This document shows positions 1 to 64,000 of a stretch of DNA of 64,000 bases, in pieces (the first letter of the stretch is position 1; each line of letters opens with the position of its first letter). The position numbers were made by a program, and so were the translations under genes. Location of the stretch: assembly GCA_003144015.1 (NCBI GenBank), contig QFWS01000007.1:62001-126000 (forward strand). The letters run 5' to 3'. The notes under the pieces are model-generated. The model had not been told where the DNA came from. It saw nothing but the letters and a program-made list of their open reading frames with translations, and searched no databases. The DNA comes from Flavobacteriaceae bacterium LYZ1037. Lineage in GTDB: Bacteria; Bacteroidota; Bacteroidia; Flavobacteriales; Flavobacteriaceae.

Positions 1-44
1 CTATTTACTTTATCACTATCACTTTTAACTTAATAATTTTAACC

Positions 45-1667
45 ATGAAAAACACAAAAACGTTATCATTAATCATGATAGGACTGTTTTGCCTATCATT
101 TTCTGTGACATTTGCACAGAAAAACAGTAAAAGACCAACAAAACCCAACATCATTATGTTAGTTTCTGATGATACAGGTTGGGGAGATTTAGGAGTCTAT
201 GGAGGAGGTGTAGGTAGAGGGATGCCTACCCCAAATTTAGACAAAGTAGCAAAAGAGGGTATGCAATTTTGGTCATTTTATGGACAACCAAGTTGTACTC
301 CAGGAAGAGCTGCTATGCAAACAGGTAGAATCCCAAACCGTTCTGGTATGACCACGGTTGCCTTTCAAGGACAAGGTGGAGGACTTCCAGCAGCAGAATG
401 GACACTAGCTTCTGTACTAAAAAAAGCAGATTATAACACGTATTTTTCTGGAAAATGGCATTTAGGTGAAGATGATTATGCCATGCCAACTGCACAAGGA
501 TATGATATTATGCAAAATGTGGTTTTATATCACTTAAATGCATATACTTATGCATTCCCTTCTTGGAATCCAGAAATGTCTCCAGAAATGGCAGCTTTCT
601 TCCAAAAAGTAACTAAAGGTATTTTAGAAGGAGAAGCTGGTAAGCCGGTTAGAGAAATTTCTAAAGTTACTACAGAGAACATAGCGGAATTAGACATGAA
701 TATGACTGAAAACGTTTTAAAACAAATGGATATTTATGCAAAAGATAATAAACCATTTTTTATGAGCATAAACTTTGCGAAAAACCATCAGCCAAATTTA
801 CCTTCAAAGCAATTTGCAGGAAAATCTCCAGCTAAAAGTAAATATGCAGATTGCGTTGTTGAGATGGATTATAACGTAGGGCGTATCATGGATAAAATAA
901 GAGAATTAGGGATTGAAGAAAATACTTTGGTTGTTTACACTGTAGATAATGGAGCTTGGCAGGATGTATATCCAGATGCTGGTTACACACCTTTTAGAGG
1001 GTCTAAAGGTACAGATAGAGAAGGTGGTAGCCTTGTTCCAGCATTAGCATGGTGGCCAGGACAAATTAAAGCAGGTTCTGATAATCATGATATTGTTGGT
1101 GGTTTAGACTATATGGCAACCTTTGCATCTTTAGCAGGAATAGAATTACCAACTAAAGATAGAGATGGCGTACCTATGGTTTTTGATAGTTATGATATGT
1201 CTAACATTTTGTTTGATGAAGGGAAACCATTACGTAGAAAATGGTTCTACTTTACAGAGGCAGAATTAAGCCCAGGTGCTGTACGTGTAGATAGATGGAA
1301 AGCTGTTTTCAATACACGTGGAGATAATGGTGCACAAGCAGGAAGTGATATGCCTGGTCAACAATTAGGTTGGAGAGGAGACCAAACCTATGTAGCAACT
1401 GTACCTGCTATATATGATTTATGGGCAGACCCACAAGAACGTTACGATATTTTTATGACTAGTTTTACAGAAAAAACATGGACCTTACCTATTTTTAGTA
1501 AAGCTACACAAGACTTAATGAAAACCTATGTAGAATATCCACCACGTCCATTACAAAGTGAAACATTCACAGGTCCTCTAGAAATTAAACAATTTAGAGA
1601 TATTCAAAAAGCTAAAGTATTATTAAAAGAAAAAGGGATTGTAATTCCTAAATTAGAAGGAGAATAA
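45..1667 (+). CDS. Secreted arylsulfatase, formylglycine-dependent (S1 sulfatase family)
   Basis: The enzyme hydrolyses sulfate esters, probably from algal polysaccharides or other sulfated glycans outside the cytoplasm. Residues 1-25 form a signal peptide ending in SVTFAQ. The metal-site motif SDDTGWGDLG lies near residue 42. The sulfatase signature CTPGR (Cys near residue 84) provides the Cys that a formylglycine-generating enzyme must oxidise. GKWHLG supplies the conserved Lys and His, and a later VDNGAW supplies Asp/Asn metal ligands. The length of 540 residues is normal for the family. The gene is followed by a strong terminator. What lies upstream is outside the window, so any SusCD partner cannot be judged. 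The family assignment is firm; the substrate is unknown. Confidence 0.93.
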   Translation: MKNTKTLSLIMIGLFCLSFSVTFAQKNSKRPTKPNIIMLVSDDTGWGDLGVYGGGVGRGMPTPNLDKVAKEGMQFWSFYGQPSCTPGRAAMQTGRIPNRSGMTTVAFQGQGGGLPAAEWTLASVLKKADYNTYFSGKWHLGEDDYAMPTAQGYDIMQNVVLYHLNAYTYAFPSWNPEMSPEMAAFFQKVTKGILEGEAGKPVREISKVTTENIAELDMNMTENVLKQMDIYAKDNKPFFMSINFAKNHQPNLPSKQFAGKSPAKSKYADCVVEMDYNVGRIMDKIRELGIEENTLVVYTVDNGAWQDVYPDAGYTPFRGSKGTDREGGSLVPALAWWPGQIKAGSDNHDIVGGLDYMATFASLAGIELPTKDRDGVPMVFDSYDMSNILFDEGKPLRRKWFYFTEAELSPGAVRVDRWKAVFNTRGDNGAQAGSDMPGQQLGWRGDQTYVATVPAIYDLWADPQERYDIFMTSFTEKTWTLPIFSKATQDLMKTYVEYPPRPLQSETFTGPLEIKQFRDIQKAKVLLKEKGIVIPKLEGE

Positions 1668-1686
1668 ACTTTATATACTGAATAAC

Positions 1687-1711
1687 AAAAGGGTGCATTC
1701 TGCACCCTTTT
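1687..1711 (+). terminator. Rho-independent terminator after the sulfatase gene
   Basis: An 11-bp perfect stem (AAAAGGGTGCA / TGCACCCTTTT) with a 3-nt loop begins 20 bases after the sulfatase stop and is followed by a short T-rich stretch. A GTG that would extend the next reading frame upstream lies inside this stem, which argues against that start. Confidence 0.85.
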
Positions 1712-1731
1712 ATTTCTATAAAACGAATTCG

Positions 1732-2796
1732 ATGAAAAAAATAAACAAATCAATTTATTACTTTTCTGTTCTTACTATCCTAATCGCTTTTACATCTTGT
1801 AAAGAACAAACAAAAGCAGAAGAGTCTGTGGTTTCCAACACAGTGCAACCAGCAGAAATTAAAGATCCTCTACCTTCTTGGAATGAAGGGAAAACAAAAC
1901 AAGCAATCGTTAGTTTTGTAAATGCTGTTACTGATAAAAATAGTGCAGATTATGTATTGCCAAAAGACAGAATAGCAACTTTTGATAATGACGGAACCTT
2001 ATGGGCTGAACAACCTGTTTATGCACAATTGCTTTTTGCTTTTGATAGAATTAAAACATTAGCTCCTGAACATCCAGAATGGAAAAACAAACAACCTTTT
2101 AAAGCCGTTTTAGAAAATGATCAAAAAACATTGATGGAATCTGGTGAGAAAGGAATATTAGAAATTGTAGCAATTACACATGCTGGTATGTCTACAAATG
2201 ATTTTGAAACTATAGTAAACAATTGGATTACTGTAGCTAAACAACCAGACCCTAGATTTAAAGATAGACTATTTACTGAAATGATTTATCAACCAATGCT
2301 TGAATTATTGGATTATTTAAGAGTTAATGATTTTGAAGTCTTTATAGTTTCAGGAGGAGGAATTGAATTTATGCGTCCTTGGACTGAGAAAGTTTATGGA
2401 GTTCCAACACAAAATGTAGTTGGAAGTAGTGTTCAAGTTGCTTATGATTATAATGATGGGGAGCCAGTTCTCAAGAGAATAGCAAAAGTTGATTTTATTG
2501 ACGACAAAGTTGGAAAGCCTGTTGGAATCAATTCGCATATTGGTAAAAAACCAATTCTTGCTTTTGGAAACTCAACAGGAGACCAGCAAATGTTAGAATG
2601 GAGTCAAAGTAAAGGAACAAAAACCTTCCAAGGATTGGTGCACCATACAGATGCAGATAGAGAATGGGCTTACGGTCCAGACTCTCATATTGGAACCTTT
2701 TCTGATGAATTAATGAAAAAAGCAGATTCTAGTGGTTGGCACGTAGTTGATATGAAAACTGAATGGAAAGTTGTTTTTCCATCTGATTTAAAATAA
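1732..2796 (+). CDS. HAD-superfamily phosphatase-like lipoprotein
   Basis: This is a predicted outer- or inner-membrane-anchored lipoprotein: the N-terminus is hydrophobic and is followed by the lipobox-like FTSC at about residue 23. The HAD motif I is TFDNDGTLWAE near residue 80, the position of the catalytic Asp in phosphoaspartate-forming phosphatases. IVSGGG serves as motif II and AFGNSTGDQQML is the C-terminal acidic motif. The start at 1732 is chosen because the longer GTG start at 1693 falls inside the upstream terminator stem and would bury the signal peptide. It converges on guaC, with a shared terminator between them. It is probably a periplasmic phosphatase; the substrate is unknown. 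Confidence 0.82.
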   Translation: MKKINKSIYYFSVLTILIAFTSCKEQTKAEESVVSNTVQPAEIKDPLPSWNEGKTKQAIVSFVNAVTDKNSADYVLPKDRIATFDNDGTLWAEQPVYAQLLFAFDRIKTLAPEHPEWKNKQPFKAVLENDQKTLMESGEKGILEIVAITHAGMSTNDFETIVNNWITVAKQPDPRFKDRLFTEMIYQPMLELLDYLRVNDFEVFIVSGGGIEFMRPWTEKVYGVPTQNVVGSSVQVAYDYNDGEPVLKRIAKVDFIDDKVGKPVGINSHIGKKPILAFGNSTGDQQMLEWSQSKGTKTFQGLVHHTDADREWAYGPDSHIGTFSDELMKKADSSGWHVVDMKTEWKVVFPSDLK

Positions 2797-2820
2797 ATAA
2801 TGCCAATTAATTGAAAACAA

Positions 2821-2853
2821 AAAGGTTTAACTTTTTAGTAAAGTTAAACCTTT
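2821..2853. terminator. Bidirectional terminator between the HAD lipoprotein gene and guaC
   Basis: A 13-bp perfect stem (AAAGGTTTAACTT and its complement) with a 7-nt loop is flanked by A-runs on one side and T-runs on the other. It lies between two convergent stops, so it can end transcripts from both sides. Confidence 0.88.
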
Positions 2854-2855
2854 TT

Positions 2856-3896
2856 TTATATCGTATAAATTTTGTTTTCTTGCTCTGCAACACGAATAAA
2901 AGTCGTGCGCTTGGTCAATTCTTTTAAGCGTTGAGCACCTACATAAGTGCAAGTACTTCTTAATCCTCCTAATATATCTTGTAACGTAACTTCAACATCA
3001 CCTTTATAAGGAACTTCAACTGTTTTACCTTCGCTTGCTCTATATTCTGCAACACCACCAACATGCTTGTCCATTGCAGTTTCAGAGCTCATGCCATAAA
3101 ACTGTTTATAGATTTGTCCTCCACGTTCAATGGTTTCTCCACCACTTTCATTATGTCCAGCAAACATGCCTCCAAGCATCACAAAATCGGCTCCAGCACC
3201 AAAAGCTTTAGCAACATCTCCAGGTGTCGTACAGCCACCATCACTAATTATTTGACCGCCTAATCCATGAGCTGCATCAGCACATTCAATAATGGCTGAT
3301 AATTGTGGATAACCAACGCCTGTTTTAACACGTGTTGTACATACAGAACCTGGTCCAATACCAACTTTAACAATGTCTGCTCCAGATAATAGAAGCTCTT
3401 CAACCATTTCGCCAGTAACCACATTTCCTGCGATAATTGTTTTATCAGGGTATTGCTCTCTTGTACGCTGAACAAAACTCACAAAATGCTCTGAATAGCC
3501 ATTAGCTACATCGATACATATAAATTTTAATTGTGGATGTAATTTAAAAATATCGGCTAATTTTTTTAAGTCTTGTTTGCCTGTTCCAGTACTTACGGCA
3601 ATATAATCTATTATGTTTTTAGGAGCATTTTGTAAAAAATGTTCCCATTCTGATATAGAATAATGTTTGTGTATTGCTGTAAATAATTTGTTCTTCGATA
3701 AGGCTAAAGCCATATCGAAAGTTCCAACTGTATCCATATTAGCTGCCATAATTGGAATGCCATGCCATTGCAAATCACTATTTAGAAATTTAAAGTCTCG
3801 TTCTAAATTTACTTGAGATCTGCTTTTTAAAGTCGATCGTTTTGGTCTAATCATCACGTCTTTAAAGCCTAATTTAATGTCTTGTTCTATGCGCAT
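2856..3896 (-). CDS. guaC: GMP reductase
   Basis: The enzyme converts GMP to IMP with NADPH in purine salvage. The protein has the IMPDH/GMPR TIM-barrel fold. The catalytic Cys is in GPGSVCTTR, followed by the phosphate-binding DGGCTTPGD and the GGMFAGH loop. There is no CBS domain insert, which separates it from IMP dehydrogenase. The start at 3896 (MRIEQD) gives 346 residues, close to the E. coli protein. The longer TTG start at 3923 overlaps a matching -7 promoter box and is unlikely. It is transcribed alone, divergent from the S9 peptidase gene. Confidence 0.94.
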
Positions 3897-3920
3897 CTTT
3901 GGAAGATATTTGTTTTCTAT

Positions 3921-3928
3921 CAAAAATA
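3921..3928 (-). promoter_or_regulatory. Predicted -7 promoter box (TATTTTTG) for guaC
   Basis: It matches the Bacteroidetes consensus TAnnTTTG on the minus strand, 25 bases upstream of the guaC ATG. No clear -33 TTTG at the usual spacing is visible. Confidence 0.5.
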
Positions 3929-4020
3929 CACGTTCTTAGAAAATTCATCATGAGAAATTGGAAATTTAAAGTGTGTTTTATTAACAATTGTTTAAAGAAT
4001 AAAAACTCTTAAAAATAGTT

Positions 4021-4028
4021 TAGGTTTG
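4021..4028 (+). promoter_or_regulatory. Predicted -7 promoter box (TAGGTTTG) for the S9 peptidase gene
   Basis: It matches TAnnTTTG about 60 bases before the ATG at 4089. It overlaps the alternative TTG start at 4026, which would therefore not be transcribed from this promoter. Confidence 0.5.
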
Positions 4029-4088
4029 AATTTCATAAAGAGAAAGAGTAACTTCGTTTCCTTATTATTTGCAATAATTATATGTGTT

Positions 4089-6464
4089 ATGAAGCTAAGA
4101 AAAGTCCTAATGTTTTTCAGTATATGTCTCTTGAACCAGTTCAGTATAGCTCAAATAAATAATGTTTCTGAATTAACTATTAAAGAGATTATGCAAGGTT
4201 CCAACTTTATTGGTCATTTACCGTCAAATGTTAGTTGGTCCAATAACAATGAATGCATTTATTTTAATTGGAATCCAGATTCGGATTTAAACGACTCGCT
4301 TTATGCGTACAATTTAAAAAATGATAAAATTACTAAAGTAGATTTTGAAACAGAATATGGTTTGCCTGCTTCAAAAGTGATTTTTAATAAAGATGAAACT
4401 AAAAAGATATATACTAAACATGGTGATGTTTTTATTGAGGATGTAACTACAAATTCAGTAATACAAATTACCAATACCTTGGATTATGAAGGAAACGTTC
4501 ATTTTACAGATTTTGACTCGCAAGTGGCTTATGTTAAAGATAAAAATATTTATAAATGGAATTTAAAAAATGGAACAACAACACAAATCACAAATTTTTT
4601 AAATAAAGAGAAAAAAGAAAAAGAAAGAACCGATAAGGATGAATGGCTTAACAACGATCAATTAGAATTATTCGATATTTTAAGAGAACGAAAAGAGAAA
4701 AATGATATACGTGATACATTATTGAAGCGCTTTGATGTAAAAAAACCATTAAAAATCTATTTAGAAGGGACATCGATTTTAAATCAGCAAATGAGTCCAG
4801 ATGGCAATTATGTGACATACTTAACGGCTAAACGACCTAAAAATAAAAAGACTATCATGCCACATTATGTTACAGAATCTGGCTATACAGAAGATGAGAA
4901 CACACGATCTAAAGTAGGAGATGAGCAGACAGAATATAGCATGTATGTATACGATATTGCCAATAGAAAAACCTATCCTGTTGTTTTAGATAATTTGGAG
5001 GGCTTAGATTATATTCCGGAATACACCAAAGATTATCCCGACAGACCTTATGCAAACGAAAATCGTATTGGTTATATCTCAGGGCCTACTTGGAGTCCAG
5101 ATGGGAAATTTCCTGTTTTAGATATTATAGCAAACGATTATAAGGACCGTTGGATTGTATTATTAAATGTAAAAGAGGGAACGATTGAAAACATTGATCA
5201 TCAGCATGACGAAGCTTGGATTGCAGGACCAGGAATAGGTGGTTATAGTGGTGGAGAATTAGGTTGGATGCCAGATAACAAGTCTATTTGGTACATGTCT
5301 GAGAAAACAGGTTACTCGCATATATATACAATGAATGTGAGGACAAAGCAAGTTAAAGCCCTTACAGAAGGAGCATTTGAAATATACCATCCACAGATTT
5401 CTAAAAATCAAAAACATTGGTATTTTATTGCAAATAAAAATCATCCTGGTGACCGTCAGTTTTATAGTATGCCTATACATGGAGGAAAATTCACTGCTCT
5501 AACAAATAAAATAGGTAAAAATGATGTCACGCTTTCACCAGACGAAACGCAAATGGCTATTTTGTATTCTTATTCAAACAAACCTACAGAATTGTATGTG
5601 CAAGAAAATCCGATGTTTGCTTCAAAAGAAGCAACACCAAAACAAATAACACATTCTACTACAACAGCTTTTAACGACTATTCTTGGAAAGATCCCGAAA
5701 TAATCACTTTTAAAGCTGACGATGGTGCCAAAGTTCATGCCAGATTATATCAGCCAAAAACAGATGTTAAAAACAAAGCAGCTGTCATTTTTGTTCATGG
5801 AGCAGGTTATTTGCAAAATGCCCACAAATGGTGGAGTAGTTATTATAGAGAATACATGTTCCATAATCTGTTAGTGGATAATGGTTATACCGTTTTGGAT
5901 ATAGATTATCGTGGAAGTGCAGGATACGGAAGAGATTGGAGAACAGGGATCTACAGGCACATGGGAGGAAAAGATTTATCAGACCAAGTGGATGGCACCG
6001 AGTATTTAATGAGTGAATATGGAATAGATAAAGATAAAATAGGTATTTATGGAGGTTCTTATGGAGGTTTTATAACCCTTATGGCTATGTTTAACGAACC
6101 TGAAACGTTTAAAGCTGGAGCTGCAATTCGTTCTGTTGGAGATTGGGCAGCTTATAATCATGGTTATACAGCAAGAATTTTAAATACACCAGTAACCGAT
6201 AGTTTGGCGTACAGGAGGAGTTCTCCTATTTATTTTGCCGATGGTTTACAAGGCGATTTATTAATCTTACATGGTATGATTGACGATAATGTTCATTTTC
6301 AAGATATGGTTCGTTTGTCTCAACGATTAATTGAATTGGGGAAAGAAAACTGGGAAATGGCTGTTTACCCCATGGAACGTCATGGTTTTGTAGAACCTAG
6401 TAGTTGGACAGACGAGTACCTTAGAATCTATAAATTATTTGAAGAAAGCTTATTAGGTAAGTAG
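4089..6464 (+). CDS. Secreted S9-family prolyl oligopeptidase / dipeptidyl-peptidase IV-like enzyme
   Basis: This is a serine peptidase that trims peptides, usually after proline, in the periplasm or outside. Residues 1-22 of the chosen start form a signal peptide ending FSIAQ. An N-terminal beta-propeller of roughly 500 residues carries repeated 'SPDG' type turns. The C-terminal alpha/beta hydrolase has the nucleophile in GGSYGG, the acid in MIDDNVHF and the His in ERHGF, in that order over the last 140 residues. The length (791) suits the DPP-IV/prolyl tripeptidyl group. The ATG at 4089 is preferred over TTG 4026 because the latter lies within a promoter-like box and adds a second hydrophobic segment. 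Confidence 0.92.
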   Translation: MKLRKVLMFFSICLLNQFSIAQINNVSELTIKEIMQGSNFIGHLPSNVSWSNNNECIYFNWNPDSDLNDSLYAYNLKNDKITKVDFETEYGLPASKVIFNKDETKKIYTKHGDVFIEDVTTNSVIQITNTLDYEGNVHFTDFDSQVAYVKDKNIYKWNLKNGTTTQITNFLNKEKKEKERTDKDEWLNNDQLELFDILRERKEKNDIRDTLLKRFDVKKPLKIYLEGTSILNQQMSPDGNYVTYLTAKRPKNKKTIMPHYVTESGYTEDENTRSKVGDEQTEYSMYVYDIANRKTYPVVLDNLEGLDYIPEYTKDYPDRPYANENRIGYISGPTWSPDGKFPVLDIIANDYKDRWIVLLNVKEGTIENIDHQHDEAWIAGPGIGGYSGGELGWMPDNKSIWYMSEKTGYSHIYTMNVRTKQVKALTEGAFEIYHPQISKNQKHWYFIANKNHPGDRQFYSMPIHGGKFTALTNKIGKNDVTLSPDETQMAILYSYSNKPTELYVQENPMFASKEATPKQITHSTTTAFNDYSWKDPEIITFKADDGAKVHARLYQPKTDVKNKAAVIFVHGAGYLQNAHKWWSSYYREYMFHNLLVDNGYTVLDIDYRGSAGYGRDWRTGIYRHMGGKDLSDQVDGTEYLMSEYGIDKDKIGIYGGSYGGFITLMAMFNEPETFKAGAAIRSVGDWAAYNHGYTARILNTPVTDSLAYRRSSPIYFADGLQGDLLILHGMIDDNVHFQDMVRLSQRLIELGKENWEMAVYPMERHGFVEPSSWTDEYLRIYKLFEESLLGK

Positions 6465-6482
6465 TTTTTTTATGGAAGAACC

Positions 6483-6863
6483 TTACTTTGAAGCCATCAT
6501 ACTAATTTCAACATTAACAAATTTTGGTAGATTGGCAACTTCAACGGTTTCTCTAGCTGGAGCAGTTGTTTCGTTAAAATAAGTAGCATATACCTCATTT
6601 ATTTCAGCGAAGTTGTGCATATCGCTTATAAAAATAGATGTTTTAAATACATTTTCAAACGTCATGTCTGCTGCTTTTAATACGGCTTTCATGTTTTCCA
6701 TTACTTGTTTGGTTTCCGTTTTAATATCATCTAAAACCAATTCCATAGTTATCGGGTTTAAAGCTATTTGTCCAGACGTGTATAAAACATTATTGATTAA
6801 TATGGCCTGGTTATAAGGTCCAATTGGAGCAGGAGCATGTGGCGTGTTGATTATTTTTTTCAT
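6483..6863 (-). CDS. ridA: RidA family reactive enamine/imine deaminase
   Basis: Proteins of the YjgF/YER057c/RidA family hydrolyse reactive 2-aminoacrylate-type enamines released by PLP enzymes, in the cytoplasm. The 126 residues are the standard length. The signature Arg is present in APARETVEVANLPK near the C-terminus, and the early IGPYNQA segment is typical. It starts 2 bases after the lptD-like stop on the same strand, so it is probably cotranscribed with that gene. The family is certain, the exact physiological substrate inferred. Confidence 0.93.
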   Translation of the reverse strand: MKKIINTPHAPAPIGPYNQAILINNVLYTSGQIALNPITMELVLDDIKTETKQVMENMKAVLKAADMTFENVFKTSIFISDMHNFAEINEVYATYFNETTAPARETVEVANLPKFVNVEISMMASK

Positions 6864-6865
6864 AA

Positions 6866-9562
6866 TTAAAATTGCTTATCAGGTTGTCTTCGTTTATCGT
6901 ATTTAAGATCTTTAAGCAAGTTAGATTTAATTCCAATAAAGAAATTCCATGAACTTCTGTCGCTAAAAGGAATCCAATTAAAACTCATTCTCCAACTTAA
7001 TAAATCTCTTTCAAAACGTAACGATGTATAAGAAAAACCTTTGTTTTTAAAATCATATCCCGAAGAAGCCCCAACTTTCCATCGTGGTGATAATTCAACA
7101 TCTCCAGAAAACATTAATGAGTGTGATGAAATTTCGTCTTCGCGTCTAGCGTTTGTATAGTTAACGGCATAGGCTAGGCGTAAACTCCAGGGAATTACAG
7201 TGGTATACAAATCGCTAGGAGTTTTCTCTTCCTCATCGTCTTCGTAAAAACTGGAGTTGGCAAAATCTTGAGATCTACCAAATAAATCGTCGGCACGACC
7301 ACCACTTCTTAGAGTTTCTGCTTGACTTTCTTCAGTTTCTCTTCCTGTAAATGTGGAGTTAGAAATGGTATAATTCATGGTCACATTAGCACTTGTTAGT
7401 CTAAAGATACTTCCACCATTATCTACATTCCATGTATTAATTAAATTGTTGTTATTATCTAAAGCATATGGGTTTAAAGAAGCACCAAAATTTACCGACA
7501 TTTTATCTTTAAGTAATTGTGTGCTTCCGGTAATTCTTAGGTCACTCCAGTTTAAGGAATCTGCAGCAATATTGTAACCTGCATTAAAATTAAGATTGTC
7601 TAATAGCTTAATTTTTCTGGGTTCTGTAGCAGCAGAATCTTTGTCTCGCACTTTCATTTCTATGTTATTTCCTAAAGAAAATCCAACGGTATTCGAGAAG
7701 TTTTGATTAGGAGAACCATAAAGAGAGCCTTCAAATTTAGAGTATTCAACTTCTTCGATTGTTGTTCCATCTGCACTTACAACTTCATAAGTGTTGTAAT
7801 ATTGATCGAAAGACGGGTTTATGGTATAGCTTATAGAAGGTCTCATAACATGCCTAAGTGCTTTTATTTTTTTGTCTTCACCTTCTTTTTCAAAGTTAAA
7901 CATCCCGTAAAGTGTGGTTCCTATACTAGCATTAAAATTATAAGTTCTATAAGCAGCAAATCCATTATTAACTTCTGTAATAACAGTTTTATCTTCTTCA
8001 TTATAATACTTGTTAACAGTTTCGAAGGCCCAAGTTTCACTGTAATTTGTTCCTGCACTCAAGCTTAAATATTTTAAGACTTTAAAATTAGTAGTAAGAG
8101 GGATACTATGGTTTACACCCATTTTAGCATCGTCCCACATTTCCTTTTTAAAAAATAAAGAATCTGTTGTGTCAATTCTATTTTCACCTCTAATATTATA
8201 CTGAAAGTTTATGTTTTCAATAATCCCTTTCTTAGAACCTATTTTTGGTTCAAAAGGATATATTCTACTAACACTTGCCTGTATCGTAGGCAATGTCATA
8301 TTAATGCTTTCAGTATTGGTGTTTTGCGAATGTGTAGCAGCAACACTCATATTTACTTGGGGCTCTCCTTGAAATGTTTTTGAATAAGAAACAGAAGATG
8401 CCATGGTATTATTTAAAAAACTTGGTGAATTGACCTGATTGATTGAGGTTTGGTAATACTTACTACTTCCTAAGTTTACAGAAGCAGAGAATCTGGAATT
8501 AGGACTAGATTTTACATCTTGGCTATGCGACCAACGTATATTATATATGGTCGTTTTTGAATAATCTGGAAACCCACGTTCACTACTTATTAAATTTTCA
8601 TATCTAAAACCAAAATCACCAGCAAACTTATAACGTACAGCATAATTACTTTCAAAACGCAACCCATAACTTCCATTGGTATAATAATCTCCTAAAACAG
8701 CTAGATCTAAGTAATCGCTAATAGCAAAGTAATAACCACCGTTTTGTAAAAAATACCCACGACTACTTTGTTCTCCAAAACTAGGAATAAGCACTCCTGA
8801 TGTTTGTTTTTTTGTTAAAGGGAAAAAGCCGAAAGGCAACCCAATAGGTGTAGGAACATCGGCAATAACCATATTTGTTAATCCTACAACAATTTTCTTA
8901 TTTGGAACTAATTTGATTTTGTTTGCCTGAAAGTAATATTCTGGATTCTCAATATTTGTGGAGGTTGTAAACCTACCTTTAGAAAGAAAAACAACCGAAT
9001 CGTTTTCTTTTTTTGTAATTGGCGCGTAGATCTGCATGCCTTGTTGCTCCGTTTTAGAATTGAAAATGAGCACTTTTTCAGTTTTAAAATTAAAACGAAT
9101 GGAGTCAGGTTCTACCAAATTATCTCCTTGTTTAAAAGATGGGTTTTGACTATAATTACCAAGAGAATCCTTAATACGTCCAGCATAAACTTCGTTTTTT
9201 GAATAGTCTATTACAATAATCCCAGCCTTTAGTTCCATATCTTCATAGTAAACTTCGGCTTCGTTATATAAATATAGTTTCTGTTCTTTATTGTTGAAAG
9301 ATTGGTAATCTTTAGCTTTATAAGTAACTGTGGCAGATAAGAGTTCAGGTTTTGTTATTACAGAATCTTGTAAGGTAGAATCTTGCCCGATTTCTGAAAG
9401 CTCTATTTTTTCAAGGTTGTTTACATTAACTGTAACGCTATCGTTGCTTTTATTAGTAGGAACTTTTCCTCCAGAATTTGGAATATCTTGAGCGAAGCCA
9501 GAAGTGTTGATAAACACTGTAAAACTTAAGGCAAAAAGTATGTAAAAGTTGTTTGTACGCAA
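6866..9562 (-). CDS. lptD: LptD/OstA-like outer-membrane LPS assembly protein
   Basis: This is a large outer-membrane protein expected to place lipopolysaccharide in the outer leaflet. A signal peptide ending SGFAQ is followed by an OstA/LptA-like jellyroll region (about residues 70-230, with YSKNEVYAGR and FNFKTEKVLIFNSK), then a long beta-barrel rich in alternating aromatic strands to the C-terminus. Bacteroidetes versions are divergent from proteobacterial LptD and annotated as putative. The frame is open upstream to a TTG at 9613, but a TAATTTTG box overlaps that codon. I prefer the TTG at 9562, which gives a clean signal peptide after an approximately 40-nt leader. It is divergent from the amidase gene. 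Confidence 0.82.
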   Translation of the reverse strand: MRTNNFYILFALSFTVFINTSGFAQDIPNSGGKVPTNKSNDSVTVNVNNLEKIELSEIGQDSTLQDSVITKPELLSATVTYKAKDYQSFNNKEQKLYLYNEAEVYYEDMELKAGIIVIDYSKNEVYAGRIKDSLGNYSQNPSFKQGDNLVEPDSIRFNFKTEKVLIFNSKTEQQGMQIYAPITKKENDSVVFLSKGRFTTSTNIENPEYYFQANKIKLVPNKKIVVGLTNMVIADVPTPIGLPFGFFPLTKKQTSGVLIPSFGEQSSRGYFLQNGGYYFAISDYLDLAVLGDYYTNGSYGLRFESNYAVRYKFAGDFGFRYENLISSERGFPDYSKTTIYNIRWSHSQDVKSSPNSRFSASVNLGSSKYYQTSINQVNSPSFLNNTMASSVSYSKTFQGEPQVNMSVAATHSQNTNTESINMTLPTIQASVSRIYPFEPKIGSKKGIIENINFQYNIRGENRIDTTDSLFFKKEMWDDAKMGVNHSIPLTTNFKVLKYLSLSAGTNYSETWAFETVNKYYNEEDKTVITEVNNGFAAYRTYNFNASIGTTLYGMFNFEKEGEDKKIKALRHVMRPSISYTINPSFDQYYNTYEVVSADGTTIEEVEYSKFEGSLYGSPNQNFSNTVGFSLGNNIEMKVRDKDSAATEPRKIKLLDNLNFNAGYNIAADSLNWSDLRITGSTQLLKDKMSVNFGASLNPYALDNNNNLINTWNVDNGGSIFRLTSANVTMNYTISNSTFTGRETEESQAETLRSGGRADDLFGRSQDFANSSFYEDDEEEKTPSDLYTTVIPWSLRLAYAVNYTNARREDEISSHSLMFSGDVELSPRWKVGASSGYDFKNKGFSYTSLRFERDLLSWRMSFNWIPFSDRSSWNFFIGIKSNLLKDLKYDKRRQPDKQF

Positions 9563-9610
9563 CGCTTTTAAATGTATTTTTGTAAAAGTATGGCTCGGTT
9601 TTTGAATTGC

Positions 9611-9618
9611 CAAAATTA
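9611..9618 (-). promoter_or_regulatory. Predicted -7 promoter box (TAATTTTG) for lptD-ridA
   Basis: It matches TAnnTTTG on the minus strand. Transcription would begin near 9604, downstream of the TTG at 9613, which favours the internal start at 9562. Confidence 0.45.
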
Positions 9619-9722
9619 CATATATTTTTTGTGATTAATTTAATATTAACGAAAATTCGAAAATTAAACTTGAACATCACTAAAGTAGGTAATAATCCTG
9701 CCAAAAAGCTGTTATTCTAAAT

Positions 9723-10841
9723 ATGAAAACGAAATCTGTATTATATATATTATCAATCATGTTTGTTTTATCACTTACAAACATGGTTTCACTTTATGCG
9801 CAAGATGCTTCAAATAAATTCATTGTGGTTCTTGATGCAGGTCATGGAGGAAAAGATCCTGGAAAACCATCGAAAGAAGGCTATAAAGAAAAAGACATAG
9901 CGCTAAAAATTGTTTTAGAAGTTGGAAAAGAACTAGAAAAAAATCCAGACATAAAAGTTGTTTATACTAGAACAAAAGATGTCTTTGTTGACTTATTTGT
10001 AAGAGGAAAAATTGCGAATGAAGCCAAAGCAGATTTGTTTGTATCCGTACATTGTAATGCTCACCATACACAGGCTTATGGCTCTGAAACTTATGTCTTA
10101 GGAATCCATAGAAATGATACTAATTTTAATGTAGCTAAGGCAGAGAACGAAGTTATTTACTTAGAAGATGATTACGAAAAAAATTACGATGGATTCAATC
10201 CAGATTCTCCAGGTTCTTATATAGGTTTAACACTCATGCAAGAAGAGTATTTAGATCAAAGTATTTTATTAGCTAGTTTGGTTCAAAATAACTTTACAAA
10301 TATATTAAAACGCAAGAATAGAGGAGTTAAACAGGCTGGATTTATAGTTTTACATCAAACTATTATGCCAAGTATTCTTATTGAAGCAGGTTTTATTACA
10401 AACAAAAATGAAGGGGCTTATTTAAATTCTAAAAAAGGACAACATGAAATCTCTACTGCCATTAAAAATGCTGTTTTAGATTATAAAAAAGCCATCTATC
10501 AGAATATTGATGATTTTGTTTATCAGGAATCAGAAACTCAAATGACAGAAGATGCAGAACCTGACGAAATTTATAATAATATTGTATTTAAAGTGCAAAT
10601 AGCTGCTAGTTCTAAAGAAATTGAATTAAAACCTTATAATTTTAAAGGCTTGGAAGATATTTCAAGAGATAAAATAAATGGGTTGTACAAATATTATTAT
10701 GGTTATACCTCTAATTATTCTAAAATTAAAAACTTTCAAACCTATGCAAAAACTAAGGGTTACAGCTCTAGCTTTATTGTAGCCTATAAAGACGGAGAGA
10801 TTATACCTTTAGACGAAGCCTTAAAATCAACAGCAAATTAG
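9723..10841 (+). CDS. N-acetylmuramoyl-L-alanine amidase (Amidase_3) with C-terminal SPOR-like region
   Basis: This is a zinc enzyme that cleaves the amide between muramic acid and the peptide stem, used in daughter-cell separation. Residues 1-26 are a signal peptide ending LYAQ. The Amidase_3 domain (about 33-255) has the zinc ligands in LDAGHGGKDPG, in KEKDIAL and in SVHCNAH, and the catalytic Glu in ILIEAGFITN. A linker is followed by a region (VFKVQIAASSKE...) that looks like a degenerate SPOR or tetratricopeptide-free murein-binding domain. The MCE gene follows 55 bases later with its own promoter-like box. Confidence 0.92.
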   Translation: MKTKSVLYILSIMFVLSLTNMVSLYAQDASNKFIVVLDAGHGGKDPGKPSKEGYKEKDIALKIVLEVGKELEKNPDIKVVYTRTKDVFVDLFVRGKIANEAKADLFVSVHCNAHHTQAYGSETYVLGIHRNDTNFNVAKAENEVIYLEDDYEKNYDGFNPDSPGSYIGLTLMQEEYLDQSILLASLVQNNFTNILKRKNRGVKQAGFIVLHQTIMPSILIEAGFITNKNEGAYLNSKKGQHEISTAIKNAVLDYKKAIYQNIDDFVYQESETQMTEDAEPDEIYNNIVFKVQIAASSKEIELKPYNFKGLEDISRDKINGLYKYYYGYTSNYSKIKNFQTYAKTKGYSSSFIVAYKDGEIIPLDEALKSTAN

Positions 10842-10865
10842 AGTCATTCTTTATAAATTTATTTC

Positions 10866-10873
10866 TAATTTTG
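10866..10873 (+). promoter_or_regulatory. Predicted -7 promoter box (TAATTTTG) for the MCE gene
   Basis: It matches TAnnTTTG, 24 bases before the TTG start of the mlaD-like gene and downstream of the amidase stop. It may add transcription to an amidase-initiated transcript. Confidence 0.4.
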
Positions 10874-10896
10874 TTTAGTAACTAAATAAAATCAAT

Positions 10897-11844
10897 TTGA
10901 AACTATCAAGAGAAGTCAAAACAGCCATATTAGTCATTCTTGGAATTGTATTTTTAATTTTTGGAATCAATTACTTAAATGGTAAAAATTTACTGAATTC
11001 TACAAAAACGTTTTATACAGAATTTGATTATAACGCCTTAACAACAGCATCTCCTGTAACCATAAAAGGCAATAATGTGGGAAAAATTAATGACATTATT
11101 TATGTTATTGAAACAGGTAAAACACGTGTGTCATTTACTGTAAACGACGAATTAAAATTTTCGAAAAACAGTATTATTAGACTCTATCCTTTAGGGCTTT
11201 TGGATGGTAATGGACTTGCTATTATTCCTGCTGAAGACAACCAATTTGCGGAAGATGGAGATGTTTTACAATCAGAAGTAGAGCAAGGACTAATTAAAGG
11301 TTTATCCGATAATTTCTCAGGAATAGGAGACGATTTAGGAAGTACTTTAAAATCAGCAGATTCTCTGTTATTAAACTTAAATGGTTTAGTAGAAGATGAG
11401 TCTGAAGAAGGCTTAAAGCACGCAATTAAAGAACTAAATGCCACCTTATCTTCGTTTAAAACCTTGTCAGGTTCATTCAATAATTTGATAGCAAAAAATC
11501 AAGATAGCTTAACTGCTGTTATTAGTAATTTTAGTACAGTTAGCAAAAACCTTGCATCTCTATCTGAAGATTTAAAAGATGTTGAAGTCTCTAAAACTGT
11601 TGCAACACTTGATGAAACCTTACAAAATGTCAATGCACTTTTGGCTGATTTAGATAAAGGTGAAGGTTCTTTAGGAAAATTACTTAAAGACGATAAACTA
11701 TATAATAATCTGGAAATCGCATCTATGCAGTTAAGAGAATTACTTCAAGATGTTAAATTGAATCCAAAACGCTATGTTAATGTGTCGGTTTTTGGAGGAA
11801 AGAATAAAGACGATTACGAAAAGCCAGAAGACGAAAGACAATAA
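10897..11844 (+). CDS. MlaD/MCE-domain lipid transport protein
   Basis: This is an inner-membrane-anchored MCE protein, probably a periplasmic phospholipid-shuttle subunit. One transmembrane helix (about residues 9-25, AILVILGIVFLIFGI) is followed by the MCE domain (about 37-115, with TTASPVTIKGNNVGKI and LYPLGLLDGNGLAI) and a long helical, coiled-coil-like tail rich in Leu/Asn/Asp, ending in a charged segment. The start codon is TTG; no ATG is available before the helix. No MlaE permease or MlaF ATPase gene is next to it in this window, so partners must be elsewhere. Confidence 0.87.
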   Translation: MKLSREVKTAILVILGIVFLIFGINYLNGKNLLNSTKTFYTEFDYNALTTASPVTIKGNNVGKINDIIYVIETGKTRVSFTVNDELKFSKNSIIRLYPLGLLDGNGLAIIPAEDNQFAEDGDVLQSEVEQGLIKGLSDNFSGIGDDLGSTLKSADSLLLNLNGLVEDESEEGLKHAIKELNATLSSFKTLSGSFNNLIAKNQDSLTAVISNFSTVSKNLASLSEDLKDVEVSKTVATLDETLQNVNALLADLDKGEGSLGKLLKDDKLYNNLEIASMQLRELLQDVKLNPKRYVNVSVFGGKNKDDYEKPEDERQ

Positions 11845-11859
11845 CCAACCCAACCACTT

Positions 11860-13173
11860 ATGAACTATATTCCAAACATATTATTTGCTATAGCTCTTAT
11901 TGCAGGCTTTGGATACTTTGCCAAAAATGTAAAAACTCTAATTAGAAACATTAAGTTAGGTCAAGATGTTGATGTTAGTGATAATAAGAGTCAGCGATGG
12001 AAAAACATGACTAGAATTGCTTTAGGTCAAAGCAAAATGGTTAAAAGACCTATTGCTGGTTTCCTGCATGTGGTTGTTTATGTAGGTTTTATAATTATTA
12101 ATATTGAAGTTTTAGAAATTATTATCGATGGGCTTTTTGGAACACATCGTATATTTTTAAGCATTTTACCAGAATCGATTTACGGTTTTTTAATCGGTAG
12201 CTTTGAGGTTTTAGCAATTTTAGTATTTATTTCCGTAACGATTTTTTGGATAAGAAGAAATATTATTAAAATTCAACGTTTCTGGAAAAGTGAAATGACC
12301 AGTTGGCCAAAGAACGATGCCAATTACATATTGTATTTCGAAATGGTATTAATGGCACTGTTTTTAATCATGAATGCAACAGATGTTCATTTTCAATCTC
12401 TAAATTCAGGGAATATTATCAGTCAATATATATCACCTTGGTTTAGTGGATTACCAGAAACATCCATTCAGGTAATAGAGCGTACTGCTTGGTGGTTTCA
12501 TATTTTGGGGATTTTAGTGTTCCTGAATTATTTATATTTCTCGAAGCATTTACACATTCTTTTAGCATTTCCAAATACCTATTATGGAAAAGTGAAACCT
12601 AAAGGGCAATTAAACAATCTGGAATCTGTAACCAAAGAAGTAAAAATGATGATGGATCCAAATGTCGATCCATTTGCAGCACCAGCTGAAGGCGCAGAAA
12701 CTGAAATACCAGCAAAATTTGGAGCTAGCGATGTTCAAGATTTATCCTGGGTTCAATTATTAAATGCTTATACATGCACAGAATGTGGTCGTTGTACAAG
12801 CGAGTGCCCAGCCAATTTAACAGGAAAAAAATTGTCTCCTCGTAAAATCATGATGGATACCAGAGACAGGTTAGAAGAAGTTGGTAAAAACATGGATGCT
12901 AACAATGGCGAATTTAAAGATGATGGAAAACAATTATTAGGAGATTATATAACTGCTGAAGAACTTTGGGCATGTACCACGTGTAATGCTTGTGTTGAAG
13001 CTTGTCCTGTTAGTATCGATCCTTTGTCAATAATTATAGAAATGAGACGCTATTTAGTAATGGAGCAAAGTGCTGCTCCAGTAGAACTTAATAATATGAT
13101 GACAAATATTGAAAATAATGGAGCTCCTTGGCCTTACAACCAGATGGACAGATTAAACTGGAAAGATGAGTAA
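11860..13173 (+). CDS. Membrane-bound (4Fe-4S) oxidoreductase subunit, HdrC/GlpC-like with NarI-type helices
   Basis: The N-terminal ~250 residues hold about five or six membrane helices. The C-terminal part has two 4Fe-4S ligating clusters, CTECGRCTSECP (near residue 307) and CTTCNACVEACP (near residue 372). This is the arrangement of proteins that move electrons between quinone and a cytoplasmic CCG-domain partner. That partner is encoded two genes downstream (13774-14565). The gene begins 15 bases after the MCE gene and is probably in the same transcript. The redox substrate is unknown. Confidence 0.88.
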   Translation: MNYIPNILFAIALIAGFGYFAKNVKTLIRNIKLGQDVDVSDNKSQRWKNMTRIALGQSKMVKRPIAGFLHVVVYVGFIIINIEVLEIIIDGLFGTHRIFLSILPESIYGFLIGSFEVLAILVFISVTIFWIRRNIIKIQRFWKSEMTSWPKNDANYILYFEMVLMALFLIMNATDVHFQSLNSGNIISQYISPWFSGLPETSIQVIERTAWWFHILGILVFLNYLYFSKHLHILLAFPNTYYGKVKPKGQLNNLESVTKEVKMMMDPNVDPFAAPAEGAETEIPAKFGASDVQDLSWVQLLNAYTCTECGRCTSECPANLTGKKLSPRKIMMDTRDRLEEVGKNMDANNGEFKDDGKQLLGDYITAEELWACTTCNACVEACPVSIDPLSIIIEMRRYLVMEQSAAPVELNNMMTNIENNGAPWPYNQMDRLNWKDE

Positions 13174-13237
13174 GTTACCCAAGTTCTAAACAAAAATAAT
13201 TTAAATTAAAATATACCTGCATTCGTAGGCATTTAGT

Positions 13238-13684
13238 ATGAAAAGAGAAGACGCAGACAAATTATTACACGAAAAAGTAGAAGCAGGAGAAAAGGTAAGT
13301 CCGATTTTACCTGATGAAGTTAAAAATTATTTGATTGATATAGATGGAACGATCACAGACGATATTCCAAATGAAGAACCAGAAAGAATGGCGACCTGTG
13401 AACCTTATTTAGATGCTTTGGCAACTTGTAACAAGTGGTTTGAAGAAGGACATTTAATTTGCTTTTTTACATCAAGAACCGAAGATCACCGAGAGGTAAC
13501 AATCAATTGGCTTAATAAGCATGGTTTTAAATTTCATAGTTTATTAATGGGGAAGCCAAGAGGAGGGAACTACCATTGGATAGATAATCATTTAGTGAAA
13601 GCGACTAGGTATAAAGGAAAATTTACCGATTTAGTAGATAAAAAAGTGACCATTCAAGTTTTTGATGATGGTCAGCATGAATAA
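13238..13684 (+). CDS. HAD-like small protein (often labelled phosphoheptose isomerase in flavobacteria)
   Basis: A 148-residue cytoplasmic protein. A HAD motif I-like segment, LIDIDGTITDD, occurs near residue 30, and FFTSRTEDHREVT near residue 81 resembles motif II. The GGNYHWIDNH and VFDDG motifs are conserved in flavobacterial homologues as I recall them. Database names such as 'phosphoheptose isomerase' for relatives are not supported by these motifs, which point instead to a HAD-fold phosphatase or kinase-like protein. It lies between two Fe-S gene halves and may be cotranscribed with them. The function is not known. Confidence 0.75.
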   Translation: MKREDADKLLHEKVEAGEKVSPILPDEVKNYLIDIDGTITDDIPNEEPERMATCEPYLDALATCNKWFEEGHLICFFTSRTEDHREVTINWLNKHGFKFHSLLMGKPRGGNYHWIDNHLVKATRYKGKFTDLVDKKVTIQVFDDGQHE

Positions 13685-13773
13685 CAAATTCACTTACTTA
13701 TCTCTTTGAGATATAGAAGTCTGAAAACATGGGGTTTAGCGTAGCTAACCTCAAAATTAAAGCATACAATAAC

Positions 13774-14565
13774 ATGAGCGAACAACTTAAAGTGCCAACT
13801 ATGGCGCAATGTATGGCCGAAGGCAGACAACCAGACATTTTGTTTTGGGTAGGAGCAGCTGGAAGTTACGACGATAGAGCAAAAAAAATAACTAAGGCTT
13901 TTGTGAAAATTCTTAATAAAGCAAATGTCGATTTTGCTGTTTTAGGTACAGAAGAAAGTTCAACAGGCGATGTAGCTAAACGTGCTGGTAACGAGTTCTT
14001 GTTTCAAATGCAAGCTGTTACAAACATTGAGGTTCTGAATGCCTATGAGGTGAAGCGTATTGTTACTGCTTGTCCGCATTCATTTAACACCTTAAAAAAC
14101 GAATATCCAGAACTAGGTGGACAGTATCAAGTGCAACATCATACAGAATTTATTAACGAGCTTATAAAATCTGGAAAATTAAGCATTGGAAGTTCTTCTC
14201 AATTTACAGGAAAACGCATTACTTTTCACGACCCTTGCTATTTAGGTCGTGCAAATGATGTTTATGAAGCACCAAGAGAGTTGTTAAAAACTTTAGGTGT
14301 CGAATTGGTTGAAATGAAACGCAATAGAAACTCGGCACTATGTTGTGGAGCTGGAGGTGCACAAATGTTCAAGGAGCCAGAAAAAGGCGATAAAGATATT
14401 AATGTACTTAGAACCGAAGATGCCTTAGAAACAAAACCAAATATTATTGCTACTGGCTGTCCTTACTGTAATACCATGATGACAGATGGTGTAAAAGCAA
14501 AAGAAAAAGAAGACAGTATTAAGGTATTGGATATTGCTGAATTAATTGCAAACTCTCAAGAATAA
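13774..14565 (+). CDS. CCG-domain (Fe-S)-binding protein, HdrB/GlpC-like
   Basis: This is the soluble partner of the membrane Fe-S protein at 11860-13173. Two CCG-type motifs are seen: a degenerate first part around ACPHSFNTLKNEYP plus HDPCYLGRAND, and LCCGAGGAQMF followed by ATGCPYCNTMM. These Cys residues bind the non-cubane 4Fe-4S cluster known from HdrB. The start at 13774 (MSEQLK) is preferred because the 15 residues before it (from 13729) look non-conserved and leave an unusually short gap to the previous gene. The stop overlaps the next start by one base (TAATG), so translation is probably coupled. Confidence 0.88.
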   Translation: MSEQLKVPTMAQCMAEGRQPDILFWVGAAGSYDDRAKKITKAFVKILNKANVDFAVLGTEESSTGDVAKRAGNEFLFQMQAVTNIEVLNAYEVKRIVTACPHSFNTLKNEYPELGGQYQVQHHTEFINELIKSGKLSIGSSSQFTGKRITFHDPCYLGRANDVYEAPRELLKTLGVELVEMKRNRNSALCCGAGGAQMFKEPEKGDKDINVLRTEDALETKPNIIATGCPYCNTMMTDGVKAKEKEDSIKVLDIAELIANSQE

Positions 14566-15050
14566 TGTTAGTAGATTTTAATACGTTACCTGAAGAATCA
14601 AAAGTTTGGATTTATCAGTGTAATCGATCATTTTCAGATGAAGAACTTAAGGAGCTAGAGTCCAAGTTGGATCTGTTTATTGAAAACTGGACGGCTCATG
14701 GAAGCGATTTACAAGCAGGCTATAAAATAGTTTACAAGCGTTTTATAGTTATTGGGCTAAATCATCAGGCTAGAGCTGCTACAGGTTGTTCAATTGATGC
14801 GTCTGTACATTTTATCCAACAATTAGAGAAAGACTATCAAGTGGATTTATTAGATAAAATGAATGTGTCTTACAAGCAAGGGGACTTTATTGCTTATAAA
14901 ACCTTATCAGATTTTAAGAAAATGGCTAAAGATAGAGCCGTGTCTAAAAACACCATTGTGTTCAATAATTTGGTTGTAAACATTGCAGAATTCAATGAAA
15001 ATTGGGAAGTTCCTGCTAGCGATAGTTGGCACAGCCGATTTATAAAATAA
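14565..15050 (+). CDS. Conserved flavobacterial protein of unknown function (161 aa)
   Basis: I do not recognise a functional domain. It has no signal peptide, no membrane helix and no Walker motifs. Relatives are sometimes annotated 'ABC transporter ATPase', which the sequence does not support. Visible features are an N-terminal VWIYQCNRSFSDEE segment, a conserved-looking RAATGCSIDASVHFIQQLE block, and a Trp-containing C-terminus. It is translationally coupled to the CCG-domain Fe-S gene (TAATG), which suggests a role in that redox system or its assembly. A terminator follows. Confidence 0.75.
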   Translation: MLVDFNTLPEESKVWIYQCNRSFSDEELKELESKLDLFIENWTAHGSDLQAGYKIVYKRFIVIGLNHQARAATGCSIDASVHFIQQLEKDYQVDLLDKMNVSYKQGDFIAYKTLSDFKKMAKDRAVSKNTIVFNNLVVNIAEFNENWEVPASDSWHSRFIK

Positions 15051-15076
15051 TTTTTTCTGAAATAACGCATATTTAC

Positions 15077-15102
15077 AAAGCCTGAATTTTTATTCAGGCT
15101 TT
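15077..15102. terminator. Bidirectional terminator between the 161-aa gene and the XRE regulator gene
   Basis: An 11-bp perfect stem (AAAGCCTGAAT and its complement) with a 4-nt loop and T-rich flank sits between the two convergent genes. Confidence 0.87.
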
Positions 15103-15110
15103 TGTTATTT

Positions 15111-15509
15111 TTAGAATTCTTCGAAGTTTTTAAAACTGCCATCCGAATAAAAAATAACAATTCGTTCTATGGATTTTTCATTAGAACTCTTTTTTTCTGT
15201 TTGATTTTTATCGGATACAACATTTTCTGTCATTGGTTCCGAGATGTTTTTTTCAACTGGAATCTTTACTTGTAATTTTTCATTTGATGGAAATTCTCCT
15301 TTTCCATTTAACAACCAATACAATTCAACTTCGGGAAAAGAGGAGAGTACTTTTAAAACAAAATCCAAACTAGGTTTATTTCTTCCAGATAGAATATGCG
15401 AAATACTTGAACGTTGAACACCAATTTTTTCAGCGAAAGATGAGGCGCTTTCATTGTAATAATCTATGACTTTTTGGAGTCTCTTAGAGAAATCTTTAGT
15501 GTTTATCAT
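15111..15509 (-). CDS. XRE-family helix-turn-helix transcriptional regulator
   Basis: The DNA-binding domain spans about residues 8-65: SASSFAEKIGVQRSSISHIL is the helix-turn-helix, followed by SGRNKPSLDFVLKVLSSFP. The C-terminal half is charged and has no known ligand domain. The gene is divergent from an M14 peptidase gene. The 300-base region between them contains palindromic TTTACA...TGTAAA sites that overlap both promoter boxes. Autoregulation and control of the peptidase are inferred from this; the signal sensed is unknown. Confidence 0.85.
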   Translation of the reverse strand: MINTKDFSKRLQKVIDYYNESASSFAEKIGVQRSSISHILSGRNKPSLDFVLKVLSSFPEVELYWLLNGKGEFPSNEKLQVKIPVEKNISEPMTENVVSDKNQTEKKSSNEKSIERIVIFYSDGSFKNFEEF

Positions 15510-15537
15510 TGTAAACTATAAATAGGTCGTTTTCTAT

Positions 15538-15549
15538 TTACAAATGTAA
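15538..15549. promoter_or_regulatory. Operator-like palindrome overlapping the XRE gene promoter
   Basis: TTACAAATGTAA is an inverted repeat (5-bp arms, 2-bp spacer) that contains the minus-strand -7 box TACATTTG of the XRE gene, 30 bases before its ATG. Confidence 0.45.
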
Positions 15550-15760
15550 CAAATATAATGATAGTCTAAGTGTTTACATTTTAAAACTTCAAATTATACT
15601 GCAATTAATGCTTTATTTAATGTATCACAAAAAGCTGAAATAGAATCATATATAGATTAACTATATATTTTGTTAAAATTTCACTAAAAAGCTATATACA
15701 CATTTGTATAAATACATGAAAATTGTTTAGATATGTAAACATAAAGGCATGATTCTTTTG

Positions 15761-15774
15761 TTTACAATTGTAAA
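15761..15774. promoter_or_regulatory. Perfect 14-bp palindrome, candidate XRE operator
   Basis: TTTACAATTGTAAA is identical to its reverse complement. It lies at the position of the -33 element relative to the downstream TACATTTG box, so a bound repressor would block the peptidase promoter. Confidence 0.5.
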
Positions 15775-15786
15775 TTGTTAATTGTT

Positions 15787-15794
15787 TACATTTG
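15787..15794 (+). promoter_or_regulatory. Predicted -7 promoter box (TACATTTG) for the M14 peptidase gene
   Basis: It matches TAnnTTTG and lies 16 bases before the ATG at 15811. It is part of TTTACATTTGTA, an imperfect copy of the palindrome just upstream. Confidence 0.5.
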
Positions 15795-15810
15795 TATCAA
15801 ACAATATTTA

Positions 15811-16968
15811 ATGACTTCAGAATTTTTAAAAAACGTGTTCGATTCTTATAAAGAAAATCATCTTAAAAATCGATACATTCAGAATGAACATATCCAGCCT
15901 TTGCTTGATAAAATTAAAAGTGATTTAGAGGTAAAAAAAATTGGAACATCGGTTTTAGGGAAACCAATTCATATTATAAAAATTGGAACTGGGTCCAAAA
16001 AAATATTAATGTGGTCTCAAATGCATGGTAACGAAAGCACAACTACCAAAGCTATTTTTGATATTTGTAATGTATTTGCATATCATTCTAATGGAGTTAT
16101 AGGGCAGATACTTAAAAACTGTACAGTTCAGATTATTCCCATATTAAATCCTGATGGTGCAGAGCGTTATACAAGACAAAATGCAAACGATATAGATTTA
16201 AATAGAGATGCAAAAAATCTATCTCAACCAGAAAGCAAGATTCTAAGAAATGTGTTTGATGATTTTAAACCTGATTTTTGTTTTAATTTGCATGGACAAC
16301 GTACCATATTTGGTGTAGGTAACACAGGGAACTCTGCAGTACTATCATTTTTATCTCCAGCTCAAGATGTGGCATGTACAGTTACTCGAACTCGTAAAAA
16401 AGCTATGGAGATTATTTCTGTTATGAATACTTTGTTGCAAGCTCAAATTCCAAATCAAATCGGTCTTTATGATGATGCTTATAATGAAAACTGTGTTGGA
16501 GACACGTTTCAAGCCTTAAATTGTCCAACAATATTGTTTGAAGCTGGACACTATGAAAACGATTATAGTAGAGAAATAACAAGGTTTTATATGTTTGAGG
16601 CTATTATGTCTAGCCTTGATTATATTTCTAAAAGTGAAGTATTGGGAGATTGTTATGAGTCTTATTTGTCGATTCCTGAGAATGATAAAAATTTTCTTGA
16701 TATTATTATTAGACAGGCAAGTGTGAATTTGAACGGTAAAAAAACAATAGATATTGGAATACAATATGCCGAAACTTTAGTAGGTGGAGATGTTAAATTT
16801 ATACCAACAGTTGAAAAAATAGGTGACTTAAATCATTTAAATGGGCATCGAAATATTATTGCTAAAAATAAAGAGTTTTCGTTACTTGATCTTTCTGCTT
16901 TATCTGAAGGAATGGTTGTGGAATCTATTTTCTTAAATACTATTGAATATTCATTAAAATTAACATAA
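15811..16968 (+). CDS. M14-family zinc carboxypeptidase-like protein
   Basis: This is a metallopeptidase fold. The zinc ligands are visible as MHGNES (HxxE) and a later His in FNLHGQR. The substrate-binding NPDGAERYTRQ and DLNRDA segments are typical of M14, and LFEAGHYENDYSRE supplies the catalytic Glu region. No signal peptide is seen with the chosen ATG start, so it is probably cytoplasmic, similar to the succinylglutamate desuccinylase/zinc-carboxypeptidase subgroup. The longer TTG start at 15775 lies upstream of the promoter box and is rejected. It is probably controlled by the divergent XRE regulator. Confidence 0.85.
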   Translation: MTSEFLKNVFDSYKENHLKNRYIQNEHIQPLLDKIKSDLEVKKIGTSVLGKPIHIIKIGTGSKKILMWSQMHGNESTTTKAIFDICNVFAYHSNGVIGQILKNCTVQIIPILNPDGAERYTRQNANDIDLNRDAKNLSQPESKILRNVFDDFKPDFCFNLHGQRTIFGVGNTGNSAVLSFLSPAQDVACTVTRTRKKAMEIISVMNTLLQAQIPNQIGLYDDAYNENCVGDTFQALNCPTILFEAGHYENDYSREITRFYMFEAIMSSLDYISKSEVLGDCYESYLSIPENDKNFLDIIIRQASVNLNGKKTIDIGIQYAETLVGGDVKFIPTVEKIGDLNHLNGHRNIIAKNKEFSLLDLSALSEGMVVESIFLNTIEYSLKLT

Positions 16969-17006
16969 CCTTATATTTTAATAGAGAAAATTCAGCATTA
17001 TTGTAT

Positions 17007-17014
17007 TATTTTTG
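17007..17014 (+). promoter_or_regulatory. Predicted -7 promoter box (TATTTTTG) for the Lrp gene
   Basis: It matches TAnnTTTG followed by C, the extended consensus, 25 bases before the ATG at 17039. Confidence 0.5.
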
Positions 17015-17038
17015 CTTTTTATATAAAAAATACTAAAA

Positions 17039-17518
17039 ATGGGGAAATTTAAGTTAGATGATGTGGATCATCAAATTTTAGACATGTTAATAGATAATAC
17101 AAGAGTTCCTTTTACAGATATAGCTAAAAAACTAGACATTTCTGCAGGAACGGTTCATGTAAGAGTTAAAAAAATGGAAGAAGGAGGGATTATTAAAGGG
17201 TCTTCTTTAACTCTTGATTATATGAAGTTAGGATACTCTTTTATTGCTTATGTTGGCATATTTCTGCAAAACACTTCACAAACCAAGTTTGTTTTAGAAC
17301 GCATAAACGATATTCCTTTTGTTACTGTTGCTCATATTACTACTGGAAAATTTAATATATTTTGCAAAATTAGAGCTAAACATACAGAGCATGCCAAGGA
17401 TATTATCTTTATGCTTGACGATATTGATGGTGTATATAGAACAGAAACAATGATTTCATTAGAAGAAAGTATTAACGATAAAAAACGTTTGATGCATTCT
17501 ATATTTAATGAAATGTAA
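17039..17518 (+). CDS. Lrp/AsnC-family transcriptional regulator
   Basis: This is a feast/famine regulator of 159 residues. The N-terminal helix-turn-helix (about residues 8-55, DHQILDMLIDNTRVPFTDIA then SAGTVHVRVKKMEEGG) is followed by the RAM ligand-binding beta-alpha domain (about 75-150). It is transcribed alone, with its own promoter box and a terminator directly behind it. The effector amino acid cannot be read from the sequence. Confidence 0.93.
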   Translation: MGKFKLDDVDHQILDMLIDNTRVPFTDIAKKLDISAGTVHVRVKKMEEGGIIKGSSLTLDYMKLGYSFIAYVGIFLQNTSQTKFVLERINDIPFVTVAHITTGKFNIFCKIRAKHTEHAKDIIFMLDDIDGVYRTETMISLEESINDKKRLMHSIFNEM

Positions 17519-17538
17519 AAACAGCTAGAAATATTATA

Positions 17539-17565
17539 AAAACCTCTTTATTTAAAAGGGGTTTT
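17539..17565 (+). terminator. Rho-independent terminator after the Lrp gene
   Basis: The stem AAAACCTCTTT / AAAGGGGTTTT has 11 base pairs including one G-U pair. It has a 5-nt loop and a T-tract, starting 20 bases after the stop. Confidence 0.8.
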
Positions 17566-17584
17566 TTGGTTAAAATCAAACATT

Positions 17585-18100
17585 ATGAATGCTTCTCAAA
17601 TTTTAGAAACTGAATATGCTCCATTTTATGCAAATTATATTAATAAATCAGGGAGTGAAGGGCTTATTTCTGGTCTAGAATCTAGTTTAAAGGAGGTTCT
17701 TGCGTTTTTTAATTCAATTCCAGAAAATAAGCTAGAGTTTAGTTATGATGTTGGCAAATGGACTATAAAAGATATTATGCAGCATTTAATTGATTCCGAA
17801 CGTGTTTTTGCATACAGAGCATTGCGTTTTGCAAGACAAGACAAAACACCTTTGCCTGGATTTGAAGAAAACGCTTATGCACAAACAGCACAAGCAAATA
17901 GTAAGAGTAGAGAAGACTTGTTAAATGAGTACCAGCTGGTTAGAGGATCTTCAATAATGTTGTTTAAAAGTTTTAATAATGATATTTTGAAGTTAATTGG
18001 GTCTGCTAGTAATAGTGATATGTCTGTTCGAGCCATTGGATTTGTCATAGTTGGTCATGAAAAACACCATATAGACATTATAAAATCTCGTTATTTATAA
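17585..18100 (+). CDS. DinB-like (DinB_2) metal-binding protein
   Basis: A 171-residue four-helix-bundle protein of the DinB/YfiT group. The three metal-binding His positions are seen in MQHLIDSERVFAYR and in VGHEKHHIDI near the C-terminus. Members are thiol-dependent transferases or hydrolases, but the individual activity is unknown. No signal peptide. It converges with the small acidic protein gene 2 bases away. Confidence 0.88.
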   Translation: MNASQILETEYAPFYANYINKSGSEGLISGLESSLKEVLAFFNSIPENKLEFSYDVGKWTIKDIMQHLIDSERVFAYRALRFARQDKTPLPGFEENAYAQTAQANSKSREDLLNEYQLVRGSSIMLFKSFNNDILKLIGSASNSDMSVRAIGFVIVGHEKHHIDIIKSRYL

Positions 18101-18102
18101 AG

Positions 18103-18405
18103 TTACTCTTCTTCATCTTTATAAGATTCTTCCTTAATGTCGTCGTTAATAATCACATGTCCTAAGTCGTCGACTTCAGCTTCATCAATCCCATCAAAAT
18201 TTGTCATGCTGTAATGTAATTTACTGCTTACTTTAACAAGGTATATGCTGTCTTTAGTACGAACCTCTACGGCCTCAATGATTTCATTTTTATGATTTTC
18301 GAACGTAATTACATCGTCATCGTTATAACCATCAGGGAATTTATCGGTCAATAACTTGAGGAGTTTTGGTGTAAGCTTTTTATAATCAACAATAATTCTT
18401 TTCAT
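18103..18405 (-). CDS. Small acidic conserved protein of unknown function (100 aa)
   Basis: I do not recognise a family. The protein starts basic (MKRIIVDYKKLTPKLLK) and ends in a strongly acidic tail (DDIKEESYKDEEE). It is cytoplasmic by appearance. It has its own stop close to the DinB-like gene, and aroB lies upstream on the same strand 84 bases away. Codon usage resembles the neighbours, so it is likely a real gene. Flavobacterial homologues are expected but cannot be checked here. Confidence 0.72.
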   Translation of the reverse strand: MKRIIVDYKKLTPKLLKLLTDKFPDGYNDDDVITFENHKNEIIEAVEVRTKDSIYLVKVSSKLHYSMTNFDGIDEAEVDDLGHVIINDDIKEESYKDEEE

Positions 18406-18489
18406 TACTAAAGGATTTTAAATTAATAAATAGCATTTACATTTTACTCTAGCAATTTTTATAAAGTTACAAATTATTTTAACGGGTTG

Positions 18490-19557
18490 TTAAGAATTGT
18501 AATAATTGAATGCTTCAATAATTAGATTATTTTCAACCTGACAATTTATTTTTGTTTCTCCAATTGTTTTCAACAGCACAAAATTAATTTTACCATGCTC
18601 GTTTTTTTTGTCAAATTTTAAAAGCTCAATAATAGGGTGGAAGTCTTCTTTTTGAATAATCGGTTTGCCAAATATTTGTGCAATAGTTTCTTTTATGTTT
18701 TTGCAATCTTGCTTCGGGAAATCTATTAATTTAGTAGAAATATATGTTGCTAAAACCATACCTATAGCAATAGCTTCTCCATGTAATAGAGGGGTTTTGC
18801 TTGTATGACTTAAATAATAGGATTCAATTGCGTGACCTAGTGTGTGTCCATAATTTAAAGTCTTTCTAAGATTGTTTTCAAAAGGATCTTTCTCAACGAT
18901 GGTTTTTTTTATTTCAACAGATTCGTAAATTAATTCATCTAGCGTTTCTAGGTTTAGATTGTTAATAGATTGAAATTTATTCCAATAAGCCTCGTCATAA
19001 ATTAAACCATGCTTTAACATTTCAGCCAGACCAGAACGCATGTGATTTTCAGGTAATGTGTTTAAAAAGGAGGTGTCAATTAACACCATTTCACCAGCAT
19101 TAATAACTCCTATTTGATTCTTTAAATGTCCAAGATCCACGCCGTTTTTACCTCCAATAGAAGCATCTACCATGGCTAGCAAAGTTGTTGGTATATTAAT
19201 AAAAGTAATGCCTCGTTTAAAGGTAGACGCGACAAAGCCTCCTAAGTCTGTAATAACGCCTCCACCAAGATTTAATAACAAGCTTTTTTTATCAGCTTCT
19301 AATTCTGATAATGCATTCCAAACGCCAGAACAGGTTTCGATGTTTTTATGTATTTCTCCAGACTCAATTTCAATAATTTCAATGTTTAAATCTGTTTCAA
19401 GATGAGCTAAAAACTTAGGTAAGCAATGTTCATGAGTATTTTCGTCTACTAGGATGAATATTTTTGAATACTTAATCTTGCTCAAATGCAAATTTATTGC
19501 TTGGTAACAATTTGAATTAAAGTGAATTGAGTAGTCTGAAGTTGTAATTGAATTCAT
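18490..19557 (-). CDS. aroB: 3-Dehydroquinate synthase
   Basis: This is the second step of the shikimate pathway: DAHP to 3-dehydroquinate, NAD- and metal-dependent. The 355-residue length and motifs fit well: GGGVITDLGGFVAST binds NAD, PTTLLAMVDASIGGKNGVD is the core signature, GLAEMLKHG and the His-rich LNYGHTLGHAIE and LHGEAIAIGM supply the metal ligands. The start is the first ATG. It is divergent from proline dehydrogenase with a 93-base gap. Confidence 0.96.
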   Translation of the reverse strand: MNSITTSDYSIHFNSNCYQAINLHLSKIKYSKIFILVDENTHEHCLPKFLAHLETDLNIEIIEIESGEIHKNIETCSGVWNALSELEADKKSLLLNLGGGVITDLGGFVASTFKRGITFINIPTTLLAMVDASIGGKNGVDLGHLKNQIGVINAGEMVLIDTSFLNTLPENHMRSGLAEMLKHGLIYDEAYWNKFQSINNLNLETLDELIYESVEIKKTIVEKDPFENNLRKTLNYGHTLGHAIESYYLSHTSKTPLLHGEAIAIGMVLATYISTKLIDFPKQDCKNIKETIAQIFGKPIIQKEDFHPIIELLKFDKKNEHGKINFVLLKTIGETKINCQVENNLIIEAFNYYNS

Positions 19558-19625
19558 GTCTGTTTTAAGAATAATGAAGTGTGAAAATTAGAGATTTTTT
19601 TATAAATAAGTAGAAATACTATAAT

Positions 19626-19633
19626 TATATTTG
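19626..19633 (+). promoter_or_regulatory. Predicted -7 promoter box (TATATTTG) for proline dehydrogenase
   Basis: It matches TAnnTTTG exactly, 17 bases before the ATG at 19651. The alternative GTG start at 19633 uses the last base of this box, so it is not a credible start. Confidence 0.55.
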
Positions 19634-19650
19634 TGAATAATTTTTTCAAC

Positions 19651-20835
19651 ATGTCTAAAGAACAATTTTTTGATAATACAGAAGTTGCTTTTTCATTAAA
19701 AAGTAACTCCGAACTTAATAGAGCTTATCTTTTATTTAAAATGATTTCTTACGAACCACTAGTAAAGGTGGGAAAGACATTGAGTAATTTTGCTATTAAA
19801 GCAAATTTACCTGTAGATAGTGTAATAAGAGCTACTGTTTTCGATCATTTTTGTGGAGGAATTAACGAAAAAGATTGTTTACCTGTTATTGATGCTATGT
19901 TTGAAAAGGGTGTTAGTTCTGTGTTAGATTTTTCGGTAGAAGGAAAAGAGGAGGAATCTTTTTTCGATGCGGCAATGGAAAAAACACTAGAGATTATTAA
20001 TTTTTCTGAAAAGAAAGAAGCAATGCCAATTGCCGTATTTAAACCAACAGGATTTGGTAAGCCAAGCTTATACACAAAAAAAGGGGAAGGAAAACCGTTT
20101 ACAGCAGATGAACAAGAGCAATGGAATCGTGTTGTAACAAGATATAATAAGGTTTGTAAGTTGGCAAAAGAAAAGGATGTTGAACTATTGATTGATGCTG
20201 AGGAGAGCTGGATGCAACAAGCAGTGGATGATTTGGTATCTGAAATGATGCAAAAATATAATACAGAGAAGGCTGTTGTGTATAATACATTACAAATGTA
20301 TAGACATGATAGAATGGCTTTTTTAGAAGCAGAACACAAGCATGCTAAAGCGAATGGGTATTATTTAGGATATAAAATTGTTCGTGGTGCTTATATGGAA
20401 AAAGAAAATGAACGTGCATTGAAGAAAGGCTACCCAACCCCAATATGCGAAAGTAAAGTTGCTACAGATGAGAATTTCAATGCTTCAGCCAAGTATATTT
20501 TAGAACATTTAGATGTTATTTCTCTTTTTGCAGGAACACACAACGAAATGAGTAGTTATATTATTTTAGACCTTATGAAAGATAAAGGCATAGCTAAAAA
20601 TGATAATCGTGTATGGTTTGGTCAATTATATGGTATGAGTGACCATATAAGCTTCAATTTAGCAAATCGTGGTTATAATGTAGCTAAATACGTCCCTTTT
20701 GGTCCTGTGAAAGACGTATTGCCGTACTTAATACGTAGAGCTGAAGAAAACACTTCGGTAGCTGGACAAACAGGAAGAGAACTCATGTTGCTATCTAAAG
20801 AAAAAACACGTAGAAAAAACGCTAAGAATAATTAG
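19651..20835 (+). CDS. Proline dehydrogenase (PutA N-terminal type, monofunctional)
   Basis: The enzyme oxidises proline to pyrroline-5-carboxylate with FAD, passing electrons to the respiratory chain. The TIM-barrel motifs are LLIDAEESWMQQAVDD, VYNTLQMYRHDR, KIVRGAYMEKENERA, GTHNE and GQLYGMSDHIS with the C-terminal RRAEEN, which is the substrate-binding RRxxEN motif. At 394 residues it is monofunctional; no aldehyde dehydrogenase domain or gene follows. The stop abuts the Wzc stop with no spare base between them. Confidence 0.94.
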   Translation: MSKEQFFDNTEVAFSLKSNSELNRAYLLFKMISYEPLVKVGKTLSNFAIKANLPVDSVIRATVFDHFCGGINEKDCLPVIDAMFEKGVSSVLDFSVEGKEEESFFDAAMEKTLEIINFSEKKEAMPIAVFKPTGFGKPSLYTKKGEGKPFTADEQEQWNRVVTRYNKVCKLAKEKDVELLIDAEESWMQQAVDDLVSEMMQKYNTEKAVVYNTLQMYRHDRMAFLEAEHKHAKANGYYLGYKIVRGAYMEKENERALKKGYPTPICESKVATDENFNASAKYILEHLDVISLFAGTHNEMSSYIILDLMKDKGIAKNDNRVWFGQLYGMSDHISFNLANRGYNVAKYVPFGPVKDVLPYLIRRAEENTSVAGQTGRELMLLSKEKTRRKNAKNN

Positions 20836-23205
20836 TTAAGAGAACTTCCACCATTTCTTTTTGTGAGGATTTGTTCCGTAACCATAACCATAGCCAGTTC
20901 CTTTTTTGTGGTTGACACTATTTAATAGAATAGTCATGTTTGGCAACCTTTTTTCAGTGTACATGCGTTCGGCTAACTCTAATTGTTTTTTAGTGATATA
21001 ATTAGCTTTGGCTACATATATAAACAAGTCAGCAAATTTACTAATTAGTAAGGTGTCGGTTACCAAACCAACAGCAGCAGTATCTACAATTATATAATCG
21101 TATTTGTCTGAAGCATAATCCAATAGTTCTTTCACGCGATTGCTCATAAGTAATTCAGCTGGATTAGGAGGGATGGTACCAGATGGTATCACGTCTAAAA
21201 ACATATTATCTTTAAAATTAAAGATTACTTCTTTGATTTGGGTTTTAGTGTTTCCTATATAATTTGTAAGTCCAAAATTATTTTTAACACCTAAATAACT
21301 AGTAGCTTTTGGAACTCTAATATCAGTTTCAATAAGCAAGACTTTCTTTTCTGAAAAAGAAATCGACGATGCTAAATTTATAGCAGTATGAGATTTTCCT
21401 TCTTTACTGGTAGTGGAAGTAACAAAGATGATTTTTGCACGATCTTCAATATTTTGAAGCATGAATTCTAAATTTGTTCTTACCATTCTAAAAGCCTCAG
21501 CTTTAGGGGAATAGTCTACTTTAGATATTAATTGTTTGTTTTTTCCAGATTTTGGAATATCTCCAATAAATGGAATAGTAACCACGCTTTTCACATCGTT
21601 AATATTATGAACTTTATCATCTAATAAATTTAAAAGATAAATAAATCCGATAGGGAAACTAAATCCTAGAATTAACGCAGCTAAAATGATGATTGGTTTT
21701 TTAGGAGCAACTGGCAATGCAGAAGCATAAGCATGATCTATAATTTTAGCGTTTGGAGAGGATACACCATGTGTAATGGCAGCTTCTTCTCGTTTTTCTA
21801 ATAGATATAAATACAAGGATTCTTTAATGTCTTGTTGGCGTTTTATATCTCTAAATTGCCTTTGTTTTCTTGGCGCAGAATAGATTTGCGAACTAATTCT
21901 ATTGCTTTCTGCAACTAGCGTATTGTATGTAATTTCGTTAGTAGCTTTAATGCTATTTAAACTCTGTGCTAGATTGGTTTTAAGTTGGTTGATTTGATTG
22001 GTTAAATTAACGACTGTTGGATTTTTTTCACTCGAATTTTTTAAAAGTCTATTTTTCTCTAAAACCAATTCGTTGTATTGTTTGGTTAATTGTCCAACAG
22101 AATTATCTGAAATACCAATATTTGATGGTAATAACTCAGTTTCAGTATTATCCTGAGTTATATGTTGATTCATGTAATCAATTAGTTGAATTTGATTGGC
22201 TGTATTTATTAATTTTGCCTCATTTTCTTTTTCATTTTGTAGTGAAAGTGTTGATTGTGTAGCTAAATCTGTTAATTTATTGTTTTTTTGAAGCGCTTCA
22301 GCATTAGAATCCACATTCCCTAATTCTGAAGTAACAACTTCAAGTCTGTTGTTTATAAAATCTGAAGTTGCATCTACAACAAGTTGTTTGTCGCGTTGTA
22401 CATCTTCGTTATATTTTTCGATAAGCTTGTCAATAAATAAACGAGCCTTAATAGCAACATTATCATTTATAGTTAATTTTAAAATGCTGGACATTTCTTG
22501 GTGTTCTATAAGTAATCTTTTTTTGTAATTAGATACAACACCATTAATAGGGGAGATCTTAATTTTAATATTTGCTCCAATTTTTGTTGAAGACTCTCCA
22601 ATTCTTGGTGTGATAATGATATCGCCAAAACTTGTTGTAATACTTTCACCAAAAGCGTATTCTGTTCCAGAATCGTCTAATTCTTTCTCTTCTTGCTTAC
22701 TAAAAGATATTTTTTCACTAAAATTGATACCTTTTAAAATAAATTTATTTGCAGATTGTATGCGAATATTAAAAGTAGTATCTATTTTATGTATGATAGA
22801 GTCCGTTGCGCTGAAGGTAATGTTTAAAGGAGGGTTCTTGTATTCTTCACGAGCTTTAATACGACCTTCTACAAAATATTGAATATTAAATTTTAAATCT
22901 TTAATAACTTCTTCAATAATAATTCTAGATTTAATGGCTTCAATTTCATCTAAAACATTGGTGTTATCTGTTTTAAACAGACCATAATTTTGTAAGGTTG
23001 ATATTTCCGGAAGTTTGTTATTAGATTTCTCGTCTTTTATTTTAATTTTTGCAGAAGCCTGGTATTGGTAGTCTGTATAACGTAAATAAACAAAAGCACA
23101 AGCTAAGGCTACAATAACACAAAAAACAATAAATTTCCACTTGTGCAAATAAGGACTTATTAATTCTTTGAAATCGATTTTTTGATTCATATTTTTTGTA
23201 CTCAT
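20836..23205 (-). CDS. wzc: Wzc-like polysaccharide co-polymerase with BY-kinase domain
   Basis: This inner-membrane protein sets chain length and phosphorylates itself to drive capsule export. A Wzz domain lies between two helices (about residues 18-38 and 515-535), with a coiled-coil periplasmic part. The cytoplasmic tyrosine-kinase domain has Walker A SKEGKS (about 600-605), Walker A' LLIETDIR (623-630) and Walker B IIVDT (705-709). The tail has a Tyr cluster, GYGYGYG, as expected for autophosphorylation. No phosphatase gene for it is visible in the window. It is the last gene of the minus-strand EPS run. Confidence 0.93.
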   Translation of the reverse strand: MSTKNMNQKIDFKELISPYLHKWKFIVFCVIVALACAFVYLRYTDYQYQASAKIKIKDEKSNNKLPEISTLQNYGLFKTDNTNVLDEIEAIKSRIIIEEVIKDLKFNIQYFVEGRIKAREEYKNPPLNITFSATDSIIHKIDTTFNIRIQSANKFILKGINFSEKISFSKQEEKELDDSGTEYAFGESITTSFGDIIITPRIGESSTKIGANIKIKISPINGVVSNYKKRLLIEHQEMSSILKLTINDNVAIKARLFIDKLIEKYNEDVQRDKQLVVDATSDFINNRLEVVTSELGNVDSNAEALQKNNKLTDLATQSTLSLQNEKENEAKLINTANQIQLIDYMNQHITQDNTETELLPSNIGISDNSVGQLTKQYNELVLEKNRLLKNSSEKNPTVVNLTNQINQLKTNLAQSLNSIKATNEITYNTLVAESNRISSQIYSAPRKQRQFRDIKRQQDIKESLYLYLLEKREEAAITHGVSSPNAKIIDHAYASALPVAPKKPIIILAALILGFSFPIGFIYLLNLLDDKVHNINDVKSVVTIPFIGDIPKSGKNKQLISKVDYSPKAEAFRMVRTNLEFMLQNIEDRAKIIFVTSTTSKEGKSHTAINLASSISFSEKKVLLIETDIRVPKATSYLGVKNNFGLTNYIGNTKTQIKEVIFNFKDNMFLDVIPSGTIPPNPAELLMSNRVKELLDYASDKYDYIIVDTAAVGLVTDTLLISKFADLFIYVAKANYITKKQLELAERMYTEKRLPNMTILLNSVNHKKGTGYGYGYGTNPHKKKWWKFS

Positions 23206-23214
23206 TAGCTAAAG

Positions 23215-24003
23215 TTATTTTACTAAAATGGCTGCTATGGTCGCTAAAGTACCAACAGCAGAAATAATTATTACATAATTTTGATTATATGAAGCCGATC
23301 GAATTTTAGCTGGATTTGGTTCGACATAAATAACATCGTTTTGTTCTAAATAAAAGTTAGGCGAATTTACAACGTTTATAGATGTTAAATCGAACTTTGT
23401 AAATCGTTTAACGCCATCTTGTTCTCTAATTAAAAAAACATTTTCTCTTTTCCCATGGATTGTTAAATCGCCAGCAAGTCCAATAGCTTCTAATAAAGAT
23501 ATTTTTTCATCTTCAATGGTATATGTTCCAGGACCATTGACTTCCCCTAAAACTGTTACTGTAAAATTAGTTAATCTAATGTTAATAATAGGGTCTTTAA
23601 CATAATCAGAGATCCGTTCTTTTAAATATAGTGTTAATTGAGCTCTTGTTAGGCCGCCAACTTTAATTGGACCTAAAACTGGAAAGTCAATATTCCCCTC
23701 TTTATCTACAATATACGTTTGCATTTTTATATTTCCTTGAACATTTAAGGTGGTTGTACTATTAGTGATAACAGGTAAGTTGAAGGGTCTTACTGTATCA
23801 GGATCTAGTGCAGAAACGTTAATGGTAAGTAAGTCGTTTGGTTTATAAACTATTTCGGTATTAATTTCTAAAGAATTTAAACTGCTAAGTGGTTCATCTT
23901 GAAAGTATATAATCTCTTTACTTGAAGTACATGATGAAAAGGAGATAATTATAGTTACTATAATTATTTTTAGATATATCTGCTTAATTTGTTTTACTTT
24001 CAT
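23215..24003 (-). CDS. wza: Wza-like polysaccharide export lipoprotein
   Basis: Forms the outer-membrane export channel or its periplasmic part. The lipobox is IISFSSC near residue 25. The Poly_export domain (about 50-150, KPNDLLTINVSALDP, YIVDKEGNIDFPVLGPIKVGG) is followed by an SLBB domain (about 155-230, VTVLGEVNGPGTYTI). A C-terminal hydrophobic helix (VIIISAVGTLATIAAILV) resembles the amphipathic ring helix. It stands just before wzc on the same strand, a classical pairing. Confidence 0.93.
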   Translation of the reverse strand: MKVKQIKQIYLKIIIVTIIISFSSCTSSKEIIYFQDEPLSSLNSLEINTEIVYKPNDLLTINVSALDPDTVRPFNLPVITNSTTTLNVQGNIKMQTYIVDKEGNIDFPVLGPIKVGGLTRAQLTLYLKERISDYVKDPIINIRLTNFTVTVLGEVNGPGTYTIEDEKISLLEAIGLAGDLTIHGKRENVFLIREQDGVKRFTKFDLTSINVVNSPNFYLEQNDVIYVEPNPAKIRSASYNQNYVIIISAVGTLATIAAILVK

Positions 24004-24018
24004 ACTTAAAGTTTTTAT

Positions 24019-25923
24019 CTATTTTCTAATATTTAGAACGTCGTATTTAGAATTGTTTGGATTATATTCTAATACAATATCTTTAATTTTTGATACAATT
24101 TCTATATTTTGAGAATTTGGTCCAAGGTTGCATAATTCCTCAATGTTTTCTTGCATGTTACCTATGTTTATAGGTTTACACTTTGCAATCATGATTTTTT
24201 CGTTATAGGTTGGTTTTGTGTTTTCCCCATCAACTAACAATTCTTCAAATATTTTTTCTCCTGGTCTTAATCCGGTAATTTTAATGCTAATATCTTCTGG
24301 AAATCTAAAACCAGAAAGGGTTATCATATTAATTGCTAAATCGTATATTTTAACAGGCTTACCCATGTCAAAAACAAATATTTCATGGCCTAAACCCATA
24401 GCTGATGCTTCTAATACTAATTGCGCAGCTTCTGGAATGGTCATAAAGTATCTAATAATATCTTTGTGTGTCACTGTCAGTGGGCCTCCAGATTCAATTT
24501 GTTTTTTAAATAGAGGGATAACAGAACCGTTGGAACCTAAAACATTGCCAAATCTTGTAATAATAAATTTTGTTTTTCCAGATGGTGTATTGTTTTGACA
24601 ACATACAATCATTTCGGCTATTCGTTTCGTAGCTCCCATGACATTTGTAGGGTTAACAGCTTTGTCAGTAGAAATTAAGATAAATTTATTTACACCATAT
24701 TTAACGGATAAGTCAATTAGGTTTTTTGTACCTTTTACATTTACACTTACAGCTTCGTATGGACTTTGCTCCATTAAAGGAACATGTTTATAAGCTGCAG
24801 CATGGAAGACTATTTCTGGTTTATAAAAATCGAAAATGTTATTAATTCTAACTTTATTTCTTATATCGGCAACTATAGATTCTATATTAATTATGCCACT
24901 TCTATGTAATTCTTGTTGAATATCGTATAAATTTGATTCGGCATTATCTACTAGTATTAATTTTTTAAAATCATATCGAGATAGTTTTCTAACCAATTCA
25001 CTTCCAATGGATCCTGCTGCACCTGTAACAATAATTATTTTGTTATTGTACTCTTCGGCAAGCATTGGATTGTTTATGTTTATTGGTTCTCTCCCTAATA
25101 AATCTTCAAGATTTAAATCTTGAATTTGTCCGAAACTTAAATCTCCATCGATCCAGTTTTTTACAGCAGGAACAATTTTTACTTTTAGGTTTAAAGCGAA
25201 TAAATTACTAGTTATTTGTAATAATTTATTCGAATCGATATTTTGAATAGAAATAATAACCTCATCAATTTTATTCTTTTCAATGAAAGCTTTAGTTATT
25301 TTTTCAGGATGATAAACATTTAAAAGGTTGATTTTTTTACCTGATTTACTGTCGTTATCGTCAATAAAACCGACAACTTCTATATTACTTTTTGGATCGT
25401 TAGTTACAGCGTCATAAGTTATCATGCCAGAAGTTCCTGCGCCATAAATTAAGACAGCCTTTTTAACTTCAAAATCTGTAACAATACTTCTATAAAGCGA
25501 TTTAATGAAAAATTTAATTCCAACTAAGAAGAATATGTTTAATAGTAAATGAATATAGATTATCGAGCCTGGTATATCGAAAATTCTATCGAAATAATAT
25601 TGTCTACTTAAGAAAGTAACAACAATTAGAATAGTAGCTAATATATTTATACCAATTATAAGGTTGATAACGTCTTTTACTCCAGTAAATCGAACAACTC
25701 CTTTATGTGAGTTTACTACTAGAAAACTTACTAATGCAGCTACTAATACAAAAGGTACTTGTTTTAAAAAAACAGTGAAATCGAAATCTATAACAAAGTT
25801 AAAGCGGATAATATATGCCAGAAAAAATGTAAATGCAACCACACATAAATCGAACAATAACACAAGCCATTTTGAAGCATACTTGTGAGAAATATTTTTT
25901 AATATGTTTATTAATTTATTCAA
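24019..25923 (-). CDS. FlaA1/CapD-type membrane nucleotide-sugar 4,6-dehydratase (PglF-like)
   Basis: Makes a 4-keto-6-deoxy nucleotide sugar, the first step to bacillosamine- or fucosamine-type sugars. The N-terminal ~140 residues hold four membrane helices. A CoA-binding-like Rossmann region (LIYGAGTSG) follows, then the extended SDR domain with TGAAGSIGSE and the family signature STDKAVNPTNVMGATKR. The 634-residue length is typical. The gene overlaps the end of the upstream aminotransferase gene by 8 bases, so they are probably translated together and act one after the other. Confidence 0.93.
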   Translation of the reverse strand: MNKLINILKNISHKYASKWLVLLFDLCVVAFTFFLAYIIRFNFVIDFDFTVFLKQVPFVLVAALVSFLVVNSHKGVVRFTGVKDVINLIIGINILATILIVVTFLSRQYYFDRIFDIPGSIIYIHLLLNIFFLVGIKFFIKSLYRSIVTDFEVKKAVLIYGAGTSGMITYDAVTNDPKSNIEVVGFIDDNDSKSGKKINLLNVYHPEKITKAFIEKNKIDEVIISIQNIDSNKLLQITSNLFALNLKVKIVPAVKNWIDGDLSFGQIQDLNLEDLLGREPININNPMLAEEYNNKIIIVTGAAGSIGSELVRKLSRYDFKKLILVDNAESNLYDIQQELHRSGIINIESIVADIRNKVRINNIFDFYKPEIVFHAAAYKHVPLMEQSPYEAVSVNVKGTKNLIDLSVKYGVNKFILISTDKAVNPTNVMGATKRIAEMIVCCQNNTPSGKTKFIITRFGNVLGSNGSVIPLFKKQIESGGPLTVTHKDIIRYFMTIPEAAQLVLEASAMGLGHEIFVFDMGKPVKIYDLAINMITLSGFRFPEDISIKITGLRPGEKIFEELLVDGENTKPTYNEKIMIAKCKPINIGNMQENIEELCNLGPNSQNIEIVSKIKDIVLEYNPNNSKYDVLNIRK

Positions 25924-27058
25924 AATACTGTTTTATTAATGTAATAATTTTATCTAACTCAGCTAGTGTTAAGTTAGATCCACTAGGCAAACAAAGGGCT
26001 TTTTGGTATAAATTATCTGAAACACCATTCAGGTATTTAGGATAATTTTTAAAAACTGGTTGTAAGTGCATAGGTTTCCAAGATGGTCTTGCTTCAATAT
26101 TGTTTATTTCTAATAATTGTTGAATGTCATCTCGTATTTTGTTTGTTTCTAAAACCATACAGGTTAACCATCTGTTTGAGTAATAGCCTTCAGGTTCATC
26201 TAAAAAATGAATTTCATTTATAGTTCCAAGATGCTTTTTATAGTAATGATAATTTTTCCTTCTTAATTCGACATAGGTATCCAGCACTTCCATCTGTCCT
26301 CTTCCTATACCAGCTAATACATTAGACATCCTGTAATTGTAACCAGTTGTTATGTGAGAATATTCTAACCCAGGTTCTTTAGCCTGGGTTGCTAAATAAA
26401 TAATTTTTGTTTTAACCTCTTTACTTCTAGAGACTAAAGCGCCACCACCAGAAGTTGTAATGATTTTATTTCCATTAAAAGATAAAACAGATAAATCTCC
26501 AAAAGTCCCACATTTTTGGTTGTTATATTGACTTCCAAGTGCTTCAGCACTATCCTCAACAACTGGGATATTATATTTTTGTGAGATGGTGTGTATTTCT
26601 TTTACTTTATATGGCATTCCATATAGGTTAATTACAATAATAGCTTTTGGTTTTTTCCCAATTTTAATTCTGTCTTTTATGGCTTTTTCTAACAAATTAG
26701 GACACATATTCCAGGTGTCTTTTTCGCTATCAACAAATACAGGTTTAGCATTTAAATATAAAACAGGATTTACAGAAGCTGCAAATGTTTTAGTTTGACA
26801 AATTACTTCATCATTTTCTTTTATATTTAATAAAACCAATGCTAAATGAATAGCAGCAGTTCCTGTTGTTAATGCTGCTACATGTGTCTTGTTTTCTAAA
26901 TAGTTTTCAAGATCGTTCTCAAACCCGTTGACGTTAGGACCTAAAGGCGCAATCCAGTTAGAATTGAAAGCTTCTTTAATAAATTTTTCTTCATGCCCAC
27001 TCATGTGTGGAGACGATAACCATATTTTAGAATTCAACTTCGATACATTTTTAGCCAT
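25916..27058 (-). CDS. DegT/DnrJ/EryC1-family sugar aminotransferase
   Basis: A PLP enzyme that aminates the keto sugar made by the neighbouring dehydratase; the pairing resembles PglF-PglE. The Schiff-base Lys is in SFNGNKIITTSGGG (about residue 195), and PLP-contact motifs are TGTAAIHLAL and VVEDSAEALGS. 380 residues is standard. It is the first gene of the downstream EPS sub-operon, with a 400-base AT-rich gap before it. The sugar product is inferred only. Confidence 0.9.
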   Translation of the reverse strand: MAKNVSKLNSKIWLSSPHMSGHEEKFIKEAFNSNWIAPLGPNVNGFENDLENYLENKTHVAALTTGTAAIHLALVLLNIKENDEVICQTKTFAASVNPVLYLNAKPVFVDSEKDTWNMCPNLLEKAIKDRIKIGKKPKAIIVINLYGMPYKVKEIHTISQKYNIPVVEDSAEALGSQYNNQKCGTFGDLSVLSFNGNKIITTSGGGALVSRSKEVKTKIIYLATQAKEPGLEYSHITTGYNYRMSNVLAGIGRGQMEVLDTYVELRRKNYHYYKKHLGTINEIHFLDEPEGYYSNRWLTCMVLETNKIRDDIQQLLEINNIEARPSWKPMHLQPVFKNYPKYLNGVSDNLYQKALCLPSGSNLTLAELDKIITLIKQYFE

Positions 27059-27460
27059 AGTAAATATCTACGTTTAAATAGCAATCATCAAATAAATACG
27101 ATAAATAACTAATTTTCACGTTCTTTAATTTAAAATAAAAGTGAGCTTAAGTTTTAACGCAATAATTAGACTTTTAATCGTTTTTTTTATTTTTTTTTTA
27201 AAAGCTATTTTGTATAAAACAAACTTAGTGTTTTTTAAAAATTAATTCTAATAACTTATATATATTAAGGGAAAGATTTTAAACAGTTTCTGTTTAAAGA
27301 GCTATTAATTGAATGACTAAATATATGAAATTTTAAGTTTAAAAGATATTTATTTTACCGTTCATAATAGTTTTTATTTCATACATCTAAAATATGAGTT
27401 AATAAGACATATTTTCTTTGTAAATATTTACTTTAGTTCTTAAATCTACTAAATTTAAGA
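27059..27460. other. AT-rich 402-base divergent intergenic region
   Basis: No credible gene is seen. It holds a minus-strand TAAGTTTG box (27220-27227) that could serve the aminotransferase-Wzc run and a perfect inverted repeat at 27278-27298. Long T-runs lie at 27181-27200. It separates the minus-strand EPS genes from the plus-strand GNAT pair. Confidence 0.5.
27278..27298. repeat. Perfect 9-bp inverted repeat with 3-base spacer
   Basis: TTTAAACAG TTT CTGTTTAAA. It is not followed by a T-tract on either strand, so an operator or small hairpin is more likely than a terminator. Confidence 0.45.
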
Positions 27461-28714
27461 ATGAAGATAAACCCATTTAATTCACAGACATATATTGATA
27501 CATGGTCCAAGCATTTTAATAATTCTAAAAATGGTGTTTCATTTAATTTTATTGATTATGTAAGCTTTGTTAAGCATAAATTTTTACCATATTATGTAAA
27601 TATTGGTAAAAATTTAACCAATGGAATTCAATATGTTATCTCAGATCATAATGCTTTGGATTATAAAAACAAAGTGTTTTTAATTAGAGATATTCCTTCT
27701 TATTATAACATTCCTGGATTTAAAAGACGTGGTTCTTTAAAGCTTAAAAAAATTTTTCAATATGAAGGATATATCACTAGGATTTCAGAATATGAAAATT
27801 TAGAAGCTTATTTAAAAACGATATATAAGTCTAATTCTCGATCTAAATTAAGGCGTAATGTAAGTAGGCTGGAGGCTAGTTTTGATGTAGAATATGTGAT
27901 GTATCATGGAGATATTTCAACAGAACAATTTCAAATAGCTTTCGATGCTTTCTATAATCTATTAGAAAAGCGCTATGCTAATAAACAAGAACCATGTGGA
28001 GAATTAAACCCTGTAATTTGGAACTATTATACGGAATTGGCTTTTAAAATGATTCAAGAAAAAACAGCTTCATTATTTGTAATCTATTGTAATAAAAAGC
28101 CAATAGGTGTTACTTTTAGTTATCATTTTGGCTCCACGTTAATTGAAGCATTAACGGTTTTTGATATTGATTTTTACAGATATAATATAGGTCATACTAC
28201 CATTTTAAAAATGCTTGAATGGAGTTTTGATAATCACATTCAAATTTTCGATTATACACAAGGCGATTTTGAGTATAAAAAGAGATGGAGTGACGATACT
28301 TACAAAACGCATTATCATTTGTTTTATGACTCAAAATCGATATTGAGTGTTTTGATTGCTAATTTTATTGAAAGCTATTTTAATTTTAAACGTGCCTTTA
28401 GAGAAAAGAATTACAATAAAATATATCATCAATTAAAGTATAAAATCCTTGGTAAAAACAAAGCAGAACCTATTGTTGTAGACACTTATAATGTAGAAAT
28501 TATTAAAGAAAACATTCCAAATAAAGAGAATTTAGAAAGATTAGATTTAGAAGATTTTGAAATGCTTTCAATTCGTCGTGCTATTTACGATTTTCTTTAT
28601 ATGAATCCACAACCTGCTATTTCTTTAGAATTGTATAAACCTTCAGGTAATAGTCATTATTTTTATGCTTTTGGCAAGTTAAACACATTAATTATTACAA
28701 AAAATGAGTCGTAA
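27461..28714 (+). CDS. GNAT/FemAB-like acyltransferase (Acetyltransf_6 type), copy 1
   Basis: A soluble 417-residue protein. The central part (about residues 110-285) has the look of the BioF2/Acetyltransf_6 domain: SNSRSKLRRNVSRLE, then ITEL-like helices, LFVIYCNKKPIGVTFSYH and the conserved FDYTQGDFEYKKRW near residue 264. Flanking N- and C-terminal regions (ca. 1-100, 300-417) are shared with the next gene but have no domain I recognise. Such enzymes transfer acyl or aminoacyl groups to cell-surface sugars or peptidoglycan. It overlaps the next gene by 11 bases. The acceptor is unknown. Confidence 0.78.
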   Translation: MKINPFNSQTYIDTWSKHFNNSKNGVSFNFIDYVSFVKHKFLPYYVNIGKNLTNGIQYVISDHNALDYKNKVFLIRDIPSYYNIPGFKRRGSLKLKKIFQYEGYITRISEYENLEAYLKTIYKSNSRSKLRRNVSRLEASFDVEYVMYHGDISTEQFQIAFDAFYNLLEKRYANKQEPCGELNPVIWNYYTELAFKMIQEKTASLFVIYCNKKPIGVTFSYHFGSTLIEALTVFDIDFYRYNIGHTTILKMLEWSFDNHIQIFDYTQGDFEYKKRWSDDTYKTHYHLFYDSKSILSVLIANFIESYFNFKRAFREKNYNKIYHQLKYKILGKNKAEPIVVDTYNVEIIKENIPNKENLERLDLEDFEMLSIRRAIYDFLYMNPQPAISLELYKPSGNSHYFYAFGKLNTLIITKNES

Positions 28715-29942
28715 TCCATTTACATCAAATACGTATCAAGATTATTGGCTTAAGCATTTTGCACAAGGGAAACAGAGCTATTCATTTGATTTTATAAAGA
28801 ACCTTCAGTTTATCAAACATCATTATTTACCCTATTATGTGAATGCCGGAAAAAACTCAACAAATGGTATTACATACGATTTAGATTGTGGCGAAGAAGA
28901 TTTTAAAGGCAAAACCTGTTTAATTTACGATGTGCCCAATTATCAACCTTTAAACAATAGTGCAAAACCAAATGGTTTAAAAGTTTATAAAATAAGACAA
29001 TACAAAGGGTTTTTGGCTAATTTGAATGGTTTTTCAAATTTGGAAGATTATATGGTTTCTGTAATGAGTTCCAAAAGTAGAACGAAATATAGAAGTACTT
29101 TAAAGAAGTTTGAGCATTGTTTTAATACAACATATAAAATAGATTATAAATCTATAACTAAAGAGAGATGTAGTGAGGCTCTTGCAGAATTTAAAGAATT
29201 ATTACAAAAGCGTCATGAGTCTTTAGGTATAGATACGAGCATTATCGATAAATGGGAGTTCTATAACGACCTAATTTATCCAATGATAAATGAAGGGAAA
29301 GCTTTATTAATAAGTGTTTATGCAGATAACAAGCCTGTCTCGATGTCTTTGGCTTTTGTTGAAGAAACTAAATTAACAGGAGCTGTTAAAGCATTCGATC
29401 CAGATTATTACAAGTTTAACGTTGGTCATATTGAATTAGCTAAACTAATAGAATGGTGTTTTGAAAATAATGTTTCCATATTAGATTTTTCTAAAGGAGA
29501 ATACGAGTATAAAACTAAATGGACCAATGAAAGCTACTTATATCATTGTCATGTTTTATTCGATTCATCAAATGTTTTTAGTCAAATCACAGCATATTTA
29601 TTAGCTAAGTTTTTTGAATTTAAACAATATCTAAGAGATAAAAATTTCAATTTATTTGTAGTTAAATTAAAGTATAAATTAAAAAACTTATTTAGAAACA
29701 CATCAATTTTAGACACTAAAATTGAAGTAGAACCTTTAGCTAAAAATATCGATTTAAATTTGTTTAAACTCATTGATTTAAAGGATAGTAACTCTGTTTA
29801 CTTAAAGCGTATTATTTTCGATTTAATCTACAGAAAACCAGAGCCTTTATCAAACATTAAGGTTTATACAACAAATCAAAAAAATAGTAAAAGCTTTATT
29901 GTTTTAGGAGAGCTAAACAAATTTAAGATACACATTAATTAG
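28704..29942 (+). CDS. GNAT/FemAB-like acyltransferase (Acetyltransf_6 type), copy 2
   Basis: A 412-residue paralogue of the preceding gene, sharing order and motifs: opening with PFTSNTYQDYWLKHF, the SSKSRTKYRSTLKKFE basic stretch, and LDFSKGEYEYKTKW. The copies are clearly diverged, so the duplication is not recent. Tandem overlapping placement suggests a heteromeric or sequential pair. The 3' end overlaps the convergent deacetylase gene by 8 bases. It is likely to act on the EPS made by the surrounding genes. Confidence 0.78.
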   Translation: MSRNPFTSNTYQDYWLKHFAQGKQSYSFDFIKNLQFIKHHYLPYYVNAGKNSTNGITYDLDCGEEDFKGKTCLIYDVPNYQPLNNSAKPNGLKVYKIRQYKGFLANLNGFSNLEDYMVSVMSSKSRTKYRSTLKKFEHCFNTTYKIDYKSITKERCSEALAEFKELLQKRHESLGIDTSIIDKWEFYNDLIYPMINEGKALLISVYADNKPVSMSLAFVEETKLTGAVKAFDPDYYKFNVGHIELAKLIEWCFENNVSILDFSKGEYEYKTKWTNESYLYHCHVLFDSSNVFSQITAYLLAKFFEFKQYLRDKNFNLFVVKLKYKLKNLFRNTSILDTKIEVEPLAKNIDLNLFKLIDLKDSNSVYLKRIIFDLIYRKPEPLSNIKVYTTNQKNSKSFIVLGELNKFKIHIN

Positions 29943-30918
29943 AATCTGCAATTTCAGACATTGTTAAGTTATTGAAATTATAAGTTTCATTCAATTTATT
30001 ATAGTGTTTGAAGATGCTTTCAATTATTTCAAAATTCTCATCAATATTCTTACCGAAATTATGAGGATGCCACCATAAATGATACATCTCATTATGCATT
30101 GCAGCATAAGTCATGGCGTTTTTTACCCTAGCTGTTTTTAATGACTCAAACATTTTAAGTGATTGGCTATAAGGTCTTAAAAACCGACTTGAAGGAATGT
30201 TTAAAATCTCTGTATCCTTATTTACTTGATTTAGTTTATAAGTTTGATGCCCAGTTAAATTGATATAAGAATCTATTAAACGCAAAGCTCTTGTTGATTG
30301 TTTTTTATTAAATTTTCTATCAATAGTATTGTAAATAGAGTGTTTTTCAGTACCACGATAAGATGTTAAACCATGTTTCTTACAAATGTCTAAATACGCT
30401 TCATTTACTTGATTTCTTGGAAAAATAATACTTTTAATAACAGTGTTTCGCCTGGTAGCAACTGCAATAGCTGCAATTAAATCAGCCTCAAATTGTTCTT
30501 TTGTTTGTCCATCTTCTAAACAATAGTAATGAGAATAAGTGTGTGTGGCTATTTCGTGATTTTTTGACTTAGATATTAATTCAATTAACCTAGAAGCATA
30601 GTGGTACTCGTCTTCAGTTTCATCTTTGCCAATTTCATTTAATATGGAGTAAGGAGAAAACTTTTTATTTGAATAACTAGGTAATAATTTAGGGTTATTA
30701 TTAAGGAGGTCTTCTTTGTTTTTAGCAAATAGAAAGCCTATTGTAGCAAAAGTTAATTTTATATTATATGCATTTGCAAGTTCTATTAATCTTGGTATAA
30801 CTAGTTTTACATTTCTTAAATTCTCTTCATAATCAGCAACATTTTTTTTATCAAAAATGCCCCAATGCAACTCAAAGTCAAGGGATAATATAAAGCAACC
30901 GGTAGAAACGTCCTTCAT
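29935..30918 (-). CDS. Polysaccharide deacetylase (NodB-homology, CE4-like)
   Basis: A hydrolase that removes N- or O-acetyl groups from sugars. Motif 1 is SLDFELHWG near residue 14 and the His pair is HEIATHTYSHYY near residue 135, giving the metal triad Asp-His-His. There is no signal peptide, so it is probably cytoplasmic, acting on lipid-linked intermediates. It overlaps the upstream sugar transferase gene by 4 bases (coupled). The exact substrate is unknown. Confidence 0.87.
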   Translation of the reverse strand: MKDVSTGCFILSLDFELHWGIFDKKNVADYEENLRNVKLVIPRLIELANAYNIKLTFATIGFLFAKNKEDLLNNNPKLLPSYSNKKFSPYSILNEIGKDETEDEYHYASRLIELISKSKNHEIATHTYSHYYCLEDGQTKEQFEADLIAAIAVATRRNTVIKSIIFPRNQVNEAYLDICKKHGLTSYRGTEKHSIYNTIDRKFNKKQSTRALRLIDSYINLTGHQTYKLNQVNKDTEILNIPSSRFLRPYSQSLKMFESLKTARVKNAMTYAAMHNEMYHLWWHPHNFGKNIDENFEIIESIFKHYNKLNETYNFNNLTMSEIADSN

Positions 30919-31505
30919 TCAATAATAATTATAAAAGTTTTAAAAATAATCTTCAAATCTGTAAACAGATTGTTGCTATTGATATATTCTTTATTAAGTT
31001 TTAATTTTTCTGGCAAAATATGTTCAATATAATAAGTTTCAGGGTTGTTGGTAGTTTTTAATAATTCGGCTTCGTTTCTAAAAGAGATAGAAGCATAATC
31101 AGTAATTCCAGGTTTTACAGAAAAAATGATATCATCTTCTTTCGAATAATAATTTACATACTTTCGTACTTCTGGTCTGGGTCCAACAAAACTCATATTG
31201 CCTATTAAAACATTAATTAGTTGAGGGAGTTCATCTAATTTATATTTTCTTAAAAAATATCCGATTTTTGTTATTCTTGGATCTCGGTCTCCAAGTGTTA
31301 ATAATCCCTTTTTATCAGAATCTACTAACATGGTTCTAAATTTAAAGATTTTAAAATCTTTATGATGCTTACCAACTCTAGTTTGCAAATAAAAAAGCGA
31401 ACCTTTAGATTCAATTTTTATTAAAAATGCTATTATTAGCAATATAGGTAATAATAAAGCTATTCCAACAAAAGAAAAAATGATATCAAATAATCTTTTT
31501 ATCAT
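30915..31505 (-). CDS. Initiating sugar-phosphate transferase, PglC/WcaJ C-terminal type
   Basis: A small monotopic phosphoglycosyl transferase that puts the first sugar on undecaprenyl phosphate. One N-terminal re-entrant helix (IIFSFVGIALLLPILLIIAFLIKI) is followed by GSLFYLQTRVGKHHKDFKIFKFRTM and the DELPQLINVLIGNMSFVGPRPE signature. The 196-residue length is the minimal PglC type. It has 4-base overlaps with both neighbours, an operon arrangement. This gene probably defines the first residue of the EPS repeat unit. Confidence 0.94.
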   Translation of the reverse strand: MIKRLFDIIFSFVGIALLLPILLIIAFLIKIESKGSLFYLQTRVGKHHKDFKIFKFRTMLVDSDKKGLLTLGDRDPRITKIGYFLRKYKLDELPQLINVLIGNMSFVGPRPEVRKYVNYYSKEDDIIFSVKPGITDYASISFRNEAELLKTTNNPETYYIEHILPEKLKLNKEYINSNNLFTDLKIIFKTFIIIIE

Positions 31506-32707
31506 AAGGTAGATTCTACAGCATCTTCAACCGTTTCAACTATATATTTTAATTGTTCTTTTGTTAGTTGAGGATAGATTGGTAGCGATATTTCACATTT
31601 ATAATTATTATATGCTTTTGGAAAATAATCTATGTTATATCCCATGTCTTTAAACAAAGTGAGTAAAGGCAAAGGCTGAAAATGTACATTAACTGCAACT
31701 CCGTTTTTAGAAATCTTATTTATAATAGAGTCTCTTGTTGCTTCAGAAATATTTTTGATTCTTAAAGCGTAAAGATGACAAGATGATAAGCGTTCCTCAC
31801 TTTTATATGGAGGAAGAATAGCCCATGCTTTATCTGAAAAAAAAGTCTGATAGTATTTATAAATTTCTTTTCTGCTGTCTAGTGTTTTTTCAAAGTATTC
31901 TGGCATTTGTGCAACACCAATGGCAGCTAAAATGTCTGGCATGTTTATTTTTAATCCTGGATAAATAATATCGTATCTCCAACTTCCAGCTTTGGATTTT
32001 GTAAAGGCATCTTTTGTTTGACCATTCAAAGAAAAGCAACGTAGATAATTATACTCTTCTTGATTGCTAAAAGGTTCAGGTAAGTTAATGCAAACGGCGC
32101 CACCTTCGGCAGTTGTTACGTTTTTAACAGCATGAAATGAAAACACTGTGATATCTGTAACAGAGCCTAAAAATTTATTTTTATAAGTTGCGCCAATGGA
32201 ATGAGCTGAATCTGCAATAATTAAAATTCTACCTAATTTTGTTTGGTTTTGATGAGTAGGATTGAAAAGTGTCTTCTTTTTAGTGATAAGATCATAAATT
32301 GTATCATAATCGCAAGGCCAACCAGCAATATCAACAGGGATTATTGCTTTTGTTTTATTTGTGATGGCTTTTTCTATTTGAGCAACTGAAATGTTAAAAT
32401 CATCTTCTACATCAACCATAACAGGTGTTGCTCCAGCATGTATTACAGCCAAGGCTGTTGCAGCATAAGTGTATGCAGGTATAATTACCTCATCTCCTGG
32501 TTTAACACCAAACCATTTTAAAGCTAAAATAAGTCCTGAAGTTGCTGAGTTGACACAAAGTGTGTTTGAGGCTAAAGTATATTTACATACAAGTTCTTCA
32601 AGTAGTTTTACTTTTGGTCCAGTTGTAATCCAGCCAGATTCTAGGGCACTGTTTACTTCATGTATAACTGCCTTATTTATATAAGGAGGTGAAAAAGGAA
32701 TGATCAT
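31502..32707 (-). CDS. DegT/DnrJ/EryC1-family aminotransferase, second copy in the locus
   Basis: Another PLP sugar aminotransferase, 401 residues. The Lys is in SFHAVKNVTTAEGG (about residue 222) and the PLP site in SATSGLILAL and IIADSAHSIGATY. It is coupled by 4-base overlap to the initiating transferase gene, so it probably makes the amino sugar that this transferase uses. A dedicated acetyltransferase of the PglD type is not visible in the window. Confidence 0.9.
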   Translation of the reverse strand: MIIPFSPPYINKAVIHEVNSALESGWITTGPKVKLLEELVCKYTLASNTLCVNSATSGLILALKWFGVKPGDEVIIPAYTYAATALAVIHAGATPVMVDVEDDFNISVAQIEKAITNKTKAIIPVDIAGWPCDYDTIYDLITKKKTLFNPTHQNQTKLGRILIIADSAHSIGATYKNKFLGSVTDITVFSFHAVKNVTTAEGGAVCINLPEPFSNQEEYNYLRCFSLNGQTKDAFTKSKAGSWRYDIIYPGLKINMPDILAAIGVAQMPEYFEKTLDSRKEIYKYYQTFFSDKAWAILPPYKSEERLSSCHLYALRIKNISEATRDSIINKISKNGVAVNVHFQPLPLLTLFKDMGYNIDYFPKAYNNYKCEISLPIYPQLTKEQLKYIVETVEDAVESTL

Positions 32708-32710
32708 TTT

Positions 32711-33802
32711 TTAGTTGTGATTAATAGCAGCATTAAAGATAGTTATATATTGTTTAGATACATTTTCTAGACTAAACAGTTTAACGTGATTTATGGCATT
32801 TTCAGCTAATTTATTAGCTAACTCCTTGTTTGTAGCCAATTTAATCATCGCATTTGCTAAAGCTTCAGAGTTTTTAGGTTCCACCAAAAGAGCTTCTTTG
32901 TCATGTCTTGCAAATTCTCTAACTCCAGTAACATTTGTCGATATAATGGGTAGCCCGACAGCACCAGCTTCTAATAATACTCTGGAAAATCCTTCTCTAA
33001 AGGTTGGTAACACAAAAGCATCTGATGCAATAAGTAAATCTAAAATGTCATTTCTTGATCCTAAAATTTCAACAATATCATTGTATTGATTGAGAATGTC
33101 TCTATTTAGTTTTTTAGAGTTTTCTTCTAGAGGCCCAACCAAAAGGTATCTAAATTTAAATCCTTTATTATGACAAATTCTAGCGGCTTCTAATAGATTA
33201 ATAATTCCTTTTTCAAAAACCAATCTGGCCACACAAATAAACGTAAAGTTTAAATTGTTTCGTTCGGCTTTTTGAGAAATAGTATTTAATTCAATGCCAC
33301 TACTTAGAATTAAATCTTGGTTTGAATTAGTTATTAAATGGTACTTTAAATATAGATTTTTATCATCTTCATTTTGAAAAATTGTTTTGTAAATTCTATT
33401 TTTAATGGAAGTATGAATTAAAATATAAACCTTTCGTAATATCTTACTTGATATTGAATTAGACATAAAAATGGTTCCTAACCCTGTAACAGTTCTTGTA
33501 ATAGGCGTCTTAGTTTTTAGTTGAGATAAAGGAACTAAAAAAGCAGGCTTAGTATCGAATGTATGAATAATATCGAAGTGATTTTTATTAAAAAATCGTT
33601 TAAGCCACAAAATGGTTTTGTAATCTGAAATAGGAGAGAAGCTTCGGTTTAAATTGTATGAAATATAAGTTACAGAATCTGGAAACTCTTTAATGCTAGT
33701 GCCAACAATTGTTACTTGAAAACCAGCTTCGATTAAGTATTTAGACAAGGGAATGCGTTTATGTACATCTTCACCACCAATTAAACAGATTTTTTTTGTC
33801 AT
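32711..33802 (-). CDS. Glycosyltransferase, GT-B fold, family 4 (PglA-like)
   Basis: Transfers a sugar from a nucleotide donor to the growing lipid-linked chain. Two Rossmann-like halves are visible. The donor-binding half carries ARLVFEKGIINLLEAARI, LLIASDAFVLPTFREGFSRVLLEAGAVGLPII and the EX7E motif therein. 363 residues. It is 3 bases upstream of the aminotransferase on the same strand. The N-terminus (ICLIGGEDVHKR) is typical of PglA/PglJ relatives. Donor unknown. Confidence 0.88.
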   Translation of the reverse strand: MTKKICLIGGEDVHKRIPLSKYLIEAGFQVTIVGTSIKEFPDSVTYISYNLNRSFSPISDYKTILWLKRFFNKNHFDIIHTFDTKPAFLVPLSQLKTKTPITRTVTGLGTIFMSNSISSKILRKVYILIHTSIKNRIYKTIFQNEDDKNLYLKYHLITNSNQDLILSSGIELNTISQKAERNNLNFTFICVARLVFEKGIINLLEAARICHNKGFKFRYLLVGPLEENSKKLNRDILNQYNDIVEILGSRNDILDLLIASDAFVLPTFREGFSRVLLEAGAVGLPIISTNVTGVREFARHDKEALLVEPKNSEALANAMIKLATNKELANKLAENAINHVKLFSLENVSKQYITIFNAAINHN

Positions 33803-33899
33803 AAATAGATAATCTCCTCAAATTTAAAATATTATTTAAATATAAGCTTTCTGCTTTTTGAAAATAATTATAAATTAGATAAATATTTAAAATTATTAG

Positions 33900-33923
33900 T
33901 TTCATGTAACTTACAACATGAAA
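33900..33923. repeat. Inverted repeat upstream of the ATP-grasp gene
   Basis: TTTCATGT and ACATGAAA are perfect 8-bp arms with an 8-base spacer, ending 27 bases before the TTG start at 33951. It may be a 5'-leader hairpin or an operator. Confidence 0.35.
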
Positions 33924-33950
33924 AAATAAACATATACTAAACCAGCTATC

Positions 33951-34862
33951 TTGAAAGACATTATTAAAAAAATATATTTTGAAACCACAATAGGACCCTA
34001 TCTAATTCAACCTTTTTATGGGTTATATAATTATTTTAGATTTACCATTGTCTCAGATATTTCTAGGATAAATAGGGAGTTTACACATAATTTTGGATAT
34101 AAGCCCAATTTAGAAAACCCGAAAACATATAATGAAAAAATGCAATGGCTTAAATTAAACGATAGAACACCATTGCATACACAATGTGCTGATAAATATG
34201 CAGTAAGAGACTATGTTAGAGAGAAAGTTGATGAAAAGTATTTAATTCCATTAGTTTTTGAAACAACCAGGTTAAAAGATATCAAGCCAGAGAATATTCC
34301 AGATTACCCTGTTATAGTAAAGGCTAATCACGACAGTTCTGGAGGTTCTATTATTTTGGATAAAGAAAAAACGAATTGGACTATTGTTAGAAATAAGTTA
34401 TATAAGTCGCTTCATATAAATTATTACACAAAATATAAAGAATGGCAATATAAAAACATCAAACCAAGAATTATTGTTGAAAAATTACTTCAGCATGAAG
34501 ATGGCTCCATTCCATTCGATTATAAAATGCATTATTTTAATGGAGAATTAGTTTTTATTCAAGTAGATATTGATAGACATGCAGACCATAGAAGAAACTT
34601 ATACGATAAAGATTGGAATTTTATGGATATTGTATGGGTTTACGAAAATGGGAATCCTGTAGAGAAACCTATTTGTTTTGAAGAAATGAAAACAGTTTCA
34701 AAAGCATTGGCTCAAGATTTTTGTTATGTAAGAGTCGATTTATACACCTTAGGCGATAAAGTTTATTTTGGAGAAATTACGTTTCATTCAGAATCTGGTT
34801 TTAGTGGATTTAAACCAAAAGAATGGGATTTAAAATTGGGCAACATGTTAACCTTACCTTGA
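33951..34862 (+). CDS. TupA-like ATP-grasp protein in the EPS locus
   Basis: A 303-residue ATP-dependent ligase-like protein. The N-terminal signature NPKTYNEKMQWLKLND is typical of ATPgrasp_TupA proteins (TupA makes teichuronopeptide). The central PVIVKANHDSSGG is the ATP-grasp loop. Conserved Asp/Glu residues follow in DFCYVRVDLYTLGDKVYFGEITFHSESG, the Mg-ATP site. The start is TTG; no in-frame ATG occurs before the family core. It stands alone on the plus strand among minus-strand EPS genes. It is expected to link amino acids or amides to the polymer. Confidence 0.82.
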   Translation: MKDIIKKIYFETTIGPYLIQPFYGLYNYFRFTIVSDISRINREFTHNFGYKPNLENPKTYNEKMQWLKLNDRTPLHTQCADKYAVRDYVREKVDEKYLIPLVFETTRLKDIKPENIPDYPVIVKANHDSSGGSIILDKEKTNWTIVRNKLYKSLHINYYTKYKEWQYKNIKPRIIVEKLLQHEDGSIPFDYKMHYFNGELVFIQVDIDRHADHRRNLYDKDWNFMDIVWVYENGNPVEKPICFEEMKTVSKALAQDFCYVRVDLYTLGDKVYFGEITFHSESGFSGFKPKEWDLKLGNMLTLP

Positions 34863-34864
34863 GA

Positions 34865-36022
34865 TTAAACGCTTTCAATTAGCTCCTTAAATTGGTTGCC
34901 TATTTTATCTACTCCATAATCTTTAGATCGCGTATAACCTAAACCACTATATACAAGTCTTTCTTCGTTATGTTGTTGATAAAAAAGTAGTGCTTGCGCT
35001 AACCCTTCAACGTCATTTACATTTACTAAAAGACCATATTTCGCTTTATAGAAAGTGCCCATTTCGATATCTACAGGTTCGTTTTCGTTTAATAACTCTA
35101 AAGGGCCAGACATGCAATTGGTTGCAATAACAGGTAACCCCATAGACATTGCCTCTAGTAAAACATTAGGAAACCCTTCGGAAATTGAACTCAATATAAA
35201 ACAATGATGGAGCTTAATATTGTAATGGATATTTAAAACATTGCCGTTTAAATGAACCCTGTTTTTTAAACTTAATTCTTTAGAGAGCATATTTAATTTA
35301 GTGCTTAATTCTCCATCTCCATAAACATCTAGACAAAAATTTTGTGGTAACTTACTTAAACTATGTAAAATATGTTGTTGGTTTTTTACAGGTATTAATC
35401 TACCAACAGTAACTATATTAAAGTTGTCTTCTAAGCTGTTGTAATTATTAATAGCTAATTTTTCAGTATTTAATACAATAGGATTATAAATAACGCTGGA
35501 GTCTATTTTAACATTAAAATTATTTTTTAAATCTTCGTTAATATGAATAGAGTTTGAAAAAAGCTTATTGTTTTTATTATAAAATAAAGGAATTATAATT
35601 TGAGTTAAAAATGAGGTGGTTCTATTGTTTTTATACCTTAAAGACGGGAAACATCTTTCGCTAATTATAGTCTTAACATTTTTATTAAACATTTTAGCAA
35701 TACCAGTCATTACATTCTGGCGTAGCATAAATGAAATTACAACTTCTATGTTTTCATTTTTTAAAGTTTTATTATACTTGAAGATGAATTTTATATAGTC
35801 TAAATAATGTTGAATTTTAGAGGTTTTAAAAGATTCTCCTTCTTTTGAAAGTACGATAACTTTAACATCATCTGAAATGGGGAGTTTAATAACATTATAC
35901 AGCAATATTAAGGTAACATCAAAATATTTTGTAAGTTCGAAAGTAAGCAAACTAACAACTTTTTCAGCGCCACCAAACCCAATAGCTGGGACAAATAAGG
36001 CTATTTTTTTTTTGTCTGACAT
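34865..36022 (-). CDS. Glycosyltransferase, GT4/GT1 group
   Basis: A 385-residue GT-B enzyme. The N-terminal motif FGGAEKVVSLLTFEL and the donor site GRLIPVKNQQHILHSL, with SSISEGFPNVLLEAMSMGLPVIATNC, define it. It begins directly beside the next upstream glycosyltransferase stop (no intervening base), so the two genes are coupled. The sugar and linkage are unknown. Confidence 0.9.
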   Translation of the reverse strand: MSDKKKIALFVPAIGFGGAEKVVSLLTFELTKYFDVTLILLYNVIKLPISDDVKVIVLSKEGESFKTSKIQHYLDYIKFIFKYNKTLKNENIEVVISFMLRQNVMTGIAKMFNKNVKTIISERCFPSLRYKNNRTTSFLTQIIIPLFYNKNNKLFSNSIHINEDLKNNFNVKIDSSVIYNPIVLNTEKLAINNYNSLEDNFNIVTVGRLIPVKNQQHILHSLSKLPQNFCLDVYGDGELSTKLNMLSKELSLKNRVHLNGNVLNIHYNIKLHHCFILSSISEGFPNVLLEAMSMGLPVIATNCMSGPLELLNENEPVDIEMGTFYKAKYGLLVNVNDVEGLAQALLFYQQHNEERLVYSGLGYTRSKDYGVDKIGNQFKELIESV

Positions 36023-37111
36023 TTAATTTGAATTAACTAAATTAAAAAATAAATTTTCATATTCAGTAATTATTTTTTCTTTTCCAAATCGCTCTTTAAC
36101 GATATTACTTACTTTATCGACCTCAAAATCACGAGAGCTATTTATAATATTTAAGTAGTTTATAAATTCTTCGTTTGAATTAGCAATGTAACCATTAATC
36201 CCTTGCTCTATAATTTCATCTAAACCCCCAGGAGCATTAAATGCCAGAACGGGAGTGCCTACCACACAACTTTCAATTAGAATATTTGGAAATCCTTCTA
36301 CATAAGATCCTTGTAAATACAAGTCGCTACGCGATAAATATGTATCAACTTCATTTGTATATTCAACATATTCAACTTGATCGCTAAGGTTTTTCTCTTT
36401 TAGATAATTAAAGATAAATTCTTTTTCTGAACCTTTGCCAATTATGGTATAATGAAATGGGAAATTTAATGTAGATAAAGCGTCAATAATACGTTTATGT
36501 CCTTTGTGCTTACTTAGTCTAGTGATTGTAATAAACCTAATGGCTTTAGTTGTATCGTGTATTTCTCTTTTTAATTGAAATGAATTTGTTATGGGATTAT
36601 TAATTAAAACCGTTTTATGCAATGGTACTCCATAATTTGCCACAACATCTTGCTGCATGTCTTTTGACTGACAGATAATTTTATCAACCAATTTATAAGC
36701 AATTACAACCATTCTTTTTGAAAATAAAAAACTTTTCGATGGATTGTGTTGATTTAAGACCGAAAGCACATTAGCTTCTCTAGCAATAAATTTTGTTCTT
36801 GGAAGAATTAATGAAAAAAAGGCTGAAAACGTATTTAGATGAACAATTGAACTAATAACAATATGTGGTTTTTCTCTTAAAAATAAACGAAATAAACTGA
36901 AACCAGATTTTAAAACTCGAGACTTGTTTAAATAGATGACCTCTAAGTCTCCAGTATTATATACTGATTTACTCTTATAGCCAGTAACTATTAATTTGGT
37001 GTCAAATTGTTTCTTATTTAGGCTTTTAGCAACAAAAGACATAATGCGTTCTGCACCACCAGCTGCTAATGAAGGAAGTATAAATAGTATTTTTATTTTT
37101 TTAGAATTCAT
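36023..37111 (-). CDS. Glycosyltransferase, GT4/GT1 group
   Basis: A 362-residue GT-B enzyme. LAAGGAERIMSFVAKSL at the N-terminus and TRLSKHKGHKRIIDAL plus QGSYVEGFPNILIESCVVGTP in the donor half. It overlaps asnB by 4 bases on the same strand. It probably extends the same repeat unit as its neighbour, and the donor cannot be read from sequence. Confidence 0.9.
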   Translation of the reverse strand: MNSKKIKILFILPSLAAGGAERIMSFVAKSLNKKQFDTKLIVTGYKSKSVYNTGDLEVIYLNKSRVLKSGFSLFRLFLREKPHIVISSIVHLNTFSAFFSLILPRTKFIAREANVLSVLNQHNPSKSFLFSKRMVVIAYKLVDKIICQSKDMQQDVVANYGVPLHKTVLINNPITNSFQLKREIHDTTKAIRFITITRLSKHKGHKRIIDALSTLNFPFHYTIIGKGSEKEFIFNYLKEKNLSDQVEYVEYTNEVDTYLSRSDLYLQGSYVEGFPNILIESCVVGTPVLAFNAPGGLDEIIEQGINGYIANSNEEFINYLNIINSSRDFEVDKVSNIVKERFGKEKIITEYENLFFNLVNSN

Positions 37112-38955
37112 ATAATCTCGTAACCTTTACCATTATTGTCTAACCATTGTTTTAGCACCAATAATTGCCAAATTATTGGAAAATAATCCCAACTACCATC
37201 CATATGTTGTTTGATATATTTACTAACTATTTTAGCATCAATGCCAGGAATTTGTTTTAAATTATCATTACTTAATTCTGCTAACACATACTCTTTTAAA
37301 TCTGTTCTAAACCATTTAGCTAAAGGCATTCCAAATCCAGATTTAGGTCTGTCGAAAATATGTTCTGGAACATATTTGTAAAGCACATCTTTTAAAATGC
37401 GTTTTTGTGTTTGTCCTTTAAATTTAAATCTAGTAGGAAGGGATCTGGCAAAGTCTACAACACGATAATCCATAAGTGGTGCTCTAGCCTCAAGTGAATA
37501 CGCCATAGTAGCTCTATCTACTTTGGTGTTAATGTCCCAATTTAAGTAGCATTTAATGTCAAAATCTGAAATACGTTCTAATAGGTTTTTTTTCTTGTGT
37601 GTAAGATATTTAGACTCTATTAAATCGTGTATATCAATATCACTCTTTATCCAAGATTGATTAAAGCTTGAACTATATGCCAGATATAATTCATTCTCAT
37701 TTTTGTAAGATAAGACGTTTGCTATAATGTTCAATCTTTTATTTGAAGATAGATTTAAAAGTGTGGCACAAGCTTTCCTTATAAAAAAAGGTAAAAAGTA
37801 CATCTTTCTTTTTTTGTTCATCCAGTTGTATCTGTGATAGCCTAAAAAACTTTCATCTCCAGCATCTCCAGAAAGTGCAACGGTTACCTTTTCTCTAGTA
37901 TATTTCGCTAATAACATGGAAGGAATTGCTGAAGAGTCAGAAAAAGGTTCGTCATAATAATAACAGAAATTCTTAATAAGATCTAAACCTTCTTCATAAT
38001 TACATTCTATTACATGATGATCGGTTTGTAAATGGTTTGCAACTTGTTGTGCATAAACACTTTCGTCAAAACCTTCTTCATTAAATTTTACTGAAAAAGT
38101 TTTCACTTTGCTATTTGTACTTTTTGTAGCTAAAGCCGCAATTAACGATGAATCTACGCCACCTGAAAGGAACACACCAACAGGCACATCTGCAAATAGA
38201 CGTTTGCTAACAGCATCTTTTAATGTGTTATCTAAAATAGTCGTTGCTTCTTTATAACTTCCTTTAAAAGGTTTTTTTGCTTTATAATCTATATCCCAAT
38301 ATGTTTTTTGTGTAAGTGTCGTGGAATTTAAATCGAATATAAAAGAATGACCTGCCGGAAGCTTCTGTATTTCATTAAATATTGAATAAGGATCTGGAAT
38401 CGTCCCCCAGGCTAAATATAACGAGATGGCTTTTTTTGAAATTGATAAATTAGAATGATGTAATTGAATAACAGAAAGCTGGCTGGCAAATTCAAAATCT
38501 TTTCCGTTATGATAAAAATAGAAGGGTTTCTGACCAAGTCTGTCTCTAGCTCCAAAAAAAATATTTTTTGTTTGATCGTAAATAACAAAAGCAAACATAC
38601 CATTAAAGTGGTGGACACAATCTTCGCCATATTCCAAATAGGCTGCACAAATAACTTCAGTATCACTAGTGGTATTAAAAGTATAGCCTTTTTCTAATAG
38701 GTTGTCTTTAATATCCTTAAAATTATAAATCTCACCATTAAAAACTAAATGTATTTTGTTTTGATAAGTAAATGGTTGGTTGGATCTTTCATCTAAATCT
38801 ATAATAGCTAACCTGTTGTGACCAAAAACAACACTCTTATCGTCTCCAAAAGAATCAAATTTTAATTTGTCTGGACCTCTAAAATTAGAGCGTTCAAGTT
38901 TTTCTTTTACTTGTATATTGTTGTAAGGTATGGTTGAGCCATAGATGCCACACAT
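37108..38955 (-). CDS. asnB: Asparagine synthase (glutamine-hydrolysing)-like amidotransferase in the EPS locus
   Basis: It has an N-terminal Ntn glutaminase domain starting with the catalytic Cys (MCGIYGS) and a C-terminal ATP-pyrophosphatase domain with the signature GVFLSGGVDSSLIAAL (about residue 260). The complete 615-residue length is normal. It sits between glycosyltransferases and a Wzy-like polymerase. By analogy to WbpS-type genes of O-antigen loci, it may amidate uronic acids of the polymer rather than make free asparagine. This role is inferred. Confidence 0.9.
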   Translation of the reverse strand: MCGIYGSTIPYNNIQVKEKLERSNFRGPDKLKFDSFGDDKSVVFGHNRLAIIDLDERSNQPFTYQNKIHLVFNGEIYNFKDIKDNLLEKGYTFNTTSDTEVICAAYLEYGEDCVHHFNGMFAFVIYDQTKNIFFGARDRLGQKPFYFYHNGKDFEFASQLSVIQLHHSNLSISKKAISLYLAWGTIPDPYSIFNEIQKLPAGHSFIFDLNSTTLTQKTYWDIDYKAKKPFKGSYKEATTILDNTLKDAVSKRLFADVPVGVFLSGGVDSSLIAALATKSTNSKVKTFSVKFNEEGFDESVYAQQVANHLQTDHHVIECNYEEGLDLIKNFCYYYDEPFSDSSAIPSMLLAKYTREKVTVALSGDAGDESFLGYHRYNWMNKKRKMYFLPFFIRKACATLLNLSSNKRLNIIANVLSYKNENELYLAYSSSFNQSWIKSDIDIHDLIESKYLTHKKKNLLERISDFDIKCYLNWDINTKVDRATMAYSLEARAPLMDYRVVDFARSLPTRFKFKGQTQKRILKDVLYKYVPEHIFDRPKSGFGMPLAKWFRTDLKEYVLAELSNDNLKQIPGIDAKIVSKYIKQHMDGSWDYFPIIWQLLVLKQWLDNNGKGYEII

Positions 38956-38960
38956 AATGT

Positions 38961-40073
38961 TTAAGTATTTAAGTTGTTTAAAGTTTCTGGTTGCTTTTTA
39001 ACTTTTAAATAGAGCCAAATAGACGTAAATAAAATAAAATAATTATCAAAATAATTATGAGATACTAATAAAAAAGTGATTAAAACAGCAGCAATACAAG
39101 TGTATTCTGGATTGAGTCTGATGTGTTTTAAACTTCTAAAAAACAGAGATAGATAAATAATAATTAATAGTAAGAATGTCACAATACCAGACTCTCCAAT
39201 AGCCATTAAATAGGTGTTGTGAACTCCAGCTCCCACGCTACTAAAGTTTGATTGTCTTCCATGTAGTGCATTGTAACCGATTCCAGTTACAGGATTGTCC
39301 AAAATAACATCTGTGTATAATGCCCATGTTTCAGTTCTTGAGCCTTTAGTAATTGTTTTTGTTTCAACTTCTTGACTGCCAAAGAGACTTTGAAAGGCAG
39401 AAAATCGGGTAGTGTTAAGGTTGAATAAAGTGGATACAGATAGTACGACAGCAATACCAACAGTACCTGCTACCAAACTAATACTATTCTTTCTATTAGC
39501 TATAATAGCTATAACATTAACTATTACTAACAACATGATAAAATATCTTGAAAGCGTCATTATACCAGCTGTTACAATTAACAACTGAATAAACAACTTT
39601 AAATATTTACTTTTGAGGTAAAGGGTTAGTGAAAAAGCGATTAAACAAACAACTCCTGCAGCATTTGGATTAATATAAAATCCTCCATATCTACCATAAG
39701 GAGTAGAGAAAGCTACAGCATTTACTAATACACTCATAGCACCAATAAAAGCATATATACCAAATTCTTTTTCGTTAGTTTCTTTTGCTAAAGAAACGGC
39801 TCCAATAATGAATATAAAATACTTAATTGCATCTGTGTAAAACTCTCTAAGTGGTCCTGTGTAATTTATGCCTGATATTAAAAAATAAGAAAGCCCTAAA
39901 ACAATAAAAGCAATTGGTAGTTTTGGTTTTTTATTTAGAAAGTAATAAAAGAAGACACCTCCAAATAATAATACACTAAATAGACTACCAATACCTGAAC
40001 CCAAAGCTGATAAGCTAAAAGACACGAGGTTTAGTAAAATTAAAGCTAATAAAAAGTACTTTAATATTTTCAT
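38961..40073 (-). CDS. wzy: O-antigen/EPS polymerase (Wzy-like) with multiple membrane helices
   Basis: A polytopic protein of 370 residues with about ten hydrophobic segments. A large periplasmic loop lies around residues 210-270, and TGIGYNALHGRQSN resembles the O-antigen ligase (Wzy_C) loop, with conserved HNTYLMAIGESGI. As in other Wzy proteins, sequence conservation is low, so the assignment rests on topology and location next to the flippase and transferases. It could be an O-antigen ligase instead. Confidence 0.8.
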   Translation of the reverse strand: MKILKYFLLALILLNLVSFSLSALGSGIGSLFSVLLFGGVFFYYFLNKKPKLPIAFIVLGLSYFLISGINYTGPLREFYTDAIKYFIFIIGAVSLAKETNEKEFGIYAFIGAMSVLVNAVAFSTPYGRYGGFYINPNAAGVVCLIAFSLTLYLKSKYLKLFIQLLIVTAGIMTLSRYFIMLLVIVNVIAIIANRKNSISLVAGTVGIAVVLSVSTLFNLNTTRFSAFQSLFGSQEVETKTITKGSRTETWALYTDVILDNPVTGIGYNALHGRQSNFSSVGAGVHNTYLMAIGESGIVTFLLLIIIYLSLFFRSLKHIRLNPEYTCIAAVLITFLLVSHNYFDNYFILFTSIWLYLKVKKQPETLNNLNT

Positions 40074-40103
40074 AATTATAAAAACAGCCTATATTGAAGT
40101 GTG

Positions 40104-41069
40104 TTAACCAATTATTTTTAAAAATAGTTTTTTAAATGGCCAGCAAATATTCACTAACATTTTTATGCCTTTAGAATCTAGAGCATCTATATAATCTTGT
40201 CTTTTAAAATCTAAAAAGATAGCTGCTCTAATAAGCGAATACACTCTAATTAAAAATATTTTAGGGTTTTTCCAAAAATAGTCTTTGTAAAACCAATTAA
40301 GAATACATAAAGAAAAAACTGCCATGCCATAAGCATCTTTTGCATGATCTTGATTTGAAATTCTATTTCCAGTATCAAGATAATAGATTCTTAACACATC
40401 GTTTGTATACATGGTTATATAATTGTGCTTTGCAATTAAATTCCATAAAGTACCTTCAGGAATATAGCCTTTAGAAAATGTTTCTGGATTTACTTTTATG
40501 CCTCTTAAAATATCCGTTTTAATAAATCCCCATTTTTCTGAAAGACTCAACTCGTTCAGTCTATTTTGAAATGAATCACTATATAATGGATCTACTTTAA
40601 ATTTTTCATCTATATAATTACCATCTTGGTCTACACATAAACAAGTAACACCACTAATATTAGGCTGCATTTCTTTTGGGATGCTGTTGTATCTTTCTAA
40701 AAACACTTCTAAGGCATTTTCTACACATTCATCGTCTGAATCTAATGGAAGAAAAAACTCTCCTTTTGCCAATTCCACACCTTGTACAATACAAGCCATT
40801 TTATGGCGGTTTTTTTCGTTATTAATATAACGAATATTCATGTTTGATTTACTTATCAATTCTTGAATAACTTCGTGAGAATTATCTTGAGAACCATCAT
40901 TAATAATTAAAAATTCAAAATCTTTATAAGTTTGCTTTTCTAGAGAATTAAAAACTCGATGAATCGTATCTCCACGATTAAATACTGGAGTAAACATGGT
41001 GAATTTATATTCAAATTTAGACGGCTTATCTAATGGTGTATAGGTTGGTAATAATTCTTTTAATGTCAT
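40104..41069 (-). CDS. Glycosyltransferase family 2
   Basis: An inverting GT-A enzyme of 321 residues. TMFTPVFNRGDTIHRVFNSL is the N-terminal nucleotide-sugar site, INDGSQDNSHEVI follows, and the metal-binding DSDDE (PLDSDDECVE) is the DXD motif. The C-terminal part has an unusual aromatic-rich helix. It lies upstream of wzy with a 30-base gap. Substrates unknown. Confidence 0.9.
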   Translation of the reverse strand: MTLKELLPTYTPLDKPSKFEYKFTMFTPVFNRGDTIHRVFNSLEKQTYKDFEFLIINDGSQDNSHEVIQELISKSNMNIRYINNEKNRHKMACIVQGVELAKGEFFLPLDSDDECVENALEVFLERYNSIPKEMQPNISGVTCLCVDQDGNYIDEKFKVDPLYSDSFQNRLNELSLSEKWGFIKTDILRGIKVNPETFSKGYIPEGTLWNLIAKHNYITMYTNDVLRIYYLDTGNRISNQDHAKDAYGMAVFSLCILNWFYKDYFWKNPKIFLIRVYSLIRAAIFLDFKRQDYIDALDSKGIKMLVNICWPFKKLFLKIIG

Positions 41070-41147
41070 ATTAATAATCTTTATTTAATCTATTCTATTC
41101 TTCACTTTAAAACAAGATATATATTTATATGCGTTTTGCATAACAAT

Positions 41148-42479
41148 TTAAATCTTCTTTTGTTTGTTTGCATAGGAAAAAAGCACCAAACTCCTTATTA
41201 TGTAAATGGTTGTTGTACAGAGAACAATACCATAAACACCATAGAGTTTCATGAAAATGAAATCTAAAATAATGTTTAATGTCATGCTTCCAAAAGATAC
41301 ATATGCCATAAATGCATTCTTATTAAGGCTTGTTAAATACTGAACAATAATATTATCGCAAATATAAAAAGGTGCACCAATTAAGAGAATGACTTGTAGT
41401 TTTGATACAAGTAATGTGTCTTCTGAAGTAAATTGATTGCGTTCAAAAATAAATGCAACAATACTATCTGAGAACAAGATAATTGGGATGATAAAAAACA
41501 CTAAAGAAATAAATACAAATTTTAAAACTTTTCTTAATTGATTCGATGCTTCTTCTTTGTTTTCTGTTATAAGTTTCGAAAAATGTGGTAATAGAACTCT
41601 CGATAATGCTAAAACTACAATGGCAGTAAAAAATGCTGGTATTTTAAGGGCGTAATTAATGGCAGCAATAGAACCAACAACCAACTGTGCAGCAAAATAT
41701 TTATCTGTAATGGGTATTAATCCCGTTAAAAAACCAGAACTCACTTTTGCAGGCAACTGTTTAAACATAAAGATGGTGCCTTCTGCTTTAAAATCGGGTT
41801 TGTTAAGTTTTATAATGTTTTTAGATTTTGCTACAATGGCTAAAAATAAAAACTCTACTATACTACCTAATAACATTGCAACCGCTAATACTTTCTCTTG
41901 AAAAACATCTTTAAAAAAGAACAGTAGTATTAATATAATAATCGAAGTAAAAACGGGATAAATTGTAGAATATTTAAATTCGTTATGGATGTTTAATAAC
42001 CCACTTAATAAAGAGGAAAGTCCCCAAAATAAAATACATGGTAACAAATAGAAAAATTGTGTTTTAATTAAAGCATAGTAAGCTTCTGTATGATTTGGGA
42101 AAAACAGTTCCAAGAAAGTGTTTGTAAACAAGTAGGCGAGTACCATAAAAAAAATGGTTGTACCAATAGTTACCATAAAACTTGTTGATTGAAAAGAACC
42201 AATCGGTCGATCTGATTTTTGTTCACTAATATAATTTGGAATAAAAACAGATTTAAAAGCACCTAAAAAAACCTGATAAATAAACCCAGGAACTAAAGAG
42301 GCAATTAAAAAAGTGTCTAATAATTCTGAAAGCCCAAAACTACTCGCAACTACTATTTCTTTGTAAAAACCAAAACCTTTGACAATAAGTGTTACAGAAG
42401 CAACTGCAACAACATTCATGACCATTGGGTTTTTTCTAAGCGACTGAAACAATGACGTTATGTAGTTTTTTATATTCAA
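41148..42479 (-). CDS. MurJ/Wzx-like (MVF family) lipid-linked oligosaccharide flippase
   Basis: A polytopic protein with about twelve to fourteen hydrophobic helices across 443 residues. The N-terminal NVVAVASVTLIVKGFGFYKEIVVASSFGLS region is characteristic of the MVF/MurJ group; several O-antigen loci use such a protein for export. Its location in the EPS run argues for a Wzx role, but a MurJ role in peptidoglycan cannot be excluded from sequence alone. It ends just before the GT2 gene. Confidence 0.85.
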   Translation of the reverse strand: MNIKNYITSLFQSLRKNPMVMNVVAVASVTLIVKGFGFYKEIVVASSFGLSELLDTFLIASLVPGFIYQVFLGAFKSVFIPNYISEQKSDRPIGSFQSTSFMVTIGTTIFFMVLAYLFTNTFLELFFPNHTEAYYALIKTQFFYLLPCILFWGLSSLLSGLLNIHNEFKYSTIYPVFTSIIILILLFFFKDVFQEKVLAVAMLLGSIVEFLFLAIVAKSKNIIKLNKPDFKAEGTIFMFKQLPAKVSSGFLTGLIPITDKYFAAQLVVGSIAAINYALKIPAFFTAIVVLALSRVLLPHFSKLITENKEEASNQLRKVLKFVFISLVFFIIPIILFSDSIVAFIFERNQFTSEDTLLVSKLQVILLIGAPFYICDNIIVQYLTSLNKNAFMAYVSFGSMTLNIILDFIFMKLYGVYGIVLCTTTIYIIRSLVLFSYANKQKKI

Positions 42480-42492
42480 AAAAAGACAGTTT

Positions 42493-43584
42493 TTATTTTA
42501 GAATTAGTTTATTTATTAGTGTTGTCCATTCTAGAACAATTTTAGTTGGATGATAAGCTTCGGTTGTTTGCATGGCATTTTTTCCAAATTTTTCTTGTAA
42601 AGTAGCATCGTGCATAAGTTTTGTCAAACCTTTTTCTAACTCCTTTTGATTTCCAACAGGAATTAATAAGCCATTCTTATTATTTTCAATTATTTCTGAA
42701 GGGCCATAAGGACAATCTGTTGAAATACAAGCCAACCCATAGGCCATCGACTCAATTATAACATTTGGAAAACCTTCGTATTTTGAAGTAAAAGCAAATA
42801 TTTTAGCTTTATTATAATGTGTAGATACTTCAGATGAGTTTCCTGTTAATATGATGTGATCATCCATTCTTAAAGAGGTTATTAATTCTTTAAGTTTGCT
42901 GTAATTATTACCGTCTCCAACAAAAACTAACTTCCAATTCTCATGATTAATATTTGAAAATGCGTGGATTAAAAGGTCTTGATTTTTTGGTTCTGCCAAT
43001 CTTCCAACATTTAATATGATGTTTTCTTTAGGAATAGTTTCATCTCTTTTTTCTAAAAGGTTTTGGTTAATAGGGTTTTTTAAGATTTCAATTTCAGATT
43101 TTATAAAAGATTTGAAATATCTCTTATTAGCTTTTGTTTGAACGACTAAACAGTTACTAAAAGGATAAGCTATTTTTCTAATACGACTCCATACTTTATT
43201 AATAGTACTGAATTCCGGGTTAGCCCTTTCGCTTATAATGTTTGGAATGCCAAGTATTTTAGATGCAACAATGGCATACACATTTGTTATAGGCATAAAA
43301 CCTATGACAATATCAGTTTTATTCTTTTTTAATATTCTAATTAAGTTATTAATTAATTTAAAATTGTTTGTTAAAGACTGTAAGAGAGTTGGATTAGAAT
43401 TATAATTTTTTTGACAATATTCTATTGTTACATCTGGATGTAACTTATAAAAGGACTCACAATTATAAAGCACAATAATACAAACATGGTATTCTTTAAC
43501 AAGTAGGTTTGCCAGTGTGGTAACAACACGTTGTGCGCCACCTGCATTTAAACTTGGTAAAACAAAAGCAATGGTTTTTTTCAA
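42493..43584 (-). CDS. Glycosyltransferase, GT4 group; first gene of the EPS run
   Basis: A 363-residue GT-B enzyme. NAGGAQRVVTTLANLLV in the N-terminal half and VGRLAEPKNQDLLIHAF plus FTSKYEGFPNVIIESMAYGLACISTD in the donor half. It lies 13 bases before the flippase gene. A large AT-rich region lies upstream, with a TAGTTTTG box (43805-43812, minus strand) that could be the EPS promoter. Confidence 0.9.
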   Translation of the reverse strand: MKKTIAFVLPSLNAGGAQRVVTTLANLLVKEYHVCIIVLYNCESFYKLHPDVTIEYCQKNYNSNPTLLQSLTNNFKLINNLIRILKKNKTDIVIGFMPITNVYAIVASKILGIPNIISERANPEFSTINKVWSRIRKIAYPFSNCLVVQTKANKRYFKSFIKSEIEILKNPINQNLLEKRDETIPKENIILNVGRLAEPKNQDLLIHAFSNINHENWKLVFVGDGNNYSKLKELITSLRMDDHIILTGNSSEVSTHYNKAKIFAFTSKYEGFPNVIIESMAYGLACISTDCPYGPSEIIENNKNGLLIPVGNQKELEKGLTKLMHDATLQEKFGKNAMQTTEAYHPTKIVLEWTTLINKLILK

Positions 43585-44036
43585 ATTAAAAATGGATTGT
43601 TATTGTACGAATTTGATGAGTTTTTAAGAAATGATATTTAATTTTTAAAAGTATGTATTTTTTTATTCTAAAATCCTGTCTCAATAATTAATTAGATGAA
43701 CGAACCAATTTATAATTTAAAGTGCACGTTAATATTATATAATTAATAAGGAATTAATTAGAATGTTGATAACCTGTTAATTACTTTATTGTTTTTAAAA
43801 AATCCAAAACTAAATTCTCACCGTATATAAAACTGTTGTTCATTTTTTTCATGTAGTTTGTCGATCGGTAAATAGTTTAAAAGTCAATTTTATACTACAA
43901 AATACATTGTATGTAATATTATTACTACAAAATTAATGTATTTTATCGAATTTATAATTTTTTTAGTCGATTTATGAACTGCATTTTAATAGATTAGCAA
44001 ACATTAATAGCAAGATTAATAGCAAAACCCCTAAGT
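43585..44036. other. AT-rich 452-base divergent gap between EPS run and T9SS-exported gene
   Basis: No gene longer than about 15 codons is seen. It holds two minus-strand TAnnTTTG matches (43805-43812 and 43928-43935), two copies of ACTACAAAAT, and two direct copies of ATTAATAGCAA near 44003-44025. Either -7 match could be a chance hit in such AT-rich DNA. Confidence 0.4.
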
Positions 44037-45542
44037 ATGAAACATTTATATGTTGGAAAATTCTCACGTAGTGAGGGTTTTCAGAGAATTTTATTTTTTT
44101 ATTTTTTATTTTTAAGCTTTATACTAAAAGCACAAAACTATCCTGAAACAATTTCGTTAAATGCCATTGATTATAATCAATATCAACCACCAACTGGACC
44201 TGCTCCAGATTATTTGGAAGTAAAAACCAATGAATTTGGTAATGAGGTTATTAGAATTAGTGATGCTGCAGAATTTGGTACCACAGGACAAAACTTAAGA
44301 CATCACTATTCTTTAGATCAACCATGGAATGCAGATGGTTCATTAATCAAGTTAGCAGGATATCCTGCTGCAATTTTAGATGCAGAAACAAATGAGTTCT
44401 TATATTGGGCATCCATTCCTAGTGCTGCAACTTGGTCTAATGTAAACCCATTAACCATGTATGGCACCTCTGGTAATAGATTAGTGCGATACAATGTATC
44501 TACAAATAATAATCAAATACTACATACATTTAGCGGATTTTCGTCTATAGAATATAGTAATAAAGGAAATATGTCTAATGATGATAAATATATTGGACTG
44601 ATTGGTGAAAATGGAAATAACCAAACATTAATTGTATACAATATTGAAATCGATCAGATAGTTGCTACTCATTATATTGGAGCAAGTAATATGAGTTGGT
44701 TTTCTGTAAGTCCATCAGGTCAATATGCTATTATGTATTTTTCTGAAGATGGTAATGGAGAAAATCAAGGTATTAAAGTATTTGATATTGATTTAACCAA
44801 TAAAAGACATTTAAACGATTATACAACGCATTCTGATTTAGGAACAAATACTGATGGTGAAGATGTTTTTGTTGCCTTTGGTGATCCAACTACAAGAAAT
44901 AACGATTATTATTTAAAATCTGTACGTTTAAGAGATGGTATGGTAACTCCATTATTCCACTTTACGCAATCTACTGGTGTTTGGGGAGGACATATAAGTT
45001 GTAGAAATACAGATAGACCTGGTTGGGCATATGTTAGTGAAGGATGTTGTAATACGGTTGGTTATAAAGAAATTTTTGCAATTAAATTAGATGGCTCAGA
45101 TATGATAGAAAGATTCGCAGTGCATCATACTGATGAAAATGCAGGATATGGACATCAAGCACATGCCGTTCCTAATAGAGATGGAAGTCAAGTGATGTTT
45201 GCTAGTAATTGGGCCAATAGTTTTACAGGAGCATACCCTCCATCGTTTATTGCAAGAGCGCCATCAACACTAGGTGTTGAAGATAATGAAGCAATAGCAT
45301 CAAACGGAATTAAAGTATATCCAAATCCTTCAAGAGACGGATTAGTAAATGTTAAACTTGATGGAAATATTGCTGTTAAATCAATTCAGGTTTACGACAT
45401 GTTAGGAAGAGCAATACAAACTCAAGAAATGGTAGCTAACAATATAACGTTAAATTTATCAAGTTTACCTCAAGGTGTTTACTTATTGGCTTTTAAAACA
45501 GAAAATAATGGTTCTGTTACCAAACGAATCATATTGAATTAA
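44037..45542 (+). CDS. T9SS-secreted beta-propeller-like protein with type A sorting domain
   Basis: Residues 1-33 form a signal peptide ending FILKAQ. The middle (about 60-420) contains repeating hydrophobic-aspartate blocks with WGGHISCRNTDRPGWAY and GHQAHAVPNRDGSQVMFASNW, suggesting a seven-bladed propeller, possibly an oligogalacturonate-lyase-like fold. The last about 75 residues are a type A C-terminal sorting domain (KVYPNPSRDGLVNVK ... SLPQGVYLLAFKTENNGSVTKRIILN). The gene is divergent from the EPS run and ends with a strong terminator, so it may act on surface polysaccharide. Enzymatic activity is unproven. Confidence 0.85.
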   Translation: MKHLYVGKFSRSEGFQRILFFYFLFLSFILKAQNYPETISLNAIDYNQYQPPTGPAPDYLEVKTNEFGNEVIRISDAAEFGTTGQNLRHHYSLDQPWNADGSLIKLAGYPAAILDAETNEFLYWASIPSAATWSNVNPLTMYGTSGNRLVRYNVSTNNNQILHTFSGFSSIEYSNKGNMSNDDKYIGLIGENGNNQTLIVYNIEIDQIVATHYIGASNMSWFSVSPSGQYAIMYFSEDGNGENQGIKVFDIDLTNKRHLNDYTTHSDLGTNTDGEDVFVAFGDPTTRNNDYYLKSVRLRDGMVTPLFHFTQSTGVWGGHISCRNTDRPGWAYVSEGCCNTVGYKEIFAIKLDGSDMIERFAVHHTDENAGYGHQAHAVPNRDGSQVMFASNWANSFTGAYPPSFIARAPSTLGVEDNEAIASNGIKVYPNPSRDGLVNVKLDGNIAVKSIQVYDMLGRAIQTQEMVANNITLNLSSLPQGVYLLAFKTENNGSVTKRIILN

Positions 45543-45560
45543 AAAAGTGAAATAATTTAT

Positions 45561-45595
45561 AAAAAAAGCCTGAAATAATATTTCAGGCTTTTTTT
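45561..45595. terminator. Bidirectional terminator between the T9SS protein gene and the 123-aa gene
   Basis: A 15-bp stem (A7GCCTGAAA and its complement) with a 5-nt loop and flanking A and T runs. The last two bases overlap the stop codon of the following minus-strand gene. Confidence 0.88.
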
Positions 45596-45965
45596 ATTCC
45601 CATTTCATTGTTTGAACAGTTGCAATACTATCGCAATTCTCGACCATTAAAACAAGGTCTTTATTATTTAACGTTCCTTCTATAGCATAAATACCACAAG
45701 GATCTTTTCTAGTCTCGCTTTTAGAGAAATTGATATCTCCACGCAATAAGATATTTCTTATTTCTAATGAATCAATGTCACCATTTATTATGGTATTCTC
45801 AATATTTTGAGAGTATTTAATGTGTTTTAAATTAATGTTTTTTAAAACTCTAGCTTCAGGACCATAATTGCAAGATACTTTTTTGCCATTTAAAAAAACA
45901 GCTAAAACAATCAACCCAATTGAAAATCCACCTAAATAATAGCCAATTCTATGTAATAATTTCAT
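45594..45965 (-). CDS. Small membrane-anchored protein of unknown function (123 aa)
   Basis: One N-terminal hydrophobic helix (YYLGGFSIGLIVLAVFLNG, about residues 8-26) is followed by a soluble domain with two Cys (KKVSCNYGP, KDPCGIYAIEG) and a third near the C-terminus. I do not recognise a domain; such short proteins are found next to ald genes in flavobacteria as far as I recall. It shares the strand with ald, 52 bases downstream of it, so it is probably cotranscribed. Confidence 0.75.
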   Translation of the reverse strand: MKLLHRIGYYLGGFSIGLIVLAVFLNGKKVSCNYGPEARVLKNINLKHIKYSQNIENTIINGDIDSLEIRNILLRGDINFSKSETRKDPCGIYAIEGTLNNKDLVLMVENCDSIATVQTMKWE

Positions 45966-46017
45966 TTAGTTTAAGTTTATATATGAAATTTCAGAAGGCT
46001 TAACTATTTTAATTCAT

Positions 46018-47217
46018 TTAAAAAATAAGCAAGTTTATATCGCTATGTTTTAAATCAAACCACTCTCCAACAGATTTGCTGGTTAAAATTCCGTGGTAAA
46101 AATACAATCCATTTTTTAATCCCTTATCAAATCTTAAAGAATTTTCTAATCCACCATCTTCAGCAATTTTTAAAAGATAAGGTGTAAAAATATTACTAAT
46201 TGAAATTGAAGCAGTTCTGGAATAACGAGCAGGTATGTTAGGCACACAATAATGTATAACACCATGCTTCGTATAAGTTGGGTTTTTATGAGAAGTCACT
46301 TCACTAGTCTCAAAACAGCCTCCCATATCAATACTAACATCAATAACAACGGCACCATTTTTCATATTGGCAACCATAGAATCTGAAACTAAAATAGGTG
46401 ATCTGTTTTTTCCTCTAACAGCTGCAATAACCACATCGCAACGCTTTAATGCTTTGCTTAGATTTTTTGGCTGTAGCGTAGATGTAAAAAAGGTTGTACC
46501 TAAATTTACTTGCATACGTCTTAATTTGGTTACAGAATTATCGAAAATTTTAACATTAGCTCCAAGTCCCATAGCACTTCTTGCTGCAAATTCCCCAACG
46601 GTTCCTGCTCCTAAAATAACCACCTCGATTGGTGGAACGCCACAAACGTTACCAAACATTAGTCCATTACCATCGTTTACATTGCTCAATAATTCTGAAG
46701 CGATAAGCACTGAAGCAGTTCCTGCAATTTCACTTAAAGAACGAACAGCAGGATAAGCACCTGTTTCATCTCTAATAAATTCGAATGCTAAGGCAGTAAT
46801 ACGTTTGGCAGCTAAAGTTTCAAAATATTTTTTTGTTTGGGTTTTTAGTTGAACAGCCGAAATTAATATGGTTTGCGGATTGATAAGTTGTATCTGTTCT
46901 AGGGTAGGAGGCTCTACTTTTAAAATCATGGGACATCCATATACTTTAGAAGTGTCTTTGGTAATTTCGGCACCAGCTTCGCTGTATTCTTTATCTTTAA
47001 AATTGGCACCTTCGCCTGCACCAGACTCAATTAAAACACGATGCCCATTATTTACCAAAGCTGAAACAGCATCTGGAGTTAAGCAAACTCGTTTTTCTTG
47101 ATATGCAGTTTCTTTTGGAATACCAATAAATAATTCGCCTTTTCGCTTTAAAATTTCTAAAGTTTCTTCTTGAGGCAATAATTGTTGTTTGGTAAAAGGA
47201 GATAAAGATTTAGACAT
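46018..47217 (-). CDS. ald: Alanine dehydrogenase
   Basis: NAD-dependent oxidative deamination of alanine to pyruvate and ammonia. The conserved N-terminal GIPKETAYQEKRVCLTPDAV, the catalytic Lys in VEPPTLEQIQ region, and the nucleotide-binding VVILGAGTVGEFAARSAMGLGA (about 200-220) are present, with HYCVPNIPARYSRTAS near the C-terminus. The 399 residues include a flavobacterial N-terminal extension. Related to transhydrogenase alpha, but the ALD signature fits better. One short downstream gene shares its strand. Confidence 0.92.
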   Translation of the reverse strand: MSKSLSPFTKQQLLPQEETLEILKRKGELFIGIPKETAYQEKRVCLTPDAVSALVNNGHRVLIESGAGEGANFKDKEYSEAGAEITKDTSKVYGCPMILKVEPPTLEQIQLINPQTILISAVQLKTQTKKYFETLAAKRITALAFEFIRDETGAYPAVRSLSEIAGTASVLIASELLSNVNDGNGLMFGNVCGVPPIEVVILGAGTVGEFAARSAMGLGANVKIFDNSVTKLRRMQVNLGTTFFTSTLQPKNLSKALKRCDVVIAAVRGKNRSPILVSDSMVANMKNGAVVIDVSIDMGGCFETSEVTSHKNPTYTKHGVIHYCVPNIPARYSRTASISISNIFTPYLLKIAEDGGLENSLRFDKGLKNGLYFYHGILTSKSVGEWFDLKHSDINLLIF

Positions 47218-47278
47218 AAGTTGCTCGTTATAATAGGAGTCAAATTACGAATAAATTTTTTAATGTTAAGAGTGTAAT

Positions 47279-47818
47279 TTAAAAATACTGTTTAATTTTT
47301 TCCCAAATGTTTTTAGGTTTAATCATAAATTCGTCTTCAAGTTCTTCCATAGTTTTAGAAGCCGTATTTAATTTATCGAACATTTTAGCTCTAATAAGAT
47401 AAATGGTTGGGATAATTATAGCCATCAATGGAACCAAATACATTAGCTGAAACTCATCCACAAAAGAAATATTATCATTAAATATGCCAAATATTTGATA
47501 TAAATACATAGCAATCGGTACTAAAATAACATGATACCACCAATGCCTGCAAGTAAAAAACCAAATAAATAATAATAATAGAGGTATAGCTTTACCAGTA
47601 AAAAGCCACATTACATAATTTGCATTTTCATAACTTCCACTATCGTATGAAAATAAAAAAGTGTCCCAAACTCTTTTAGTTGGAACACTTTCGTATAAAT
47701 AAAATAAGTAAGGTGTGATAGCTAATATTGTAGCTACTACACTTCCTATAATTAAGCTCTTTTTATCCGTTTGACGGAATTGGATAAGCTCTTTTTTCAA
47801 TTTTTGGTGCGTCTTCAT
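47279..47818 (-). CDS. Membrane protein of unknown function with four predicted helices
   Basis: About 179 residues from the ATG at 47818 (MKTHQKLKKE). Hydrophobic segments SLIIGSVVATILAITPYLFYL, GKAIPLLLLFIWFF, VILVPIAMYLYQIFGI and MYLVPLMAIIIPTIYLI indicate four helices with a short C-terminal cytoplasmic tail. I do not recognise a family. An upstream extension exists in-frame (to 47881), but it has no Shine-Dalgarno logic and covers a separate small gene. The first 56 bases overlap that small gene in another frame, so expression is probably coupled. Confidence 0.75.
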   Translation of the reverse strand: MKTHQKLKKELIQFRQTDKKSLIIGSVVATILAITPYLFYLYESVPTKRVWDTFLFSYDSGSYENANYVMWLFTGKAIPLLLLFIWFFTCRHWWYHVILVPIAMYLYQIFGIFNDNISFVDEFQLMYLVPLMAIIIPTIYLIRAKMFDKLNTASKTMEELEDEFMIKPKNIWEKIKQYF

Positions 47819-47903
47819 TAGCTTGGAATAAATTAGCTGCTTGAGCTGTAAACAACATTCCACCGAAAATTGCAATTGCAATTACATACTTTTTAGTTTT
47901 CAT
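47763..47903 (-). CDS. Small exported peptide, 46 aa (overlaps the next gene in another frame)
   Basis: An ATG at 47903 opens a 46-codon frame. The N-terminus MKTKKYVIAIAIFGGMLFTA is a clear signal peptide with a probable cleavage after TAQA, leaving a roughly 23-residue mature peptide ending RAYPIPSNG. The last 56 bases overlap the start of the downstream membrane-protein gene, which begins at 47818. It has a TACATTTG -7 box 30 bases before the ATG and three direct repeats further upstream. It was too short for ordinary gene callers. Function unknown; a secreted signal or structural peptide is possible. Confidence 0.7.
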   Translation of the reverse strand: MKTKKYVIAIAIFGGMLFTAQAANLFQANEDAPKIEKRAYPIPSNG

Positions 47904-47932
47904 AATATAAGGGATTTAATTAATTAATACCC

Positions 47933-47940
47933 CAAATGTA
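47933..47940 (-). promoter_or_regulatory. Predicted -7 promoter box (TACATTTG) for the small exported peptide
   Basis: It matches TAnnTTTG on the minus strand. Transcription would begin near 47926, giving a leader of about 23 bases before the ATG at 47903. Confidence 0.55.
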
Positions 47941-47954
47941 TGTGAGTAAGCAGT

Positions 47955-47990
47955 ATGTTAAAAGAGTCAAATGTTAAAATTATGTTAAAA
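47955..47990 (-). repeat. Three direct copies of TTTTAACAT upstream of the small-peptide promoter
   Basis: On the minus strand TTTTAACAT occurs at 47982-47990, 47971-47979 and 47955-47963. The last copy covers the -33 region of the TACATTTG box. The spacing of 11 and 16 bases suggests a multi-site regulator binding region, but AT-rich DNA makes chance possible. Confidence 0.5.
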
Positions 47991-48012
47991 ACACGCTTTT
48001 TTCATTTTTCCG

Positions 48013-48029
48013 TTACGGTTTTTCCGTAA
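48013..48029. repeat. Inverted repeat TTACGG TTTTT CCGTAA
   Basis: Perfect 6-bp arms with a T5 loop between tsaE and the small-peptide promoter; it overlaps a smaller CCGTTACGG palindrome just before it. It may be a hairpin or binding site; no gene of its own. Confidence 0.35.
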
Positions 48030-48089
48030 TCGAACCTCTTTTTGGTAGATTTTGGTTGTTTATTATATATTTTTTTACTTATTAAACAA

Positions 48090-48512
48090 TTATTTTAAAA
48101 ATAGATGCCTTGTGTTTTTGTCTTTTATAGATAAATTCACACAATGGTAATTTTCTGTAATTAAATCTTCAATTATTTCTGGCCATTCAATAATAATCCA
48201 ATGGTTTGAATCTAAATAATCTTCAATACCAAAATTCAATGCTTCATCAATATCTTTTATTCTGTATAAATCGAAATGAAATATTTTATCATTAAACAAT
48301 TCATATTCATTTACTATAGAATATGTTGGACTACTTACTTCATCTGTACTACCTAGTTCATTAACAAGTTTTTTAATTAAAGTTGTTTTGCCAGCTCCCA
48401 TCTCTCCATAAAGCAAAATAGTTTTGCTTTTTAGGTTCTTAAAGAGTTGTCTAGCAACAGAATCTAGCTCAGATAAACTATAATCAACATTCAAAATAGC
48501 TGAATTTTGCAT
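48090..48512 (-). CDS. tsaE: tRNA threonylcarbamoyladenosine biosynthesis ATPase
   Basis: TsaE works with TsaB, TsaC and TsaD to make the t6A37 modification of tRNAs reading ANN codons. Its P-loop is LLYGEMGAGKTTLIKKL (about residue 30-46), switch region SSPTYSIVNEY, and HFDLYRIKD and IIIEWPE (Walker B-like) follow. At 140 residues it is a typical short TsaE. It is followed on the minus strand by nothing close, and porX lies upstream 74 bases away on the same strand. Confidence 0.94.
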   Translation of the reverse strand: MQNSAILNVDYSLSELDSVARQLFKNLKSKTILLYGEMGAGKTTLIKKLVNELGSTDEVSSPTYSIVNEYELFNDKIFHFDLYRIKDIDEALNFGIEDYLDSNHWIIIEWPEIIEDLITENYHCVNLSIKDKNTRHLFLK

Positions 48513-48586
48513 ACAATAATAGGAATAATAATTTAAAAAAACTAATAAAATGTGTATTTCGTCGGATTTTTATGCATTACACAGAT

Positions 48587-50140
48587 TTATTTTGGGCTTA
48601 AAACTACAAATGGAATTATCATTTCTTCTAAAGAAACACCTCCATGTTGGTAAGTGTTTCTAAAGTAACTAACATAATGGTTATAGTTATTTGGATAAGC
48701 AAAAAACAAGTCTCCTTTTGCAAAAATAAAAGAACTACTCATAGTTATAGAAGGCAGGTGGATGTTTTTTGGATCTTTGGCAACTAATACGTCTTTATCT
48801 TCGTAAGTTAAACTTCGACCTGTTTTATAACGTAAATTTAAACTGGTGTCTTTATCTCCAATTACTTTTGATGGGTTCTTAACATTAATAGTTCCATGAT
48901 CTGTAGTTAGTATTAATTTAAAACCTAGTTGTTGTGCTTGCTGAATCATTTCTAAAAGGGGAGAGTTTTTAAACCAGCTTTGTGTTAGAGAACGATAGGC
49001 TTTATCATTAGAAGCTAATTCCTTTACGACATCCATTTCTGTTTTGGAATGTGAAAGCATATCGACAAAATTATAAACAATAACAGATAAATCATTGTCT
49101 TTTAAAGATTTAAAATTTTCAACTAGTTTTTTTCCTGTTTTTAAATTAGTTATTTTATGATATTCAGTTTTTAAATGAGAAAGTCCTAGACGTTTTAATT
49201 GTGCTTCTAAAAAATCGTCTTCATGAAGGTTTTTTCCACCATCATCAGTATCGTTTTTCCATAAGTTTGGGTGTAACTTTTCCATGTCGCTAGGCATTAA
49301 TCCAGAGAAAATAGCATTTCTAGCATATTGTGTTGCAGTTGGTAAAATGCTAAAAAATGGTGACTCAGATTCTTTTTTATAATAATTATTTACAATAGGT
49401 TCAAAAGCTTTCCACTGGTCGTATCTTAGATTATCGATAACTACTAAAAGAGTTGGTTGTTCTTTACTTATTTCTGGAACAATTTTGTTTTTAAATAATG
49501 TATGAGATAAGGTAGGTGCATCTGTATGTGGCTCAAACCAACTTGGATAATGTTTGTCAATAAACTTCCCAAATTGAGTGTTTGCTTCACTTTTTTGAGA
49601 TTCTAGAATTTCAAACATGCCTGCATCTTCTATGTTTTCTAATTGGATTTCCCAATAAATTAATTTTTGATATAAAGAAACCCATTCTTCATAACTATTA
49701 ACCATACTTAAATCCATGGCTATTTTTCGAAACTCTTGTTGATAGTTTGAAGTTGTTTTTTCTGAAACCAACCTAGAATGATCTAAGTTTTTCTTCAGAC
49801 TCAATAAAATCTGATTTGGGTTAACAGGCTTAATTAAGTAATCGGCTATTTTATTACCAATAGCCTCTTCCATAATATACTCTTCTTCACTTTTGGTTAT
49901 CATTACTACAGGTAGTGTATCTCGTTTTTCTTTTATTTCATTTAGAGTTTCAAGTCCAGTTAAACCTGGCATATTTTCATCTAAAAAAACAATATCAAAG
50001 TTTTTATCTTCTAAAACTTCAAGAGCTTCAGTACCACTTTGACAAGTAGTAACTAAATAGTTTTTCTTTTCAAGAAAGAGGATATGGGGTTTAAGTAAAT
50101 CAATTTCATCGTCAACCCAAAGAATATTTATATGGTTCAT
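48587..50140 (-). CDS. porX: PorX, response regulator with PglZ domain controlling the type IX secretion system
   Basis: Receiver domain (residues 1-120) with the phosphoacceptor Asp54 in FLDENMPG, the acidic pair VDDE near residue 10, and Lys in YLIKPVN. The C-terminal two-thirds is an alkaline-phosphatase-superfamily PglZ domain with DNLRYDQW and TTDHGT metal motifs, as in characterised PorX proteins that bind zinc and cleave cyclic oligonucleotides. PorX works with the PorY sensor and SigP to regulate T9SS genes. The start ATG is at 50140. It is divergent from an HD-domain gene, with the starts only about 44 bases apart. Confidence 0.93.
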   Translation of the reverse strand: MNHINILWVDDEIDLLKPHILFLEKKNYLVTTCQSGTEALEVLEDKNFDIVFLDENMPGLTGLETLNEIKEKRDTLPVVMITKSEEEYIMEEAIGNKIADYLIKPVNPNQILLSLKKNLDHSRLVSEKTTSNYQQEFRKIAMDLSMVNSYEEWVSLYQKLIYWEIQLENIEDAGMFEILESQKSEANTQFGKFIDKHYPSWFEPHTDAPTLSHTLFKNKIVPEISKEQPTLLVVIDNLRYDQWKAFEPIVNNYYKKESESPFFSILPTATQYARNAIFSGLMPSDMEKLHPNLWKNDTDDGGKNLHEDDFLEAQLKRLGLSHLKTEYHKITNLKTGKKLVENFKSLKDNDLSVIVYNFVDMLSHSKTEMDVVKELASNDKAYRSLTQSWFKNSPLLEMIQQAQQLGFKLILTTDHGTINVKNPSKVIGDKDTSLNLRYKTGRSLTYEDKDVLVAKDPKNIHLPSITMSSSFIFAKGDLFFAYPNNYNHYVSYFRNTYQHGGVSLEEMIIPFVVLSPK

Positions 50141-50141
50141 G

Positions 50142-50149
50142 TATATTTG
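50142..50149 (+). promoter_or_regulatory. Predicted -7 promoter box (TATATTTG) for the HD-domain gene
   Basis: It matches TAnnTTTG 35 bases before the GTG at 50184 and lies right after the porX start. The in-frame ATG at 50139 is upstream of it and so cannot be the start of a transcript made here. Confidence 0.5.
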
Positions 50150-50183
50150 TTTAAATTATTATGTAAAAAGTATCAGCTTGATT

Positions 50184-51407
50184 GTGCAAAACAAACTCAA
50201 AATATTTAACGACCCAATTTACGGATTTATTACTATTCCAAATTCGTTAATCTACGATTTAATTGAACACAAATATTTTCAACGCTTGCGAAGAATTTCG
50301 CAAATGGGCATGTCTTATTTGGTATATCCAGGAGCGCATCATACCAGATTTCATCATGCTCTTGGTTGTATGCATTTAATGCAAAAAGCTGTTAATGTCT
50401 TGCGTTTTAAAGGGGTTAGCATTTCTGAAGATGAAGAGCAAGCGCTTTATATAGCCATTTTATTGCACGATATTGGTCACGGACCTTTCTCTCATGCTAT
50501 GGAACATAGTATTGTAAATGGTGTTTCTCATGAGGAGATTTCCCTGTTTTTTATGGAACAACTCAATAGAGACTTTAACTTAAGTTTAACTCTAGCCATT
50601 CAGGTTTTTAAAGGAGAGCACCCTAGAAAATTTCTATGTCAGCTAATTTCAGGGCAATTAGACATGGATCGGGCAGATTATTTAAAACGTGATAGTTTTT
50701 ATACTGGTGTTGCTGAAGGAAATATTAATAGCGAACGCTTAATTACCATGCTCAATGTGGTTAATAATAAATTAGTAGTTGAAGAAAAAGGAATTTATAG
50801 TGTTGAAAAGTTCTTGGTAGCACGAAGACTTATGTATTGGCAAGTCTATTTGCATAAAACCAGTTTGGCAGCAGAACAACTTTTAATTCGAGTTTTAAAA
50901 CGTGCCAAAGAACTTACAAGTCAAGGTGTAGATTTAAAAGCTAGTAAAGCTTTACAATATTTTTTATCTAATGAAATCACTTTAGAAGATTTTAATAGAG
51001 AAACACTCGAAATTTTTGCAAGATTAGACGATTACGATATTGTTTCAGCCATGAAAGAATGGCAGTTTCATGACGATTTTGTTTTAAAAAACTTATGCGA
51101 CATGCTTATAAATCGTGATTTGCTAAAAGTAAAACTAAAAAACAAAAGAATTAAACCCGAAAAACTTCAAGAGCATATTCAAAAACTAATAGACACTTAT
51201 CAAATTAATAAAGAAGAAGCCGAATATTTTGTCTTTACTGGAGAGATTTCTAACCAAGCTTATCAAATAAAAAAACAACATATTAATATCTTGTATAAAA
51301 ACGGTAAAGTTCAGGATATAATTAAAGCTTCAGATCAATTAAACTTAAAAGCACTCTCAAAAACAGTCACAAAATATTATATCTGTTACCCTAAAGAAAA
51401 ACTTTAG
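50184..51407 (+). CDS. HD-domain phosphohydrolase (dGTPase-like)
   Basis: A 407-residue HD-superfamily protein with the metal motifs HHTRFHHALG (His), LLHDIGHGPFSHAMEH (HD) and DMDRADYLKRDSF. Such proteins hydrolyse nucleotides or dNTPs; they are not membrane bound. The start is chosen as GTG 50184 (VQNKLKIFNDP), where homologues begin as I recall and which sits downstream of a promoter-like box. TTG 50178 is an alternative. Confidence 0.85.
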   Translation: MQNKLKIFNDPIYGFITIPNSLIYDLIEHKYFQRLRRISQMGMSYLVYPGAHHTRFHHALGCMHLMQKAVNVLRFKGVSISEDEEQALYIAILLHDIGHGPFSHAMEHSIVNGVSHEEISLFFMEQLNRDFNLSLTLAIQVFKGEHPRKFLCQLISGQLDMDRADYLKRDSFYTGVAEGNINSERLITMLNVVNNKLVVEEKGIYSVEKFLVARRLMYWQVYLHKTSLAAEQLLIRVLKRAKELTSQGVDLKASKALQYFLSNEITLEDFNRETLEIFARLDDYDIVSAMKEWQFHDDFVLKNLCDMLINRDLLKVKLKNKRIKPEKLQEHIQKLIDTYQINKEEAEYFVFTGEISNQAYQIKKQHINILYKNGKVQDIIKASDQLNLKALSKTVTKYYICYPKEKL

Positions 51408-51418
51408 CACTTTTTTCC

Positions 51419-51426
51419 TATTTTTG
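51419..51426 (+). promoter_or_regulatory. Predicted -7 promoter box (TATTTTTG) directly before lpxD
   Basis: It matches TAnnTTTG with the extra C of the extended consensus. The lpxD ATG lies 5 bases after the box, so a transcript from it would have almost no leader. Confidence 0.5.
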
Positions 51427-51431
51427 CTGGA

Positions 51432-52460
51432 ATGAAATTTACAGCGCAACAAATAGCAGGAATATTAGAAGGAGACATTGTGGGCAATCCAGATGTTGAA
51501 GTTTCTAAGCTATCCAAAATAGAAGAAGGTACAGAAGGTTCGTTAACCTTCCTTGCTAACCCTAAATATCAGTCCTATATTTATTCAACAAAAGCTTCTG
51601 TAACAATAGTTAATAAAACGTTTGTCCCAGAAAACCACTTGGAAACAACTCTAATTAAAGTAGAAGATGCTTATAAGTCTTTTTCTAAATTATTGGAATA
51701 TTATAATATGGTAAAGCTAAATAAACAAGGAATTGAAGTTCCTTCATATGTTTCTGAAACGGCAACCTATGGACCTAATATATATATAGGAGCATTTACT
51801 TATATTGGAGAAAACGTAAAAATTGGTGAAAACGTCAAAATATTTCCCAATTCATATATAGGCGATAATGTTGTTATTGGAAACAATACCATTATTTTTG
51901 CTGGAACTAAAATTTACTCTGAAACTATTATTGGTTCAAATTGTGTTTTAAACTCTGGAGTTATTATTGGAGCTGATGGTTTTGGCTTTATGCCTAATGA
52001 AAAGGGTGAGTACAATAAAGTACCACAAACAGGAAATGTAGTTATTGAAGACTTTGTAGATATTGGTGCAGCTACTACTATTGATAGAGCAACTTTAGGC
52101 TCTACAATAATTAGAAGAGGTGTAAAATTAGATAACCAAATCCAAATAGCTCATAATGTGGAAATTGGTAAAAACACTGTTATAGCAGCACAAACAGGAA
52201 TTGCTGGTTCTACAAAAATTGGCGAAAATTGTATCATTGGTGGACAAGTTGGATTTGCTGGACATTTAATTATTGGAAATAATGTAAAAATTCAGGCACA
52301 ATCTGGTATAGGAAAAAATATTAAAGACAACGAAGTTTTACAAGGTTCTCCTTCGTTTAATTATAGCGACTGGAATAAGTCTTATGTGCACTTTAAGAAT
52401 CTTCCTAAAATTGTAAAGAATATAATCGAATTAGAAAAGAAAGTAGATGGCAATAATTAA
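51432..52460 (+). CDS. lpxD: UDP-3-O-(3-hydroxyacyl)glucosamine N-acyltransferase LpxD
   Basis: Third step of lipid A synthesis: adds the N-linked hydroxyacyl chain. An N-terminal uridine-binding domain (1-100) is followed by left-handed parallel beta-helix hexapeptide repeats. The catalytic His lies in [14 protein letters not shown], and 342 residues is the standard length. It overlaps lpxC-fabZ by 14 bases. The second copy at 55349 is shorter. Confidence 0.94.
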
Positions 52461-53853
52461 TACTGAAGTTAAGCAAAAAACCATTAAAGAAGAAGTGTCT
52501 TTAATTGGTGTTGGATTACACACAGGAAAAAATGTGACCTTAACTTTTAAACCAGCTCCTGTAAACTCAGGATTCGCTTTTAAACGTGTAGACCTAGAAG
52601 GTACACCGGTAATAGAAGCTGATGCTAATTATGTAACTAATACACAAAGAGGCACTTGTTTAGAAAAAAACGGAGTGACAATTCAAACATCAGAGCATGT
52701 TTTGGCTGCCTTGGTTGGATTAGATTTAGACAATGTCATTATAGAATTAAATGCTTCCGAGCCACCAATAATGGATGGTTCTTCTAAGTATTTTGTCGAA
52801 GCTATTGAGAAAGCTGGAATAGAAGAACAAGACGCTTTTAGAGAAGAATATGTAGTAACAGATGTCATTTCTTATACGGATGAAGAATCAGGAAGCGAAA
52901 TTCTAGTAATGCCTTCTAGCGAATATCAAGTAACTACCATGGTAGATTTTGGTACCAAAGTTTTAGGAACACAAAATGCAACTTTAAAAAGAATATCAGA
53001 TTTTAAAGATGAAATTTCAGACTCTAGAACGTTTAGTTTTCTTCATGAACTTGAAACACTTCTAGAGCATGGCTTAATAAAAGGAGGAGATTTAAATAAT
53101 GCCATTGTGTATGTGGATAAAGAAATTTCACCCACTACAATAGAAAAATTAAAAATAGCGTTTAATAAAGATAATATTTCTGTTAAACCAAACGGTATTT
53201 TAGACAATTTAACGTTGCATCATCCAAACGAAGCTGCTAGACACAAGTTGTTAGATGTAATTGGTGATTTAGCTTTAATTGGTGTGAGGTTAAAAGGAAA
53301 AATTATAGCAAATAAACCGGGACACTTTGTAAATACACAATTTGCAAAAAAAATGTCTAAACTTATTAAAAATGAAAGACGTAACCACGTTCCGAAAATT
53401 GACTTGAATCAAGAACCATTAATGGATGTCAATCAAATTATGGATATGTTGCCACACAGACAGCCATTTTTATTAATTGATAAAATTTTTGAACTAACAG
53501 ATTCTGGTGTTATTGGTATGAAAAACGTAACCATGAACGAACCGTTTTTTGCAGGACATTTTCCTGGAGCTCCTGTAATGCCTGGAGTTTTAATTGTAGA
53601 AGCAATGGCTCAAACAGGAGGAATACTTGTTTTAAGTACTGTTCCTGATCCAGAAAATTACCTTACATTCTTTATGAAGATTGATAATGTAAAATTTAAG
53701 CAAAAAGTAGTTCCTGGAGATACGTTAATCTTTAAATGCGATTTAATTTCGCCAATACGTCGTGGTATTTGCCATATGCAAGGCTATGCTTATGCTAATG
53801 GAAAATTATGTGCTGAAGCAGAGCTCATGGCTCAAATAGCAAAAGTTAAATAA
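52447..53853 (+). CDS. lpxC-fabZ: Bifunctional UDP-3-O-acyl-GlcNAc deacetylase / 3-hydroxyacyl-ACP dehydratase (LpxC-FabZ fusion)
   Basis: The N-terminal LpxC domain (about residues 10-310) has zinc ligands in SEHVLAAL and [23 protein letters not shown]. The C-terminal FabZ domain (about 325-468) carries [13 protein letters not shown] with the catalytic His and [23 protein letters not shown]. It links lipid A commitment to fatty-acid elongation in one protein, as is known for Bacteroidetes and some other groups. The two parts are in frame with no break. It overlaps lpxD by 14 bases. Confidence 0.95.
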
Positions 53854-53880
53854 TCAAGTAAGTAAATAAAACTTAATCAA

Positions 53881-54666
53881 ATGAATCAACCACTAGCTTA
53901 CGTTCATCCTGGAGCTAAAATTGCAAAAAATGTTGTAATCGATCCTTTTACAACCATTCATAATAATGTTATTATTGGTGAAGGTACTTGGATTGGAAGT
54001 AACGTTACTATTATGGAAGGTGCTCGTATTGGTAAAAATTGCAATATTTTCCCAGGTGCTGTTATTTCAGCCGTTCCTCAAGATTTAAAGTTTGATGACG
54101 AAGATACTTTGACCATTATTGGAAACAATGTAACCATTAGAGAGTGTGTTACTATTAATAGAGGTACCACAGATAAAATGAAAACAGTTATTGGTGACAA
54201 TTGTTTGATTATGGCATATTGCCATATTGCTCACGATTGTATTGTTGGTAACAATTGTATTTTCTCAAATAATAGTACTTTAGCAGGACATATAACTGTT
54301 GGAGATTATGTAGTTCTAGCTGGTATGACAGCTGTTCATCAATTTTGTTCAATTGGTAATCACGCATTTGTAACAGGAGGATCTCTTGTAAGAAAAGATG
54401 TGCCACCATTTGTTAAAGCTGGTCGAGAGCCATTATCTTATGTTGGAATTAACTCAGTAGGATTACGAAGACGTGGTTTTTCCACTGAAAAAATAAGAGA
54501 GATACAAGATATATATCGCATTTTATATCAAAAAAATTATAATAATACTCAAGCTTCAGATTTAATTGAAGCAGAAATGGAAGCAACACACGAACGTGAT
54601 GAAATACTTCAGTTTATCAAGAATTCACATCGTGGTATTATGAAAGGGTATTTTAAATCAAATTAA
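53881..54666 (+). CDS. lpxA: UDP-N-acetylglucosamine acyltransferase LpxA
   Basis: First step of lipid A synthesis: attaches the 3-hydroxyacyl chain to UDP-GlcNAc. 261 residues of hexapeptide repeats, with the catalytic His in YCHIAHDCIVG, the LAGHITVGDYVVLAGMTAVHQFC ruler region and the C-terminal helical part GINSVGLRRRGFS. It lies 27 bases after lpxC-fabZ, the order found in other Bacteroidetes. Confidence 0.95.
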   Translation: MNQPLAYVHPGAKIAKNVVIDPFTTIHNNVIIGEGTWIGSNVTIMEGARIGKNCNIFPGAVISAVPQDLKFDDEDTLTIIGNNVTIRECVTINRGTTDKMKTVIGDNCLIMAYCHIAHDCIVGNNCIFSNNSTLAGHITVGDYVVLAGMTAVHQFCSIGNHAFVTGGSLVRKDVPPFVKAGREPLSYVGINSVGLRRRGFSTEKIREIQDIYRILYQKNYNNTQASDLIEAEMEATHERDEILQFIKNSHRGIMKGYFKSN

Positions 54667-54714
54667 TGTAGTTTCAAAAGAAAACACACATACAACTTAA
54701 CAACAAACAATAGA

Positions 54715-55281
54715 ATGGCAAGTACAAGTGATATTAGAAACGGATTATGTATCAGATATAATAACGATATTTATAAAATAATTGAATTTTTGCATGTAAA
54801 ACCAGGAAAAGGACCTGCTTTTGTTAGAACTAAAATGAAAAGTGTTACCAATGGAAAAGTGTTGGATAACACGTTTTCGGCTGGACATAAATTAGAAGAT
54901 GTTCGTGTGGAAACACATAAATTTCAATTTTTATATCATGATGGCGAATTTTACCATTTCATGAATACAGAAGACTATACACAAATTCGTTTGCTTGAAG
55001 CAGCTTTAGATAGAGCAGATTTAATGAAAGAAGGCGAAGTAGTAACAGTTCTTATCAATTCAGAAGACAACATGCCTCTATCGGTAGATATGCCAGCTAG
55101 TGTTATTTTAGAAGTCACACATACTGAGCCTGGAATTAAAGGGAACACAGCAACCAATGCAACAAAACCAGCAACGGTTGAAACTGGGGCTGAAGTAAAT
55201 GTGCCGTTGTTTATAAACGAAGGAGACAAGATTAAAATTGAAACAGAAAAGGGCACTTATAAAGAAAGAGTTAAAGAATAA
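54715..55281 (+). CDS. efp: Translation elongation factor P
   Basis: Rescues ribosomes stalled at proline runs. 188 residues with three OB-like domains; the first has KPGKGPAFVRTKMK, where a Lys (HVKPGKGP) is the position modified in other bacteria. The C-terminal signature is KIKIETEKGTYKERVKE. It sits inside the lipid A cluster, 48 bases after lpxA, as in other flavobacteria. Confidence 0.95.
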   Translation: MASTSDIRNGLCIRYNNDIYKIIEFLHVKPGKGPAFVRTKMKSVTNGKVLDNTFSAGHKLEDVRVETHKFQFLYHDGEFYHFMNTEDYTQIRLLEAALDRADLMKEGEVVTVLINSEDNMPLSVDMPASVILEVTHTEPGIKGNTATNATKPATVETGAEVNVPLFINEGDKIKIETEKGTYKERVKE

Positions 55282-55348
55282 CTAATTTAGCAGTTAACAG
55301 AATCAGATAATAATTGTAAAACCGAGACTGAAACTGAAAACTAAGCCT

Positions 55349-56284
55349 ATGAAGTTTCCAACGCCACATACTTTAGAACAAATATCTAAAATAATTGATT
55401 GTCAATTTTTAGGCGATGCCAATTTTCAAGTTTTAGGCATGAACGAAATCCATGTAGTGGAAGCAGGAGATATCGTTTTTGTGGATCACCCAAAATATTA
55501 CGATAAAGCTTTAGAGTCTGCTGCAACTATTGTTTTAATTAACAAGGAAGTCGCTTGTCCAGAAGGTAAAGCCCTGCTAATTAGTGACGATCCTTTTAGG
55601 GATTTCAATAAATTAACGCAACATTTTAAACCTTTTGTTCCTTCGATTTCAGCCATCTCAACTTCAGCTAAAATAGGAAAAAACACCATTATTCAACCTA
55701 ATAGTTTTATAGGCAATAATGTGGTAATTGGAGATAACTGTACTATCCATTCGAATGTGAGTATTTACGATGATACCGTAATTGGTAATCACGTAACCAT
55801 TCATGCAGGAACTGTATTAGGAGCTAGTGCTTTTTATTACAAAAATAGACCTGAAGGTTTCGATCAATTAAAATCCAGTGGAAGAGTTGTTATAAAAGAT
55901 CATGTAGATATTGGTGCATTATGTACCATAGATAAAGGAGTTACTGCAGATACAACCATTGGAGAAGGCTCAAAACTAGACAATCAAATTCAAGTTGGTC
56001 ATGATACGGTTATTGGTAAAAAATGCCTTATTGCATCTCAAGTTGGAATTGCAGGTTGTGTTATTATTGAAGACGAAGTCACCATCTGGGGACAGGTCGG
56101 TATAACTAGTGGAATTACAATTGGTAAAAAAGCAGTAATTTCAGCTCAATCTGGTGTTAGTAAATCTTTAGAAGGTGGTAAAAGTTATTTTGGCACACCA
56201 GCTGATGATTTTAGATCAAAATACAAAGAAATAGCTTCCATTAGGATGATTCCAGAGATTTTAGAGAAATTAAAAATTAAATAA
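55349..56284 (+). CDS. Second LpxD-like N-acyltransferase
   Basis: A 311-residue hexapeptide-repeat protein with the LpxD-like N-terminal domain and the catalytic His in LDNQIQVGHDTVIGKK. It keeps the LpxD fold but is shorter and more diverged than the copy at 51432, for instance TVLGASAFYYKNRPEGF in place of the usual ADGFGF loop. It may use a different acyl chain or have taken up a related role. It is abutted by the next gene with no gap, so the two are coupled. Confidence 0.85.
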   Translation: MKFPTPHTLEQISKIIDCQFLGDANFQVLGMNEIHVVEAGDIVFVDHPKYYDKALESAATIVLINKEVACPEGKALLISDDPFRDFNKLTQHFKPFVPSISAISTSAKIGKNTIIQPNSFIGNNVVIGDNCTIHSNVSIYDDTVIGNHVTIHAGTVLGASAFYYKNRPEGFDQLKSSGRVVIKDHVDIGALCTIDKGVTADTTIGEGSKLDNQIQVGHDTVIGKKCLIASQVGIAGCVIIEDEVTIWGQVGITSGITIGKKAVISAQSGVSKSLEGGKSYFGTPADDFRSKYKEIASIRMIPEILEKLKIK

Positions 56285-56692
56285 ATGAGCCCTAAAGAAA
56301 TAGTAAAACAATTTTATGAATACAATTTAGTTGAGAATAAAATTGCTGTTGAAAAATATTTTCATGAGAATTGTGAATTACATTGGAATAGCAGTAAAGG
56401 ATTTCAATTATTGGATTTTGAAGATATTCAAGCCTTCTTTAATAATGTTAATGACACCTACTTTAATCTAAGATCAGAAATTAGTCACTTACTTCAAGAT
56501 GCAGATTTTGTTACTACTAGATATACTGTTTATGCTAGAACAATTGAAAATCCAGATGAAGAAATTCCTTTAGCACATTATATAAGCATATGGGAGTTAA
56601 AAGATGGTAAATTGTTTAAAGGTCATCAAATAAGTCAATTAGCAGATGATGATGCCATTCAAGCCAATTCTTTTTCAGAAATTAAAGTTTAA
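56285..56692 (+). CDS. SnoaL-like (NTF2 fold) small protein
   Basis: A 135-residue cytoplasmic protein. The pattern IVKQFYEYNLVENKIAVEKYFHENCELHWNS, followed by a beta-sheet rich part ending WELKDGKLFKGHQISQ, is typical of the SnoaL/NTF2 ketosteroid-isomerase-like fold. No catalytic residues can be assigned with confidence. It starts at the base after the LpxD-like stop, so it is probably cotranslated. Confidence 0.8.
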   Translation: MSPKEIVKQFYEYNLVENKIAVEKYFHENCELHWNSSKGFQLLDFEDIQAFFNNVNDTYFNLRSEISHLLQDADFVTTRYTVYARTIENPDEEIPLAHYISIWELKDGKLFKGHQISQLADDDAIQANSFSEIKV

Positions 56693-56720
56693 ATTACTTT
56701 ATAAATAGCAGTTAAAAACT

Positions 56721-56728
56721 TACTTTTG
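56721..56728 (+). promoter_or_regulatory. Predicted -7 promoter box (TACTTTTG) for sucD
   Basis: It matches TAnnTTTG followed by C, 34 bases before the sucD ATG. Confidence 0.5.
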
Positions 56729-56761
56729 CAACGTTTTAAAAACATAAAAAATTAATCGATA

Positions 56762-57634
56762 ATGAGCGTTTTAGTTAATAAAGATTCAAAAATAATAGTA
56801 CAAGGTTTCACAGGAAGTGAAGGAACATTTCATGCAGGTCAAATGATAGAGTATGGAACGAATGTTGTTGGTGGTGTTACACCAGGAAAAGGAGGACAAA
56901 CACATTTAGACAGACCCGTTTTTAATACAGTTCAAGAAGCTGTAGAACAAGCAGGTGCAGATACAACTATTATATTTGTACCACCAGCTTTTGCAGCAGA
57001 TGCCATTATGGAAGCTGCAGATGCAGGAATTAAAGTTATTATAACCATTACAGAAGGTATTCCTGTTGGAGATATGATTAAAGCTGCAGACTATATTAAA
57101 AATAGAGACTGTAGGTTAATTGGGCCTAACTGTCCAGGAGTTATTACTCCAGGTGAAGCTAAAGTTGGTATCATGCCAGGTTTTGTTTTCAAAAAAGGAA
57201 AAGTAGGGATTGTTTCTAAATCGGGTACTTTAACTTATGAAGCAGCAGATCAAGTAGTAAAACAAGGATTGGGCATTACAACTGCAATAGGTATTGGTGG
57301 AGATCCAATTATTGGAACAACAACCAAAGAAGCTGTGGAATTATTAATTAACGATCCAGAAACTGAAGCTGTAGTAATGATTGGTGAAATTGGTGGTCAA
57401 TTGGAAGCAGATGCTGCTAATTGGTATAAAGCTAGCGGATCTAAAAAACCTATTATTGGCTTTATTGCTGGTGAAACTGCTCCTGCTGGTCGTACCATGG
57501 GTCACGCTGGGGCTATAGTTGGTGGTAGTGATGATACGGCTCAAGCAAAAAAGAAAATTATGAGAGCTTGTGGAATTCACGTAGTCGATTCACCTGCTGA
57601 AATTGGTAAAAAAGTAAAAGAAGTTTTAGGATAA
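56762..57634 (+). CDS. sucD: Succinyl-CoA synthetase alpha subunit
   Basis: TCA-cycle enzyme: succinyl-CoA to succinate with nucleotide triphosphate formation. 290 residues; CoA-binding [18 protein letters not shown] at the start and the phospho-His in [16 protein letters not shown]. The beta subunit gene is not in the window, as is common in flavobacteria where sucC is separate. It has its own promoter-like box and a terminator. Confidence 0.95.
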
Positions 57635-57654
57635 AATCTTGTTTACATATAAAT

Positions 57655-57689
57655 AAACCTCATAAATTCATCTTAATTTTATGAGGTTT
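57655..57689 (+). terminator. Rho-independent terminator after sucD
   Basis: A 12-bp perfect stem (AAACCTCATAAA and complement) with an 11-nt loop and a following T7 run. Confidence 0.85.
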
Positions 57690-57715
57690 TTTTATTTCAT
57701 ATTACTTCTTATCGC

Positions 57716-57723
57716 TATATTTG
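57716..57723 (+). promoter_or_regulatory. Predicted -7 promoter box (TATATTTG) for fabG
   Basis: It matches TAnnTTTG 70 bases before the fabG ATG. No clear -33 box is visible at the normal spacing. Confidence 0.45.
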
Positions 57724-57793
57724 ATACTAGAAATCAACCAAACGAATCAACCATTTCGTACAATTGTGTTATTCGTACCAAAAATATATTAGA

Positions 57794-58540
57794 ATGAAAT
57801 TATTAGATGGAAAAACAGCCATTATTACTGGAGCAAGTCGAGGAATAGGCAAAGGTATTGCACAGGTTTTTGCTAAACAAGGTGCTAATGTAGCATTTAC
57901 TTATAGTTCGTCTGTAGAAGCAGCTAATGAATTGGAAAATGAATTAAATGCACTTGGTGTTAAAGCTAAAGGATATAAAAGTAATGCAGCCGATTTTAAA
58001 GAAGCTCAAGAATTAGCAGATGCTGTAGTAGCTGAATTTGGTGCCATAGATATTTTAATTAATAATGCAGGAATCACAAAAGACAATTTATTGATGCGTA
58101 TTTCAGAAGAAGATTTTGATACCGTTATTGAAGTTAACTTAAAATCTGTTTTTAATATGACCAAAGCTGTACAACGTACGATGTTAAAACAGCGTAATGG
58201 TTCTATTATTAATATGAGTTCTGTAGTAGGTGTAAAAGGAAATGCTGGACAGACTAATTATGCAGCTTCTAAAGCAGGAATTATTGGTTTTTCAAAATCT
58301 GTAGCCTTAGAATTAGGTTCAAGAAATATTAGAAGTAATGTGATTGCTCCAGGTTTTATTGAAACTGAAATGACAGCAAAATTAGATGAAGCTACTGTAA
58401 AAGGATGGCGAGACGCTATTCCATTAAAACGTGGAGGATCACCTGAAGATATTGCTAATGTTTGTGTATTTTTAGCTAGTGATATGAGTTCTTATATTAC
58501 AGGGCAAACCATCCATGTAGATGGTGGTATGCTAACTTAA
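57794..58540 (+). CDS. fabG: 3-Oxoacyl-ACP reductase FabG
   Basis: SDR enzyme reducing 3-oxoacyl-ACP in fatty-acid synthesis. Rossmann motif TGASRGIGKGIAQ, NNAG, catalytic Ser-Tyr-Lys in SSVVGVKGNAGQTNYAASKAG, and the C-terminal ITGQTIHVDGGM. The ATG at 57794 gives 248 residues, the family length; a TTG at 57764 would add ten residues that do not fit. Followed 8 bases later by the VWA-like membrane protein gene. Confidence 0.95.
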   Translation: MKLLDGKTAIITGASRGIGKGIAQVFAKQGANVAFTYSSSVEAANELENELNALGVKAKGYKSNAADFKEAQELADAVVAEFGAIDILINNAGITKDNLLMRISEEDFDTVIEVNLKSVFNMTKAVQRTMLKQRNGSIINMSSVVGVKGNAGQTNYAASKAGIIGFSKSVALELGSRNIRSNVIAPGFIETEMTAKLDEATVKGWRDAIPLKRGGSPEDIANVCVFLASDMSSYITGQTIHVDGGMLT

Positions 58541-58548
58541 AATTATAC

Positions 58549-60582
58549 ATGCAAACAGAAACAATTTTATATATAATATTATCTGGAATTATAGCGCTAT
58601 TCGTAGCGCTTTTTCAGTATAAATATAAAGTGAAACAGCGCTCGAATCGGCAAATTATTTTGGCTACTCTAAGGTTTGTAACTGTTTTTTCATTATTGCT
58701 TTTACTTATAAATCCTAAATACGAAATTCAAAGTGTTTATCTAGAAAAACCAAATTTGGTAGTAGCTGTAGATAATTCAAACTCTATAGCTTATTTAAAA
58801 CAAGATGCGAATGCTTTGACTGCTTTAGAAAATATCACTTCTAATGCAGAAATTAATAATAAATTCAATGTGCAAACCTATGCCTTCGGAAAACAAGTAA
58901 AACAGTCTGATTCCATTACTTTTAATGAAGAGCAAACCAACCTTGATAAGGTGTTCCATGAGTTCAATCAAATATATAATCAAACTGTTTCTCCAACAGT
59001 TTTAATAACCGATGGGAACCAAACTATTGGGAACGATTATGTGTTTTCTGCAGCCAAATACAAACAACCCGTTTATTCAGTAATACTTGGAGATTCAACA
59101 GTTTACTCAGATCTAAAAATCCAACAGTTAAATGTGAATAGATATGCCTATTTAAAGAATAAATTTCCGGTAGAAATTATTTTGGTATATCATGGAGAAG
59201 AAGCTATAAACTCTGTGTTTAGAGTAAGAAGTGGATTAGCAACAGTTTTTTCTGAAAAAGTAAATTTTACCAAAGAAAATAATTCTCGAATATTAAATTT
59301 TTATTTGCCAGCCAATCAGGTTGGAGTTCATACCTATAAAGCGATTTTAGAACCTTTAGATAACGAAAAAAATACAGTAAATAATCAGAAGGATTTTGCT
59401 GTAGAGGTGATAGATCAAAAAACGAATGTTGCTATAGTGTCTGAAATATTACATCCAGATATAGGTGCTCTTAAAAAAAGTATCGAGGCTAATGAACAAC
59501 GACAAGTCGAAATTTTAAAACCTATTAATTATTTAAATAAACATAATGATTTTCAATTAGTTATATTATATCAGCCAAATAATAACTTTAATTCTGTATT
59601 TGAACATTTAAAAAGTACAAATAGCAATTATTTTTTGATTTCAGGAACAAAAACCAACTGGAGATATTTAAATAGCCTCGACTTAAATGTCACTCACGAA
59701 ATCACTAATCAAACCGAGGATTACCAAGCAGTTTTAAATTCAGGGTTTTCAAATTTTATTGTTGAAGATTTAGAGTTTGAATCGTTTCCACCTTTGAAAT
59801 CTAGTTTTGGTGAAGCCCAGTTTAAAATACCATTTCAATCCATTTTATATAAAAAAGTTGGAAATTATGCTACAGAAAATAGCTTACTAGCCACTTTAGA
59901 GCAAAATGGTACGAGAAAAGCTGTATTGTTTGGAGAAAACATTTGGCAATGGCGAGCACACAGCTATTTAATCGATAAGTCTTTCAATAATTTTGATAAT
60001 TTTATTGGAAAATTAGTTCAATATTTAGCTTCTACTGAAAGAAAAACCAGACTAAATGTGGATTATAAGTCTTTCTATGAAGGAAATTCAAGTGTGCTAA
60101 TAAAAGCGCAGTTCTTTAATAAGAATTATGAATTCGATTCCAAGGAATCTCTTTCAATAATAGTAACTAATAAGGTTTCTAAAGAAACCAAAAGCTTTCC
60201 ATTTATTTTAAAAAACAATTACTATCAAGTAGATTTAAGTAACTTGTCTGCTTCCGAATACGACTTTACTGTAAATGCTGCCAACGAAAAAATATCTAAA
60301 TCTGGAAGTTTTAGAATCTTGGAATATAATATTGAACAGCAGTTCTTAAATGCGAATTTTGAAAAACTTCAACAACTTGCAAAATCTAATAACGGAAATA
60401 GTTATTTCGCAACAAATAGCAATAATTTAATTAACGATATTTTACAAGATGAAAGGTACAAACCAATCCAAAAGAGCCATAAAAATGTTGTACCTTTGAT
60501 CGACTGGAAATATCTTCTAGCATTAATTGTTTTTTGCCTATCGGCAGAATGGTTTATTAGAAAATATAACGGATTAATTTAA
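58549..60582 (+). CDS. Large membrane protein with VWA-like domain (BatA-like), function unknown
   Basis: 677 residues. Two N-terminal helices (about 5-20 and 40-55), a VWA-like segment with the metal motif VAVDNSNS near residue 75 and LITDGNQTIG near residue 155, a long surface-exposed beta-rich region, and one C-terminal helix (YLLALIVFCLSAEWFI). Similar architectures are found in Bacteroidetes membrane proteins near batABCDE. The partner genes are not in this window. It lies between fabG and the prohibitin-like gene, with gaps under 10 bases. Confidence 0.78.
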   Translation: MQTETILYIILSGIIALFVALFQYKYKVKQRSNRQIILATLRFVTVFSLLLLLINPKYEIQSVYLEKPNLVVAVDNSNSIAYLKQDANALTALENITSNAEINNKFNVQTYAFGKQVKQSDSITFNEEQTNLDKVFHEFNQIYNQTVSPTVLITDGNQTIGNDYVFSAAKYKQPVYSVILGDSTVYSDLKIQQLNVNRYAYLKNKFPVEIILVYHGEEAINSVFRVRSGLATVFSEKVNFTKENNSRILNFYLPANQVGVHTYKAILEPLDNEKNTVNNQKDFAVEVIDQKTNVAIVSEILHPDIGALKKSIEANEQRQVEILKPINYLNKHNDFQLVILYQPNNNFNSVFEHLKSTNSNYFLISGTKTNWRYLNSLDLNVTHEITNQTEDYQAVLNSGFSNFIVEDLEFESFPPLKSSFGEAQFKIPFQSILYKKVGNYATENSLLATLEQNGTRKAVLFGENIWQWRAHSYLIDKSFNNFDNFIGKLVQYLASTERKTRLNVDYKSFYEGNSSVLIKAQFFNKNYEFDSKESLSIIVTNKVSKETKSFPFILKNNYYQVDLSNLSASEYDFTVNAANEKISKSGSFRILEYNIEQQFLNANFEKLQQLAKSNNGNSYFATNSNNLINDILQDERYKPIQKSHKNVVPLIDWKYLLALIVFCLSAEWFIRKYNGLI

Positions 60583-60591
60583 AAAAAAAAC

Positions 60592-61407
60592 ATGGAAAAA
60601 TTACCAAAAATTGCTTTACCTACTATCATTATTGCTATAGTACTTGTTATTTTACTTGCTAAATCTGCTGTGACCATTGGTTCTGGAGAAGCAGGTGTTT
60701 TATATAAAACGTTCGATAATGGAGTCGTTACAGACCAACCACCTTTAGGTGAAGGATTTCATATTGTAGCACCTTGGAATAAGGTATTTATTTACGAAGT
60801 AAGACAACAAGAGATTCTAGAGAGAATGAGTGTATTATCGTCTAATGGATTAGATATTAAATTAGAAGCCTCAATTTGGTTTCAGCCAGATTTTGCTCAA
60901 TTAGGAAAATTACACCAAGAAAAAAGTGAAATGTATAAAGAGCGTGTATTATTACCAGCTATTCGTTCGGCAGCAAGAAGTGTTGTAGGACGTTATACGC
61001 CAGAACAGTTGTATTCAAGTAAGCGTGATGCTATTCAACAAGAAATTTTTGAAGAAACTAAAAAAATTGTCGAAGATCAATATGTTCAATTAAATGAGGT
61101 TTTAGTTAGAGATGTTACTTTACCACCAACTATTAAAGAGGCTATTGAACGTAAATTAAAACAAGAGCAAGAATCTTTAGAATATGAGTTTAGATTAGTT
61201 ACAGCAGCTAAAGAAGCTCAAAAAGTAATTATTGAAGCAGAAGGTAAAGCAGAATCTAACAGAATTTTAAGCGCTTCTCTTACTGATAAAATCTTACAGG
61301 ATAAAGGGATTGATGCAACCGTTAAATTATCAGAATCTCCTAACAGTAAAGTTATTGTTATTGGTTCTGGAGACTCTGGAATGCCTTTAATACTTGGGAA
61401 TCAATAA
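60592..61407 (+). CDS. Prohibitin/SPFH-family membrane protein
   Basis: 271 residues. An N-terminal helix (IALPTIIIAIVLVILLA, about 6-22) anchors it; the SPFH/band-7 domain follows (about 30-200), and the coiled-coil part EAQKVIIEAEGKAESNR is typical. These proteins form large rings at membranes and control proteases such as FtsH. Clearly a real gene; the precise client is unknown. It begins 9 bases after the VWA-like gene. Confidence 0.93.
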   Translation: MEKLPKIALPTIIIAIVLVILLAKSAVTIGSGEAGVLYKTFDNGVVTDQPPLGEGFHIVAPWNKVFIYEVRQQEILERMSVLSSNGLDIKLEASIWFQPDFAQLGKLHQEKSEMYKERVLLPAIRSAARSVVGRYTPEQLYSSKRDAIQQEIFEETKKIVEDQYVQLNEVLVRDVTLPPTIKEAIERKLKQEQESLEYEFRLVTAAKEAQKVIIEAEGKAESNRILSASLTDKILQDKGIDATVKLSESPNSKVIVIGSGDSGMPLILGNQ

Positions 61408-61448
61408 AAAAAATAATATTTATTTAGGAATTGTAATTAATTATTTAC

Positions 61449-61456
61449 AATCTTTG
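61449..61456 (+). promoter_or_regulatory. Possible -7 box (AATCTTTG) of the his operon
   Basis: It has one mismatch to TAnnTTTG (A for the first T) and lies 18 bases before the leader ATG at 61475. A TTG at 61431-61433 could be the -33 element, though its spacing is shorter than usual. Confidence 0.35.
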
Positions 61457-61474
61457 TACTCACAAATAAGAAAC

Positions 61475-61531
61475 ATGACTTTTATTCAATTACATCATCA
61501 TCATTTTCATTCTGGCACTCAAGCGAGCTGA
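61475..61531 (+). CDS. hisL: Histidine operon leader peptide (18 aa)
   Basis: The frame encodes MTFIQLHHHHFHSGTQAS and then TGA. Five of 18 residues are His, four of them consecutive (61493-61504) and one at 61508. This is the standard look of a his leader peptide (E. coli HisL has seven consecutive His). It lies 121 bases before hisG, right before a strong terminator. The last codons ACT CAA GCG (61517-61525) pair with the terminator's 5' arm. The function is control by ribosome stalling, not a product of its own. Confidence 0.85.
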   Translation: MTFIQLHHHHFHSGTQAS

Positions 61532-61575
61532 AAATGTATTGAATAAAATCAACATATTTAAAAACCCGTTTGAGT
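61517..61575 (+). promoter_or_regulatory. Candidate antiterminator of the his attenuator
   Basis: ACTCAAGCG at 61517-61525 pairs with CGTTTGAGT at 61567-61575, nine consecutive pairs with one G-U. The second segment includes the 3' half of the terminator's 5' arm, so the two hairpins exclude each other. A ribosome at the leader stop would cover 61517-61525, while one stalled at the first His codons would leave it free. Confidence 0.65.
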
Positions 61576-61593
61576 AAATCAAACGGGTTTTTT
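61561..61593 (+). terminator. Attenuator terminator before hisG
   Basis: A 13-bp perfect stem (AAAACCCGTTTGA and complement) with loop GTAAA, followed by a T-rich run ending in TTT. It stands 60 bases before hisG and after no full-size gene of its own operon, which fits a conditional terminator. Confidence 0.88.
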
Positions 61594-61652
61594 ATTTCTT
61601 AAAAGTAGAAATTTCTTTCCAAAAGATTTACTCAAACATATTTAAACAAACA

Positions 61653-62510
61653 ATGAGTAAATTAAAAATTGCAGTGCAAAAATCTGGTCGTCTTCATGAA
61701 GACTCCATGAAATTACTTAAAGATGTTGGTATTTCTATCGATAATGGTAGAGACCAACTAAAAGCATCAGCCAAAAACTTTCCTATTGAGGTTTTTTATT
61801 TACGAAATGGAGATATCCCACAATACTTAAGAGATGGTGTTGTAGATGCTGCCATTATTGGTGAAAATATTTTATTTGAAAAAGGAAACGATATTCCTAT
61901 TACAGAAAAATTAGGCTTTTCGAACTGTAAAGTATCTCTTGCTGTTCCAAAATCTTCAACCTATAAATCGATTCAGGATTTACAAGGCAAGCGTATTGCT
62001 ACTTCTTATCCCAATACGGTTAATCAGTATCTAATTAAAAATAAGATTGAAGCACAACTTCATATCATTAATGGTTCCGTAGAAATAGCGCCAAATATTG
62101 GTCTTGCTGATGCTATTGTAGATATTGTTTCAAGTGGTAGCACCTTATTTAAAAATAACTTGAAGGAAGTAGAAGTGCTATTACAGTCTGAAGCGGTTTT
62201 AGCTGTATCACCTTTAATTTCTAGAGAAAATCTAGAGATTCTAAATAAATTGAAGTTTCGCTTTCAATCGGTTTTAAAAGGAAGGCAATCTAAATATGTG
62301 CTTTTAAATGCTCCCAACGATAGAATTCAAGATATAATTAATATCCTTCCAGGAATGAAAAGCCCAACAGTTCTACCATTAGCTGAAACAGGTTGGAGTT
62401 CATTACATTCAGTCATTAACAAAAATGATTTTTGGCACATAATAGACGAATTAAAACTTCAAGGAGCTCAAGGAATTTTAGTTTGTCCAATTGAAAATAT
62501 GGTTATATGA
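61653..62510 (+). CDS. hisG: ATP phosphoribosyltransferase, long form
   Basis: First step of histidine synthesis. 285 residues include the catalytic domains (KLKIAVQKSGRLHEDS; the PRPP-binding VDAIVDIVSSGSTL) and the C-terminal HisG_C regulatory domain (about 210-285) that binds histidine, so the enzyme is feedback-inhibited. No HisZ is needed. The gene overlaps hisD by 4 bases (ATGA). Confidence 0.96.
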   Translation: MSKLKIAVQKSGRLHEDSMKLLKDVGISIDNGRDQLKASAKNFPIEVFYLRNGDIPQYLRDGVVDAAIIGENILFEKGNDIPITEKLGFSNCKVSLAVPKSSTYKSIQDLQGKRIATSYPNTVNQYLIKNKIEAQLHIINGSVEIAPNIGLADAIVDIVSSGSTLFKNNLKEVEVLLQSEAVLAVSPLISRENLEILNKLKFRFQSVLKGRQSKYVLLNAPNDRIQDIINILPGMKSPTVLPLAETGWSSLHSVINKNDFWHIIDELKLQGAQGILVCPIENMVI

Positions 62511-63793
62511 AAAAAATAATAAATCCAAGTAGAGAAGATTGGTCAACCTTATTACAAAGACCAACACAGAAAGTTGAAAACATTGAAACAACAGTCAATC
62601 AAATTTTTGAGGATGTAAAAAAACATGGAGACACTGCCATTTCAAAATATACAGAACTCTTTGATGGAGCTGTTTTAGAGTCCAATATGGTAATTAAAGA
62701 AGAGTTTGAAAAAGCTTCAGAATTAGTTTCAAACGACTTAAAAGAAGCTATTTCAATAGCAAAAACAAATATTGAAAAATTTCACCAAGCTCAAAAAACA
62801 GATAATGTAGAAGTGGAAACATCAAAAGGGGTTATTTGTTGGCAAGAACAAAGACCTATAGAAAAAATTGGTTTGTATGTTCCTGGAGGAACAGCTCCTT
62901 TGTTTTCAACGGTTTTAATGCTAGCCATTCCTGCTCAAATTGCAGGCTGCAAAGAAATAATATTGTGCTCTCCTCCAAATCAAAAAGGCAATATTGCAAA
63001 CGAGATTTTGTATGCTGCACAACTTTGCGGTGTCACTAAAATATTTAAAGTTGGAGGTATTCAAGCTATAGCTGGTTTGACTTTTGGAACAGAAACCATG
63101 CCTCAGGTTTATAAAATATTTGGACCAGGAAATCAATTTGTAACAGTGGCTAAACAGTTAGCTACAAAATTCGGAGTAGCCATCGATATGCCAGCTGGAC
63201 CAAGTGAGTTATTGGTAGTTGCAGATAGTACAGCTAATGCAAGCTATGTAGCATCAGATTTGTTAAGTCAAGCTGAACATGGTGCAGACAGTCAGGTTAT
63301 TTTAGTGTCTTCTTCAAGAAAACTGATTAAGAACGTTGAGCTTGAAATTAAGATGCAAATCAAGGAATTACCAAGGAAAGAGATTGCAGAGAAAGCATTA
63401 TCCAATTCAAAATTAATTTATATGGAAAAGGATGCAGATGCCTTGAATTTAATAAACGGTTATGGACCAGAACATTTTATTATTTGTACTGAAAATGAGG
63501 ATTATTTTATAGACAATATTATAAATGCAGGTTCGGTCTTTATTGGTAATTACACACCGGAAAGTGCAGGAGATTATGCATCTGGCACCAATCATACCTT
63601 GCCAACTAATGGCTTTAGTAAAGCGTATTCTGGCGTAAATTTAGATAGCTTTACTAAGAATATCACCTTTCAAAAGATATCAAAGGTAGGTTTAAAAAAC
63701 ATTGGCAAAACAATCGAATTAATGGCTGAAGCAGAAGGTTTACAAGCTCATAAAAACGCGGTTTCAATAAGATTAAAAGACTTGTTATCATGA
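62507..63793 (+). CDS. hisD: Histidinol dehydrogenase
   Basis: Last two steps of histidine synthesis: histidinol to histidine with NAD and zinc. 428 residues; YVPGGTAPLFSTVLM, FGPGNQFVTVAKQL, DMPAGPSELLVVAD, SQAEHGADSQV, GPEHFI and GTNHTLPTNG carry the zinc and catalytic residues. It overlaps hisG and hisC by 4 bases each, a tight operon. Confidence 0.97.
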   Translation: MKKIINPSREDWSTLLQRPTQKVENIETTVNQIFEDVKKHGDTAISKYTELFDGAVLESNMVIKEEFEKASELVSNDLKEAISIAKTNIEKFHQAQKTDNVEVETSKGVICWQEQRPIEKIGLYVPGGTAPLFSTVLMLAIPAQIAGCKEIILCSPPNQKGNIANEILYAAQLCGVTKIFKVGGIQAIAGLTFGTETMPQVYKIFGPGNQFVTVAKQLATKFGVAIDMPAGPSELLVVADSTANASYVASDLLSQAEHGADSQVILVSSSRKLIKNVELEIKMQIKELPRKEIAEKALSNSKLIYMEKDADALNLINGYGPEHFIICTENEDYFIDNIINAGSVFIGNYTPESAGDYASGTNHTLPTNGFSKAYSGVNLDSFTKNITFQKISKVGLKNIGKTIELMAEAEGLQAHKNAVSIRLKDLLS

Positions 63794-64000
63794 AGATTTT
63801 AGAACTAGTAAGAAATAACGTAAAAGAATTGAACCCTTATGCATCTGCAAGAGATGAATATCAGGATAGTTCAAACAACATGCTGTTTTTAGACGCCAAT
63901 GAGAATCCGTTTGATAATGGTGTGAACCGTTATCCAGATCCTCAGCAACTTCAAGTAAAATCTAAACTCTCAAAAATTAAAAACCTCTCTACTAATAACA
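63790..64000 (+). CDS. hisC: Histidinol-phosphate aminotransferase, N-terminal part (cut by window end)
   Basis: The frame starts at ATG 63790, overlapping the hisD stop (ATGA), and runs to the last base. The visible 70 residues start MKILELVRNNVKELNPYA and contain LFLDANENPFDNGVNRYPDP, the HisC N-terminal motif (ANENP ... RYPDP). The rest lies outside the window. Confidence 0.9.
   Translation, partial: MKILELVRNNVKELNPYASARDEYQDSSNNMLFLDANENPFDNGVNRYPDPQQLQVKSKLSKIKNLSTNN

Follow-up and report, generated by a model that had tools for sequence, protein, structure and literature searches.

The window, by which we mean the whole stretch of 64,000 nucleotides from Flavobacteriaceae bacterium LYZ1037 that was analysed, contains a hisG gene preceded by a short leader peptide ORF, as an earlier note made from the sequence had stated (61475-61531; the other features of the locus are given in Table 1). 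The leader begins with an ATG at 61475, ends with a TGA at 61529-61531 and carries four His codons at 61493-61504 and a fifth at 61508-61510. Downstream of it on the forward strand, hisG is followed by ORFs at 62507-63793 and from 63790 onward, which we take to be hisD and hisC. The identity of hisG is backed by the hisG genes of relatives, the nearest named one being that of Bizionia arctica (90%). A putative promoter upstream of the leader consists of a -33-like TTTAGGA (61423-61429), which by eye is often TTTGGA in relatives, and a -7-like AATCTTTG (61449-61456), and implies a transcript start that would lie near 61461. The sigma-A box reported for F. psychrophilum is TAnnTTTG at -12 to -5 (PMC9723704, as far as its text was available). 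As a raw count, the motif [TA][AT]nnTTTG was found no more than 45 nt upstream of the leader ATG at 144 of 211 loci of the order, at a median distance of 19 nt.

Table 1. Features of the hisG leader region and the basis on which each was assigned
Feature	Positions	Strand	Basis
Putative sigma-A promoter	61423-61456	+	window sequence; relatives by eye
Leader peptide ORF MTFIQLHHHHFHSGTQAS	61475-61531	+	sequence; relatives; shuffles
Segment 1, pairs with 61538-61548	61480-61490	+	11-bp perfect inverted repeat; in MFE
Segment 2, antiterminator strand within leader Thr-Gln-Ala codons	61517-61525	+	contrasts; Ala GCG bias
Segment 1', partner of segment 1	61538-61548	+	inverted repeat; MFE; contrasts
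Segment 3, terminator 5' arm (61560-61573), loop (61574-61578) and 2 nt	61560-61580	+	terminator search; repeats; contrasts
Segment 4, terminator 3' arm and U tract	61579-61593	+	terminator search; contrasts
Element 5	61625-61637	+	exact reverse complement of 61568-61580; contrasts; shuffles; folding
hisG (ATP phosphoribosyltransferase), lead gene of hisGDC	61653-62510	+	ORF list; relatives
Segment 6, hisG start-codon region TGAGTAAATT	61654-61663	+	partner of element 5 in readthrough RNA MFE

Eighty named contigs, 79 of them usable, supplied sequences upstream of hisG; more came from genome searches of the class, the family and the order, in which 56 of 119, 267 of 299 and 120 of 196 genomes, respectively, had a hisG match. 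Part of these matches was taken: 50 of the 56 matching genomes for the class; the returned loci plus alternate places among the 120 listed next for the family; and 40 regions hand-picked for diversity for the order. Besides the returned loci, 120 regions were taken by place. Locus L033 came without upstream sequence and was left out, and the hisG start codons of L115 and L119 were not found. Removal of identical upstreams (19 of 218 and 5 of 67) left 261, 215 from the order and 46 from outside it. Because the nearest named hisG is from Bizionia, a member of the Flavobacteriaceae and Flavobacteriales, we read the order as Flavobacteriales.

A His-rich leader, defined as a short ORF with at least three His within seven codons, preceded hisG in 213 of the 215 upstreams of the order and in 42 of the 46 from elsewhere in the same class (by batch, 195 of 199 and 60 of 62). 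Such an ORF occurred in 15 of 600 shuffled upstreams (2.5%), the shuffles being at most 350 bases long and the real stretches up to 450. The two members of the order in which no His leader was found before hisG, L275 and L276, have genomes of about 0.6 Mb; in L275 a hairpin and a T run are still present at that place. Leader-peptide attenuation is known from many bacteria, and the frequency of the His leader makes this one very probably a ribosome-mediated his attenuator, of a known kind. The comparison across hisG leaders that the earlier note had proposed as a check lends good support to its attenuator reading: order-wide conservation is seen for the His run and the terminator and, less strongly, for the antiterminator. 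It is very likely, judging from these sequences, that the region before the his genes is a histidine-sensing switch common to flavobacteria.

The terminator that had been noted between the leader and hisG is present, with a stem one pair longer than the 13 bp given for it: a perfect 14-bp stem (61560-61573 with 61579-61592) closed by a loop at 61574-61578. With our own detector, an intrinsic terminator was found in this position in 211 of the 215 upstreams of the order; L026 and L251 have the leader, and the detector found no terminator in them. Pairings were compared among these loci by a swap test, in which pairs of loci that differ in segment 3 and are joined by non-overlapping paths in a HisG tree are scored for the fit of each segment 3 to its own downstream sequence versus its partner's. 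The tree was built with FastTree from 176 of the 211 loci, the 35 without a full hisG being left out, and pairs were chosen on it to allow for relatedness. In an early round on 78 loci, a swap matrix with a shuffle test had given p ≤ 0.01 in 53 of them. The first contrast test covered 152 hisG proteins and took in loci from beyond the order; its results fell short of those reported below: 20 vs. 8 for 3:5 (p = 0.018), 18 vs. 7 for the loop (p = 0.02), 12 vs. 6 for 2:3 (p = 0.12) and 20 vs. 15 for 5:6 (p = 0.25). After that result, 40 further full-length regions were added and the test was restricted to the order. In the restricted test, the terminator pairing 3:4, which served as a positive control, fitted its own partner better in 17 contrasts and worse in 0, with 1 tie, and a negative control from the promoter gave 23 vs. 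22.

The antiterminator described in the earlier note also lies where it was placed, with ACTCAAGCG (61517-61525) able to pair with CGTTTGAGT (61567-61575) through nine base pairs, one of them G-U. Covariation of this stem, the other check that had been suggested, was found among the order loci (15 vs. 5 contrasts, 22 ties, p = 0.021), and per-locus shuffles gave p ≤ 0.05 in 164 of 211 loci and p ≤ 0.01 in only 62. Conservation of 2:3 across the order is therefore moderately supported. In the window, the Gln-Ala codons of the leader belong to segment 2, and Gln-Ala occurs near the leader end in 169 of the 211 order leaders with a terminator. The Ala codon is GCG in 158 of these 169, compared with 173 of 1467 Ala codons in hisG (79 loci). 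A stop inside segment 2 replaces the Gln codon at four loci (L005, L138, L160 and L217), and the bases downstream of it still pair. From the codon bias and these stop-codon loci, it seems that the RNA is conserved more than the peptide here. The stall logic proposed earlier was sound by footprint arithmetic on segment 2: with a ribosome footprint of the size generally assumed, a stall at any of the first four His codons would free 61517-61525 and a ribosome at the stop would cover it.

We find no support for the earlier claim of a layout simpler than that of E. coli, since there is a hairpin at the His codons and a conserved strand 3' of the terminator, both absent from the earlier note. The hairpin is a perfect 11-bp stem, 1:1', that encloses the His codons and was better matched within loci than between them in 27 independent contrasts vs. 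14, with 44 ties (p = 0.03). As a whole, the leader RNA is predicted to fold more stably than shuffled sequences (z = -7.3). A 12-nt exact direct repeat, AACATATTTAAA, is found before the terminator (61551-61562) and again at 61635-61646, where it overlaps the end of the strand described next.

That strand, element 5, is 13 nt long and is the exact complement of the inner terminator 5' arm, the loop and two further bases. Segment 3 can thus pair through 61567-61575 with segment 2 and through 61568-61580 with element 5. With a 3:5 score of at least 20 as the call, element 5 was found at 151 of 211 order loci and in 75 of 4220 shuffled downstream sequences (1.8%); a clear element 5 is missing in the other 60, and outside the order this score was reached only in L093 and L113. 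Among the 80 contig loci, a partner scoring at least 22 followed 49 of 75 his terminators and 0 of 39 other terminators. Relatives keep the same complementarity in other letters, such as GTAAATC/GATTTAC, GACAATC/GATTGTT, GTACA/TGTAC, GTGTATC/GATACAC and GCAATC/GATTGC, and co-changes are seen in L188 (GATAATC/GATTATT), L204 (ATCTGAATAATC/GATTGTTCAGAT) and L250 (TGCCGAAGTGTTT/AAACACTTAGGCA). In L204, L250 and L252 complementarity is kept though the terminator arms changed too. Could all this be chance, or a plain terminator of the gene upstream? The terminator does sit 3' of the neighbouring ORF at 60592-61407, but the His leaders and the 3:5 partners are each so much more frequent than in shuffles (213 of 215 against 2.5%, and 151 of 211 against 1.8%) that we find such an explanation scarcely credible.

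The contrasts argue strongly for the 3:5 pairing. Segment 3 fitted its own element 5 better in 28 contrasts and worse in 3, with 19 ties (p = 2e-6), and the loop and two adjoining bases alone gave 28 vs. 6 (p = 1e-4). The terminator leaves the loop without a pairing partner, so that complementarity between loop and element 5 counts as evidence separate from the terminator. The arm alone gave 7 vs. 3, which was not significant (p = 0.17), and a control that set segment 3 against hisG bases 4-30 was borderline (17 vs. 8, p = 0.054). One reading of the match to the exposed loop is action in trans, in which terminated leader RNA would regulate full-length his mRNA by pairing its own loop and arm with the element 5 of that mRNA. 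Attenuator RNAs that act in trans have precedents; nevertheless, an explanation in cis suffices, and we regard this one as very improbable.

Element 5 starts 24 to 37 nt upstream of the hisG ATG in 128 of the 151 loci that have it. Over all 151, the spacer from element 5 to the ATG has a median of 16 nt (quartiles 15 and 20.5) and the spacer from the terminator to element 5 a median of 20 nt (quartiles 18 and 31.5), so that element 5 holds station with the hisG start more than with the terminator. We used these quartiles because the standard deviations (3.1 vs. 9.2 nt) come from 129 of the 151 loci, preselected for an element no more than 40 nt from the ATG, a choice that favours element 5. 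At six loci (L006, L007, L009, L011, L016 and L034) the spacer to the ATG is lengthened by a palindrome-like stretch, seen by eye, that looks like an inserted repeat (for example, CCCGCTTTCTCGGG in L006 and CCCACTTTCGTGGG in L011).

Part of element 5 (61625-61634) can also pair with the hisG start, with one G-U, and is predicted to do so when the readthrough RNA of the window is folded. The region of the terminator loop (61571-61583) in turn repeats the hisG start (61654-61666; TGAGTAAATCAAA and TGAGTAAATTAAA, respectively), which suggests that the loop may be a decoy. We folded 153 loci, the 151 of the order plus L093 and L113. The predicted median openness of the start was 0.466 with 3:4 formed, 0.459 with segment 3 masked and 0.659 with 3:5 formed; a change from 3:4 to 3:5 raised it by over 0.1 in 127 loci, with the reverse in 2. 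A gain was predicted in 15 of the 18 loci whose hisG does not start with ATGAGT, and in the 60 loci of the order that lack element 5 the start is more open (0.62 vs. 0.47, p = 4e-12). These predictions are consistent with a role of element 5 in opening the hisG start. They also weigh against a fail-safe repressor, in which a 3:5 duplex about 16 nt upstream of the ATG would block 30S loading, and 2:3, induced by the ribosome, would keep element 5 free and hisG translated. Element 5 does lie at the edge of the initiation region, and 2:3 would logically relieve such a block, but folding predicts a start that is more open, not less, in the 3:5 state. We consider this repressor improbable.

Covariation between element 5 and the start is weak. 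Contrasts for 5:6, which set the downstream sequence against the hisG start, gave 26 vs. 14 (p = 0.04); where both loci have element 5 the figures were 15 vs. 9 (sign test p = 0.15, Wilcoxon p = 0.005). Diverged hisG starts are still matched by element 5 in L250, L252, L269, L234 and the TGTACTCA/TGAGTACA group. No clear 5:6 pairing was found at loci with ATGACAAAA starts or in L032, L214 and L053, and we rejected universal sequestration of the start by 5:6 on these grounds.

We favour a his leader attenuator in which the terminator 5' arm has three alternative partners and links termination to hisG translation, an account to which we give slightly better than even chances. The leader and terminator, 2:3 (moderately) and 3:5 (strongly) are supported by comparison; we infer that the ribosome stalls, that one strand displaces another and that hisG translation is affected, as well as the direction of that effect. 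When histidine is plentiful, the leader ribosome would reach the stop and cover segment 2, so that the terminator forms and transcription ends; in transcripts that leak through, 5:6 pairing would hold hisG translation low. When charged tRNA-His is scarce, the ribosome would stall at the His codons, segment 2 would capture segment 3 as the antiterminator and RNA polymerase would read through. Element 5, made next, could then displace segment 2 from segment 3, with the free AAATC serving as a toehold for its GATTT end, and the formation of 3:5 would free the hisG start, of which the terminator loop would be the decoy. Only readthrough RNA should be open to the action of element 5, since its transcription follows that of the terminator.

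Predicted energies bear on the displacement step. The terminator 3:4 has the lowest energy in 135 of 153 loci, and 2:3 and 3:5 are nearly equal, with a median difference of 0.4 kcal/mol and 3:5 the lower in 66 of 153; in the window 3:5 is favoured over 2:3 by 1.2 kcal/mol. With 3:4 the most stable and the other two so close, these energies do not show 3:5 winning in the cell. The start is predicted to be closed with segment 3 masked, as it would be in the 2:3 state, and the model therefore needs element 5 to displace segment 2.

A more sparing account would have a his attenuator that controls transcription alone, with element 5 merely refolding the readthrough mRNA, for example to open the terminator hairpin or in protection or processing of the 5' end, and with no role in hisG translation. 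Strong covariation of 3:5 next to weak covariation of 5:6 is what this account would lead one to expect, and at five loci with ATGACAAAA starts 3:5 can be retained even though 5:6 is not clear. However, the distance of element 5 is steadier to the hisG ATG than to the terminator, and in the folds masking element 5 opened the start more than masking any other sampled window at 124 of 148 loci, a specific effect. We therefore hold control of transcription alone to be unlikely, although it is the most serious competitor of the attenuator with three partners. The fullest version of the latter is more tentative, and we put it somewhat below even: that across Flavobacteriales the terminator 5' arm and loop mimic the hisG start and pass among three partners, namely the codons of the leader, the 3' arm of the terminator and an anti-start element, so that a single stall at His codons may switch both termination and access to the start in bacteria without Shine-Dalgarno sequences.

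Other amino acid operons were searched for a similar strand. In 18 trpE upstreams (L303-L320), taken from 41 PF04715 matches, a leader with adjacent Trp codons was present in all 18 (WWW in 16, WW in 2), with a hairpin between leader and trpE; in the window's own genome (L305) this hairpin is AAAGGCTTGTCATTCACGACAAGCCTTT and ends 18 nt upstream of trpE. No partner scoring at least 20 was found in any of the 18 (best 16), and these upstreams are trp attenuators without element 5. Neither the 10 ilvD nor the 8 thrA loci had a clear attenuator with a strand like element 5; L340 scored 20.5, but its hairpin consists of A and T only and it has no leader. A search for ilvD (TIGR00110) gave no match in the window's genome and a match in 2 of the 7 other genomes of the genus searched; from these matches, branched-chain amino acid synthesis is patchy in the genus.

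The enterobacterial his attenuator, His_leader (RF00514), was the best Rfam match of the window (33.2 bits, E = 0.0015). This is below the gathering score of 49 bits, and terminator-bearing families unrelated to it scored nearly as well (E = 0.0025). At gathering scores, 0 of the 20 relatives searched matched any family. No T-box was among the window's 26 matches with E ≤ 5, nor was the Bacteroid-trp motif RF01692, which is linked to trp leaders. The present element resembles the enterobacterial one in its leader with His codons, its mutually exclusive antiterminator and terminator and the hisG gene downstream. It differs in that the antiterminator strand lies in the last leader codons, that element 5 follows the terminator and that the host is without Shine-Dalgarno sequences; to our knowledge, the E. 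coli his attenuator has no strand like element 5. An attenuator survey by Vitreschak et al. (FEMS, 2004) reportedly names cases from Bacteroidetes/Chlorobi. RF01692, for its part, is like the present element a cis-regulatory motif of Bacteroidetes (PMC2864571, from the portion available).

Several published systems come close. In F. psychrophilum, a structured 5' element that precedes hisG, has no Rfam hits and occurs in further genera of the Flavobacteriaceae has been reported, together with strong clues for leader-peptide attenuation before amino acid operons; the available text describes neither a structure for the hisG element nor a tie to a His leader nor a strand like element 5 (PMC9723704). 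Very likely this is the same element as in the window, we infer. Short ORFs reminiscent of leader peptides are described in long 5' UTRs of Bacteroides thetaiotaomicron, with no hisG in the accessible text (PMC7366714), and His leader peptides are described in bacilli before hisS paralogues and hisZ, where the accessible text mentions neither hisG nor "Bacteroid" (PMC2965389). Attenuation variants that overlap the ribosome binding site are said, in the part of a further paper that was available, to be outlined in another work (PMC4833913). In F. johnsoniae, according to the part at hand, mRNA structure in the start region is one of the factors that tune translation initiation (PMC6847099).

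In B. subtilis, as far as the available portions of the papers go, single leaders are known that control termination and initiation jointly. In tlrB (PMC6851288) and vmlR (PMC12288461), as is proposed here, a leader peptide controls termination together with sequestration of the downstream initiation site. In tlrB, however, the leader responds to an antibiotic, both hairpins are blocked by the stalled ribosome itself and what is hidden is a Shine-Dalgarno sequence, and no terminator-arm decoy is described in the text available (PMC6851288). The trpEDCFBA operon is, like hisGDC, an amino acid operon with attenuation, and the initiation site of its first gene is hidden, as we propose for hisG, but its sensor is the TRAP protein rather than a leader ribosome (PMC12288461).

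In the open-access literature searched, to the extent that its text was available, we found no description of a strand after the terminator of an amino acid attenuator that is complementary to the terminator arm and loop, and the novelty therefore lies in a variant of a known attenuator. Comparison establishes a his attenuator throughout a large order for which attenuation is hardly described in the papers found. A strongly covarying strand that lies beyond the terminator would not be expected to affect termination, and the readthrough mRNA is its most likely target; dual control of an amino acid operon by one leader ribosome thereby becomes directly testable, and the proposed pairing offers a mechanism by which bacteria without Shine-Dalgarno sequences could hide a start codon. 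Set beside these systems, leader attenuation and the joint control of termination and initiation are known, and what appears new, against the literature searched, is the post-terminator strand complementary to the terminator arm and loop.
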